64,000 nt of DNA from Mytilus galloprovincialis (lineage: Eukaryota; Mollusca; Bivalvia; Mytilida; Mytilidae). The position numbers were made by a program, and so were the translations under genes. Position 1 is the first letter of the stretch. The number at the start of each line of letters is the position of its first letter. The notes below the pieces were generated by a model. The model worked only from the letters and a program-made list of their open reading frames with translations. It ran no database searches and was not told the origin of the DNA. This document shows positions 1-64,000 of this stretch, one piece after another. The stretch covers positions 21,764,524 to 21,828,523 of the forward strand of contig NC_134845.1 in the NCBI RefSeq assembly GCF_965363235.1, written 5' to 3'.

Positions 1-235
1 AGATTAGAAGTACATGCATATTTGAATAGCTCTATTACCATAGGTTTACTACCAAAGCTCACTGATCAGTTTTATTTTTTCACATCAAATGTTGTCAGCT
101 GAGAGAAATTGCTAAGCCGTTTCCTCCTCAAACATTTCATATGTTTGTAAATATTATCAGGTGTGTCTATGTAACAACCCAATATTCGAATTTTACACCA
201 ATAATATAGTTTGATTTGATTAATATATGTATTGA

Positions 236-565
<330 letters not shown>

Positions 566-1141
566 AAGACGTACTTTGAAAGTTATCTCTATGTTTTAAA
601 GAGAACACACAGAAAGTTATATTTTTTTAAAAGAATAAACAATAATCCTGATTATACATAAATCATTAGTTCACTCATATTTCAAGCAGATTGTTATATG
701 TTTAATATTTTATGTCAAGGAGACTTGAATGTTTTAGTCAATACGGTTTTGTAAAAAGCAGTTGAAGTAAATGGTCATATATGTTCCATATATTGCATTA
801 AAGTCGATGATATATTTTTATTTTTTATTTTTTTTAAATACAAAAAAAATGATAGGATGAGCATATTGTTCAGCAATGAAATTATAAATTTTATCTGTTA
901 CATTAAAATGTTATGTAAAAATTATATTGTAACGGTAATAAAACGTTTCAAAAAGACGAATGTTGTGATATTTTGTAGGTCGATCTCATAAAATATTTTT
1001 TTTTGTCTGACACGTACTAGCATTACTAACTTATCTGTTATCATCCGTTACTACTTTTATATATAAAATTGCTTTTATAAAAGGCAGTAACGTACACATG
1101 TAACGAAAATTAATATATCATAAAGGATATTATTGATCTTG

Positions 1142-1370
1142 GCTTAGGGAGCTTCCATTTAACTTTAAAAAAGGGGGGTATGTTTTTTTTGTACGAGGCA
1201 CACACCTTTATCGATCAAATATTGTTTTTCAAATTTTTACACAATAAGGTATGGTGAAATCTGGATTTAGAATATTTTTTTTCTGTCATCTGTTTGATCA
1301 TAATGTTATTTCGTCCATCAAAATGGGGATCAGATTATTTTTTAAAGGAAAAAAACATAACTTCCTTGAA
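1142..1370 (+). repeat. Interspersed repeat family E, copy 1
   Basis: It starts GGGAGCTTCCATTTAACTTT and continues through a poly-G/poly-T run to AAATGGGGATCAGATTATTT. It is clearly related in order and wording to 16591-16860. I recall this family as abundant in bivalve genomes. Confidence 0.65.
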
Positions 1371-1779
1371 GTTTTTTGATCGTTCCTTCAGACTTTAGTC
1401 TCTAGAAAATAATAACTTAGACTTTGCTTTAATAATATTAAATGATATTTCCCCTCTAGATTAAACAATAATTAAATGGCAATAATACTGGAGACGAACA
1501 GATAAAAAACTGAAGCATATAATTTCCATTGAATTCTTAAAATAAAGCAACAAATGCATTTCAGCATCAATAAAGAATGTTCAGTCTACAAATAAATACA
1601 AACGAAAATCAAATTATTCTTCGATCAACTATTTGTAACCCTCTAAAGTAAACGAACAAACATAAATCAAAGCTGCCACATTGTTTCTCATTTATAATTT
1701 TGTAGTTAATGTGGTATCCTCAGTTTTGACACGTTTGTGAACTGGATTAGTTTCAGTTAAATTGGTTTATGACGGTATA

Positions 1780-2570
1780 AAAAAGTAAAGTAAAACATAA
1801 ATATCGAACTCCGAGGAAATTTCAATACGGAAAGTACGTAGCCCAATGTCAAAATCAGAAGCTCAAGCACATCAAGCGAGTGGGTAACTTTCATATGCCT
1901 GACTTGATATAGGCATAGTAGAAAACGGTGGTTTAAACCTAGTTTTATAGCTAGTTTAACCTCTCACTTGTATCACTGTCGCATAAAATTGCATTATATA
2001 TTGACAAAGGTGTGTGAAAAAAACCCAAACAAACATAATAGGTCATAATGTCGAAAATATGGGTACAACAGTCAACATTGGTTTATAATCTTAATAGCAA
2101 TAAAAACAAATATATATATATACCGTTTCCCGTTTTAATGGTTTTACACTAGTAATTTTGGGGCCCTTTAGCTTGTTGTTCGGTGTGAGCCAAGGCTCCG
2201 TGTTGAAGTCCGTACATTGACCTATAATGGTTTACTTTTATAAATTGTTATTTGAATGGAGACTTGTCTCATTGTCACTCATACCATATCTTCATATATC
2301 TATATAACAAACAAACACAAAAAGGCATATAACAGACAATGCACATTAGTAAAAATTTAAGGAATACAAACAATAAACCATAGCACAATAACACAATGAC
2401 GGGATGTGCACATACAGAGCAATGTCATATGACATATGTAACAAAGAAACACAAAAAGGCAGATAGACAAAGTGCCTTAGCACAAATGAAAAGACAAGAT
2501 ACAAGAAATTACCATAACACTATGATGATATGTATAAGCACAGAGTCCCTCAAATGGATTATCAACAAAA
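1780..2570 (-). repeat. Interspersed repeat family B, interrupted by a family A copy
   Basis: The - strand copy includes AACTCCGAGGAAATTTC, the TTTATAGCTAGTTTAACCTC block and the block around ACAATAACACAATGACG. The same blocks appear in the same order at 20765-21250. Between them at 2153-2310 sits a family A copy that is absent from 20765-21250, so this is a nested insertion. Confidence 0.6.
2153..2310 (+). repeat. Interspersed repeat family A (SINE/MITE-like)
   Basis: It contains GTGAGCCAAGGCTCCGTG, TTGACCTATAATGGTTTAC and GTCTCATTGTCACTCATACC. The same blocks recur at 21484-21625, 43420-43560, 43800-43895 and 47800-47900. Opposite-strand copies lie at 10232-10330, 18660-18790, 33330-33480, 45445-45720, 45770-46020, 47080-47480, 48720-48910, 53735-53985 and 59920-60110. 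Confidence 0.7.
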
Positions 2571-3230
2571 ACAGACTAAACAGTAAAAGTAATATAAAGA
2601 CGAGTAAAATAATACCATAACACCTTATTAAGATGATAAAGACCATCAGTACCCATAATCTAAACTTCAAGACCATCGTGTAATGTTTGTGAAGTTTATA
2701 CGGAATTTTAATTAACAAGGTCTTGGTACCTTCCGATGAACTTTTTATTTGGAAAAAGGTCGAGACATTCTTTTACATACCCCTGGTTCATCAAGTTTTA
2801 CTATTATGTTATACTACTATTACCTTTAGATATTGATTATTTCAAGACGAGGACACATTGGATTTTTTAGTAGGTCATACCGTTGCTGTGCTAGGTGTAT
2901 ACAAACTCGGTAGTTAACATTCTACCTAATTTTTCTGGTTATAATTTGTTTTGGTCTTACATCCCGGTGATATTATATTTTGGCGTTGTATAAGGACGTT
3001 GGATGTGATGTTTTTCTCACATTTGTTGGAGGTCTTTACACTGAATCCATTGGATGTGTACTGATTGGTATTTTGTGTTGAATACATGATGATTGTTCAT
3101 TGACTGTTATTGGCGATGAACTTGCTTCTAGAAACTTCAAATACTCTCAAATAGGTACATTGTATCTTTAGTTTTATGTATTGACTAAGTAGTTTTTATG
3201 TTTTGTATCAATATAATCAATGTAATCAAT

Positions 3231-3320
3231 TTCGCTGTGTTGAAGACCAATTGGTGACCTTCGGCTGTTTACTGATCTTCGGTCGGGTTGTTATCTCTTT
3301 GTTGATATCTCATATCATAA
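3231..3320 (+). repeat. Interspersed repeat family D fragment
   Basis: It contains GTGACCTTCGGCTGTTTACT and GGTCGGGTTGTTATCTC, matching the 3' part of the copy at 37970-38245. Confidence 0.6.
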
Positions 3321-3959
3321 TTTGAAAATTCAAGGTTTTAGGTAGTAATCTTGCAATTAAGAGATTTGATTTCATATTTATATTGACCTAAGGGCATCAG
3401 TCTAGGTTTTGACCGGTGAAAACAAAGTTTTTGTGAAATATTGACACACACTGATTGGAAATGCATTTAATTAAGACATCTCAATGATTAACAGAAGAAA
3501 ATATTGTTTCTCCCATCTGACATATTTTCGCAGATTAATTTCTTCAGTTTATAGCTGTATAATACTAACTTGTGGGCAATGAAACCACAATGGAATAGTG
3601 TGCATTTGTAATGATTGACTTCGTTTGTTTAAAAAAAATCTTTTGAAAATGTATCATCAACTTCAGTTTTCATTAAATCAATATCAGTTTGACATTTAAG
3701 CCAGAAGTTATAACTTATTGAAATATTTTTCAAATATGAGATTTTTTACTTTGCGTATTTCAATATTAAATCATCAAACTCATATGATGAAATTGATTTC
3801 TACAAATCTTATATCGATTTAAAAATTTATTTCAACTTGTTAAATGAATATTTTAATAGTTTGATACTTTTGACATTGTTATATCACAATTAGAATTAAA
3901 AGATGACGGAGGTAGGAAAGTCGTAAAGCACTGAAAAGGTAAGACGTTTTTGGATAAAA

Positions 3960-4230
3960 GATAAAATTGAGAATGGGAATGGTGAATGTGTCAAAGCGAC
4001 AAAAACCCGAACATAGAGCAGACAACAGCCGAAGGTCACAAAGGGTTTTCAATGTAGCGAGAAACGCCCGTACCCGGAGTCGTCCAGCTGGCCCCTAAAC
4101 AAATATGGATAATAGTTCAGTGATAACGGACGTCATACTAAACTCCGAATTATACACAAGAAACTAAAATTCAAAATCATACCAGACTAACAAAGGCCAG
4201 AGGCTCCTGACTTGGGACAGGCGCAAAATT
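3960..4230 (-). repeat. Interspersed repeat family D, long copy
   Basis: The reverse complement matches 37970-38245 through the segments around GACAACAGCCGAAGGTCA, CGCCCGTACCCGGAGTCG and CAAAGGCCAGAGGCTCC. These are two long copies in opposite orientation. The family has no coding capacity. Confidence 0.6.
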
Positions 4231-5163
4231 ACTTTGTGATTCAAAATAGTTTGTGATTTATTAATAGAAATGTAAATCAATTTAACAAGAAGAGGGCATA
4301 GGTGCTAGAATTTGGACAAGAAAAAATGAAATTTACAGCGACTTCATAAAATAAGACTTTATAACTGAAATCGTTTGATGAATACGTTTGACAGGAATGC
4401 TTTATATTATAACTCGAAGCTAATATATACGTCAGAGGATAGGAATACCTTTTGTTATCAAGTGTCACTCGTCCGTTTGACGCTGCTATTAGCCTTAAAT
4501 AGATTAAAATTTTACTATCATTCGTCAATTGGTGGTATTTATTTATTTCTTCATAACTGGCACCCACACCTTTGAATATGTTTTTACAATGATTAGTTTT
4601 GATACATACATTTCTGTTTTAATAGTGTAGTCTTAAAACGTGTAATTTTTGTTAACGTTTTTCACAACCAACTAGTCAACGGATTGGTTAAAACACCAAA
4701 AACGAAGTCGTTGGCTGTAGGATATTTTTTTTATCATTTTAAACATAAATTCATGCATTCATAATACAAGTCCTTTTCAATAAACTCTATTGATTTCAAA
4801 TTGGAGGATTGATGATTTTGAGACAAATTTAAGAACGATTTTGCCGATCTCGTGTAAATTTTATACAAATGTCGTCTTTTTGTTGAAAAAAAATCAATCA
4901 TTAATATTTCAGAGAGAAACAAAATAAATGCATTATTTTTTTCTATGTTTAGACACAGTTACCCGAGACAAAGTTGTATGCAAAGGCCCACGGTGCAAAA
5001 TTTCCCCTAAATCTGTGACATAGCCCATTTACTATTCCTTGACCGTAAACTTAAGTTTCAACTCCTATATGAAAAGTCCATCTCAATTGTATAGGTTTCA
5101 CTTTAAAGTATTCTGAAGATGATTTTGATATATAATAGACATTAATGTTCAAATCTTTTCAGA

Positions 5164-5278
5164 ATGTGTGAGTCAGTAGCCATGATCAGCGTCTTGGTGA
5201 TTTTACTGTTGCGATGCGTTAGCGGCACACAGGAAGGTGTCCGTTGTACAGTACCAACAAACACTTATAACTCAAAAA
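5164..5278 (+). CDS. First exon: signal peptide of the IgGFc-binding-like protein
   Basis: ATG at 5164 opens MCESVAMISVLVILLLRC and then VSGTQEG. This is a hydrophobic core with a small-residue cleavage region (VSG-T), as expected for secretion. A second in-frame ATG at 5182 gives an equally good, shorter signal peptide. The exon ends at AAAA|GTAAAG (donor 5279) after 38 codons plus one base, so the intron is phase 1. The next exon at 5668 begins with the two bases that complete the codon, and the frame stays open. The intron (5279-5667) contains a family B fragment (about 5340-5620). The start is chosen by hydrophobicity and splice-phase agreement; no promoter motif was identified. Confidence 0.75.
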
Positions 5279-5667
5279 GTAAAGTACCACTTACTAACTG
5301 TTTTTTCTTTGTTGACATATTTGTTTGTTCTTATATTAATTAAGATTATGACACAAGATTGACCGCTATACTCACATTTTTGACATTTGTGTCTATTATG
5401 TCTTTTTTTTGTTCATACATTGTTGTCAATGCAATAGAATTTTATGCGACTGTCATTCAAATATGAGATTTGGCTAGCCATAAAATCAAATTAATCCATC
5501 ATTTTCTACAAAAGAAAATGCCTGTTCATAATCAAGAACAGTTGTTTTTTTCAATTCTTTTGGAGTGTTTGTTATACATAATGCACATGTTAAGGTTTTT
5601 CTTTAAGTTTAATGTTTAATAATAATAAATTAAAAAGTAGTTCATTTAGATACTTGTTTTTTTGTAG

Positions 5668-6944
5668 TATACTCAGTACCAATATTTGATCCTGGTGATG
5701 ACTACCTTGATGTGACCCTTGATTTAAGGCACATAGATAGTTCTGGGACGTTTGACGAAAATATCATTATTAACGTTCTGGTTTGCAATGAAGTAAAACT
5801 CTTACTTTTTGAAAAGATATCTCTTGGCTCTAGCGGCATCCATACAATGCAACTACCGATGAACCAGACATGGATTTTGAAAGGATCAGAAACATCGAAT
5901 AAATCATTACACATAATATTTTCGTCAGAATTTGATACATATAAATACGTTGCCACCAAGATATCATTTAATAACATGAGCATCCCAATTACTGCCCGTA
6001 TTTCTGAAACAACAAGAACGATATACAATAAGTATTCATATTATGTTACAACTGTTTGTGATATTCTAGGACTGTGTCAGATAGCAGTATCTTCAGCAAG
6101 CTTGTATGAGACTGAAATCAGCATTGATCTTAATATGACCTTTGGTGGATGTTCACTGCATTTTAACAACACAGTTTATACAACAGACGACGTGTTTATA
6201 GTTACCTTATCGAGATACACTGCACTACAGCTACAGACAGATTGCGACATGAGTGGTACTGTCATTCACAGTCCTGAAGAACTTACCGTTATAAGTGGAG
6301 GTCTGAATACAATAATGGGAGAAGGAAAAAAACAAACGTTCATGGGTATTAATGCTCCTCTGACAAAACTGGGTAAAGAGTATGTTGTAATAGGTAGCAA
6401 CTTTTCATTGTTCTGGGACTTTATCAAGATCATGACGACAGAATCAGAAACTACGGTCAGGATACTTGGAAAAGACATCAAATTTGAAAAAGCACGTGAC
6501 TCTATGAGAAAAAAACTCAGTCGAGGACACCAGTTACATATAAAAGCAGATAAAAAGATAGTTGTCACTCAATTTTCATGGGACAATAATACAGAACCTA
6601 TTTATTCTATCGTACCCCCTTTTAGGAAAACTTTAAGTCCACCATGTTTACAGTCTACTATTTATATTTACAAAGTAGTTGATGACTCAATGCCGACCGA
6701 TCCGCAACACAAACAGAAAATAGCCGTCACCAGGATCCCAGGTACAGATACTGTAATGTTTACTACGACTGACAACAATATCGAACTGCAATGTACCAGC
6801 ATTAGAAGCCAACTCTTAAACAAAGAAATAGTTATTTATAATTTAGAGAGCACACATTATGTTGACCTTGAGGTAGGTCCAAAAAAAGTAACATTTAAAC
6901 ATAATATGATGAAAGAAACGTTCAGAAAATACACTAATAGTTAA
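5668..6944 (+). CDS. Exon encoding an IgGFc-binding N-terminal-type domain (A), ending at the retrozyme array
   Basis: The acceptor TTTTTTTGTAG at 5667 enters in phase 1 and the frame runs 425 codons to TAA at 6942-6944, giving 463 residues with the signal exon. Mid-domain the protein reads LQLQTDCDMSGTVIHS, then TVISGG and GKEYVVIGS. That is the order seen in IgGFc-binding (FCGBP) N-terminal domains: an LQ..DLTGT-like strand, a vaVfsG segment, then a wGk.yvv strand. SIVPPF follows. The protein is probably extracellular, since it has many N-glycosylation sequons and paired cysteines. The family is linked to mucus and innate adhesion; a function in this animal is not shown. The last codons run directly into the 353-bp tandem repeat. 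Two endings are possible: the stop at 6944, or a phase 0 donor GAG|GTAGGT at 6872/6873 that would join in frame to the exon at 8685. Alignment by eye with domain B suggests the domain continues past 6872. Confidence 0.8.
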
Positions 6945-6977
6945 TAGTTATCAAAGGTACCAGGATTATAATTTAGT

Positions 6978-7021
6978 ACGCCAGACGCGCGTTTCGTCTA
7001 CATAAGACTCATCAGTGACGC
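6978..7021 (-). ncRNA. Type I hammerhead ribozyme, unit 1
   Basis: Reading the - strand from 7021 down: stem I 5' strand GCGUCA; core CUGAUGA; stem II GUCU/AGAC closing a five-base loop; core GAA; stem III ACGCGCGU (self-complementary, minimal loop); C17; then UGGCGU, which closes stem I against GCGUCA with two G-U pairs. Predicted cleavage is 3' of that C, between 6984 and 6983. All core bases are present. Such a short palindromic stem III is typical of metazoan type I hammerheads that work best as dimers, which fits the tandem arrangement. Confidence 0.9.
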
Positions 7022-7229
7022 TCATATCGAAATAGTTATAAACCAAACAAATACAAAGTTGAAGAGCATTGAGGATCCAAAATTCCAAAAAGTTGTGCCA
7101 AATACGGCTAAGGTAATCTATGCCTGGGATAAGAAATCCTTAGTTTTTCGAAAAATTAAAAGTTTTGTAAACAGGAAATTTATAAAAATGACCACATAAT
7201 TGATATTCATGTCAACACCGAAGTGCTGA

Positions 7230-7291
7230 CTACTGGGCTGGTGATACCCTCGGGGACGAAACGTCCACCAGCAGAGGCATCGACCCAGTGG
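7230..7291. other. Nested hairpin block of the retrozyme unit
   Basis: CTACTGGG (7230-7237) pairs with CCCAGTGG (7284-7291). Inside it GCTGGTG (7237-7243) pairs with CACCAGC (7266-7272), and inside that GGACG/CGTCC close an AAA loop. The block repeats unchanged at +353, +706 and +1059. It is probably a structured part of the circular RNA. Confidence 0.7.
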
Positions 7292-7330
7292 TGTAAATAG
7301 TTATCAAAGGTACCAGGATTATAATTTAGT

Positions 7331-7374
7331 ACGCCAGACGCGCGTTTCGTCTACATAAGACTCATCAGTGACGC
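7331..7374 (-). ncRNA. Type I hammerhead ribozyme, unit 2
   Basis: Same sequence as unit 1, 353 bp further on, with core CUGAUGA and GAA and all three stems intact. Confidence 0.9.
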
Positions 7375-7683
7375 TCATATCGAAATAGTTATAAACCAAA
7401 CAAATACAAAGTTGAAGAGCATTGAGGATCCAAAATTCCAAAAAGTTGTGCCAAATACGGCTAAGGTAATCTATGCCTGGGATAAGAAATCCTTAGTTTT
7501 TCGAAAAATTAAAAGTTTTGTAAACAGGAAATTTATAAAAATGACCACATAATTGATATTCATGTCAACACCGAAGTGCTGACTACTGGGCTGGTGATAC
7601 CCTCGGGGACGAAACGTCCACCAGCAGAGGCATCGACCCAGTGGTGTAAATAGTTATCAAAGGTACCAGGATTATAATTTAGT

Positions 7684-7727
7684 ACGCCAGACGCGCGTTT
7701 CGTCTACATAAGACTCATCAGTGACGC
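7684..7727 (-). ncRNA. Type I hammerhead ribozyme, unit 3
   Basis: Same sequence as unit 1, 706 bp further on, with an intact core and stems. Confidence 0.9.
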
Positions 7728-8036
7728 TCATATCGAAATAGTTATAAACCAAACAAATACAAAGTTGAAGAGCATTGAGGATCCAAAATTCCAAAAAGTT
7801 GTGCCAAATACGGCTAAGGTAATCTATGCCTGGGATAAGAAATCCTTAGTTTTTCGAAAAATTAAAAGTTTTGTAAACAGGAAATTTATAAAAATCACCA
7901 CATAATTGATATTCATGTCAACACCGAAGTGCTGACTACTGGGCTGGTGATACCCTCGGGGACGAAACGTCCACCAGCAGAGGCATCGACCCAGTGGTGT
8001 AAATAGTTATCAAAGGTACCAGGATTATAATTTAGT

Positions 8037-8080
8037 ACGCCAGACGCGCGTTTCGTCTACATAAGACTCATCAGTGACGC
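8037..8080 (-). ncRNA. Type I hammerhead ribozyme, unit 4
   Basis: Same sequence as unit 1, 1059 bp further on, with an intact core and stems. Confidence 0.9.
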
Positions 8081-8389
8081 TCATATCGAAATAGTTATAA
8101 ACCAAACAAATACAAAGTTGAAGAGCATTGAGGATCCAAAATTCCAAAAAGTTGTGCCAAATACGGCTAAGGTAATCTATGCCTGGGATAAGAAATCCTT
8201 AGTTTTTCGAAAAATTAAAAGTTTTGTAAACAGGAAATTTATAAAAATGACCACATAATTGATATTCATGTCAACACCGAAGTGCTGACTACTGGGCTGG
8301 TGATACCCTCGGGGACGAAACGTCCACCAGCAGAGGCATCGACCCAGTGGTGTAAATAGTTATCAAAGGTACCAGGATTATAATTTAGT

Positions 8390-8433
8390 ACGCCAGACGC
8401 GCGTTTCGTCTACATAAGACTCATCAGTGACGC
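8390..8433 (-). ncRNA. Type I hammerhead ribozyme, unit 5 (in the partial unit)
   Basis: Same sequence as unit 1, inside the incomplete last unit. On the - strand this is the first ribozyme transcribed, so it would define the 5' end of the first full monomer. Confidence 0.9.
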
Positions 8434-8684
8434 TCATATCGAAATAGTTATAAACCAAACAAATACAAAGTTGAAGAGCATTGAGGATCCAGTTACGTCT
8501 TAAATCATTAATATGAAGTCATAATGATAAATCGAAATTGAATCTTGTAGTTAAAATATCTATATTTTTGAAAATATTGAAAGGCTATATTCTATAATTT
8601 TATGAAATAAAATGAAAGTTTTGATTTACCAACACACATAAATCCTTCGAAGCGTTTGAAAGATTTTTTTAGTTTTTTTTTAAG

Positions 8685-8766
8685 GAAACTACTGCAGCCT
8701 CTGAATATTCCTTTTCATCTGATGATGATATACCTAGCGAGAATATCCCTGACGATAATCTGTACG
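8685..8766 (+). CDS. Short acidic linker exon
   Basis: The acceptor TTTTTTTTTAAG ends at 8684 and the donor CG|GTAAGA follows 8766. In phase 0 the 82 bases read ETTAASEYSFSSDDDIPSEN and IPDDNLY plus one base (phase 1 exit). Joined to the exon at 13636, which enters in phase 1, the frame reads DNLYGNRLDNGGREF without a stop. The strong acidic and serine bias suggests an unstructured linker. It also joins in phase to the possible donor at 6872 of the IgGFc A exon. A second reading frame is open across the exon too, so the frame rests on splice-phase agreement. Confidence 0.55.
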
Positions 8767-9478
8767 GTAAGATATGATAGAATTTGATCAAACTTAATTT
8801 AAGGCACAGTATTCCTAATAAGGCGGTATTGAGAACTCTTTGAAATGCATCTGAATTTAGAAAAGTGATAAATGTAGCATTTATACATCTGTTAACAAAT
8901 TTAATTAAGATTAAATATTTATTAAAAACCCCTATTAATGAATAAAATGTACCAAAAGGCAGAACACAATATAACACAATGTGGTAATCTTTATGACATG
9001 ACCAACTGGTCGTGAAGTGCTACTCTTTGTAACAATAACATCTGTTCAGTAAGAATAGAATTGATAAATAAGTGAAATAATGACATATCAATACAATTTA
9101 TTCAGTACGTCAAAACACGCATCAATCGAACTAACTGAAAACCATACGATGTGTAAATGAGGAATAAATTAATCATAACCACCTAGAAATGAATTACTTA
9201 CAAGGAAAAGGCGAAAGTCATTCCGATTAACATAACTTTTCATTGAACGATTCCTTTTGAAATCTCTTACAGTAAGGTCTGAACATCCTATAAAAGAAAC
9301 TACGATTATGCTAGTGTACGTCAAAATTGGTCTTAACACGACTCATCAACCAGTGTTAAATATAAGTATAGGACAAGGACAAAGATATGAGTGACTTGAG
9401 GTTGATAATTTTTTTTTTTAAATTCTGTATCTGATTGTTGAGAAATTGTTTGAACATGTGAAAATATAAATAAATAGT

Positions 9479-9634
9479 TGTTGAAACAACAATCAATAGT
9501 GCGGTGACTGAAGGTAGATTTTTTTGAATTTAATCTCCCCACCGAACACACACCTATATGATATATCATTGGAAAGAGGAAATCGTGTACTATAATAATA
9601 TGCCTGTCGTCAGGATTTGGTATGGTCACAATTT
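9479..9634 (-). repeat. Interspersed repeat family F, copy 1
   Basis: In inverted orientation it matches 12895-13062: AGTGCGGTGAC, AATTTAATCTCCCC, CTGTCGTCAGGATTT and TATGGTCACAATTTT. The two copies are 3.4 kb apart in the same presumed intron. Confidence 0.65.
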
Positions 9635-9644
9635 TTTTAAATTG

Positions 9645-9657
9645 AGGTCAAAGGTCA
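9645..9657 (+). promoter_or_regulatory. Perfect DR1 nuclear-receptor-type motif
   Basis: AGGTCAAAGGTCA is two AGGTCA half-sites with a one-base spacer, the consensus bound by RXR/HNF4-type receptors. It sits at the edge of family F. The motif is seen; occupancy is unknown. Confidence 0.35.
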
Positions 9658-10209
9658 TACGTGAAAATCTGTGAAAATTTGGGAGGGTTTCAATTTTGAC
9701 ATTTTTTTCTATTTCTAAACTCTACATAAATACAAACGATACTGTTTTGGCTTTATTAATGTTTGTTATTATACATAAACCTTAATCATTAAGATTTATT
9801 TTATCAAAAAAATCCTAAAACGACGTTTTATATACAAAACCTCAAAAATTAAGTTTTCAACCTATAAAATGTTTAGAGCACCTTAACCTTTTGAAAAAAT
9901 TTAATTTCAGGTAAAAATCAAGTGTCATGCAGGACAATACTTTAAAATTATTTTTTAAACTATCATATTGGGTGAGGTATCAAATCAAAGCAATAGAACC
10001 CTACAGTCAAATATGACCTCAAATTGAATTGCGGATACTTTACGTTTTATTATAGACTATTTGTTGCTTTTGGTTTTTTTCACAATTATTACTGCTTCCA
10101 TATATAGTATTATCTGTTGTTGCGTATTTTACTCTGGTTAATATCTATTACATTATAACTTTTGTACCTATATCCCCCCTTTTTATCCTTGCAACGTACC
10201 ACAAACTTC

Positions 10210-10600
10210 AAAAGTATTCCATATAAAAAAAAGAAGATGTGATATGATTGCAAATGAGGCAACCATCCAAATGAGACATAAATTAATATGTCCTGTACGG
10301 GCTTCAACAATGAGTAAAATTTATACTGCATATATATATAGTCTTCAATTCACGAAATGAATATTGTAAAACAAACGAAAAATCTATCGACCTGATTAAT
10401 GTACAAAATGAATAAGAAACAAAAAAATATATTATAAAGAAACATACGACAAACACTGCATTACCGTCTCGTGACTTGAAACAGACACAAACAAAATGTG
10501 GCGGGGTTTGACTTTTTCAAGGGCACGCCAACACTCCCCAAACCCGGGGGTGGGACCGTGTGTATCAGTTCAACAAGCTATATACCTAATCAACCGTTAT
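10210..10600 (-). repeat. Interspersed repeat family A, long copy
   Basis: The blocks ATATGATTGCAAATGAGGCA and TACGGGCTTCAACAATGAG, then CATACGACAAACACTGCATT and AAAATGTGGCGGGGTTTGAC, follow the order of the long - strand family A copies. The locally GC-rich segment at 10496-10560 is probably repeat-derived, so the overlapping open frames there are not genes. Confidence 0.55.
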
Positions 10601-11559
10601 CTCCATCATCTTCATTTTCACCAACCGTCACAAGACATGTTTTTAATATTTCTATACATTTCACTCATGGCCACAGGTATGCACATGAAAGGTACTGTTC
10701 AAAGCAAACACGTTATTTTGAGATTTTCTTATAAGTACAGACAAGGTATTGTAGGAAGTCCGAAGACATTTGTTCCCAAAGAAATACCAGCTTCAAACCA
10801 TCCCTTTCAATTCATCCAAGATTTAACAGAGATCTAAAATGGGGAGATGACATCCATATGCTTGTCTGCAAAGATGATGGGGGAAACATTATGCATGAGA
10901 CGTACACACTGTCTTCATTTCGCTCAATTTCATGGTTGGCAACACATTAGATAGCGTCGCACTCTATTTAGAAGCATAAAATCCATTGGCATTCAATATT
11001 TCAACAAGGTGTTTCGAACCAAACTCATTGTACATTTGTAAAGCCAATATGAAATGAAAAGCAGTAAAAACAAATGGCAACACAAACGGTTGACGCAACA
11101 ACTGCTTAGCAATTAAGAAATTTCTGTGATGCTATTTCCTGAGAATAGTTTTCTATGCAGTTTCATTGAGTTACCATAAAATTAGTTGCAATAAAGACGA
11201 AGGCATTGACTGAATTGAAGAAGAACAAGACAATTCTTCCGAAGTTGGGTATACTTCTGTACAGTTTGTAGATATGTCTTTTCTATTGTATACTTGCAGC
11301 GGAATGACATATCTGTCCGTTATTTTTGTCTATTACATTTGACATTAAAATTTTGAGTTCAGTTTTCCATTGACTTGCAGCTGATATGGCATCTTAAATA
11401 GTTATTTTGCTACAAAATATTGTTATATTTGCCTTGAACTTGTTGAAGTTGTTTGACAACTGAATTTCTATAGAAATCAATGAATTTAGACTGCATTTTA
11501 CAAGTAGAATATTTTAAATTAGAATCAGCTGGAAGAAAAGATCTACTACTAAGTAATAT

Positions 11560-12243
11560 ATTTATCTAGTAACGGTGTCATGAGGAATGACCATAACATC
11601 GTTGTCAATAGCCAAAATAAAATTAGTAAAAGCAGTATCGTGATCTGAGATATCTGCTTTTTTTTCGTTTTTAGCAAATAATTTGTAATGCAACCAAAAT
11701 GACAGAGTGCTTGAAGTTTAAAAGAGGGACGGGAAACTATTTTAACTTTAACTTTATCTGACACGGTTAAAACATTTTTAATACGCTCATCTGATTCAAA
11801 CTTGAGTAGTTCTTGATCTTTCTAAAATGTTTGGTTGCAACAAAATATACAAGCGCTCCAGTTGAACGACTGCATTCTAGAACGCGTACACATACCGAAA
11901 CAGAGGGACAACAGTCCGAAAATTGTATGTCGTCATTAAATATCAGATTAGAAGTTTCCTCGCTCTAAAAGGGGGAACAAATATGTTTACTTGTGTAACT
12001 TTTGTAGCATGAACAACGATAAACAGCCGGCACGGACTTCTGTAAATTAACAGCTTCCGCATGAAACATCTTGATGTTCACCTCGTCTAATCTTTTATTC
12101 AATGCAGATACAAAAATCGACTTTCCAATACTGGTAAATTGACTCAAAATGTCAGTCCATTTTTTCTTTTCTTTGCATATTAAACACTGCATAAAATTTA
12201 ACAACGTTTGTCTTTTCTTTGGACTTAATGGGGCAAGTTGCAA
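11560..12243 (-). pseudogene. Decayed Cys/His-rich open frame, probably transposon-derived
   Basis: The first - strand frame reads LQLAPLSPKKRQTLLNF, MQCLICKEKKKW, then later AVYRCSCYKSYTSKHI before a TAG at about 11965. A second Cys/His-rich piece, on a different frame, contains SDKVKVKIVSRPSF, QALCHFGCITNYLL and AFTNFILAIDND-like words. The C..C ... C(Y/H)..CY..Y spacing is of a kind I recall in repetitive mollusc ORFs upstream of transposase-like domains. Two or more frameshifts and stops show it is dead. The family name is not established. Confidence 0.45.
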
Positions 12244-12894
12244 CGGACTTGACGTATCACGGAATATTTACTGAAACTATCCGTAAATTATTTGGATTTT
12301 ACAATTAGACTTTTCTGACAAAGTATATTTAATGTTTTATAACAAAAAAACATAGAATATAAACACATACACACAAAGATTGTAGCATATATCAGTGCAA
12401 ATATGTGTATATAATAGCGAAAAGGTAGTAATGTCATATATCAGTTGAGACCAAATTATTGACTAATACACAAAATGTGACGGAAGGCAAGTGATTAAGT
12501 TCCGTGTTGAAATTGAAGTTTTTTATTCCATTCTTTTTCCATTGATTTCTTAAGGTTTTTTTCATATTTTGGTTCCGAATTTTTTATCACTGATTAGTTT
12601 TATGAAATACTATATGCTAAAAATATTACGGGATAATTTGTTTTACTACGATGAAGAAGAAACTAAAGTTTGTGTCTGAATTTGCGATTAAAATTACCTA
12701 AATTTTTAACAGTCTAAACTTCGCAAATTTTATAGATTATAAGAAAATGAAATACTAAATAGAATATTTCGATATCTGAAAATAGCGTCAGGAAAAACTA
12801 TTTCAGTTAAATGTAAGCAAACATACACAATTTTTCATTTTGAAAAAGGGGGGTTGAAACTCTCCTATATACTACTAGTCATTAAAACGACTTT

Positions 12895-13062
12895 TTAGAA
12901 AAATGTGACCGTACGAAATTCTGACGACAGGGCAAAAACTAAAGAAGACATATTTGTCTTTAAGTTAAGACCATTTTTAGCCGTGTGTTATTTGGGGAGA
13001 TTAAACTCGCGATCTAGACGACTTTTTACACTTCTGTCACCGCACTACAAGCGGTGTTTCAC
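12895..13062 (+). repeat. Interspersed repeat family F, copy 2 (inverted)
   Basis: Reverse-complement relative of 9479-9634. The accidental peptides of the two copies even share words (DDR, GRLNS), as expected of one repeat and not of genes. Confidence 0.65.
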
Positions 13063-13635
13063 TGGTCATGCCGTTGAAAATGTGAAATTATTTATAATCT
13101 AATATCTCGTTAGCTAGTCAATTTTTTAAACTTTGAGATTTACAATTAATTATTTATCTTGCTTACAGTCGTTTGAAATCAATACGTATTGAATGAAAAA
13201 AAAACCATACAGATAGAAATGATTGCCAAGGCGCATATCAACAACCTGATTAATTTAATCATATCTGATGGTGATCCATCAAAATTAAATTGAAACCCCT
13301 CCTGTGTGCCCGAAACATGTTTAACTGTGCCTTTTTGAGTTTTGCATGTACAAAGTCTGTAATTCAGTGACTGTCTTTTTTTTCCGTACAATAGTTTCGT
13401 CTAGCATGTCTAGTGCTTTATAAGTCAATCAGAGCGTATGTTTTCTCGTTTGAGGTGTTTAACATGTTGTCATCTCTTGGCCTTTTAAAGATTGAAATGT
13501 GGTGTCGGATTTGTTTATTGTTGAATGTAGTGTTGCAAATGTATTTGTCATTTAGTGTCTGGAAGAGATACTATAACTGTCTCATTGAAAATAATGCCAC
13601 ATCTTTTGTTTATATTTTTACTAAAATTCTTTTAG

Positions 13636-14888
13636 GAAACCGACTTGATAATGGTGGAAGAGAATTCCTCGTAGCGGTACATCCACTTGACCGTAATAAT
13701 ACAGTTAAACCTCAAGTATCCCTTGTTGCCATGGCAGACGATGGTTCAGAACTCAACAACATAAACATTGAAATACAAGTGATAACAAATGGAATGGTCG
13801 AGTCAATAATGTATATGAAAAAAGATGCAAATTATCAATATACAGGTGTAGAGAGTTTTGCAATTAATGAACCATATAATCAAGTCTTACGTGTCACATC
13901 ACCAATTGATATTAGTCTCCGTACAAAGGTATACAGTAAAATACATAATGATGTGTCCTCAGTTATGCTAAATTACCCAGTTAATGTGCTTGGTAATGAG
14001 TATGTTGTTGGGTTATTTTGGCATACCAACAGTTTGTCCACATGTTCAGTTGTCGCCATGCATAATAATACAACAGTTGAAGTCATGTTACCAGACCTTG
14101 AACAACCAATCACAGTAAGTGTTGTAGGCAACGAAAAAGCTGTGTATACTAACAATATGAAAATAAGTAAAATTTTACTTAGATATACTTCATTGGTATT
14201 TACCTCGACTGATGACTTAACTGGTACCATGATCAAAACAGATAAAGCCGTGGCTATATTCTGTGGCTACCACTCATTAATTGACAATATTGAAGAACCT
14301 TTCTCTACCATAGAACAGTTTCCTCCAATTAACACGTTTGGTTTTGATTTTAACATAAGAACCGATTTCATTTCATTAGACGACAGTGCAATTGATACTG
14401 ACGGCTTTGTTACATCATCCGTTAAGGTTATTGCCGTACAGCAGTGGACAGTAGTTACAATTATATCTACAAACAATACATCATTGACTGAATTTCTAAA
14501 CTATCCAGGAAATTTCACAGAAAAACAACTGACAGAGAATGTGCAAATTTCTACATCGAAAGAGGTTTTGGTTTTACTAGAATTTGCCAGTACAAAGGAC
14601 AAAAGTTTGATTGTGGTAACGCCAAAACAAAAAACTAAAAATAAATATTTTATTTCGCCATTTAAAAGTTCTGAATCAGATAATCCTTTCACAGCTAATG
14701 AAGTGTTTTTCAGTGGAAACAAAAGCACAAAGTTAAATTTCACTAATATGATAACTAATGTTGCGGAAAGTATGCCATATATTCTGGATTCATACAGTGT
14801 GTCGTTAGATGAACACGAGGCGGGATATATAATGCATTATAATGGACTGTTTGCCAGTGCGGCTGGTCTGTTCTTGGAACCAAACAAG
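13636..14888 (+). CDS. Exon encoding an IgGFc-binding N-terminal-type domain (B)
   Basis: The acceptor TTCTTTTAG ends at 13635 (phase 1 entry) and the donor AACAAG|GTAAGA follows 14888 (phase 0 exit), giving about 417 codons. Landmarks in order are GGREFLVAVHP, EYVVGLFWHTN, CSVVAMHNNTTVEV, YTSLVFTSTDDLTGTMIKTD, KAVAIFCGYHS, IEQFPPINTFGFDF and, near the end, GYIMHYNGLFASAAG. This is the classical order of the IgGFc-binding N-terminal domain: leading EFLVA, S.vva.nnTtvev, DLTGT.i.sdk.vAvf.G, eqfPP...fG. N-glycosylation sequons (NNTT, NTS, NKS) suit an extracellular protein. Domain B diverges more from the family's Gly/Cys pattern than mammalian FCGBP does, and no VWF-type domain follows. The open frame upstream of 13636 is treated as intron because it lacks a signal peptide and is interrupted by an ideal acceptor. 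Confidence 0.85.
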
Positions 14889-15997
14889 GTAAGAAGGGGT
14901 AAAAAAATAAAACTATGTCATTTTTCAAACTCTATACATCTCAACATCATCTAAACTAAAGTCACTGGATTTTCATTGTTGCTTTAAACGAGTGTTGTTT
15001 ATTATTTCGGGGAAACGTTTATGGATAACAGAGGATGCAAATCATGTTAAAACGATGATTTTTCGATTATTGCTACTGTTAATACTATAGAGGTAATTTA
15101 TGGATCATGGATACACTCACCCGCAGCATATGAGAGATTCTGATTGAGTTTCTGTAACAGCATAAGCGTACAATGAAATATAATAAGATGTAATATTTTG
15201 GCATATTTCGAAGGCAGTTGAGTTCAGTGATGACAATATAAACCGACCACACCAGAATGTTATTTTTTCTATATTTCGATTCGAGTCAAATGCACCCCTG
15301 ACTGTCCATGTTATTACAACCTTTCAAAATAAACCAAAACAAATATAAAAGTATTTTATTTTGAAAGGAATATTTCGTTGCCTAAACATACCATCAAAAT
15401 GTTAACCAATTTTATAGTTTCACAACTTTGGAACGATAAAAGGGATACTTAATAAAAATCTGTCTTTAGTGTTTTTTTTTAAACTACCTACAAATTTTGA
15501 TTAACAAACAAAGTGAAACAGACGACATTCGTAGTTAATCTGTCATTAGTTGTTCAAAGCATTAAGTTTATTTTTCAATGAATCTCAAAATTTGTTTTCA
15601 ATTTATTACATGGAAAGCAACAAATTGACGACGAACAGTTAGACAGACATGAACATACCTATATATCGCCGACTCTTTCTAGCGTTAATGACACCGAAAT
15701 TGAATGACAAAACAGACAAAAGAGCGATGAAAATACAATCAACAATCAAGTATAAACAACACAGGAAAGTACTACGAACGTGTCCCGAGTTACTATCAAT
15801 TTAATTACTACTTGTAACATTAATGGTAAATTTTCCTTTGATTTTCTGGTGAGTTAACTCAGTTATTTTTAGTAGAGTGCGTTAACTGAATGATTTTATA
15901 GTTATTTCACTCTCCAATCCCGCCGTAGAGAACCTCTCGTTTGAAAAGCAAAGAATGGGAGGAGCTTAAACCAGTGCATTAACTTCCATCTCAAAAG

Positions 15998-16607
15998 TTG
16001 TTAGCTCCGCCTCCTTAGGGTATTGATTATAGTTGCCGTCAGCTGAAATTCGTAGCGGTTATCGGTAAAAATAATCTGCGCTATCAATCACGTTCACTCG
16101 AGATATAGGTTTTCTTATTCCATTCATAAATCGTCAAAAGAAAAACCACTACTGACCTACCTTTTAAGTGATCGCATTGTAATAATCCTCACCTTCACAT
16201 TTTCCAGAATGTTTTCCATTGTAATTCCGCCATCTTCGTTTCTATGAGGATCCTTTGTTTACATATGACACACGTCACTTTCGGAGTTTCCTGTAATGTT
16301 TTTTCGTTGAAGCAATAAAGTTTTCCGCGCTTTATGCAAATTTTATGAAATTAAACTCCACGGAAACACTTCCGTTAAAAACAAGGGCGGATTCCAACAT
16401 TCAAAATCGTCTTGGAAAATGTGAAGGTCAGGATTATCACAGTGCAATTACTTAAAAGGTAGGTCAGTAGTGGTTTTTCTTTTGGCGATTTATGAATGGA
16501 ATGTGAAATACTATAATACGAGTGAACGTGGTTGATAGTTTAGATTATTTTTACCGATAACCGCTACGAATTTCATCTGACAGCGACTATAGGGAGCAAC
16601 CATTTGA
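15998..16607. mobile_element. Foldback (long terminal inverted repeat) element
   Basis: The left arm (about 15998-16212) and the inverted right arm (about 16411-16607) match over roughly 200 bp with small differences. Examples are AAGAAAAACCACTACTGACC against GGTCAGTAGTGGTTTTTCTT, and GAAATTCGTAGCGGTTATCG against CGATAACCGCTACGAATTTC. The core (about 200 bp) has no open frame. No transposase is present, so it is a non-autonomous MITE/foldback element. The right end merges into the start of family E (GGGAGCAACCATTTG). Confidence 0.75.
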
Positions 16608-16860
16608 ACTTTAAGGGGGCTATTTTTTTTTCTCAGTCGGAAATTTGTTTTCACACAAAGCGCGATCAATTTTATTTAGTTTTTTAACGGTATCAATAAA
16701 ATTATTTTTTTCAATATTTAACACTTTAACATGTTTAAGGTATGGGGCAAATCTGGATTCAGAATTTATTTTTTTGTCATCTGCTTGACCAGAATAAAAA
16801 AAAATCATCAAATTGGGGATCAGAATATCTTTTTAGAAGAACAGAAAACATACCCTCCCC
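16591..16860 (+). repeat. Interspersed repeat family E, copy 2
   Basis: GGGAGCAACCATTTGAACTT, TTTAAGGTATGGGGCAAATC and TTGGGGATCAGAATATCTTT align in order with 1142-1370. Confidence 0.6.
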
Positions 16861-17857
16861 CACATAAAATTCTATTTTTGTTAATTGAACAAGCTTCAAA
16901 CATTTGTCCCTGCACCTTAAATGAATTCAACACGCAATCAATAAACCAATCTTCCCGAGTTTTATGGAATGAAAGAACATTTTGATTTACCTTCATAATT
17001 GGTATTAGGGATTTTTTTTGAATGTTTTAATGGCAAATAATCATAGAATAAATTTGTGCTTACAGCCTCCACCCACCCAACCCTCTCCCAACCACATGTA
17101 CACTTCCTTTTCAATATTTTTGGGAAGAAAAAATAAATGACTATCGAGTATGAATCAAACGGCAACAATTCTTTGAATTTTAAACCTACCTTTATCGGAC
17201 AAACAAATCCAAGTGCCATTAATTTTCTGAAATCAGATATAGTACCACACCACTATTTGATTGACGTATCTAAAAGTGCAGAAAAGTTTTATTGGCTAGG
17301 GTATACATGTGTCATAGCCCATTAATGTTACAAATCATATTTAGACACGCCTAACTCATTAACATATTAAATCCACTCAAATCTACGCTTTTCGTGAATT
17401 AAATAAGTTAATTCGTAAAAGGCGTGCTATATATATAACTTACCATACACTTGCGGATTAGTGAAAAACTTTTGGTTAACCATACCACGTAACCAATTCC
17501 ATTCATTATGATTATGAGTAATCTCTACCCTTTACATCAGATCGAACATAACAGATTGAGATGAAAAGCCAATACGAATATTGCAAACGCATCAATAAAA
17601 ACACGAACAGTTAAAACATTCGCATACTAATTACTTACTTCCATTCTTTATAGTCGTATCTCTGGCTTTCGAATATTTAAATTGATCGTTCCTAATAAAG
17701 GTTTATTAATCCAGGTACGCGCCTCTTACTTTGATATATGTCCTGGCTTTTAATTGTTGGTAAATTCTGGCGTTCCTAATTTGGGTAAATCTAGGAAAGT
17801 GCGCAAGGCATGCACAGTTTAAATATAATGTTTTCATTTACTTGCATTGTATCAATA

Positions 17858-17960
17858 CCTCTGCTGGTGGATTGTTAATCCTCAAAGGTATCATTAAAAA
17901 TTGTAGTGCTTTAGGATCTGACGAGATTTATAGAATTATATTCTGTAATTCTCTGTAAAA
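17858..17960 (+). repeat. Retrozyme relic (hairpin portion)
   Basis: CCTCTGCTGGTGGA followed by TCCTCAAAGGTATCA resembles the - strand of the array's hairpin block, then decays. The hammerhead part is not recognisable. Confidence 0.4.
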
Positions 17961-18659
17961 AGGGAAAAAGTCATACAGTGTGTTTTTTTTATATCTTGAA
18001 TGTTTTATGTATGCAATTGGTTTAATGTCTTCTTATTTTTGCATTATATGTTAATGTAATCACTTTTCATTACGAACTGATTATCAAAAGTAAAATCACT
18101 AACATACTAAACTCCGAGGAAAATTCAAAAAGGAAAGTCCCAAATCAAATAATTATAGTTGTTCTGTTGAAAGTTAACTTTTTCATCAGTGCTTAATTTG
18201 TTTTATTATTCCAAGTATGCCGAACAACTGTTTCGCTAATCGACTGGAAAAAGCACAAAAGTAGATGAAATGGAAACATAACACAATCGTTTGCTCTTTG
18301 TTTCAGCCCAGAATGTAAATTTTTCAAAGTTTTCTAAAGTCATCTAAATATAAATTAGCCCATGACTTGACTTTAGGTTATTATAGTTTTTTCTGTGGTA
18401 TATGCTTCCACATTGTCCAAAATTTATTGTCTACTTGAACCTCAATTTAATACTAGTTTTAATGGTAAAATGTAAGTCCCTTTTCTGGATTATACAAAGT
18501 TTTGTGACAACGTTGTCTGTATATATCCACCAGAACTTGAAATACATATACTACACTTACGTTATAATTTTCTTTAATTTTTTTTACTAACATCTAGAAA
18601 TCGACAATGACCGTCAGATGTTTCCATAATTTTAAAACAAAAGGATTCAATTTGAAATA

Positions 18660-18790
18660 ATTTGTAATTGTGTCAATGAAACAACTCTCCATTCAAGTCA
18701 CAATTTGTAAAAGTAACCCATTATCATAGGTCAAAGAGCGGTTTTAAACACTGAACATCAAGCTATAAAGGGGCAAAAAATAATAGTGTT
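18660..18790 (-). repeat. Interspersed repeat family A relic
   Basis: AACAACTCTCCATTCAAGTC, CATTATCATAGGTCAAAG and CAAGCTATAAAGGGGC match the family A order. Confidence 0.5.
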
Positions 18791-19250
18791 AAACAATTCA
18801 ACGAAAAAAAACCAACTGTCTAATCTATAGAAAAACTTATAGACCACATCTACAAACTACACCAACAGAAACTTAGATTTTTGACTTATTGTCCAGTTAA
18901 AACGATATTCTAAGGTTTGCTATTCCAATTATGATTTCTAAATTGTTAATTTGTATATCATCTCCTTACAAGCTTTTTGCTAGCGCAATAGTAATGTGGT
19001 TGATAGTCGTTAAGTTAAGTCTGAGATGATTACAGATACGTTCCACTCGTTATTATCGCAATCATATTTTCGACTAATCATCATATTATGTTGTATTGAA
19101 CAGTACAGTGTGGTCGATTATTGGTTCAAATTGTTGGGCAGGTATTTAGGTAACTACAGAAAAAAGGTTGAACAGGGAAAATCATCCACGTGCTATATGC
19201 TGATAGAATTTGCACGTTTCTTTTCATTTAGATATGTTTGTATGGTTTAG

Positions 19251-19316
19251 AACCAGATAGGGACTGTGACGGTTTAGATAAGGAAGATTTGTGTGTGCTA
19301 TATTCTTATAATGATG
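19251..19316 (+). CDS. Short linker exon before the FAMeT domains
   Basis: The acceptor TATGGTTTAG ends at 19250 and the donor ATGATG|GTAATG follows 19316. The 66 bases enter and leave in phase 1, read PDRDCDGLDKEDLCVLYSYN, and continue in frame into the exon at 20168. The other two frames contain stops. With a preceding G the first residue is E, giving EPDRDC. The exon contains two cysteines. No signal peptide is convincingly attached. A 5' extension from ATG 19026 through a 101-bp intron would be in phase but is weak. Confidence 0.6.
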
Positions 19317-20167
19317 GTAATGTAATACTTTATTTACTTCAGATTCCACTAATTTTATTCATATCGCAATTAAGTACTTAAAACGACTTTAAATCTATTG
19401 AATTAAAAAAAATCAATTATTTTGGTAGTCATCAATTCAAGAAATTTAAAAATTTTAAAATTATCCTTAACAGCAAATATCTAGGTAAAATTCAACATTA
19501 AATTATCAAAAAAATATTCCGCAGACTAGAGTATTTTTAAGTCCTAGATTTGTATGATGTATTTACATTGACAAAACATGTAATAACAAAATGAAAATGT
19601 TAAAAGTTTACCGATAACGAACAAGGAAAGACGAGTGACTCAGGGTGATCAAACATGACAAGAATCTATATATCCGATTAAACATACTAGCTCTTGCATT
19701 TATTTCAATGTTTATTTGGTTAAAAATAACACGTATAAACAAGATTATGACTGTATCTTTTTTCAGTTCTATGTCCTTCTTCTAGAAGTCATGCTTTCGA
19801 CCGTTTTACTGAAATCATTACAATTGGATTGATCGTTCATGAGTATTTGAGTCTCAACTGATAAATATATTCCCTACTGGTCAAACTAATATGCCATCGT
19901 AAGACGATGGGTGCCAGTAGTGAAGCAGAATCGTCCTATGCACCGGAGTTGAATCGTGATTTTCAAAGAGGTTTTATGTTGCTAGAACGTTATTTTTGTG
20001 TGCTATGTTGTGTTAAACTTGTTTAAAGTTATGATCATTTTAATTTACATGTTTGAAAAACTGTCGTTTGAATCCAATGATAAATTATGTTATACACGTC
20101 AATATTTGTATTGTTTGTTTAATGATCTGAACATTTGACTTCTCATTTGTTTTATATATATCGTCAG

Positions 20168-20695
20168 GACAAAGAAGAACACTTCGTATAAAAACATCCA
20201 ATGGCACCGAGATAGATTGGTTAACCCCTAGCGACATGTCCTCAATACAACCTTTAGGCGACCTTGAACACGATGCACGGTTTACTGATTGCTTCAAATT
20301 TCATGTAAAGACATGCCACAGTGCATATGTTTACCTATCATCAACTTATGGGTTTGAACATTATGATGTATATGGCATAAATACTTGGTTTATGTATGAA
20401 ATTATTTTTGGTAATGAAAACGGAACAACGATAACATGGAGAAAATTGTCGTCCGGCGGTCCTGGAAAACAGAGAAGTTTAAACATTCCAAGAATGAAAT
20501 GTTATGAGTTTACAAGTTTCTGGATTCAGTGGAATGATATCGGCGAAATGAGAATCGGTGAAGGAGATCATGTTGGTGAAAAGACATTGATTGGATGGCT
20601 AACACATTTGGACTCTGAGATGCCTTTCAAAATTTATAACGTTGGAATCAAATCAGGGATCGGTCTTGAAGTTGAATGGATAATTCATTTGACAG
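20168..20695 (+). CDS. Farnesoic acid O-methyltransferase-like (FAMeT) domain exon 1
   Basis: The acceptor ATCGTCAG ends at 20167 and the donor ACAG|GTAATA follows 20695. The exon is phase 1 at both ends and encodes about 176 residues. It reads IDWLTPSDMSSIQPL, FKFHVKTCHSAYVYLSST, then YEIIFGNENGTTITWRK, FWIQWNDIGEMRIGEGDHVG and HLDSEMPFKIYNVGIKSG. That matches the order of FAMeT-type domains: FkF.vka...ayi.Ls, y.ivigg..nt.s.iR, fWi.w..g.i.vG.g, ..v.....vg..~w. In animals these domains occur mainly in extracellular or cell-surface mosaics, and the enzymatic name is historical. A role in ligand binding is inference. The neighbouring exons are symmetric phase 1 modules of the same protein. Confidence 0.85.
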
Positions 20696-20764
20696 GTAAT
20701 ATAATCATATAAAAAATAAAGGCGGCAGATACAAATAAAAGTAAACATAAAATCACAAAAATAG

Positions 20765-21250
20765 TTAACTCGGAGTAAAACTCAAAAAGGAAAGTTCTAA
20801 ATTCAATCACAAAATCAAAATCTCAAACACACCAAACGAATGGATAACAACTATCATATTCTTTACTTGGTACATGCATTTTCTTATGCTGAAAATGCCA
20901 GATTAAACCTTGTTTTGTAGCTAGCTAAACCTCTCACTTGTATGACAGTTGCATACAGTTCAATTATATTGACAACGATGTGGGAACAAAACAAACAGAC
21001 ATAAAAAGTATCGGTGTAAAAAAGGGGTACAGCAGTGAACATTGTATTAATATCTTAATCATTTAAAAAACAAACATTTACCATGACACAATAACACATA
21101 GACGAGATGTATAAGTACAAAGGTACGTCATATGTAACAAAGAAACACACAAAGGCATATAGACAAAGCATTTAAGCAAAAACAAAGATTAGAATGCACA
21201 AATTATCATAGAATGTTGACGAGAAGTACAGAGCCACGGAGCTATTCAAT
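20765..21250 (-). repeat. Interspersed repeat family B, uninterrupted copy
   Basis: AACTCGGAGTAAAACTC, GTAGCTAGCTAAACCTCTCA, TTATATTGACAACGATGTG and ACACAATAACACATAGACG follow the order of 1780-2570. Confidence 0.65.
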
Positions 21251-21483
21251 GACAGGTTTTACATGTGATGTACATGTATTATCAGTCCTATGTTATGACA
21301 TAAGCTATTTAGTCAAAGGTAAGAAGTTTGTACCCTATATAAAATATCCTGATTTAAATTAATGAGAAACAAATAACAGAAATTTGATTGACAGACAGAC
21401 AGTTTGAGCCTTTTTCTGCTATATCCTATAGCTATATGTAAGGGGTAATATTAGTTAAGGGAAATCACACACTACACTTATCG

Positions 21484-21625
21484 GGGCCTTTCATAGCTCA
21501 CTATGCGGTATAAGCTTTGATCATTGTTGAAGGCCGTACGGTGACCTATAGTTGTTAATATCTGTGTCATTTTGGTCTTTTGTGGATAGTTGTCTCATTG
21601 GCAAGCATACCACATCTTCTTTTTT
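21484..21625 (+). repeat. Interspersed repeat family A copy
   Basis: GGGGCCTTTCATAGCTCAC, TTGAAGGCCGTACGGTGACC and TTGTCTCATTGGCAAGCAT define the family. Confidence 0.7.
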
Positions 21626-22087
21626 ATATCATGAAATTTATAATTGTTCTCTCAACTTTCACGAATGTCTCAACATGCAAGTAATAGAGTATTAATTTGG
21701 TGAATTTGGAAGAGCTCAATATTTTAAGATTAAAAGTAGACGATACAGATACTTCATATACTAAAATACTGACACCATATGCAAGTGAGTTACCTATATC
21801 ATTTGTCATTTGTTCTTTACCTTTTTTGATGATCTGTCCGTTTGACATGTTAATCTGAACCATTGACTTCATTTTTATGGTTTATTGGTCAATGTTATAT
21901 TTTCCAATTCTTAGATACCCGCTGTTTATTCTCGGATCATTTGTATTCACCTCGATCATTTTCATGTTTCCTTTGTCATGTTATCTAGAGGGTTGAAAAG
22001 AAAGAATATTTGTACGATTTTAATCTGATAACAGAAAATTAAAGTTTGCCATCTAAACGCCTTTATAGCCTTTATAGCCCATTTGTT

Positions 22088-22370
22088 CTGCTACTCGTCT
22101 ACCTAAAATTTATCAGTTTTTTTTCGGAAATACCACTGGTCTAACTAATATTTATCAGTTTTCGGATCTGTCACTAGTCTACCTCATATTTATCAGTTTC
22201 TCGGTTCTGCCACTTGTCTACCTTAGATTTATCAGTTCCACGGATCGACCACTGGTCTATCTTAGATTCGTCTGTTTCTCAGAGATGCCACTTGTCTACC
22301 TTGGATTCGTCGGTTTCTTGGAGATGCCACTGTCTACCTTAGATTTATCAGTTTCTCGGTTCTGCCACTT
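22088..22370 (+). repeat. Minisatellite of about 39-41 bp, left part
   Basis: About seven imperfect units of the form GCCACTTGTCTACCTTAGAT plus TTATCAGTTTCTCGGTTCT. The array continues on the other side of the LINE at 24694-24750. Confidence 0.8.
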
Positions 22371-24693
22371 AGTTTAAACATATTTTATTGTCCAAAAAAA
22401 CCAACATTGGACAATAGGATTGGACACAAGTTTTGCAACTTAGAACGTCTTCTCCATTACATACAAATAATATATATCCGAACAAATATGAAATACATCA
22501 TAATAACATCATAAACAATATTAATATGAAGACATGAAATTAAGAAGAATTTATACACATGGTTCATCGATTCCTAAAAGTCGAGTTGACCGTAAATTTT
22601 TATGAAAGACCTACCTAATAGGTTGTTTTAAACTTGGAATAAATATTCACTCAAAAGGTACTAAGTTTTTATTGTATTTTGAACAATTATAAAATTAAAG
22701 TGTTGTCAACTGATGGATAATAAAATCAAATTGATGATCCATGTCTTAGGAAAAAATGAACAATTTCATTCGAAGTCGACAAAAAGTAATAACATTGTTA
22801 TTGGTATATATTTAACCATAATGTTTATAAACTATGAAAAGCGATTGGTCTCTTTAATATAATTCTGCACTTTTATAAAAATTAGCGTGTTTATGTTCAT
22901 ATTAAAGAAAGCATTGCCGTACATTAAATTTTCAAAGTCGGTAGGTATATTTTCTTTTCTAAGTTCAAAAAATAATTTATTCCTTTGCACTGTATAATTT
23001 TTACACGAGAGGAAATAATGTTGAGCATTTTCATATAAATAACCACATTGGCACATTGCGTTAGGTTTAATATTTGCGTGATACAGATCCATGTTCAGGG
23101 CACTGCATTTGTTTCTTAATCTTGCGTGTAAAACATTTAAATATCTATCGCCAATATTGAAATATGTAGGGGGTGATTTGTTTTTAAAATATTTCTGTTT
23201 AATTTTTAATTTAAACATATTTAAAGAAAGTTCATTTCTAATACTTAAATCGAGCGAATTCCACAGTTTGATACTAGATGGAATAAATGATTCCTGATAA
23301 AGAGACAGTCTGCTAGAGGTTTGGTATATATTTTGACTGCTTCGTAGATTGTAGTTGTTCGTTTCTGCAACTGTAGGGGGTATTAAATCTAATAAGTATT
23401 CTGGGGCGTCCTCTTTCATAATTTTGTAAAATAAAGTTAATTTCTTCACTTCCCGTCTAATCTTTATTTTTTCCCGTTTCATCTCTAAATAAAGTGATTG
23501 AGTGCTAGCATAGCTTGTTAGACCAGTGACACTACGTGCTGCTTCCAGTTGTAATTTTTCTAATCTTTCAGAATTCAACTGACCACAATTATCCCAAACT
23601 TCAGAAGAATATTCTAGAACAGGCCTTATAAAAGTTAAATATATTCTTTCTAAATATTCCCTTTTTAGTCGGAATTTCAAACGTCTAAGAACATTTAATT
23701 GTTTTGATACCTTTTCTATTAAAGAATCAACATGCTTGGTCCACTTACAGTCACTGCTAAAAAATATGCCTAAATGTTTATTACTAGTAACCGTACCTAC
23801 CTTAACTCCGCCAAAATGAAAAATCAAGTTATTTTTTGAATTTTTGTTACTAAATAACATAATATTAGTTTTATTTGGATTGAATTTAACTAGCCAATCA
23901 TTTGCCAAGGAATTGATATTTTGAAGATCGATATTTATCATAGATTGGAGAGTAGTTTCATCTAGAGCAGTATGTCCAATAGATGTATCGTCTGCAAACA
24001 TTCTACTTAATCCAATCATATCATCTGCAATGTCATTAATGAATATTAAAAATAAAAGAGGACCCAGTACCGAACCCTGTGGAACACCAGCTTTACGATT
24101 ACCTAATTCTGAAGTTGCAACTTTTAATAATACCCTCTGAGTTCTATTTGTTAAGTAACTTTCGATCCATAATAACAGATTACCTTTTATACCATAGCTT
24201 TCTAACTTAAGAAGTAGACCCCTTATCCATACTCGATCGAATGCCTTGCTTACATCGGCAAAAGTTAAACTTGTATAGAATTTATTGTCTGAAGCATATA
24301 CGATAGAATGATACATCTCGATTAGTTGATGAAAAGTAGAGCAGCCGGGTGGAAACCAGACTGAAATTTCTACAAAAGTTTATTAGAAACTAAATGATTG
24401 AATATATGTCTATATATTATTTTTTCTAGTACCTTGCTTACGCAAGAAAGAAGTGATACTGGTCTATAATTACACGGCATTGACTTATCTCCATTTTTAA
24501 ATAAAGGAATAACATATGCCAATTTCCAATCTTTAGGAAATATATTTTGAGAGAGCGATTTGTTAAAAAGAATACATAAGGGAAGTGCAATTTCATTTTT
24601 TACTGCTATAAGCATTCTATTACTAATTTTGTCAGGACCAACAGCTTTATTTGGATCTAAAGTAGAAAAGAATCTTTAACGTCTTGTACTTGT
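22371..24693 (-). mobile_element. 5'-truncated non-LTR retrotransposon (LINE) inside the minisatellite
   Basis: The element interrupts the minisatellite between CACTT at 22366-22370 and CACTT at 24694-24698, a likely 5-bp target-site duplication. On the - strand it keeps the reverse-transcriptase palm and the C-terminal region but lacks the endonuclease and 5' part. Its 3' end (22371) has no poly-A tail. It lies in the intron between the two FAMeT exons, antisense to the host gene. Confidence 0.85.
22832..24690 (-). pseudogene. Reverse transcriptase of a Jockey-type LINE, broken
   Basis: Two - strand frames (24615 to 24370 and 24316 to 22832) together give the RT order. KDWKLAYVIPLFKNGD and NYRPVSLLSCVSKVLEKIIY come first, then FADVSKAFDRVWI, GVPQGSVLGPLLFLIFINDI and the catalytic box FADD within MFADDTSIG. 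KFNPNKT and a C-terminal CQCGYLYENAQHYFLSC (a Cys/His end typical of this group) follow. The reading frame is broken by an in-frame TAG just before KFQSGF and by a one-base frameshift a few codons later, so this copy cannot make a full protein. Nothing 5' of the RT fingers remains. Assignment to the Jockey/CR1-like superclade is by motif memory. A second, less likely reading is another LINE clade with the same palm motifs. Confidence 0.85.
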
Positions 24694-24750
24694 CACTTGT
24701 CTACCTTCGGTTAACAGTTCCTCGGTTCTGCCATTTGTCTACCTTATCTT
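24694..24750 (+). repeat. Minisatellite, right part
   Basis: CACTTGTCTACCTTCGGTTA, then TCGGTTCTGCCATTTGTCTA, continues the unit seen at 22088-22370. It ends about 35 bp before the FAMeT exon 2 acceptor. Confidence 0.75.
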
Positions 24751-24785
24751 ACTGTAAAGTGTAATTGGTGGTGATTTGTTTTCAG

Positions 24786-25289
24786 ATGAATTAGGCCAGA
24801 TAAAAATAGAAGCACCTCTTGTTATGGAAAAATTTCTAAATACCACAAATGACATTCTTAACAGATCTGTGTCGTTACAAATGTATGGCTTCAATATGGA
24901 CAAAGAGAAATCAATGTCGTTTAGTGTTAGAGCATGTCGTGACGTCAGACTATATCTTTATCCAAGAACGGCTGATATACAAGCACAAACAGCGGAAACA
25001 GTCTTGTATGAAATTCAACTGATTGATTTAAAAGTTAAAGTTAGCAAATGGACAAACGAAAATAAACAGCTTTTGATGGAAAATATACTTGATGTCTCGA
25101 ATTGTTTTACAAGTAACTCATATGGATATTTCTGGATAAGTTGGATGGAGAATATATTAAACTTTGGAACTGGTCACAATGTAGACGCCATGCCGATTTT
25201 AGAAACGCAAATAGACACTTCAACTATTCAGGATATATATATAGCTTCCCTTACAAGTGACAGTCGACTGTGGATTATAAACAGACAAG
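24786..25289 (+). CDS. FAMeT-like domain exon 2
   Basis: The acceptor TTTGTTTTCAG ends at 24785 and the donor CAAG|GTAGGA follows 25289. The exon is phase 1 at both ends and encodes about 168 residues. The order mirrors exon 1: LQMYGFNMDKEKSMSFSVRA, CRDVRLYLYPRT, TVLYEIQLIDLKVKVSKWTN, then YGYFWISWMENILNFGTGHN and IYIASLTSDSRLWIIN. The two exons therefore arose by module duplication but are now quite different. The extracellular location is inferred from the downstream sushi and membrane exons. The intron before it carries the LINE and the minisatellite. Confidence 0.8.
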
Positions 25290-25906
25290 GTAGGAAATCA
25301 CAAAATAGAAATACGCGATGGGTCGTCTATACGCTAAACAGGTTGTATCAGTACAGATCCAACCTAGTTATCTTACAGACTTTATAATTTTCATAATTTG
25401 TTTGAGAATAACATGACTTACATAAGAGTAAAGATATTACATAGCACCGTAAGTGTGGCTTACTGTTTGCAATACATATTTAGTTTTAAAAGATTTTAAT
25501 AGTTCAAAAACAAAACCAAAATAAAAAGCGATAGACACAATATCAAGCAATATTATTAAAGTGTTGAATTGAAACCTAAAAATAGTTGTTCATTCAAAGG
25601 ATCAATACATTTCATTTACACCAACTTCATATGAATGACAAAGTTATATAAACAACTTCTCCTTAAAAAAAAGGGTTCAATATCCCGTTTGAAATTAAGG
25701 TATATATTGAATATTATAATACAAATAAATTCGAAAGGGTCAGCTTTATTTCTGAGAATACAGAATTAAAGTAATGTATTGTACAATATCACAAATATCT
25801 ATAATGTGTCGTATCGTTAGCAACATATATTACTATTACAAACAAAATATGTGCAAAATAAAATTTCTTACGACGTCGTCGAATTACCTTTACAATTTCC
25901 TTATAG

Positions 25907-25999
25907 AGATTCCTACCTATATTGGAGAGGATAACACATACGTCATGGATTTCGATCTGGATGGTGACTATGATGAAGATTGTGCCATGAGAATATATG
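25907..25999 (+). CDS. Short acidic linker exon between FAMeT and sushi modules
   Basis: The acceptor TTTCCTTATAG ends at 25906 and the donor TATG|GTAAAT follows 25999. It is phase 1 at both ends and encodes 31 residues: IPTYIGEDNTYVMDFDLDGD and YDEDCAMRIY. The alternating Asp/Glu with one Cys suggests a calcium-tolerant or flexible spacer. No known domain is assigned. Confidence 0.65.
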
Positions 26000-26950
26000 G
26001 TAAATGATTACAAATTATAAAGGATTTGATTGGAACAAAATAATAGCATGTTAAGCATATCAAAAGGCTATCAAGCAAAAGTCTTAAGTCATAGAACGAA
26101 AGACATTACGAAAAGATAAGAAGAAACACACAAAATACACTAAACAATATCATGCAGACAACACAAAATAAGTTAACCGGAATTGAACTGAGTAAACATT
26201 TAGATTCGTGCAAAAATATCAAATTAAGTTCCACATTGTATTAAAATACTACACTTCATTGGATTAAATATAGATACTGTAGGAATACTGCTTTGGCAGT
26301 TGTTGGAAAGACATCACAGGCATTCAACTAATTTGCTGAAGTACTGACTGTAGAATCACAATATATCAAACATAATTGCAAGAAAACTTTACATGAGTTG
26401 AGATTGAAAAGGAATCCGACTTTACCTAAGGAACATCAAAAACTTATAAATTAAATAGAAACCAACAAAATCTCAAACAAAATAAAATTAAAACTAGTCT
26501 ACAAAACAGAAAATATTAAACCAAGACTGAGTAACACGAACACCACTAAAAACCAGGGGTGATCCAAGGCGACCCGGATGTACTCATCTTCTGTCGTGTT
26601 TCTCCTACAAAATAAGTTGATATGTACTATCAAATGATTAGGCATCACTAAATAGCCAATAGCTTATTGCCTTTAAAAAATCATAAGAAATCACAATTCG
26701 TTAATCAGTGGTCATATACATTTTCATCGCCATGAGAAAATGATAAATTAGCAATAAAAGCTGATGAACTGCACGATATTTATTTTCCTCAGTTTTACCT
26801 ATCAAGTTAATGTTTACGCAACAACAACCTTTTAAACGTTTTTGGGAAATATTTGGACCACACACCAAAGAAAGAGCATGATGATTGTTTTTATATAAGC
26901 GTTATTTATAATTCATATTTATTTATATATAAAGAGCCTTAATTTTACAG

Positions 26951-27130
26951 ATTGTGGAGTTCCTGTTTTTGATAATGCACATGTTCACATACCATATCCT
27001 GGGCACACTGATAACAAATATGGAAATGTACATACTGTAATATGTGCTGAAGACTACACACATTCAGGAAGTATTGTTACTCGATGTCTGCCGACAGGAA
27101 AGTGGTCAAAGGAATTCCGGTGTTTACCAA
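26951..27130 (+). CDS. Sushi (CCP) domain exon 1
   Basis: The acceptor AATTTTACAG ends at 26950 and the donor CCAA|GTAAAT follows 27130. It is phase 1 at both ends and encodes 60 residues with the four-cysteine sushi spacing: DCGVPVFDNAHV ... VICAEDYTHSG ... TRCLPTGKWSKEFRC. The tryptophan before the last cysteine is the usual sushi marker. Disulphides C1-C3 and C2-C4 are expected from the family. Confidence 0.85.
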
Positions 27131-27611
27131 GTAAATCTGTTGTTCATCATATATTTTCACAACATTTTTGTTTAGCTATCTCTAAATGGTTACAATTGAT
27201 CAAATAGATTGAATATGCATATATTCATATCAATAATGTTGAATGTCAAAATAAAGATATTTGGATATTAAACGTAGAAAATGTCGATTTACTTAAAATA
27301 ATATTGTAGTTCAATATACAAACATCGTCTTGTATATATACATTAACGTTTTTTTACTGGTAATTGACTTGCTTTTGAAATAGCCACTAGCTCGATGATA
27401 GAGACATTTCAACTTATGATACAGCATGCCTAGTAGTCCTCAACTGGTTTAAATCGTAAATCATTGATATAAGATCATCTAAATCATTTGAAATGTTTTA
27501 GCCTTTTGAGGACCTTAATCAGAAAATAAAATGATATAGCATGCAACTAAGGAATTTATCAAAAGCTAACCAAGACAAGCCGTCTAATGATTAAAATGTT
27601 TATATTTGTAG

Positions 27612-27785
27612 ACTGTAAAGAGCCACCACAGTTACTGAACACGGGATCGGTAGATGGTTCTAGTAGAAAGTATTCAACATGGTCAACGTACAATTATGAC
27701 TGTGTTACTGGCTCTTCTATGACAGGCAATAGTACGATTATCTGTCAAGATAATGGTGAATGGAGTGAGCCTCGGTTTGAATGCA
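27612..27785 (+). CDS. Sushi (CCP) domain exon 2
   Basis: The acceptor TATATTTGTAG ends at 27611 and the donor TGCA|GTGAGT follows 27785. It is phase 1 at both ends. CKEPPQL ... YDCVTGSSMTGNSTIICQD ... NGEWSEPRFEC gives the four cysteines and the conserved GeW segment. An NST sequon is present. Confidence 0.9.
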
Positions 27786-27889
27786 GTGAGTAAACCCCTA
27801 GAATTATGTATTGATGAATCAACAGAAAGAGAATACTTATAACTTGTTAAAGGATAAGTGTGAAAACGCATTAGTTATTTGCTTTCATG

Positions 27890-28060
27890 CGCGTAAAAGA
27901 GGGACGGAAGATACCAGAGTGACAGTCTAACTCATAAATCGAAAATAAACTGGCAACGCCATGGCTAAAAATGAAAAGGACGAACAGACAAACAATAGTA
28001 CACATGACACAACATAGAAAACAAAAGAATAAGCAACACGAACCCCAACAATATGAGCAT
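27890..28060 (-). repeat. Interspersed repeat family C copy
   Basis: AGAGGGACGGAAGATACCAG, ACTGGCAACGCCATGGCTAA and AATAAGCAACACGAACCCC match the reverse complement of 33760-34110. A second - strand copy follows at 28367-28740. Confidence 0.65.
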
Positions 28061-28321
28061 GATGCTCTCGATTGATAATCTTATTTAAAGCAAGATGAAG
28101 GTAGTATATCGTTTACGATATTTGACCTTTCGCAGATATCTATTGACTGTATTTTCTTAGACCTTGTGGGGGTTATTTTAAATGATTTAATTGTTCTCCA
28201 AAAAACGATGGGAGAAAATTCAAAACAATGTAAGCACTGTACAAGGTAATGTCTTTTTAATGACAATCTAAAAAACATCATATTAGAAAAAAAATATTCC
28301 TTTTGTTTATTGTTTATTTGA

Positions 28322-28366
28322 GCATTACTGATGAGTCAATTGTAGACGAAAAACACGTCCGGTGAA
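28322..28366 (+). repeat. Hammerhead relic
   Basis: CTGATGAG, GTC...GAC and CGAAAA occur in hammerhead order on the + strand. However, stem I (GCATTA against CGGTGA) and stem III no longer pair fully. It is cut off by the family C copy at 28367. Confidence 0.6.
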
Positions 28367-28740
28367 CAGAAAGAGGGCGAAATATACCAGAGGGACAGTC
28401 AAACTCATAGATTGAAAATAAACTGATAACTCCATGGCTAAAAATTAAAAAGACAAATAATAGTACACAAAACATAGAAAAACACACACCCCAAGAAAAA
28501 AAAAACAGGGAATGATCCCAGGTGCTCTGGAAGGGTAAGCAGATTCTGCTCCACATGTGGCACCAGTCGTGTTGGTAATGTTATTACAAATCCGGTATAT
28601 AGTCTAAATCCGTAGGTCACATTCGTGAAAAGGGACGGGTATTGTAGTTACGACATCAGGAACATATCCGATGTCATCTGTGAAACTTCCCTCAATATAT
28701 TCAAGAAGGACGATGCCTGTGCAGAGTAAGAGTGTGAATT
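28367..28740 (-). repeat. Interspersed repeat family C, long copy
   Basis: AGAGGGCGAAATATACCAGA, CTGCTCCACATGTGGCACCA and GTAGTTACGACATCAGGAAC follow the reversed order of 33760-34110. Confidence 0.65.
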
Positions 28741-28886
28741 CAAACGCGTTCCTTTATAAGAATATAATTTATCAGAGTCTCTACAACGTTAAAACGATTT
28801 CAACACTAATGCAACCTTGTAAGAACATTTTGTTTTATTTTTACGCAATGTTTACATTTTCAAAATCAGTAATCATTAAATTTCAG

Positions 28887-29066
28887 TCTGCCCTCTACCA
28901 CCAAGGAAACTGAATACCGATTATACTAATCCTGGTCATGATGCCAAGTATCGCTATGGAGCCGCCTATCATTATAAATGTATGGCAGGATATTCAATGA
29001 CCGGTAATGGTACGATCACATGTTTAAAAAACGGTCAATGGACAGAGCCTTCTTTCACTTGTACAG
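28887..29066 (+). CDS. Sushi (CCP) domain exon 3
   Basis: The acceptor TTAAATTTCAG ends at 28886 and the donor ACAG|GTAATT follows 29066. It is phase 1 at both ends. ICPLPPRKLNTDY ... YKCMAGYSMTGNGTITCLK ... NGQWTEPSFTC is a standard sushi domain, closest in wording to exon 2 (SMTGN.TI.C, NG.W.EP.F.C). Sushi 2 and 3 therefore look like a more recent duplication than sushi 1. Confidence 0.9.
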
Positions 29067-29572
29067 GTAATTTTAGCATCGTTAAAGAAATAAACGCGTG
29101 GGTATTGTCTTAGGCATGTAAAGCTAAATGAAAACATTTATAGATACTATATGATATAGCAAAGGAATAACTTTTTCATATTTTAGAATTTTTGTTGGTC
29201 CGAAGTTCTTGTAAAGATATGCGACACTGAATATGTATTCTTTATCTACCTCAACTTTAACATGGCCATACTTACCAAAACTCATACAATAACTGTTATT
29301 AAGCATGGATGTGTATACATGTACAACAAGCATACAAAACTGGTTGTAATTCAATGCTAGTGTGTACTTTATCCGGACCATTTTAATCACCTGAGTCCAT
29401 ATAACAGATGATGATACCAAATGGAAAACAAAACAGAGGTAGAAAAAAAAACCATTTTAATATCATTAATGAAGTCGGCATAAAAACAACTATCTATAAT
29501 ACTAAAATTACGAGGTCCAATTTGTCAGCCATATCGGGTAAAAACGACAAGTCAAAGAATTCAACTCTATAT

Positions 29573-29670
29573 ATAACTAATATAGGACAATAGTGTAGAT
29601 TAAAAATTACACCACTCCAGACCCTTTTGTTATCCACATAATTAATATTACCAATAATTAAAAACCAATT
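29573..29670 (+). repeat. Direct repeat G, copy 1
   Basis: AACTAATATAGGACAAT and then the CCACATAATTAATATTACCA block recur in order at 31085-31190. The two copies bracket the 29688-30854 element. Confidence 0.6.
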
Positions 29671-29841
29671 GTTCAAAGAACAATTGAAGGTCTTTCCACC
29701 AATAAGGATCTATTTTGATATGAAAATATTAAAATTCAGTTGAAAATGTCAGTTCCTATGGCTAAATGATATATAAATATGAATTTCAAGCAAAGGTCAA
29801 AATCTAGAACGTCCAATTAACCTATGACTTTGACCTCAATT

Positions 29842-29850
29842 TCAAGGTCA
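29842..29850 (+). promoter_or_regulatory. ERR/FTZ-F1-type motif TCAAGGTCA
   Basis: Perfect extended half-site in the first internal unit of the element at 29688-30854. Confidence 0.3.
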
Positions 29851-30095
29851 TAAACCAAGGATCCCAAATCAAAACACCCTAGGTCTGTATTATGTATGGT
29901 TCATGAGTAATATCACTTTACGCATAATTCTAAATATAACAGGGGCAAAAATCCCATTTATTCTCTTTGCACCCTTCCAATCAAAATTTATAAGTTACGA
30001 CATGTCGCAACTAACAATTTAGTAAAAATAATTTGTTGAAATCTTATAAGGTTAATGAAAAAGAGTGAAAATAAGCCAAAATCAAAATTTAGAAT

Positions 30096-30121
30096 TTGAC
30101 CTTGACCTTTGACCTTGACCT
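30096..30121 (-). promoter_or_regulatory. Composite DR1 and ERR-type motif cluster
   Basis: On the - strand AGGTCAAAGGTCA (a perfect DR1) is flanked on both sides by AGGTCA-type half-sites, giving overlapping TCAAGGTCA sites. The motif is seen; use in vivo is unknown. Confidence 0.35.
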
Positions 30122-30380
30122 AATTTTCATTTTTTTGGACCAAGGATCTTAAATCAAAAGACCCTAAGCCTTTACTTTATAATGATAATGAGTTATATTA
30201 CCATACAACTAATATAAGATATAAAAGGGGGAAAAGTCGCATCAAATGTTTACGTACCCTTTTAACTAAAATTTACGTGTTACGCCATGTCGTAACACAC
30301 ATTTTGTGAAAATATTTTGTCGATATCTTATAGGATTTCTGAAAAGAAGAGATAACAAGCCAAAATCATATTTTTGAACA

Positions 30381-30405
30381 TGACCTTGACCTTTGACCTT
30401 GACCT
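30381..30405 (-). promoter_or_regulatory. Second composite DR1 and ERR-type motif cluster
   Basis: Same arrangement as 30096-30121 in the third internal unit. Conservation while flanking DNA diverges may mean function, or just recent repeat origin. Confidence 0.35.
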
Positions 30406-30822
30406 CATTTTAATTTTTTTGGACCAATGACATCAAATCGAAAGACCCTAGGCCTCTATCACTAATGGTTTTCCAGTAACAAATTTATTTCATTACAAAA
30501 GGGGAAATAACTCTCATATGGAGTCTTCGTAAAGCTTCGGTGAAAATAAAACGTAACATCCTAAGGATATAACGAGCAATTTGGAAAAACAAATTTGTCC
30601 CTTTCTTTTACGGTTGCGGAGGAGATCTGATAACAAGAAAAACAGTGTTTGGGGAGATAACTCTTACAAAGAAAAGTGTTCGGTTAAACAGGGTCAGTTT
30701 CAAAAGCGTATAGACTGAATAATATCATATACAAAAAAACTAAGCGACATCTTTTGAAACATTTTTACACCGCAAGAAAAAAATTAGGCGGAAGAAAAAA
30801 AAAATAATCAGAACGAATTCAA

Positions 30823-30855
30823 TAGGTCTTTCCACAAGAAAGGTGGAAAGACCTA
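30823..30855. repeat. Perfect 13-bp inverted repeat with a 7-bp loop
   Basis: TAGGTCTTTCCAC, then AAGAAAG, then GTGGAAAGACCTA. This is the end of the element at 29688, doubled in inverted orientation. Confidence 0.75.
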
Positions 30856-31084
30856 ATTAACAAGTTCCGGGTCTAATCCGATACCGATACCAATAGTATA
30901 TTCACCTGTTAGCTATTACCTTATCTGTACGTTCCGCATTTGACAGGCGCACCACCAAACGGTGTATTTAGGATTTTGCTATATACACGGGTCATAATCA
31001 AAGGGCTGACACTACTAAATTCAATCATTGTCAAATTGTTCCCTATTGTAGCTTTATTCAGCAATCAGCAAGACTTTCTTACTT

Positions 31085-31190
31085 TCTAACTAATATAGGA
31101 CAATGCTGTTGATTAAAAAATACCCCATTCCTGGATAGCCTGGACCTTTTGTATTCCAAATAATTAATATTTCCAATAATTGATAAGTTC
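31085..31190 (+). repeat. Direct repeat G, copy 2
   Basis: It matches 29573-29670: AACTAATATAGGACAAT, CCAAATAATTAATATTTCCA. Confidence 0.6.
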
Positions 31191-31503
31191 CAGGTCGACG
31201 GGTTCAAACAGAAAGATTTGAAAGCAGAGAAAACTGTGTATCTTATAATCGACATGACTTTATCAGATGACAATACCAATTACTAAAATAAGGCTTAGGC
31301 ATAGTTATATACTTTAATTCAGTCACGGACCCGCGATAGCACGGGTGTGTACTTGTATGTTTTAAATGTTCAAGTTTCTACTTCCTATACTATGATTATT
31401 GGGCATTGTGTTGTTGTATCTTACAAAATCAATTCGTTGTAATTTTATAAACATGATTAATGTATAATAACAGATCTAACATGCTTAACGTACTTTCTTT
31501 AAG

Positions 31504-31787
31504 ATAACTGTAAATGTCCATGTAACACGCCTGATTTGATGGAGGAAGATATTCAACAAATGAAGGATAGAATACGAAGGGAGAACTTAATTGACAAAAA
31601 GAGCGTTTCGAAATATAAGAGAAAGATAACTAGTGCCCCCGACAATAGATTCTCAGCAAAAGCAATTGGATACGTTGGAGTTGCTTGCTTGACAACGACC
31701 GGATTGGTGGTAGTCCTCATTGATGCTGTGACCCTTGTGAATACTCTGAACACAGTGTTTCAGAACATCAAAGGATTCTTTTTTTGA
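31504..31787 (+). CDS. Terminal exon: Cys motif, basic stalk, transmembrane helix
   Basis: The acceptor TACTTTCTTTAAG ends at 31503 and is entered in phase 1. The frame ends at TGA 31785-31787, giving about 93 residues. It reads DNCKCPCNTPDLMEEDIQQM, a charged segment with DRIRRENLIDKKSVSKYKRK, then ITSAPDNRFSAKAIGYVG and the hydrophobic stretch AKAIGYVGVACLTTTGLVVV followed by LIDAV (one membrane helix). A short tail ends NIKGFFF. I recall similar C-termini in other bivalve surface proteins with mixed ectodomains. This exon makes the sushi/FAMeT protein a type I membrane protein with almost no cytoplasmic domain, so signalling would need a partner. Confidence 0.8.
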
Positions 31788-32339
31788 CAGTTGTTTGTTC
31801 TCATCACGGAATGTATCATTTATGTTTTCTGTTTGATCACAGCAATATGCATACTTCATTCATTTTTTGTATTGTTTAACGTAGGTAATACAATATTGTA
31901 CAAGTTGTAAATATCTGAACGAGAAGCATTCATAGTAAATGGTTTGTGTTATAGTGAAACACTTAATTGTGTATGTATTGTAACTCGTAATGAAATTTTT
32001 GGATTACAGAGGATGTGTCAAATTTTCCTAAGCTTGTAGTTGCTCAAATCTACATCTTTGTGTTCTATGTTGGATAATTGTATCATTGGTATTTATACCC
32101 CATCTTATATTTTTCTGTTAACATGTATAAAAAAACCCCAACAACAGTAAAATGACGGAAAATGACAGTATCAGTAATATATATGTCATGATAGAAGTAC
32201 TGAGCTGGTAAAAATATAAGTGCGTGTCTTTATGATTGAACAGACAGTGCACGTGTCAATATAATTATCATACTTTGACATATATATATTGTTTTTAATC
32301 TACAAATTTTCTATTGCACTCGAGTATGTTTCGTTTACC

Positions 32340-33010
32340 GTTTAGTACAGGAGAAACACGATGGGTGTCACATGTAGAGTATCATATATTGCATGTAAGC
32401 CTTCTTGAGCACTTGAGATTCATCCGGGCTTTTCGTGGGGTTCTTGTTGCCCATTCTAGTTTTCTGTGTTGTGTTCCATAAACTGTTGTTTGTATTTTAG
32501 TCGTTTTTTGTTTTTTGACATGGCGTGGTGAGTTTGTCGTTGATTTACATGTTTGATATCCTCCGACGACAACATATGTTGGTACACTTCAGGTTTTCTT
32601 TTATATTGTTTATTTTTTTTGTACTTTTGTCCTTCTTTTTTACTAATACTCTTTGTCTATATGCTTTTTTGTTTTTCATAGATTAGTTATTTGTTTGTTT
32701 TTATAGTGATTATTAACAGTGTTGACTGCTGTAACCAAATTTTGACATTTAAACCTATTATGTCTGTTTGTTTTGTTCATACATCGTTTTCAATATAATG
32801 GAGTTTTATGTCATCACTGTCATCCAAGTGAGAGGTTTAGCTAGCTATAACACCAGGTTTAATTCATCATTTTCTACATAAGAAAATGACAGTGCCAAGT
32901 CAGGAATATGACAGTTGTTATTCATTTGTTTGGTCTGTTTGAGCTTTTGATTTTGCCATTTGATTAGGGGCTTATAGTGTTTTGTGGTATATTTTGTACA
33001 TAATATCTGT
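32340..33010 (+). repeat. Families C and B fused or adjacent
   Basis: 32340-32550 matches family C (GTGGGGTTCTTGTTG-like, GACATGGCGTGGTGAGTTTG). 32690-33010 matches family B on the + strand (TTTAGCTAGCTATAACACC, AGTCAGGAATATGACAGTTG). A similar B copy lies at 54470-55140 and a fragment lies inside the intron at 5340-5620. Confidence 0.6.
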
Positions 33011-33329
33011 CTTAATATGTTAGTTATAATTTGAATTGAGTGATTGTTAATAAAGGTAATTTGATTTGACTTTTTTTATAGTCGTAGTTGATCAAAGGCA
33101 TGATTATTCAGTAACCAATTATTTAAGGTTGTCAGCAGTTTGTACTCATTATTTCCGGCCTGTTAGTCAAAGAATCATTTGAATCTTGATTAACGGAGAA
33201 CAAACTTCTTCAAACCATCATAAATTAAGAACAAAAAATTAGAGATTGCTACATTAGAGTTTGGTTTCAATAGATATGAGAAGATTTGGTACGAGTGACA
33301 ATGACAATCCATCCAAGTAACAATTTGTA

Positions 33330-33480
33330 AACCATTATAGGTGAGAGTACGGCATTCGGCACGGAGCCTTGGCTCACACTGAACAGCAAGCTATAAAAGG
33401 CCTCAACAATTACTTGTATAAAACCATTCAAACGGGAAAACAAAGCTTATAATTGCGACATATTCCAGGCAGATAAAGAT
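33330..33480 (-). repeat. Interspersed repeat family A copy
   Basis: ACGGAGCCTTGGCTCACACT and AGCAAGCTATAAAAGGCC define it. Confidence 0.65.
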
Positions 33481-33496
33481 GTTGTCATCATCAAAG

Positions 33497-33720
33497 ATAC
33501 AAGACGCATTATTTTGTACGCCATACGTGTGTATCGTCAACAGCATACTCACCAGTAATGCTCAAATAAAACTCTAATAAAAGACCAAATAAGGTAAAAA
33601 ATTGAAGAGTATTAAGGATCCCAAATTCCAAAATGTTTTATCAAGTACTTTGAACTAATCTATGCCTGGGGCAGACAATTCTTCTTACTTCAAACAATTC
33701 AAAGTTCTGTGAACAGTTTT
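33497..33720 (-). repeat. Retrozyme relic with degenerate hammerhead
   Basis: TGTACGCCATACGTGTGTAT, AATTGAAGAGTATTAAGGAT and CTAATCTATGCCTGGGGCAG follow the array unit. The ribozyme core has changed (CUGGUGAG for CUGAUGAG, GAUAC for GAAAC), so it is probably inactive. Confidence 0.7.
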
Positions 33721-33759
33721 TACGGACGCCATCACGAGTTGGTTGACCGTTATGGAATA

Positions 33760-34110
33760 ACCGTTTCACAAATGCTATCGGATATGTTCCTTACGTCGTA
33801 ACTACCATCCCCTTCCCTTTCGTAAATGTGACCTACCGAATTCGACTATTTACCGGATTTGTTATCTCATAAGCAACACGACGGGTGCCACATGTGGAGC
33901 AGGATCTGCTAACGTTTCCGGAGCACCGGAGATCACCTCTAGTTTTTTAGTGGGGTTCTTGTTGTTTATTCTTTAGTTTTCTATGTTGTGTCAAGTGTAC
34001 TATTGTTTGTTTGTTTCCTTTTCATTTTTAGCCATGGCGTTGTCAGTTTATTTTCGATTTTTGAATTTGACTGTCCCTCTGGTATCTTTCGTCCCTCTTT
34101 TTGAATGATC
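33760..34110 (+). repeat. Interspersed repeat family C, long copy
   Basis: Best-preserved copy: TACGTCGTAACTACCATCCC, CGACGGGTGCCACATGTGG, TAGCCATGGCGTTGTCAG, TGACTGTCCCTCTGGTATC. Another + copy fragment lies at 40640-40780. Confidence 0.65.
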
Positions 34111-35628
34111 ATAGTTCCTTGATTATGGACGATTAGTCCTCGAGAATATCTTTAGATAAGCACGGAGTTCTTCAGTTCTGACATGATTTTGTAACAATTT
34201 GTTCTGAAAATCTCTGTTGATAAATCAATAAATGATTAAGAAACACAATTTCCAACTGCCTTAGCAAAATTTACTTTAGTGAATATGGCCTTTTTATGTC
34301 AACTTTGGTCATAAAGTTCTTCACGTGATTATTTCTGATACAAACTTGGCTTTAAAAAGTTCGTGATATCAGTTAATCCACAAAAGCGTTTTAAACGCAC
34401 GAAATCAATATAGATTCATTCTCATTTACTCAGTAGTCAGTACTTCGTTACAAACATGATATTCAACAAAATGTTCTTTGTTGATAACTTTAGAAATTAT
34501 TGAGAAATTTGAGTGACTCTAACCCTAAGACAAATTTGACCTTAGATGAATTTGACGATTTGAGGTTTCGAGGCGTTTTGCAGTAAAACTATTTTTTTAT
34601 GTACTTGGCTTTCAAGTGTTTTGGTTTAAGCGTTCCTGGTGAATGTTAATCAAGAAAAGCTCGTCGGACGCACTAAATCAATAACGTATCATTTTCATAT
34701 AATAGTACTCGATCGATACCACTATACTGATGGACTATATGTCTCCGAGGGTATTATCATCATAAATCTCAGTGTTCAGTACGGTACTGAAACAAAGGAG
34801 TAGGCACGGTAAGATCCCTTTTTAATTTGGTCCCAAAATATAGCGTTTTAACAAACTTGTTAAATTGTTAACTTTTATTTATTAATTGGAAAGTAACATG
34901 CTTTTGTTTCATAAATTGCTGTTATTATCTTCACAATTTAAACATTTATGCTAATTTTAAGACGGTTTTGTCTAAAATGGAAATGGCCGCACTTGTGTAC
35001 TTTCTTATATATATGTTGTGTTTAATGATAATGTATGATATATATAAATTTTGAGAGTAAACAAGAATGCGATCACTTCATTGTAGACAAAAATTATCTC
35101 AAAAGTGACGTTACATGGAATATTTGATAGATTGTTCACATTTTTAGCTTCAATTTGCGCGTTTTTAATGACCAAGTCTGTCGAAAACGTTTACAATAAC
35201 CAATTGAATGGAATGAGGTAGATACTTATTATATAATACTTGTTATAAAAATATCATTCATCAGATGTATTTCGAATTTAATGCCGAAATTGGCCCTTAA
35301 CGGATCTTCTTCTTTTAAAAAATGTTTTCAAAAAATCTTTGTTGATCAAGTTAAGAAATCATTGAGCAACTTAGATTCAAACATAAGGCAAAACTTACCT
35401 TAAATGATTTTATCCATTTATATTATTCCCTTTTATATCTCTTTATGTGTTTATGATTTATATATTCTTGGCTTCCAAATATTTGGGTTTGAGTATTCCA
35501 ATTGAAGGTAAATCAAGAAAAGCGCTTATGCCGCACGAAAAAGTATATTTTTTTTAATTTACAAGCGCTCGGTCAAAACCGCTGTTGGTAAACTGTATGT
35601 TGATTTCCAGATCAAGTAAAAAAGCTGT

Positions 35629-35930
35629 CAATAGTTATCAAAGGTACCAGGATTATAATTTGATACGCAAGACGAGCGTCTCCATGAGACTCATCAGTGA
35701 CGCTCAGATCAAAATAGTTATGAAGCTAAACAAGTACAAAGTTGAAGAGCATTGAGGACCAGAAATTCCAAAACAGGTGTGCCAAATACGTACGGCTAAG
35801 GTAATCTATTCATGGGATAAGACAATCCTTAGTTTTCATTCAAAGTGATGTAACAGGAAATTTTAAAAAATGACCATATAATTGATATACATATGATACA
35901 TGTCAACACCGAAGTGCTGACTACTGGGCT
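35629..35930 (-). repeat. Retrozyme relic, single unit, hammerhead broken
   Basis: It starts AATAGTTATCAAAGGTACCA and follows the array unit to GAAGTGCTGACTACTGGGCT. On the - strand CUGAUGAG and stem II remain, but the GAAAC block is deleted, so cleavage is not expected. Confidence 0.8.
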
Positions 35931-37710
35931 AAATCTGTTTATTTAAAGCAAAAATGACCCAAACGTATAGCTGAATTCGGACAAGGAATCAGAATCTGAA
36001 TGAATGGGATTCTATAAAAGGCACTTGTTAATCCGTGCATCTACTATAAGCATTGTCTGAGAATGTCAATCGGAAATCGAGGGCATTGTTTATACACATA
36101 ATTATATTATATATTTTAGGATATATTGGTAAACTAAGCTATTTTTAGATATAATAATACTGGAAATTTTAGTTTCGATTTAAATAACTTCCTAATATAT
36201 GGCCGCTCTTTTATAATGGAGCTTATCCACTATGGATTTTTTGCAATACTTGCACTTAACTGTCTTGTTTTAGGGAAACGAAAATTAGCTAAAACTGTAA
36301 GTATAACTTGTGTTTCCCTTGTAGGAAAATTGCGCACACACCCTACTACTTTTACTTTCATTTTCGTTATAATAACAACCTTGATATAAAATGTTGATAA
36401 AACGAAGGATTGCATGTAAATTTCTTGCAAAAATAATATTTTACTGAGTAATTATGCTTCCTGGCAACCGAAGAACAATGCTAATAGTTTTGCAGTTGAA
36501 GCATGTAAACTATGGTTGAAATCTTAACAACCTAAATGTGTTTGCATAAACTTAAGATTTAAGTTACATTCTTTAATTGAATATACGTAACTTATCTTCA
36601 TTTTTGAAAATAAATGCATATATTTTAAATGTTAGATATTCATGTATAAATTTACTGAAAAGACATAAGGGTGAACGTATTTCTGTGGAATAAAAACAAA
36701 ATGTCTCACAAACAATCGAACAATTGCCGTAAGGCATATATATATAAAAAGAAATGAGCATAATAAGCCTCCGAAAGTATACTGGCAGGATACCAATATT
36801 GTGAAGTATAAACATAAACTTCCTCATTTGTAAAGTTATTTTAAGTTTTAATATTTACAATCAAACCCAAATTAGAAATCTAGGTTATCATGACATAGAT
36901 TTAACACTTTATATTACAAATTTTGGTGTTCTCTTTGTAGAAAATTAGTTTATCTATTTTATAAATATGTAAAGTAATGTATATAGATTCCTTATGCCAA
37001 GTACTGGGCACACACAACTTAATTAAGTACCGAAGGTTATCAATGAAGCAGCTGTAGAGGATAATTTATCATGAAGTTAATAAAATTTACAAGCGTTTAC
37101 CTATTTAGGTTGTCATTCAAGTTCTCATTTATATTTAAAAACTAGAATGCATCAGTCGAGGGTGCGTCTTGCACAGTCGCGTAATTACCTTTCCGGTGTA
37201 CCTTTATAATTATTTACGGTCAAAGCTAAGTTGTTATTGTTGTCCGTCCAATTGTTTTAATGTGTTCTGTTTACCATATGTTCTAGTCTGTTTCAGACAG
37301 TCATAGCCATTTAGTCACCTTTGTCAGTTGACATTGAACTTACAGCTTTTAACAGGCGGATTTAGGGGGTGGGGAGTATATCCATCTTTTGGGGAAAAAT
37401 TGTTTAATTATTTAGGAAATCAGTGAAGCGTGGCTGGAGCGGCCCCTCTTAGGCTGTCATTGGGTCCCATTTATGAAAATATCTAGATCTGCCACGGCTT
37501 CATATGTTTCTTTGCGCATTTACCTCGAAGTAGGACACTGTAAACACATAAAAATATTTTAAAATCTGATTGTATTTACATAATAATACTTGCATCTATT
37601 CACGAGCAACTGTGAAAGTAAAAATGAAAGTGAAAGCACCTTCCAAAAGTAACGAAATAAACAAGAAAAAATTAAGCTGCTTACATTCTAACTCGTGGAC
37701 AGTTGTTTGA

Positions 37711-37758
37711 ATGAAAATCATACAAATCTACTTATTTGTATACTTATATCACGAACCA
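37711..37758 (+). CDS. Candidate signal-peptide exon of the TNFR-like gene
   Basis: ATG at 37711 opens MKIIQIYLFVYLYHEP and meets a strong donor, CCA|GTAAGA, at 37759 in phase 0. The next recognised exon at 39997 enters in phase 0, so the join is in frame. The hydrophobic run is only about ten residues, so it would be a short signal peptide completed by the next exon. Without this donor the frame stops after a few codons. There could instead be another, unseen first exon. Confidence 0.35.
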
Positions 37759-37969
37759 GTAAGAGTTCATGGACATTTGTAAAAATGAGGTAAGAATTGA
37801 ATTATTGCCTAAAACTGCTGAAATCCCCACACTTCATTTTAAAAGTAAATCTACAAGGACATTAAACGCGCAATTTCCCTTAAACAGTTTTAAATATTTA
37901 GTATTTAGTTGTAGACTTTCTAGATTCCTTGGGTGAACTAATTTAAAAGTCTATATACATAAAGTTTAA

Positions 37970-38245
37970 ATTGACAGATAAAAGCCTCTGTTGAAGGCCG
38001 TAATGTAACCTCTGGCCTTTATAAGTCTTGTCTGGTTTGTTAAATTTTAGTTCATTTATATGCATTGGAGTTTAGTTATACGTCCATTTTCACTGAAATA
38101 GTATATATTTTACTAGCCTCCGGATGTGGGATTTTCTCGCTGTGTCGAGGAACTTTTGGGGGCCTTCTGCTGTTTTCTGCTCTTTGGTCGAATTGTTGTC
38201 TCTTTGACACATTTCCAATTTCCATTATCAATTTTATTTCAAGAT
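37970..38245 (+). repeat. Interspersed repeat family D, long copy
   Basis: Reverse-orientation partner of 3960-4230, containing CCTCTGGCCTTTATAAGTC, CTTTGGTCGAATTGTTGTCT and CACATTTCCAATTTCCATTA. Confidence 0.6.
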
Positions 38246-39260
38246 TGTGACTTAGCTGTTCACTTCTTGACAGACCCCATGTGAATGTTTGATAAAAATA
38301 ATTGGCGGAGATCTTGAAAATTCAATCTTTAGTTGCGGATAAGAATCTGTGTAAAAGTGTCGAATCGGCTTACGTGCACTTATATAACCAATATTTGTAC
38401 AACACAGGCAACTGTTACTGCGACTAATTGTTGTTTCCTTAATGTCCGATGGCAAATATTTCATCAATATTCTGGACCGAAGGTATGAATATTTCCTGCA
38501 ATCCCCACATCCTATTGCTGCTTTAATATAATCTATAAAATAATGTTTTCTAAGAAGTAGTCTGTCTACATACAAGTCGAAATACACGATATCTCATTTT
38601 CATTTCCGATATCACAACTCGACAATAGAAAAAATGCGTTAGTTGGTGCACATAATCAATAGGCTGTTTGGTCTTTAAACGTATATTATAATTTAATTTA
38701 TTTTAAGTTATTTGCAGTTATTCCTTTTCTTACACAATAATCCAAAAGAATTTCGTCAGGGATGATGTAATTGTTTTCCTAATCATTTCCATAACAATGG
38801 TATTTGTTCACCTTGTAATGTGATCTAGGAGATTTACTATGACATTTTAATTATACAAGGCCACTAACTGCATTTGGATCAAATAGTTTAAAATTTTGTT
38901 TTAATATTCAACACGAACATATGTTGGTTGCAGTTTACTCTTGCCCTTTTCTCTTGATTGAAAGATGCATATATTCTGCTTCAATATAAGAGACACCAAT
39001 TTTCTAAGCCAATGGATCGACACCCGGATCCGTCTTAATATACTTGGCCATTTTTCAGAAAATTTGGGTACAAATAAAGCTGTTGTTTTTATATACAATT
39101 ATGAGAATATGAGTCACTGGTATTCGGCTATATACACGTCGACTCGGTGGTTCTATGATAGCCTGATTTTTTTGAGAGGGGAAGTGGACAGTTTAATTTC
39201 GTCCGGGTGTTGAAAACAAGAGATTTAAAATTGTCAATATGCTTTTAAGGAGGCGATTAA

Positions 39261-39814
39261 GGAGGCTCGAGGGTATAAAAATTTCAGAAAAAAATCAAGC
39301 ATTTGTTTTTCATTACAAATTTTATTTATTTCCTTTTGTAGTTGTTACTTTATCATATGATACAAAAACCATTCAAAACAATCAATTCGTGGTGGCCCCA
39401 GATGACTTTCAAAATGTATACATCATTGAAAAAGTTCCAAATTATCTCCCTTTGGTGGAAAAATGCCATTTTTTTTGCTCTAAAATTGAAATTTCTCTTT
39501 CAACTCATCGGTGAGCTATCATTTTTAATATAATTTCCATATAAGCTGTATTTAAACTAAATTATTGTAAAATTTTAGCGATTTCTGTAATAAATTTCTT
39601 TTTTTATTTCGATATTACCTTTATTTCTCCTATTACTTCAACAGAAAAAAACCGCCTTTACAAAAATGTATGCTTCTTTCGAAGGCAGATTGTGAGCGCA
39701 AGTGAACGGTGACCCCACTTTTTTATTTTATTTTTCTATTAACTTTAAGATAAAGTTCATTTATAGAAAAATATAGAGAAATCCTATATAAATGATTTAG
39801 ACCCTCGAACCCCC
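39261..39814. mobile_element. MITE 1 with TTAA target sites (piggyBac-like)
   Basis: TTAA at 39257-39260 is followed by GGAGGCTCGAGGGT. ACCCTCGAACCCCC ends at 39814 and is followed by TTAA at 39815-39818. Twelve of 14 terminal bases are inverted matches. The 554 bp hold no transposase. The TTAA duplication is the mark of piggyBac-type transposition. Confidence 0.7.
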
Positions 39815-39996
39815 TTAATTGTAAAAAATAAAAGCAAAGACTGGTCGACGTCTATGTTCGACTAATGGTATTAATTGCTCATTTGGCATCTTCTCCAACC
39901 GTTTCTATAAATGCATTCAATAAAAGGTTCTCAACCATAGGACGGTGTTAAATAAGGTGCTTGTTTGTAAAATAATTTGGTTTCCTTTTATTTCAG

Positions 39997-40513
39997 TCTA
40001 ACGACAACGACAACAATATAATTGTTGGATACAGACATAGTAAAATGACTAAAGATAGCAAGCAATACTCAGTGCGTCCGAAAATATTTGGAGTGAAATT
40101 CAAATGTATTCTTTATAATGGTACAGTTTGTGAACCATGTGATAATGGATACTATTCACGGAAAGGATCTAAGTACTGTAAAAAATGTAAAAGTTGTCCA
40201 CGTGATTACCACGTGGTAAAAAATTGTACGGATACCAGAAATACTAAATGCAGACAATGCAAGGCAGGTAGATACTACTCGAAATACAAAATGAAATGTA
40301 TGAAATGTCATGGCTGTAGACCAGGACACTACGTCAAGGCTGATTGTTCGAAGACTTTAAATACTCAATGTAGACGCTGTCCGTATGGAACATTTACTGA
40401 CAGTTACGGGATGAACATGAAATGTAAGCCTTGTAAGGCTTGTCAATATCTTGAGGACATTATAAAACCATGTTCAAGTAAAAACGATAATATCTGTGGA
40501 AACTGTAAACAAG
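39997..40513 (+). CDS. TNF-receptor-like protein: exon with cysteine-rich repeats 1-4 (start)
   Basis: The acceptor CTTTTATTTCAG ends at 39996 (phase 0 entry) and the donor CAAG|GTGAGT follows 40513 (phase 1 exit). The 172 codons give a basic leader and then three full TNFR cysteine-rich repeats: CEPCDNGYYSRKGSKYCKKC, CRQCKAGRYYSKYKMKCMKC and RRCPYGTFTDSYGMNMKCKP. Each ends with the typical (K/N)NT(K/Q)C- or DNIC-like cysteine. A fourth begins with GNCKQG and is completed by the next exon. Six cysteines per repeat with the C..C...G.Y spacing fit the TNFR superfamily. The ectodomain is unusually lysine-rich, suggesting an acidic ligand or partner. No ligand is inferred. Confidence 0.9.
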
Positions 40514-41143
40514 GTGAGTAAACTATTATAAAAAGCGGGGAAATACGCGCCTTCTCATTTTCTCTAAAGCGATTCTTAGTTTTCAACGACTTTTAAATAA
40601 TGTCGCCAATCGATGGAAATTTGTTACTTCCTTTTGCATACACACTATGCGTCCACTGGTTCCTTATGTCGTAACTGCAATCCCGTTCCCTTTTCCCGAA
40701 TATTACCTACCGAATAAGACTATTTACCGAGTTCGTAATAACATGAACAACACGATATGTGCCACAGGTGGAACAGGAACGAAACTTAAACTTGATCTGT
40801 AACTCATCATGGTTAACTCACATCCAATATTTGAAGACTTTAAGAAAAAAAATTCCGTATAAGTGTGATTTTCAACAAATTATCTAAGTCCAAAGCCCAT
40901 AATTTCGTCAAAAATTAGCGAGGAGGAGCAAAACTTTAACTTGATCTGTAACTCATCATGGTTAATTTTACATACCAAAAATCAGCCCAATATCTGAAGG
41001 CTTTTAGAAAAAAGTCCGTGTAATGGTTTATAGCGGAATGACGGAATGACAGAAAAGGGTAAATCTATATGGCACCGACAACTTTGTTACGGGGAACAGA
41101 AAATAGTTACAAATTTTGAAATGGTGTATGCTTTCATTTTCAG
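40514..41143. other. Intron of the TNFR-like gene
   Basis: It contains a family C fragment (40640-40780) and a locally duplicated segment (AACTTGATCTGTAACTCATC at about 40790 and 40935). No exon is seen. Confidence 0.5.
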
Positions 41144-41326
41144 GATATTTTCGCCTGACGGCAACATGGAATTGTGGGAGATGTTCCGAATGTTATAGAG
41201 ACACTCCTGACTATACAGTCGAAGTTACAGAATGTGTAGGAAAAAGTAATGGCAACGATCGAGTTTGTTTACCTGTTGTCAACCCTCCCATACTATACAA
41301 TGAAACAGACTATCAAGATATGTCAG
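41144..41326 (+). CDS. TNF-receptor-like protein: exon completing repeat 4 and the stalk
   Basis: The acceptor TTTCATTTTCAG ends at 41143 and the donor TCAG|GTATTA follows 41326. It is phase 1 at both ends. YFRLTATWNCGRCSEC, VEVTECVGK and NDRVCLP complete the fourth cysteine-rich repeat. The membrane-proximal stalk PPILYNETDYQDMS has one N-glycosylation sequon. The phase 1 exit fits both candidate last exons, at 46380 and at 49336. Confidence 0.9.
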
Positions 41327-44300
41327 GTATTAAATAGTTGCTAGATATAATTTATGCCAAGTAAAATGAAAATAGATTAGGTAGATATAATATGTTCTGG
41401 GTACAAATTATAATAGCTAATACATATCAGGTATGATATAATAATATGATGAAGGCGCTACCTTAAATGCCAGCTTTATACTAAGACAATGTCCTATATA
41501 TTGATTGGTTGTTGGTTGTTTAACGTCCAGTGGCAAATATTACATGCATGTTCAGAACGAATGGGTACATTAACAATTGAGTATAAGTGAATGGGTCTCT
41601 ATGGGGTTATGGTACAACATTATTGGGGGTGTTTTATCTTTTTTCAAAAGTTTGGGTTTTTCTTCCAAAAATTACCTTATTTACATTGATTATACTCCTC
41701 TAGTATATATAGATGCAACACATACTGATTTGGCAGGAGATGCACTCAAAATAGGGTATTTTAAATATTTTATCTGTAATTTGTGCATTTTTCCCATGAT
41801 ATGTACTTTTTAATAATGTCGATGTGAGTATCATGATAAAGAAAATATATTTGGTAAGTATATATATATTCACAATTGACATGCGCCAGTGCACATGATT
41901 TTTTTTTTCTCACAGAAACACATGAGTTATTTGGTAAATAAAACACTTTTCATTGTTTGAAACTTTCAGTAATAAAAATTTAGTTTAGGAAATAATGTGC
42001 CAGATGAACATATTATTAAGTAGTCATGGTCAACCAGTGCACCGGAGTTTACCCCGGGCCGCATCACTGGCATGCCGGATGGCCATTATAAAAAAAATCC
42101 GAAATGTATTGCTTGCAGAGATTTTTTCTGTGTTCCCATGGCTGGACGGAACTTTTACGCTAAATATGTTATCGTTAACTATGATTTTGTAACTTTTAAG
42201 GATGTATTCTTCTGACTTTTCATTCTCGTTCAGTCTCGTTGAAATCTCGTTCTTGAATTTTTTCCAAAGCATGTGATAGAAGAGAAAAATATCAATGAAT
42301 TTTAAAAATATTATAAACAAACATAAATCTGTGAAAAAATTGTGTATTTACAATGAATGTTTTTTTGCGTAATCCAGTTTTCAAATTTTACGACCAATCA
42401 AGTCAGTATTTTTAGCCAAAATTTTGAGAAAATGGGAGAGGGATACAAAAAATGATTTTACAAGAATCTTGTACATCCCATATCATTTTGGTCTTTTCTA
42501 ATTTCTTAGTTATGTCTTTTTTTCATTCATTTATAACAAAAAAGTTGAAATAATATGCATTTTGTTCGTAAAACTGAGAAAAATCACAAAAATACAAAAT
42601 TGACAGCATGGTAAATTTTACACAAAACAGCATTAAAATATGATAAAACTTTCTTATATTAACACTTACCTATAGTTTTTGTAAGTAAAATTTATTCAGA
42701 TTGGTTCACTTCATCTTTACAGAAAGTATGAGAAAAAGTTTAATTGTGGAACTGTGATTTTTGTCATGACAATGGCCCAAAAATAGGTCAAAATCGGTGA
42801 AAAATGGGAAAAATCATCAAAATTGGGTATTTTCAAAGGGCTGTAGAAAAAAAAAGAAGTGCACCATCATATGATTTTTTCTTCACCAATTATTTTGTTA
42901 CAGTCTTATAAACCCAAAAATCAGGTCAAGAAAAAAAGGTTAATGCTGGAAATTTTTGGCTCTTCAGAGGTGTACATCCTTAAATGGAGTACCTGTGATT
43001 ATTTAGGTAATTTGTTTTGACCTCACTGATAATGGAATGTTGAAGCAGACATAACATGGCGTCAGATGTTGTTGTCCTAACTTCGGTAATTTCCGTGGTA
43101 CGATAAAATTTAAATAAGCTACACAGGCTACCAAAATTTCTGAATTCTTGTTTTTGCAAACAAATAAAAATTCATGTCGTATTTAACATCGAAGTTATTC
43201 CGATCTGTCCCGTTTTTTCAAGATCGCGTTAAAACGTTAAATTCGGCCGCCATTAAAAAAAATAATCGTACGAGATTTAACGAGAGTGACGAAACTTTTC
43301 AGATTGGTCGTGTAGAGAGAGTAAGTTCTTTATTCAAAAACGATGCTTCTACCATAAGTGCCAGCTAAAGCTGGCATAATAAGCAGATAAATGAAACATA
43401 TTATAATATCTATTGATATCAGGTAGGTATAATAGTTTGCTGTTTGGTGTGAGCCAATGATCCGTGTTGAAGGTCGTACTCTGACCTATTATGGTTTACT
43501 TTTACAAATTTGGACTTAAATGGAGATTTAACTCAAAAGCACTCATACCACATCTTCTTATATTGATATCAGCAGATTATGATCGATTATGATATCTACT
43601 AATATCAGACACAGTGACGGATCCAGAAATGTTCATAAAGGGGGAGAAAACACTGGCTGCAGAAGATGGGATCAACGCCAGTTACACTTCAGTGATTCCC
43701 TTTATATTCAACCAAATTTGTCCCACAAAAGTAGGTGCACTGGGACCCTGACCCACCTCCACCTCCCTATACCCGCTCTAAAACAGGACTTTGCTAATCA
43801 ATCAAGACCGTACGGTGACCTATAGATGTTAATTTTTGTGATGTTTGATCTCTTGTTGGGAGTTGTCTCATTGTCAATCATACCACATCTTCCTATTTTT
43901 ATATATAAATGAGATATCAGAAATATGTTTAAGTAAGAAGAAACACATTACATCGAGATATCTAGTTGATACAAGGTACTAAGTATATACAACAGCTCCT
44001 GATATGTATATAGTGTGGTTCGACCGATTCCATCGAGATATTAGATAAAACAGTTTTAGTTATAATAGTAACTAAATACTCCTGTCTGCTGTGAGGGTGC
44101 TCCTGTCTTCTGTGAATCAAACAAGTATTACCCCTCTAATTCAATACTGGATTTTCATTGAGATTGATTTGGGGAGTTTGGTTTCTTGCAAATGTGATTT
44201 TTTAAATTATATGGATTTGGCTGTTTTTTTTAATGAACTTTTATTCCACTCTATCTGTCTCTCAATTTACATCACCTTAACAAAGTATCGGGCATACTGC

Positions 44301-46379
44301 GCAAATTAGTAAAAGAACAATTATACCGCGTCAAGTATTATAGTTATGTCTAGATAAATAACTGGTCCATAGAAATATATTATCTATTCATATTTTCCTG
44401 AAGCGAGCGTTTCACCTTCTAATTTTCACAAGCATTAGCCTTTCAAAAAGGGCTAGTCGACTCTTAGCTGATGAAAATGGAAAGTGCTCTCGCTTTGTAG
44501 ATTAATTCATTTACTAGAATAGCCACGTGCACCAATCAACAAATTTTACCACACACGTGAGGTCACACGTAATGAAGTAGTATATATCATTTAACGTTGT
44601 TGTTTACGAAACTCCAGAAGATTCGACTAGTAGAGCATTTGCATTATTCACGTATCAGGATACGTGCACGGATCGACGTATACGTATCGAACAGATTTGT
44701 TTACAATAATGACTTAACCCCGATCTCAATTAAAATTAAATGCATTATAAAATATTTTCATCGGGACCAACTTGACTTAATTTACCCTTTCCTCATAAAC
44801 GTGTTATACGATACGCCGATACGGATACGCCAACAAATAATTGATTAATGCAAATGCTCTATTTATAGATAAAAGTTACCTGTGTTCCAATATCATGAAT
44901 ATATATGCATGATTAATGACCAGGCAAAATCTAATTGCTAAAATATAGAGGACAAATCCGATACTCTACTGGATTGAAGGACATTTACTAGGTTTGGATT
45001 GTCCTAACCAATCAATAAACTTTGATTAATCACGTCTCGTAATATCTTCCAATCAGGTAGCAAGAAAAATTCACACACTAATTGTCCATCGTTCAATTCT
45101 TAACATCGACTCCTAGGAGTCGATAATAATGTTGTTCTCAATATATTTATAACCATAACCATATACAGAGACGGAAACGACTAAATACTATGAAAGTCAT
45201 AAAAGGAAGAACATTTAGGTTTTCCCAAACAAATTGAAATGGGTCAAGGCATTTTTATTTTGGTTTGTATTGTTTTAATCAAAATTTATTGTTAAGAGGT
45301 TTAAGCAAACGTTTTGGTTATAGCTTTTAGATATAGGTAGATGTGGTTTGAGTGCTAATGAGACAATTCTGATCCAAATAGCAATTTATAAAAGGAAAAG
45401 TTTGTCTACATAGAAAAGAGGAATTAATGTATGAAAAAAATTAAGATATGGTAGCATTGCCAACGAGACAACTCTACACAAGAGACCAAAATGACACAGA
45501 AATTAACAACTATAGGTCACCGTACGGCGGCTTTCAACCAACAATGATTAAAGCCCATACCGCATATTCAGCTAAAAAAGGCCCCGAAATGGCATTTTAA
45601 AACAATTCAAACGAGAAAACTTACGGCCTTATCTATGTACAAAAAATGAAACAAAAACAAATATGTAACACATAAACAAACGACAACCGCTGAATTCCAA
45701 GACTGTTTGTTTAGTATATCAATGCTAACAAGGCTTAAAAGAATCAATATCAAGCTGTCTATTTAAAATAAGAAGATGGGACATGATTGCAAAGGAGTCA
45801 ACCCTCAGCAAGGGACCAAAATGACACTGCAATTAACAACTATAGGTTACCGTATGGCCTTCAACAATGAGCAAAGCCTATACCGCATAGTTAGCTTTAA
45901 AAGGCTCTGTAATCACAAATATAAAACAATCCATCGGCATAATTAATGTACACATTAAATGAACAATAAACAGACATATTACAAAGCAAGAAACGAAAAA
46001 CACAGAATTACAGACTCAATGACTGTTTGTTTAGTATGTCAATGCTAACAAGGCTTAAAAGAATCAATATCAACAAAAAATATATTTGATACAGACACGT
46101 CATATAATGTAAACAGTTAAAAAAGAACACGTATGTCCGATGTCCATAATCATGCTGATCTTTTTCTGCATGATATTTTTGCAAAAGAAATGGTGACTCA
46201 CATACAAATTTTGTTATGTTTCCAAATTTTTATAAATAAACCAATATTTACAACATAGTAAATAAGCTTGATAAGAAGTAGTATATCTAAATAATAACTA
46301 TGACATCGTACATGTATTTAAGATAACATGTATACTGTATAAACATTTATTCATTATTATTTAACATTTTGTTTTGTAG
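41327..46379. other. Long intron of the TNFR-like gene
   Basis: It contains MITE 2 (42200-42979), family A copies (43420-43560, 43800-43895, 45445-45720, 45770-46020), a common bivalve repeat starting GTGACGGATCCAG near 43610, and the start of the segmental duplication. No further exon is seen. Confidence 0.55.
42200..42979. mobile_element. MITE 2 with TTAA target sites (piggyBac-like)
   Basis: TTAA at 42196-42199 precedes GGATGTATTCTTCTGA. TCAGAGGTGTACATCC ends at 42979 and is followed by TTAA at 42980-42983. The terminal inverted repeat is perfect for 7 bp (GGATGTA) and imperfect for about 16. The 780 bp hold no coding frame. Confidence 0.75.
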
Positions 46380-46966
46380 AAACCGAACACATCAAAGGCC
46401 AAGCAGATACAATTACTACCGATGAAATCCAGTATGAGCTGCCAGTCCTTTTAAAGGGCGTGATAGGCGTTGCATGTTTCATAGTCCTTCTAGCGTTTTT
46501 GTCAATTATAATTATGTGTTGTGTACATCGTCATAAAATGAAGCTGATAAAAAAATCTCCTATGATCAATATGTCTAAACGGAGCAGTGTAATCAACACA
46601 GAAAACTGGATAAACCAGAACATTAATCTTGTTACATCATACAAAGCAAATAGTGTTCCTTTTTTTGGATCTTGTTCCGATTTTGAATATCGTGTTCGCT
46701 CTAATACTTTTTCCAATAACATATGTAACGAAAGCGATGGTTATGCACCACAGAAACACTCTCTTACTGATCATGGTTCTAATATTTCAAATACGTGGGA
46801 CAATATTAAAATTATAGACAAATATGATTCAAGCCTTGAATTATCCGATAAAACAAAGGGTTCGTCGTCTATTATTGATAACAATAACATTATATTGTCT
46901 TCAAGTAGTATTCACTCAAAAGATACAAATCAAATTATATTTAATGGATCATACTGTACTAGTTAA
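46380..46966 (+). CDS. TNF-receptor-like protein: last exon (membrane helix and cytoplasmic tail)
   Basis: The acceptor CATTTTGTTTTGTAG ends at 46379, is entered in phase 1, and the frame ends at TAA 46964-46966. ETEHIKGQADTITTDEIQYE is the stalk. GVIGVACFIVLLAFLSIIIM is the single membrane helix, followed by the stop-transfer CCVHRHKMKLIKKS. The tail of about 140 residues is Ser/Asn/Asp-rich (DKYDSSLELSDKTKGSSSII) and shows no death domain and no clear TRAF-binding consensus. The whole receptor is about 444 residues with the tentative signal exon, or 428 without it. Non-death-domain TNF receptors usually signal through TRAFs or act as decoys; which applies here is unknown. AATAAA at 46978 follows the stop by 11 bases. 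Confidence 0.85.
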
Positions 46967-46977
46967 TCGTATCATTT

Positions 46978-46983
46978 AATAAA
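46978..46983 (+). terminator. Polyadenylation signal AATAAA
   Basis: It lies 11 bp after the TNFR-like stop codon. A related AATAAA lies after the duplicate exon near 49935. Confidence 0.55.
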
Positions 46984-47079
46984 AACAAAACTAACATTGA
47001 TTGAATCTTCTTGCTCTTTATTTATTTAATAAATTCTCCCACAAAATATTCCGAAAGTTGTTATCTATATCATATAAAA

Positions 47080-47480
47080 ACAAGGAGATGTGGTTGATTG
47101 CCAATCAGACAACTATCCACACCTCCACCACAGTTCAAATAAAGTGAATGCAAGCAATAAAAGACAACCGTAAGGCATTCAACAAAACCCATACCGTATA
47201 CTAGTATTCAGCTATAAGATGCCCCGACAAGAAAAATATGAAAAAAATCAACTTTAAAGACTAACGGCCTAATTTATAACAAACCAATTTACAAAAAACA
47301 AATTAAAAAATCTGACAGACATGAATCGCCAGTAACCGTTAAATTATTCGTAAAAGTAAACCAGTATAGGTGAAAGTACGGTCTTCGACACGGGGCCTTG
47401 GCTCACACCGAACAGCACGCTATAAAGGGCACTAAATGACTAGCGAAAAACCAGTCAAACAGGAAAACCCGTCTTATCTA
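47080..47480 (-). repeat. Two family A copies between the duplicated segments
   Basis: GATGTGGTTGATTGCCAATC (47080-47300) and GACACGGGGCCTTGGCTCAC (47320-47480). Confidence 0.6.
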
Positions 47481-47689
47481 TACTATTAAACGAGAAGACC
47501 TCATTTTGTGTGTCGCTTGTCTTCCTTCCACAATAAATTAATCATCATGCCTTTGTGTTCTTTAGGTTACATGCATAGTCGCATTTGTCATCCATTTTTA
47601 TGATTATTCAGATTTTGTTATTTTGGGAGAATAACGACAAAATAGGTGTCCGGATATTGTTTCCGTTATCAGACTGACTTTTAGTCATA

Positions 47690-49990
47690 GATTCCCTATA
47701 TACTAAGTATTCAACCAAATTTGTCCCAAAAAAACGATTGGGCACTGGCACCCTGACCAACCTCCCTATATCCGCCTCTGAAACAGGTTTTTTCTTATTG
47801 TTCAAGACCGTATTGTGACCTATAGTTGTTAATTTCTGTGTCATTTGGTCTCTTGTTGGGAGTTGTCTCATTGACAATCATATCACATCTTCCTATTTTT
47901 CTATATAAATGAGATATCAGGAATATGTTTAAGTAAGTTGAAACACGTTACATCGATATATATGATTGATACAAGGTAAGTATAAACATGTACAACATAT
48001 CCTGATATGTATATAGTGTGGTTAGATGGAATGTATTGAGATATCAGAAAGAAAAGATTTATAGTTGTAGTAACAACTATAAATACTCCTGTCTGCTGTG
48101 AGACAAACACCACCCTTCCAATCTAATACTGGCGCTCGTTGAGATTGATTTGGTGATCTTTGGTTTCTTGCAAATGTGATTTTTTTTTAATTCTATGGAC
48201 TTGGCTGTTTTTTTCATGAACTTTTATTCCACTCTATTTGTCTTTCAGTTTTTATAACGTTTGTATATTATTAAGCATATTGTGCATGTCAGTAAAAGAA
48301 TCATTCCGCGTCACGTGTTATAGGTATGGCTTAGATTACTGTCCATAGAAATATCATATTATCTATTCATATTTTCATGACGCGTGCGTTTCACCTTCTA
48401 ATATACATAATGCTGTTCTCAATTTATAACCATAACCATATAAAGAGACGGAAACGACTAAATACTATGAAAGTCATAAAAGGAAGAACATTTTGGTTTT
48501 TCCAGACAAATTTAAATGGGTCAAGGCATTTTTATTTTGGTTTGTATTGTTTTAATCAAAATTAAATATTAAGAAGAATAAGCAAACGTTTTGGTTATAG
48601 CTTTTAGATATAGGTAGATGTGGTTTGAGTGCTAATGAGACAATTCTCCATCCAAATAACAATTTATAAAAGTAAAAGTTTGTCTACATAGAAAAGAGGA
48701 ATTAATGTATGAAAAAAAATAAGATGTGGTATAATTGCCAACGAGACAACTCTACACAAGAGACCAAAATGACACCGATATTAACAATTATAGGTCACCG
48801 TACGGCGGCCTTCAACAATGATTAAAGCCCATACCGCATATTCAACTATAAAAGGCCCCGAAATAGCAATTCAAAACAATTCAAATCACAAATATAAAAC
48901 AATCCAACGGCATAATTAATGTACACAATAAATGAACAATTAACAAACGTGTTACAAAGCAACAAACGGCAAACACAGAATTTTAGTATGTCAATGCTAA
49001 CAAGTCTTAAAAGAATCAATATCAACAAAAAATATATTTGATACAGACACGTCATATAATGTAAACAGTTAAAAAAGAACACGTATGTCCGATGTCCATA
49101 ATCATGATGATCTTTTTCTGCATGATATTTTTGCAAAAGAAATGGTGAGTCACATACAAATTTTGTTATGTTTTTTTCAAATTTTTACAAATAAACCAAT
49201 ATTTACAACATAGTAAATAAGCTTGATAAGAAGTAGTATATCTAAAAAAATAACTATGACATCGTACATGTATTTAAGATAACATGTATACTGTATAAAC
49301 ATTTAGTCATTATTATTTAACATTTTGTTTTGTAGAAACCGAACACATCAAACGCCAAGCAGATACACTTACTACCGATGAAATCCAATATGAGATGCCA
49401 GTTCTTTAAAAGGGCGTGATAGGCGTTGCATGTTTCATAGTCCTTATAGCGTTTTTGTCAATTATAATTATGTGTTGTGTACATCGTCATAAAATGAAAC
49501 AGATCAAAAAATCTCCCATGATCAATATATCTAAACGGAACAGTGAAATTTACACAGAAAACTGGATAAACCAGAACAATAATCTTGTTACATCATACAA
49601 AGCAAATAGTGTTCCCTTTGTTTCATCTGGATCATGGCACAATTTAGACTATTGTTTTCGCTCTAATAGTTTTTCAAATAAGATATGTTCAGAAAGCGAT
49701 GATTTTGCACCACAGAAACATTATTTTACTGATCAAGGGTCTAGTGTTTCGAATACACCAGACATTGTTGAAAATAAAGACAAATATGATTCAAGCCTAG
49801 AATTATCCGATAAAACAAATGGTTCGTCGTCCTTTATTAGTAACAATGTCATTTTATTGTCTTCAGGTAAAATACACTCATAAGATACAAATCAAATTAT
49901 ATTTAAGGGATACTAGATAATCGTATCATTAAAATAAAAAAAATAAACAATTATACTAACATCGATTGAATCTTTTTATGTTATTTATTT
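47690..49990 (+). repeat. Segmental duplication, right copy
   Basis: Colinear with 43690-46990 and still highly similar outside the insertions and deletions, including intron, exon and 3' flank. The duplication is therefore genomic, not retroposed. Confidence 0.85.
49336..49883 (+). pseudogene. Duplicate last exon of the TNFR-like gene with a stop before the membrane helix
   Basis: The acceptor TTTTGTTTTGTAG and phase 1 entry are kept. The stalk reads ETEHIKRQADTLTTDEIQYE, then MPVL and TAA at 49407-49409, where the parent exon has TTA. Beyond the stop, the same frame stays open for 157 codons: helix GVIGVACFIVLIAFLSIIIM, CCVHRHKMKQIKKS and a diverged but frame-preserved tail, ending at 49881-49883. 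Two readings are possible. It may be a recently inactivated exon. Or it may be an alternative terminal exon that would make a secreted receptor of four cysteine-rich repeats. The splice site, the open frame and the 3' AATAAA are intact. A stop-codon readthrough form is possible but unsupported. Confidence 0.7.
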
Positions 49991-52439
49991 AATTAATTAT
50001 CCCACAGAAGATCCCAAAGTTGTTATCAATACTTTTATGTAAAAATTAAGGAAATGTCTTATGATGGCCAATCAAACAGGAAAGTCGCCTCCCGAAGCAT
50101 CAATATAATAATACTAATAGTGTAAAACCATTCAAACAGGAAAACCAACGGTCTTATCTTTAAAATAAAAATGATTATGAAGCACATCAACAAACGACAA
50201 CTGAACATCACAATAAATTTCCCATACACTAATCACAAACTAATGCATGACGTTATCTAAGCAAACGTTTTAAGATCAATAGACCAAGATTAAGGGGACA
50301 GGGCAACTAATCTCTATGAAAATGAGATGTCCAAAATGTTAATATAATTGCATTTCAAATACCATTGCACTACCACTTGGGTTCACCGTAAACTAGACCT
50401 AATCACAAACAAAAAATGTAAACTACGTCAAGGCGAGACAAAAACCATCTGCCGAAGAAAGACAAAAAATTAAAAAGATGAACAATCATTTAAATCTAGA
50501 AAAGATGCTAATTTTGAAATTGAGCCACTTATAAACCTTCGAAGCAATACGTACATTACTGTATATAAAATTTAGCATCCTATTTAGACTTTTAAATGTT
50601 ATTTAGACTTTTAAATATTAACCTCTCCGAACTTGACCTTTGTAAACGATTCAAATGGAGCGGAAATTTGGCTATGCATTTAACTTATATAACTTCTGCT
50701 ATATTATTATTATCTAGCTTATGCCGACCATATTGTTCTTTAGTATATCACAATTAAGTCAACATAAATATATATATTGTGGTGTATAAATCTAGATTAA
50801 AGGTTTACATTTAAAGTTCTTGTCTTTTAATTCATTAATCTGTTGATATCAAGTACAAAACAAACATCCAAAGGATTACACGATAACATTACTTTATATG
50901 GAATATATTATACTTAAATATAATGTTTTAATATAAACAAATACCTGTAACGATATTTGAATAAGGAACATGCGGTTTTTTTTCGTCATTAATAATGAAA
51001 ATTGATATTTTTATTCAATTATTCAAACATGTTCATGAGGCGGTTTAACAGTCAACGGAAGAAAAAAAAAACATTTTTACAAAACTCCTGAAAGAGCCGA
51101 AACAATGAGATATAAGATTCAAGATTTTATTTGAACACCCAGACACAGATACATGTGTAACATCAAACACATCAACCGACGAGATGGTACAAGTATATAC
51201 TGTTGAAGTGCCAATTTCGCCTGATTTGTATGTAATTGATCAACAGGAAAAACAGAAAAAATATAGAGGAACGTATGGTACAAATGAGTTAAATAAAAGT
51301 GAATTACTTAAACAAAATACATGTTTTGCACGCGACAAAACCATGATACAATATAAAACAAAAATACGCAAATTCAATTTATATTAGGGTTGTTTCAAAG
51401 TTTGGTTTTGATTGTTAAAGCCACACAGTCCGAGACTAACACACAAAAAGGACAATTAGTATAAGTACTCCAAGATAATCAGCCGTTCATAACACATAAC
51501 GGTTAATGCGTCAAAGTTATCACCCTTTCAGTATTACTAATGTTCCGAGTTTGCACTACTGTAACACGTATTGTTTTCCGAGGTTATCGCCCGTTCAGTA
51601 CTGTTATTAATGGCTCGAGGTTGTACATTTAGTTCTTAGAGTTATCTCTCGTTGAGAACTTTAAATGCTTCATGGTTGTCGTTGGTTTCTATATATCTGT
51701 CATGTTTGTTTTTGTTCGTAAATTGTATTGTTATAAATTAGACAGTTAAGTTTCTCGTTTGAATTCTTTCACAATGTGAATGCTTGTGTCTTGTTATAGC
51801 TTGCTTATCGATATGGGTTAGGATTATTGATGAATGCCGAAGAGTTAGCAATAATTGCGAACTTTAACGTCATACAGTCTATGATAAACAGTTGTCTTAT
51901 TGGCAATTTTGCAACATGTTCTTCTGGTCTAAAGATTCTGTCAAATCTATACAAGAAAGTTCCAAGGTTGAACTGTTTCTAGAACTGTCTATAACCGTGT
52001 GACAGATTTTTCTTTCAACTTTAACGAGAGGTTAAATCCATCCCAGTTATATAGATCGTCCGGCTAGTTCAATGTTTCATAATACAATAATTGGCACATT
52101 CCTTATTTTCATTCTCAATTTAAATATCGAAGAGAACGTCATTTTTGCGCTAATTGACGAATGGTATTTGCAAATCAACCACTTTTGGACTGTGACCTTA
52201 CCTATTGCTTATTTTAAAAACTTACATCTAGTTTGATATTAATTGTTATGAGAAATGTTATTCTTAAATCACTTTAAAACTTGTTTTCAATTTCATAATC
52301 ATTACATTGAAGGTGCCGCTATACGTCCAAATTAATGCATATATATATGACAGGTTCGGGGTTATGAATATGATTATTTAAAGGCACTTAGAGATGAAAA
52401 CTTAGAACTTACAACGCGTGTTCTACCCCACAAATAAAT

Positions 52440-52575
52440 CAACTTATCTGTATTTGGCAAAATCATTTGGGTCTTTATTGCTCTTCAACTTCGGACTTTT
52501 TCTGGACGAAATGCGCGTCTGACTACTTTATCCTTTATACACAATTTGACTCCTGGTATCTATGATGAGTTTATT
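52440..52575 (+). repeat. Retrozyme relic, hammerhead half lost
   Basis: GTATTTGGCAAAATCA, TTGCTCTTCAACTTCGGACT, GGACGAAATGCGCGTCTGAC and CTCCTGGTATCTATGATG follow the ribozyme-sense unit. The CUGAUGA half is deleted. Confidence 0.65.
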
Positions 52576-53734
52576 CTACAACAGCCGGGTCAATACTTAG
52601 ATGTATTAACTCAAGAACTATATATTCAAACAATTGTAAAATTCCCACGATGTCGTACCGTATATATGTTTGAAATTTTAAATGAAATGGTAATTACAGT
52701 TGTCGTGAAATTGATATATAGATTTTACTTCCTAAAAGGAAATTGGAGATATGTAGATGCTACACTTGGTTATTGTTTACAGGTATATACAATTTTTACT
52801 GCGCAGCCTATATACTTCATATATTCAGATAAACAATGATATAAACCAGACAACAAATAAATGACCTTCTAAACAATGTTCTGAAATGACATGTAATTGA
52901 TAAGAAACTAATTTATGTTTCATTGATATGTTTCATTGATACTTTTTAAAAGTTCTTGTCTGGAAAGTCTTTTCTTTCGGTTTTTGTCGACACCCTTATT
53001 TGTAGGCATAATATCTTAAGAATTCAGTAAAAAAAGTAGGTAAATGCTACACCTTTAGATTTTTTGGAATATAAAAACAAAACATTACTGCACAAAAACT
53101 CATAAAGATAATATATGTTATCAACCAGACTAATTAAACGAGCTTTTAATATAATTGTAACAGAAGTGAGGAAATAAACAAGAAATATAGGTGTACTTTT
53201 ATGGAAATTCTTTTGACCGATACATGTCGACATTAAGCTCTATGACGTTTAATTTGAAGGAAAATTGTTTGCAGTTATTTGTTTATCCAACATTACTCAA
53301 AATATCATTAAATATATAATACATAGATTTTTCACGTGATAACTATCTATTGTACTGTACAAAAACGTATAAATATAATAAATAATAATTACCATCGGCA
53401 ATCAGTCTCCACAAGAGAACAATCTTCCATACATACATGTAATTGTAAGTCATGGGCTAAAAGGGAAACCGGTGACATTTGTTTTTGACACATACAGGTC
53501 TTTTCTGGTTAGTTTCCTCATATCCTTTTGGATAAGCTCTGTGACCGAGTCTGTGACTTTTAATTTGAAAGAGGTTTCAATAAGGGAAGTAGTTCTTTAT
53601 CTTAGGTATTCCAAGAACCTACTTGTTTGTCTTCGGCTATGGTATATACAGCCTTGCTTCAACTTCTTCTTTGGACTCCCCTTGGTATCTTTTTCAGATA
53701 TATTTTATACATGTTCTATTTAAATTGGGTATAA

Positions 53735-53985
53735 GAAAATGTGGTATGAGTGAGGGCCAGTTAGAAAACTCTCAATCCAAATCAAAATTTGTAAAATGTA
53801 AACCATAATAGTTCAAAGTAAAACCTTCAACACAGATCCTTGGCTGACAACGAACAGTAAGGTATAAAGGATCCCCATAAATGGCTAGTGTAAAACAATT
53901 CAAATAGGAATACGTTCTAATCCATTTGTATATAAAAATCGAAAAACGAGAAACACTTATGAACAACATCAACAAACGACAATCA
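53735..53985 (-). repeat. Interspersed repeat family A copy
   Basis: ACAGATCCTTGGCTGACAAC and AACATCAACAAACGACAATC are family words in - orientation. Confidence 0.6.
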
Positions 53986-54469
53986 CCGAAAAAAAAAAGG
54001 TTCCTGATTAAGGACACGTGTTTTAACAGGTGCAAAAATCTGTAAGTATCAGACCATAAAAAAATATGCAGAACAAAATTTTAACATGGGTGCAAATTAA
54101 TGTGGTTTCTGTCCATCTGCAGTGTTGCACATTTCAAACCAAAATACGGTGATAAATGTTAAACCGAGATAAGAAGAACGAGATTGTCTTTCTAGAGGGT
54201 TTATATGTTTTGCTTTACAACAAGGCATTATATAAAGATTTCCAAAGAGCTGTTTTTAATACTTTGAACGACAAAATTATCTTATATCTAACTGTGTGAC
54301 GGCAAACGCACGATTCTACGCCAGTGCTTAAAATCTTTCAATTCTTCATGGGTGGATTTTACATAGGTATATAAAATCGTATAATGAAAAAGCAAAATGA
54401 GGATGTTAAATTTGATGTATGCCTACTGTACCAAGTCAGGAATATGGCCATTGTCATATTATAGTTCGT

Positions 54470-55140
54470 TTCTGTGTGTGTTACATTTTAACGTTGCGTC
54501 GTTTGTTTTCTCTTATTTTTGAGTGTAAATTCACATTACGATAAGACGTGTCACGGTACTTGTCTATCCCAAATTCATGTATTTGGTTTTGATGTTATAT
54601 TTGTTATTCTCGTGGGATTTTGTCTGATGCTTGGTCCGTTTCTGTGTGTGTTACATTGTAGTGTTGTGTCGTTGTTCTCCTCTTATATTTAATGCGTTTC
54701 CCTCAGTTTTAGTTTGTTACCCCGATTTTGTTTTTTGTCCATGGATTTATGAGTTTGAACAGCGGTATACTACTGTTGCCTTTATTTATTGTTCTTCTCT
54801 GTTACATTTGTTTGTTTTTATAGTGATTAAGATGATAACACAATGTTGAATGCTGTGCCCCTATTTCTGACAATTTTACCTATAGTTTCTGTTTGTTTTT
54901 CACGCATCGTTGTCAATATATTGGAATTTAGTGCGAATGTCAAGTGAGAGGTTAAGCTAGCTATACAATCAGGTTCTATACATCATTTTGTGCATTAGAA
55001 AATTCCTGTACCAAGTCAGGAATATGACAGTTGTTATCCATTCGTTTAATGTGTTTGAGCTTTTGATTTTGTCATTTGATTAGGGTCTTTCTTTTTTGAA
55101 TTTTCTTTGGAGTTCAGTACTTTTGTGATTTTACTTTTTA
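54470..55140 (+). repeat. Interspersed repeat family B copy (with an internal repeat)
   Basis: GTTAAGCTAGCTATACAATC and AAGTCAGGAATATGACAGTT define family B. Within it, TTTCTGTGTGTGTTACATT occurs twice (about 54469 and 54638). Confidence 0.6.
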
Positions 55141-56132
55141 ATGATTGTAACGTTTAAAAAGCACGAACAAATAAAACTAAAGCTATAATTCTTTACATGT
55201 CATCCAAAATTGATGTCCCTAATTATAGGTATTCTTTCATAAATGTCCAAACCCTACTATCGAAGCTATGTTATCACCTCTTAATAATAAAAAAAAAACA
55301 TTTCGTTTCCTCTAAATATTCGCCATTTGTAGTTATGATGTTTGCATTATTAGTCTGTACAAAGTAATTTATTGGAGATGGATTGTTTCCGAATGTTAGT
55401 TCATAATTGTCAGGCAGTGTAATTTACAATGGGTTTTGATTAATAAATATGTTTGAACAAAACAATTGTCTTAAATAAAGGTACTGGCCCGTACATTTTC
55501 TCCTTACTAAATAAAACCGTCAGAAAAAAGGAAACCAAATCTAAGAAAGACCGGTCGGGACATAATTCTTTTTTTTTGCTTTTACATTTCTCAGTTCTTA
55601 TTTAACATTTTTGAATTCCAGTCTTTCGTAAAAATCCGTTGATGTTCTTTCAACAATGCACGAGGGACAATCAAACCAATCGTGCAATATTACATGATAT
55701 GAGATTATTTGTCCTCACCAACAATTTTTTTTTTGTACATTTGTTGGGTCTATAAATAGTAAAACGAATTCTTTTCATTTATTATGGTTATAAAAGTTCG
55801 AAGTTCAAAGTTCAAAGTTCTTTATTTTCCAATTAAGGGCCCCTGACGGGACATAATGACAACAATAAACAATACATTCTGATTTTTAACACATAAACAT
55901 ATAATGAAGATTAAATTAAAATTTCAATTCACAAGAAGAGAATATAATATCATAGAATATATATCATATAAAATGTCACAACATAAAACAATTGTTATTG
56001 TTATTTGTTCCTTCAAAGTTTCATATCTTTGATTGTTATAAAGACTTTATAAAAATATATCTGCAGTTGCATTAAATATTCAATCAGAAATATCAGAAAT
56101 ATCAGATATAACATTTAATTTTATTTGCATAA

Positions 56133-56138
56133 TTTATT
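56133..56138 (-). terminator. Candidate polyadenylation signal of the GPCR gene
   Basis: AATAAA on the - strand, about 280 bp past the GPCR stop codon. Confidence 0.4.
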
Positions 56139-56418
56139 GTAATTATTCCTAAAAATTCTCGTTTCTACAAAATATGCTTGCAATTGATGAATTTGATAAA
56201 ATGCTAATGACACAAGAAGAAACTAAAAAAGCATAGACAATTCCTCTCCATTTTGTATCACGCGGAGACGAGAGACATAGAAACAGTTTTAATATTTCAA
56301 TATGAACCTAAATGTACATGTACAATGATAATTATGTTTGAATTGTAATTTATTCAAGAATCACTTTGCAGATCAGGCATGACTCAGGAATGATGACATT
56401 TTCCTCACCAGTAGACAC

Positions 56419-59025
56419 TTAGACAATATCTAATGGAATTGAAAATTTTCTTTGGTTGATCTGACTTGGTAAATTTACTACTTGATTGTTTCGGTTAACA
56501 TCATCACTGTTCGCATTATAATTGTCATCTAAGAATGCAGGACGATAAGTATTTCTCTGTGGAGGGTGGAACTCCTCATCTTCATGAATAGGATGATAGC
56601 CACCCCTATCCGTGAATGGCGGGTCAATGTTTCTTCTGTTATATGGATTTTCAGACAGGGGAACAGATGTAGCGTTCCTTTTAACGAAGCTCTCTCCAGT
56701 TGAATACCTTCGGTTATGCTGGTCATCAGCAACAGTCGGTTGGTAATCGCCTAAAGAATGAAACAAAGACCTAGTCCGTTTTCGACGTTGCGGTTCTGAT
56801 ATCTGCGTTTCTGTAAGTCCATCGTTAGAATTTATAATGATAGGTGTCGCACTGTCTGACGTAATTATACTTGCGCGACGGAAATTGACATCAGTATTGA
56901 TATTTCGTTCGTTCGGTTCTGGTTTCGTTGAATTTTGACGGCTCAAGTTGGATATATTCCCGCCATTATGAGTTTGACTTGGGACGGCGGGTGTAGCTGA
57001 TATTTTCGGGGACACCCTACTATTTACCTGGTTAGTATTTGTATCTGTCGGTATTTCATCAATATAAAATAAATTAGGCTTAACGACTAAACTGTTATCG
57101 CCATCTTTGAACTGTGGTTCAAAAACGTTTTGACCGTCATCTGAATCAGTAGATTTTGGTCTGCTTTCCGTTTTAACCGTGTCTCTTTTAGAAATATGCA
57201 TTGGGTGTTGGGTTTCTGTTTCCTGTGATTGTCTTCTGTTAGACTTTTTAGTTGAGGTGCCGAACGGGTCTTCTTCTTCGTAATCATTTACATAAAAGCT
57301 CTTAGGCATTTTATCTTTGGCAATAACATTCGAATTATTATGTCGTTTTATTTTGCTCTCATTCATTTTATTATTTTCGGTTTTTGTGTACACATCTTCG
57401 TTATATTTTGAATTATTATGTTGTTTGTTTTTGCTTTCATTGATTTTGTCTTTTTCGCTTTTTGTGAACACCTTTCCGTTATAAGTTGAACTACTAGTAT
57501 TGATATTCGGATGTTGTTTTCTGTCATCATCCTGAATATTCGTGACCAGATTTGTTTTGGTGTTTTCCGAAGGGATTGATTCGTGACGTTTAGATTTATT
57601 TCGCCTTTCTTTATGAATGAATGAAGTTTCATCCCGATCTTCGTCAATCTTCTTTAGGGATAACTTTTCGGCATGACTTTTCCTGTTTTTACCTTGTTTA
57701 CCTGCAAGAGCAGCTTTCCTTGCTAAACTCGCACGTGCTTTTCTCAACCATCTCTTCGCAAACAATGTAGTTTTAATTGTTGCTCTGAATTTCTTAGTCG
57801 AAGCTGACATAAACATTATATTGTCGATTTTATCCAATGCTGTATTGATTGAATTACGAACATTTCTAGCCTTTTCGACCATTTTCGTGGGCATTGTTTT
57901 TGTCGTTACAGTACGGAATTTTTTATTGTGTGCCAAATAAATAACTGGTTTTAAGGCATAGCTCAACATGGCAATTACTGTAACAATTGAACGAAATCCT
58001 CCCCACAGATCTTTATCCGATACACTTACAAAGCTAATGATAATGTACGGTAACCAAAGAAAAATCATAAGGCATGCAACAATTAAGTATGTTACTGCAA
58101 GGGTGAAATCTGGATCGGAATTATCATTGGAAAACATTTTAGTAATTTTAGTCTTTGTTACTGCTTTTTTCATTTTTTCGCGCACTTTCAATGCTGCGAA
58201 TTTTGATTTGGGTTTTCCGTTACTATCAGCCTTTGCACCCCAACCAATTTTTGCGGTGGGGGTTGTTTGTTGTGGTGTTCCAGTAATAGGCTTTGCATTC
58301 ACAGCATTATTTCCAGTTTTATTTTTATTAGCGAAGGACGAAAAAGCGCCACCTCCGGCAGTTTTTGTCTGTCCTGATTCTAATTGCCTTTTTCTTGCCG
58401 AAAATATAAGAGCATACGTTACGGTATAGGACACGATGCAGAAACAAATTCCAAAAGTGAAAACAATTGCAAGATAATAGACATTGTTTCCAAATTCCGG
58501 TACGCACGCAGCGTGGTAAAAGTCGTAAGAAATAGAAACCCATCCGGTATGTGGAATACATGCAACACAAAGACCGATAATCCATATCAAAGCAGAAACG
58601 TATGCAGTTGCTTTCGATCGTAAGAAAAATCTGTCATGACGGTCAAAGTTTTTAGCTCTTGTAGCTCTTTCGACACTCATCACTATTAAAAATCCGAATG
58701 TTACCATATAGCAAAATGTAAACACTGTCCCGTGAAATTTACAAACATAATCAGAAAGTTTCCATTTTTTCATAAATGCTACTATGATTGAAGGAAAAAT
58801 AAACAGAATACATGAAATCAAATCCAAAATCGCAAGTTCAAGTATAAAACGATTGGTACGAATTTCTAACATATTATTTTTTCGAATTGTTGTTATCAAA
58901 ATAGCATTAAAAACTATTCCCAAAATCATAACAACGACATAAAGTGACCCAAGCATATAAGGCAACACTTCATCTTGGAACCAGTTGAAGAACGATCCTC
59001 CAAATGCGTCTACTGTACTTGACAT
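56419..59025 (-). CDS. Intronless class A (rhodopsin-like) orphan GPCR with a long C-tail
   Basis: One uninterrupted frame gives 868 residues. The ATG at 59025-59023 is used because it is the first ATG after an in-frame TAA. Seven helices are visible. TM1 is GSLYVVVMILGIVFNAIL with N1.50 at about 40. TM2 is ELAILDLISCILFIFPSI with D2.50 at about 68. TM3 starts at YVCKFHG (conserved Cys about 95) and ends in MSVERATRA. TM4 is VSALIWIIGLCVACIPHTGW. ECL2 has AACVPEF (Cys about 174). TM5 is at about 184-209 and TM6 is VACLMIFLWLPYIIISF. TM7 ends in ALKPVIYLAHNKKF. ICL3 is about 95 residues and Gly/Lys-rich. The tail is about 495 residues, polar, with KSEKDKINESK-like near-repeats. DRY reads ERA and NPxxY reads KPVIY, both unusual. 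The long tail and large ICL3 recall orphan or amine-like receptors; the ligand is unknown. The missing introns suggest retroposition or an ancient single-exon clan. Confidence 0.92.
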   Translation of the reverse strand: MSSTVDAFGGSFFNWFQDEVLPYMLGSLYVVVMILGIVFNAILITTIRKNNMLEIRTNRFILELAILDLISCILFIFPSIIVAFMKKWKLSDYVCKFHGTVFTFCYMVTFGFLIVMSVERATRAKNFDRHDRFFLRSKATAYVSALIWIIGLCVACIPHTGWVSISYDFYHAACVPEFGNNVYYLAIVFTFGICFCIVSYTVTYALIFSARKRQLESGQTKTAGGGAFSSFANKNKTGNNAVNAKPITGTPQQTTPTAKIGWGAKADSNGKPKSKFAALKVREKMKKAVTKTKITKMFSNDNSDPDFTLAVTYLIVACLMIFLWLPYIIISFVSVSDKDLWGGFRSIVTVIAMLSYALKPVIYLAHNKKFRTVTTKTMPTKMVEKARNVRNSINTALDKIDNIMFMSASTKKFRATIKTTLFAKRWLRKARASLARKAALAGKQGKNRKSHAEKLSLKKIDEDRDETSFIHKERRNKSKRHESIPSENTKTNLVTNIQDDDRKQHPNINTSSSTYNGKVFTKSEKDKINESKNKQHNNSKYNEDVYTKTENNKMNESKIKRHNNSNVIAKDKMPKSFYVNDYEEEDPFGTSTKKSNRRQSQETETQHPMHISKRDTVKTESRPKSTDSDDGQNVFEPQFKDGDNSLVVKPNLFYIDEIPTDTNTNQVNSRVSPKISATPAVPSQTHNGGNISNLSRQNSTKPEPNERNINTDVNFRRASIITSDSATPIIINSNDGLTETQISEPQRRKRTRSLFHSLGDYQPTVADDQHNRRYSTGESFVKRNATSVPLSENPYNRRNIDPPFTDRGGYHPIHEDEEFHPPQRNTYRPAFLDDNYNANSDDVNRNNQVVNLPSQINQRKFSIPLDIV

Positions 59026-62000
59026 TTTATACACTACAATAAGTTACTGCTTGGTGAAATAAACGGAGGACGAGCAAATTGTTACAGCTTTCTTATTTGC
59101 ATTTGTTAAACTTGTATTCACCAGCGACACAAATCTTTTTGAATGTTTCATGATAATATCTATGAGCGTTACACTGAAAATGAATAGTATTAAGCTAATA
59201 GAAATAACCGATCAAAAATTAATCTGACTGACAAAAGAATTTCCAAATTTAGTCTTAATAAAATAATCCTGAAACAAAGGGTATATAGTTTGTAATATGT
59301 ATTAGTTGAATTCTTACTGTTTAATTTCGGTTGATATCATAACTGGATCATAACTGGATCATAACAGTTTATTTATTACAAAGAAAATGTGAATAAATAG
59401 TTTGTAACGGGTGACCATAGTACATTTTGTTTTATTGTGACTGCATGCATGAAACTAGTTTTTTTTCCCTTATGGACATATATACCAAAGGTGATATGTT
59501 GAGTCTTCCTCTAAAAATACATTATGGCATTTTGATTTTTAATTTAAATTTAAATATAATTTTCATGTCTTTCCGTAATCCAGAATGAGCACACAGGAGT
59601 TTATAAAGTAGCATGTGTCGGTGATAGACAATGGCGGATGACAACTTTTCCGTACTTCTCTCATGCTGTTAAAGTAACAGAGTATTTTTGTTTGTTTGAA
59701 TGTTTATTATTTTTGGAAACTAAATGCTGTTTTTTTTTTTATTTTATAAATACTCCTGAATTTATTTTCTGTACCACTTCACTTATATTCAAGATTCATT
59801 GCAATTTAAATAACATGTTTACTTTGCAATATTGCTTTATTTGGTTGGTTATGTTATCCATTTTATTGTATTATCAATCGGTAAACACAATTCTCTGTTA
59901 TAGTCTTTGGGTGCTACAATACAAAAACAAGATGTGGTACGATAACCAATGAGAACAATTTCCACAAGAAACAAAAATACTAACATGTAGTTAAATGTAG
60001 CCGCGCTATTGTCATGGCATGGTCTCGAGAATGCGCAAAACCCAGACCTCACAGTTATCTATAACATGCCCAATAGGACTCTTTCAAAATGAGAAAATCA
60101 ACGGCCTGATTTTAAGTATACAAAACAATAAAACATGAAAACAAATATATGATACTGCAACAATCGCCAACCACAAAATGGCAGGCTTATGACTTTGGCC
60201 AGGCATATACATATGACGAAGGTAAACATTTTAGCCAGAGTCTAAGTTTGGTTCTGAATTTTGCGTTGCAAGGCATACTAGTAGGTAATTTTCTCTGCAT
60301 ATCGAATCAAAACTGACAAATACCATCAACAGACTTCATAGTTGTCTGGTTCAATAATAAATATTTAAATAATCAAGAGGACAGACAAGGCTCTTATGCT
60401 GTATACATCAGAAAATCTTAAAAACAGTAAAACTGACCAACCAGTCCTATAAATGATATCCGTCAAAGCCATCTGGGAAAAAGAAGTTCAAGTAGCTCGA
60501 TATTTATTGAATATTGAATATGTTTTAGACCTACTTGTCTTTTTCTTATTCTTAGGGATATATGATGGATAAATACCCTGCCACGTCCGGTCTGTGTTTT
60601 TTTTTTATATTTTTTTCTTTTTTGTATCAATCTGATGAGTTGATTCTTATAGTTTGTTTTGATGTTGTGCCGTAACAACACTTTCCAAGGTAACGATGAG
60701 GGTTGAGCGCAAACAAACATGGTTAACCCCGCCATATTTTGTTTGTGCCTATCTCAAGTCAAGAGTCTGTAGTTCAATAGTTGTTGTTGGTTCGTGTCTT
60801 TCATATGTGTTGCTCGCGTAATGTTTTGATATAAGTTGACTCAATTGAATTGTTTCAAATTTTTCATGTCGTTTTTTTTAATAGCAGACTATTCGGTATA
60901 GGTTTCTCCTCACTTTCATATTGATGGGGTACGCTGCACTAGGTTGAACTTATTTGGACGATCACGATCACTTGTTTTACCGAACGGGTAGATGCCTCGT
61001 TTGCCTCAGTGGAAGCTATGTTATTGTAAGAATGATTTCCTTTTATAAAGGTTAATTTACAAACTTAAATTATTTTTATACTATATTTAACACATACAAG
61101 TAAAAATGTATATACCTTTTTTTTCTTATAAAGTAATTTAATTATAGAGGTATCTACCTGTAGTATAAAAAAGTAAACAACAATGATAATTTACACATGA
61201 TTTCGAATTTGTTGTTCTTTGATAAATTATGGGACAGTAATACACAAACGTGTAATCGTAGTACCAGATAAAGAATTGTATTGACCATTTTCAATGTGAA
61301 GTACATTATAAGAACACTGCAACAGTTTACGATTGGTAAGCACCGAATACCCTCAAGATAAAGTTGTTGACTGAAATTATATTCACAACACAATCAAGTC
61401 TGTTTTCAATATTGACATTGAAATTATAAAAAAAACTAGACATTCCCAACACTGTATCAAATCGTTATCAACGAGGAACTAGTACAACAAATCAAATCTT
61501 GTCGTGAAACGTTATCTAAACTTTATTGGATTTTGTTTTGTCAATATTATCATGCATGAACCGGAAGTTTTTCTCCGTTTAAATATTGAAGGTGAGGACA
61601 TTTTGTTTTAAATCACAGCATTGTGTTACATTTAATTGATTTAAATATCTTAAATAGTTTATAAATTACTTTATTATTAATTATAAGAAAACAAATAACC
61701 TGCAATCAGTCAAATAAGAATACACATTGGTAGTAAACGAACAAGGCAATAGATTCTTTTGCAGATTTTTTTCTCTCTACCTTTTACTACGTAGCAACTT
61801 AAAACTAAAACGGACTATACATGTACACATTGTTGTTTTAGATTACTCATATTCATATTGATAATTATTCAATATTCAATAACAGAATAAATTGATGAAT
61901 TGGAGGTCAAGTACTCTTTGAAGATATATAGTTCTCATATATCATCTCTCATTTAATGGATATCGAAATGTTGGGATGCAAAAGTCATAAGAGGACATAC

Positions 62001-64000
62001 GTATATCCCATTTTAAAAATCAATCCTTTTTACGACCCCCCCCCCTCCCCCAATTCAATTGGGAAACATAGATTCGTCACTGATAAGATCAATACTAAAA
62101 CGTCTTTGCATCGATAATTAAGATAAAATTTACTTGTTGAATTACACTTATCTTTCCTTTAAGAAAGATTTCTTAACAACCTTGCACCAAATATCCTTGT
62201 AAAATCTCTTTAAGGTTTCGTTACTGTTTATATATTGAAACACCAGCCATGTCTGTTTGTTTTACCGTCTTATTTATTTGTTAACTATCTAATAAGATTT
62301 ATCCCAAAATTTTAGCTCTACTTGTATCACGCTATGTATATGTATTTGTAGTTCCATGTATTTACCATCATGATAGCAAAACAACGATCATTGCGTCATT
62401 TAACGATTAGCCAGTATGTTTACAATGATGTAAATGATATTAATGATTTTAAATTGTCATTTATTTTTTGAATATATTTAAATGTTCTCTATCATTATAT
62501 TAAATGTCTGAAAATGTTTGTGATAATGATTGAAGAAAGTACTCGGATTTTGACCTGTTGTAATGATCATGAATGCTCGTGACTCTCGGAGTTCTATTTA
62601 ATGGCGCTTTCACTCTGTTTACCTTGTTGCCCTGTCCATTCATGTGATTTTGTAAAGTTGAATATGAGGGTTAACCATCTGATTCATGATAGTGTGGTGT
62701 CTTTAGTTTTTACTGAATCATAATCGATATTTACATATTTAAATGATCAAACATTTATACATATGTACCTTTTTTATGTTATACTATACGTGATCATGTC
62801 TATGTACAATTTCCTTTTAAACCAAACCTTTATTGTTTTCACTTTTCATTTTTTATCAGAATGATTGGAAGTATGTTCTTATTAAAAGCAAATATATTTA
62901 ACTGAGGTATATACATAATTTATATGTACACTCGGGTGCATGAATATGTAATACCAATTCATTGTGTATGTCATTTGCTTCTAACTTCACCATCATCAAG
63001 AACAATTGGAAACTAAAGTTTGGAACTCAAAAAAAAAAAAAAAAAACAACAACAAAATTCGAATAGGCAAATCAATCTGAAGTTTACACTCCTTTTACTT
63101 ATCAACATTACTGGCAGCAAGTAAGGTAAGAAAAATATAAGGATTTTTGTAAATTGATGGGTTTACTATTATATATGTATTTTACAACGTCAAAACATAT
63201 CATATTTTTGTAGGTAAAGTTATCCCCCTGACAAATTAAAAGTTAAAAGGGACGAAAAGAGAGATAATTGTAACTTCTTTACATTTTAACGAGAAGCCTG
63301 TCTCTTCAGTACAAAATCAAAACTTTTTGTTTGAACTAAAGTTTTTTTTTTTTTGAAAAGTACGATTGTTCCTTCATAAAAAACATTTGTATCTTTGTTT
63401 GTCACTATTTTGTTTTAAGTAATAAATGTTGGGTTTTTTTGGTCGTTTTTCTTTTTTAACATTGTGTTTTCTGTTTTTATTCTACTTGCTTTTCGATCTG
63501 TCTCTTTGCATCTCCTCTCTCGTTATGATAAAATTGTTTTCTATCAGTTTACTGTATCTTTTAAATTTACTGTATCTAAGCAAAAGTGAAAAATCTCTCC
63601 TAAATAATCATGTATTTACCAATTAAAACTCTTGTAAGGAGTCAATTTATTCTTTCTATCGTATTGTTTTTATATAACATGTATAAATGATAAATCGTTA
63701 TTCTGATTATAAAATATTGCTCTTAACCCAACACACAAAAAGGCAAAAAAACAGTTAAATGTATTTAGTTGTTGCCGACAATACTTAGAAAATAATTTGA
63801 TTGGCGAAAGATGCCTTACAACGGCAATAACTATTGAGACACATGGTGCCAATTTATTTATAAAAAAGGGGGAGACAATCTATTAATCAAGTACATGTTA
63901 GCCAAGTATGCATTTTAAATATGAAGTCACGAATGCCGATAAAGGTTTTTAGAAAATCTAAATCTTATCGTGACCTGTTTTAAATATTGATAAATGACAA
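59026..64000. other. Upstream region of the GPCR and intergenic DNA, no supported gene
   Basis: A family A copy (59920-60110) and a family A head fragment (about 60690-60800, with GTTAACCCCGCCATATTTTG) are present. A C-rich run lies at 62034-62050 and a poly-A run near 63030. No promoter element can be named. The short frames are AT-driven. Confidence 0.55.
59920..60110 (-). repeat. Interspersed repeat family A copy
   Basis: AAGATGTGGTACGATAACCA and GAGAATGCGCAAAACCCAGA with the family order, diverged. Confidence 0.5.

Follow-up and report, generated by a model that had tools for sequence, protein, structure and literature searches.

The described systems closest to the element analysed here are the retrozyme of Mytilus galloprovincialis, for which abundant circular RNAs have been reported (PMC7229834), and the Penelope-like elements (PLEs). 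How animal retrozymes return to the genome was addressed in 2020 by a hypothesis without junction data, in which a primed circle is copied into tandem cDNA and a PLE is a strong candidate for the enzyme (PMC7229834). The suggestion of a PLE has been repeated in a review (PMC7761336). For the anole PLE Poseidon_Ac, reverse transcription has been reported to start internally in vitro, downstream of the ribozyme, at AT-rich targets without homology (PMC11167929).

The window, by which we mean the whole stretch of 64,000 nucleotides of M. galloprovincialis DNA that was analysed, contains a head-to-tail array of 4.4 copies of a 353-bp unit with 99% matches (Tandem Repeats Finder; Table 1). This confirms the exact 353-bp tandem period of the preliminary description, and the only correction is to the end of the array, which lies at 8491 rather than 8490. 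The element is oriented on the - strand, so that unit position 1 corresponds to window 7295 and position 353 to window 6943. The four full units are identical except for one base in unit 3 (window 7896), and they are followed by a partial fifth unit of 137 bp. A single private change in 1,549 bp suggests that the array is young, in agreement with the near-homogeneity already noted and the youth already suggested for it. Full units of the same 353-bp subtype are found at 99.7-100% in three other loci (L012, L013 and L014). The unit falls within the 150-450 bp of the tandem repeats of metazoan non-LTR retrozymes, and the GC content, 0.375 over window 6001-8000 (about half of it array), is below the 45-50% that bounds these elements. 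There is no open frame of at least 120 aa inside the array and, among frames of that length, neither the reverse transcriptase nor the GIY-YIG gene of an autonomous PLE, as befits a retrozyme, that is, a dispersed multi-copy element without a protein gene. The retrozyme identity proposed earlier is thus supported by the sequence, which has a type I hammerhead in each unit of a short tandem repeat. The array is best read as a young insertion belonging to the metazoan non-LTR retrozymes, of the mussel kind that was reported from Mytilus in 2020 (PMC7229834). It had also been described as antisense to an adjoining coding exon, and a + strand open frame with an IgGFc_binding domain does end at the array edge. 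A second IgGFc_binding (PF17517) open frame is present at window 13395-14954.

Table 1. Features of the retrozyme array and its surroundings (window positions).
Feature	Position	Strand	Remarks
IgGFc_binding-domain open frame (PF17517, E 1.3e-15)	5634..6944	+	TAA stop 6942-6944 shares two bases with the array
Retrozyme array, 4.4 x 353 bp	6943..8491	-	Element 3' end = 6943, truncated 5' end = 8491
41-nt tail, ribozyme cut to fixed insertion 3' end	6943..6983	-	Putative reverse-transcription start near 6943
Type I hammerhead, unit 1	6978..7021	-	Cut expected between C 6984 and T 6983 (unit 312|313)
Structured domain, unit 1-89	7207..7295	-	Predicted branched hairpin and UUCG-loop hairpin; just 3' of the putative start on circular RNA
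Type I hammerhead, unit 2	7331..7374	-	Rfam
Type I hammerhead, unit 3	7684..7727	-	Rfam
Type I hammerhead, unit 4	8037..8080	-	Rfam
Type I hammerhead, truncated fifth unit	8390..8433	-	Rfam

The five hammerheads on the - strand are complete, identical and of type I, each scoring 33.0 bits (E 8.8e-6) against the whole RF00163 Hammerhead_1 model in a 2.4-kb scan. The covariance model therefore upholds the five - strand hammerheads of the preliminary description, which had also named their stems correctly. An Rfam scan of the whole window at curated thresholds lists no hammerhead because 33.0 bits is one bit below the gathering score of 34. Our own hammerhead descriptor gave five matches in the window versus one in 200 first-order Markov copies of it. 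The core begins at unit position 281. In the minimum-energy cofold of two ribozyme copies (-31.5 kcal/mol) the pairs are exactly those of a double hammerhead formed via the palindromic stem III, which is consistent with the dimer activity that had been predicted from this stem. The ribozyme fold of a single copy (-6.7, versus a single-strand optimum of -10.0) is not optimal. From its sequence, the RNA of the window array can probably cut itself. Dependence of cleavage on a dimer is predicted by folding, and caution is called for because a single mussel repeat is reported to cleave, slowly, at about 0.1 per min (PMC7229834), and most invertebrate hammerheads of such elements, according to a review, to cleave as monomers (PMC7761336). 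Among the 119 units from the sampled loci that span it, the ribozyme core is kept in 110 and the 47-mer of the window in 73. A search of the literature for the ribozyme sequence found no match. We also considered, as a possible opposite-strand ribozyme, a hammerhead-like stretch on the + strand (CUGGUGA...CGAAAC, 7238-7262). We rejected it because it has one wrong core base, gives no + strand Rfam hammerhead match at E up to 10 and belongs to the - strand hairpin domain; the resemblance is probably a coincidence.

The 41-nt tail that follows the ribozyme cut ends in CCTTTGATAACTATT. The structured domain at unit positions 1-89 folds at -40.4 kcal/mol (z -4.44), none of 200 shuffles being as stable, versus z -2.20 for the + strand. 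Variation per site is 0.0099 at unit 1-87 and 0.0132 at the ribozyme (275-320), compared with 0.0202 elsewhere, these rates being drawn from 128 units of 40 loci in which the units of one array are not independent. A covariation analysis of the hairpin domain, with 1 double change, 20 one-sided changes that kept the pair and 29 pair-breaking cells among 2,954, gave it no real support, so that the case for the domain is made by its energy and its low variation. We regard it as a candidate protein-binding element.

Within the assembly, which comprises 1.385 Gb in 331 contigs, retrozyme matches are found on 14 contigs of 73-133 Mb. The ribozyme 41-mer, with up to 3 mismatches, occurs 32,787 times in the genome, while a reversed-pattern control gave 0. 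Contigs of viruses and prokaryotes, scanned for the exact pattern, and phages, searched with blastn, yielded no retrozyme match, as expected of an animal element. Among the longer arrays, one at C1:56127305-56133723 has at least 19 unit joints at a spacing of 354 bp. Two further arrays, C1:28984476-28988454 and C1:29329468-29333445, share a spacing of about 357 bp with the listed joints at nearly equal offsets, and are perhaps a duplication of one array.

The window itself holds further copies and repeats. A single older retrozyme copy at 35630-35930, 83% identical to the unit, has its 3' end at unit 353; its ribozyme is broken, the bases after stem II being missing, and gives no hammerhead match. 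An old copy at 33490-33716 (72%) ends near unit 346, and among the matches listed for it 39 others are 74-76% identical, which may represent an older layer of the family. A ribozyme-like relic on the + strand at 28295-28362, CTGATGAGTC...GACGAAAAACACGTC, lies beside another repeat and likewise has no hammerhead match. A tandem repeat of 39 bp (7.3 copies, 76% matches) occupies 22087-22370, and two similar open frames with a hydrophobic segment, at 46343-46966 and 49410-49883, are perhaps a duplicated exon.

The ends of the copies were read in a first sample of all 40 loci holding 128 matches, the best 40 of 1,859 candidates. Because these loci were best hits, short truncated insertions are missing from the sample, and all 40 insertions so chosen are about 350 nt or longer. 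The 3' end lies at unit 351-353 in 38 of the 40 arrays (28 at 353, 6 at 351 and 4 at 352), that is, in element orientation, 39-41 nt past the ribozyme cut; the exceptions end at 346 (one array) and at 137 (L044). In a second sample, of 20 picked arrays with junctions read by eye, the 3' end is at 350-353 in 19, and L094 ran on into another unit, its end being beyond the stretch read. The 5' ends of the 40 arrays, on the other hand, scatter from unit 1 to 319 in a distribution that is not distinguishable from uniform (KS P 0.30). Two of them are within 2 nt of the ribozyme cut, with 0.6 expected by chance, and four are at unit position 1 (P 0.002, for a 5-nt bin picked after the data were seen), as if the enzyme had stopped after whole turns. 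A first match listing had suggested that 5' ends cluster at unit position 304, but the cluster disappeared with full BLAST.

Genome-wide counts point in the same direction. There are 22,073 occurrences of the tail 25-mer (allowing 1 mismatch) versus 7,615 of the 47-mer that spans the joint between units (allowing 3 mismatches), and the corresponding counts at a control site inside the unit are 7,154 and 9,344. This indicates that termination of the repeat is far commoner at the tail than at the control site, in counts that mix end positions with the divergence of neighbouring stretches among subfamilies. The 3' end of the insertion has a constant position within the RNA, on the downstream side of the ribozyme, as would be expected of Penelope-like mobilisation. 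Our search of the literature, mostly at abstract level, found no published precedent for such a junction rule, and to us the fixed 3' end of retrozyme copies, a feature absent from the preliminary description, appears new. The 3' flank continues the circle sequence by at least 2 bases in 10 of the 40 arrays, versus a fraction of 0.107 in shifted controls, and by at least 1 base in 15 of the 40, versus 0.343, which suggests a possible brief pairing with the primer or a slightly variable start. Target-site duplications of retrozymes, when present, are reported to exceed 4 bp (PMC7229834), whereas in the 40 loci studied here flanks of the same locus are not clearly more alike than mismatched flanks. 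No second copy usable as an empty site was found for either flank, and no poly(A) or short-repeat tail was seen in the 40 junctions.

The variation within arrays bears on the number of templates from which an array was copied. Of 206 variants at sites covered by at least 3 units (20 arrays), 184 occur in a single unit and are thus private, as are 59 of 69 at sites covered by at least 4 units (8 arrays) and 5 of 5 at those covered by at least 10 (2 arrays); in the 18-copy array L015 all five variants are private. The 22 within-array variants that are common to more than one unit are all in six arrays (L026, L037, L038, L043, L044 and L050). Pooled figures give a median divergence of 0 within versus 0.034 between arrays, a median that overstates homogeneity because two long arrays contribute 208 of the 284 within-array pairs, and 303 private variants of 325, a proportion that overstates privacy because in an array of two units no variant can be other than private. 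Of 33 arrays, 23 have a mean divergence between their units that is lower than the between-array mean of 0.0377 and 10 have a higher one, which is what the accumulation of mutations in the separate units of old arrays would produce; homogeneity within arrays is clear only in young ones. Between loci 41 of 283 site-alleles recur, so that repeat mutation is likely and some gene conversion or mixed template alongside it is possible. The predominance of private variants (184 of 206) speaks for the copying of each array from a single template molecule, though less clearly so for the older arrays.

Scattered 5' ends combined with a fixed 3' end are the mark of target-primed reverse transcription. 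We propose, with a probability of roughly two in three, that the retrozyme arrays arise from target-primed reverse transcription that starts inside circular RNA, the enzyme being most likely that of a PLE. The arrays would be transcribed on the - strand, and the hammerheads, acting best as pairs joined by stem III, would cut the multimer into 353-nt RNAs, as published for a mussel repeat (PMC7229834). A host ligase would then close these RNAs into circles, a form already published for this family. Chromosomal DNA would next be nicked by a reverse transcriptase, most likely one from a PLE, which would begin to copy the circle from within, at a point about 41 nt past the ribozyme cut that immediately precedes the structured domain. 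The enzyme would circle the template one to many times, stopping almost anywhere, and each resulting array would have a fixed 3' end and a random 5' end, its units being identical when inserted. We give about even odds to a more specific version, in which each array is the record of a single rolling-circle target-primed event by a PLE enzyme, of 18 turns in the longest of the 40, and the structured domain is the docking signal.

From a start about 41 nt past the cut, a processed linear monomer would yield only about 41 nt, against the 350 nt or more of the 40 insertions chosen as best hits, so the template must be either a circle or an uncut multimer. A linear multimer from the parent array, uncut or partly cut and copied over several units from the same internal start, is in our opinion unlikely, but it deserves some weight. 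Mutation of the ribozyme of the anole PLE left insertion in vitro unchanged, and unprocessed RNA was taken to be the dominant substrate (PMC11167929); moreover, the units of young parent arrays differ so little that a linear transcript could pass for a circle. Partly cut RNA, however, should give 5' ends at the cut, and the two found there amount to a weak signal at best, contrary to what partly cut multimers would predict. An 18-unit array with only private variants would in turn need a very long uncut RNA, and circles are the main RNA form reported in the mussel (PMC7229834).

Mobilisation by a LINE instead of a PLE, through recognition of the 3' tail, appears improbable to us. The combination of 5' truncation and a fixed 3' end, which the retrozyme copies show, is also LINE-like, and the window contains a reverse transcriptase (22832-24379, PF00078) that we read as LINE-type. 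Yet the 40 junctions show no poly(A) or short-repeat tail and no target-site duplication signal, the insertions are tandem, and a start internal to the RNA is reported as a trait of PLEs (PMC11167929). Ordinary satellite DNA, expanded and homogenised by unequal crossing-over or gene conversion and with the ribozyme as a relic, would account for the head-to-tail tandem copies and for the variants in more than one unit (22 of 206, in six arrays), but is very improbable given dispersed insertions with one fixed end, the mostly private variants and the retention of the ribozyme core.

Potential PLE helpers for target-primed copying of a circle are present in the genome. At least 150 GIY-YIG matches are over the cut-off (the best 150 of 1001 candidates), with open frames of up to 911 aa, and a reverse transcriptase (E about 1.5e-6, roughly one bit below its own cut-off) precedes the GIY-YIG domain in both of the two long frames tested. 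A BLAST comparison of 30 PLE loci (L051-L080) with the retrozyme gave strong matches only to retrozyme copies inserted in L068, L070 and L075. As no sequence common to PLE and retrozyme was found beyond these copies in the 30 loci, the PLE is a putative helper; the circular template is likewise inferred. Near the GIY-YIG match of L074 there are two minimal PLE-like hammerhead motifs that fit our minimal descriptor, with almost no stem III, at 2505 (+) and 2071 (-), and related degenerate hammerhead stretches are found downstream of the GIY-YIG domain in L053 and L064. The scan for ribozyme-like cores also took in the loci L081-L085. In L074, L053 and L064 an AT repeat follows the hammerhead motif after some tens of nucleotides and may mark where the insertion ends.

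The fixed 3' end, the scattered 5' ends and the mostly private variants give the hypothesis of 2020 the form of a concrete model that can be tested, in which the start nucleotide is defined and a candidate for the signal is named, and the junction pattern connects the reintegration of retrozymes with the internal initiation demonstrated in vitro for a PLE. The near-uniform young array beside an open frame is a good construct for tests of ribozyme circles. Compared by description and not by sequence, the M. galloprovincialis retrozyme of PMC7229834 likewise has a type I hammerhead, tandem repeats of about 350-390 bp, thousands of copies and low GC; about 5000 hammerheads were reported there, by other methods, versus the 32,787 motifs counted here. 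The fixed 3' end was found here, and no mention of it was found for the Mytilus retrozyme in the portions of PMC7229834 consulted. The plant LTR retrozymes (PMC4918200, via PMC7229834) are likewise non-autonomous and produce RNA circles by means of ribozymes, but they differ in having type III hammerheads, LTRs and Gypsy-type helpers (PMC7229834, PMC7761336). The anole PLE Poseidon_Ac shares with the retrozyme the internal start downstream of the ribozyme and the tandem or partial-tandem copies (PMC11167929). Unlike Poseidon_Ac, the retrozyme described here is only 353 nt long and has no reverse transcriptase or endonuclease gene, and its stem III is longer than in minimal PLE-like ribozymes such as those of L074.
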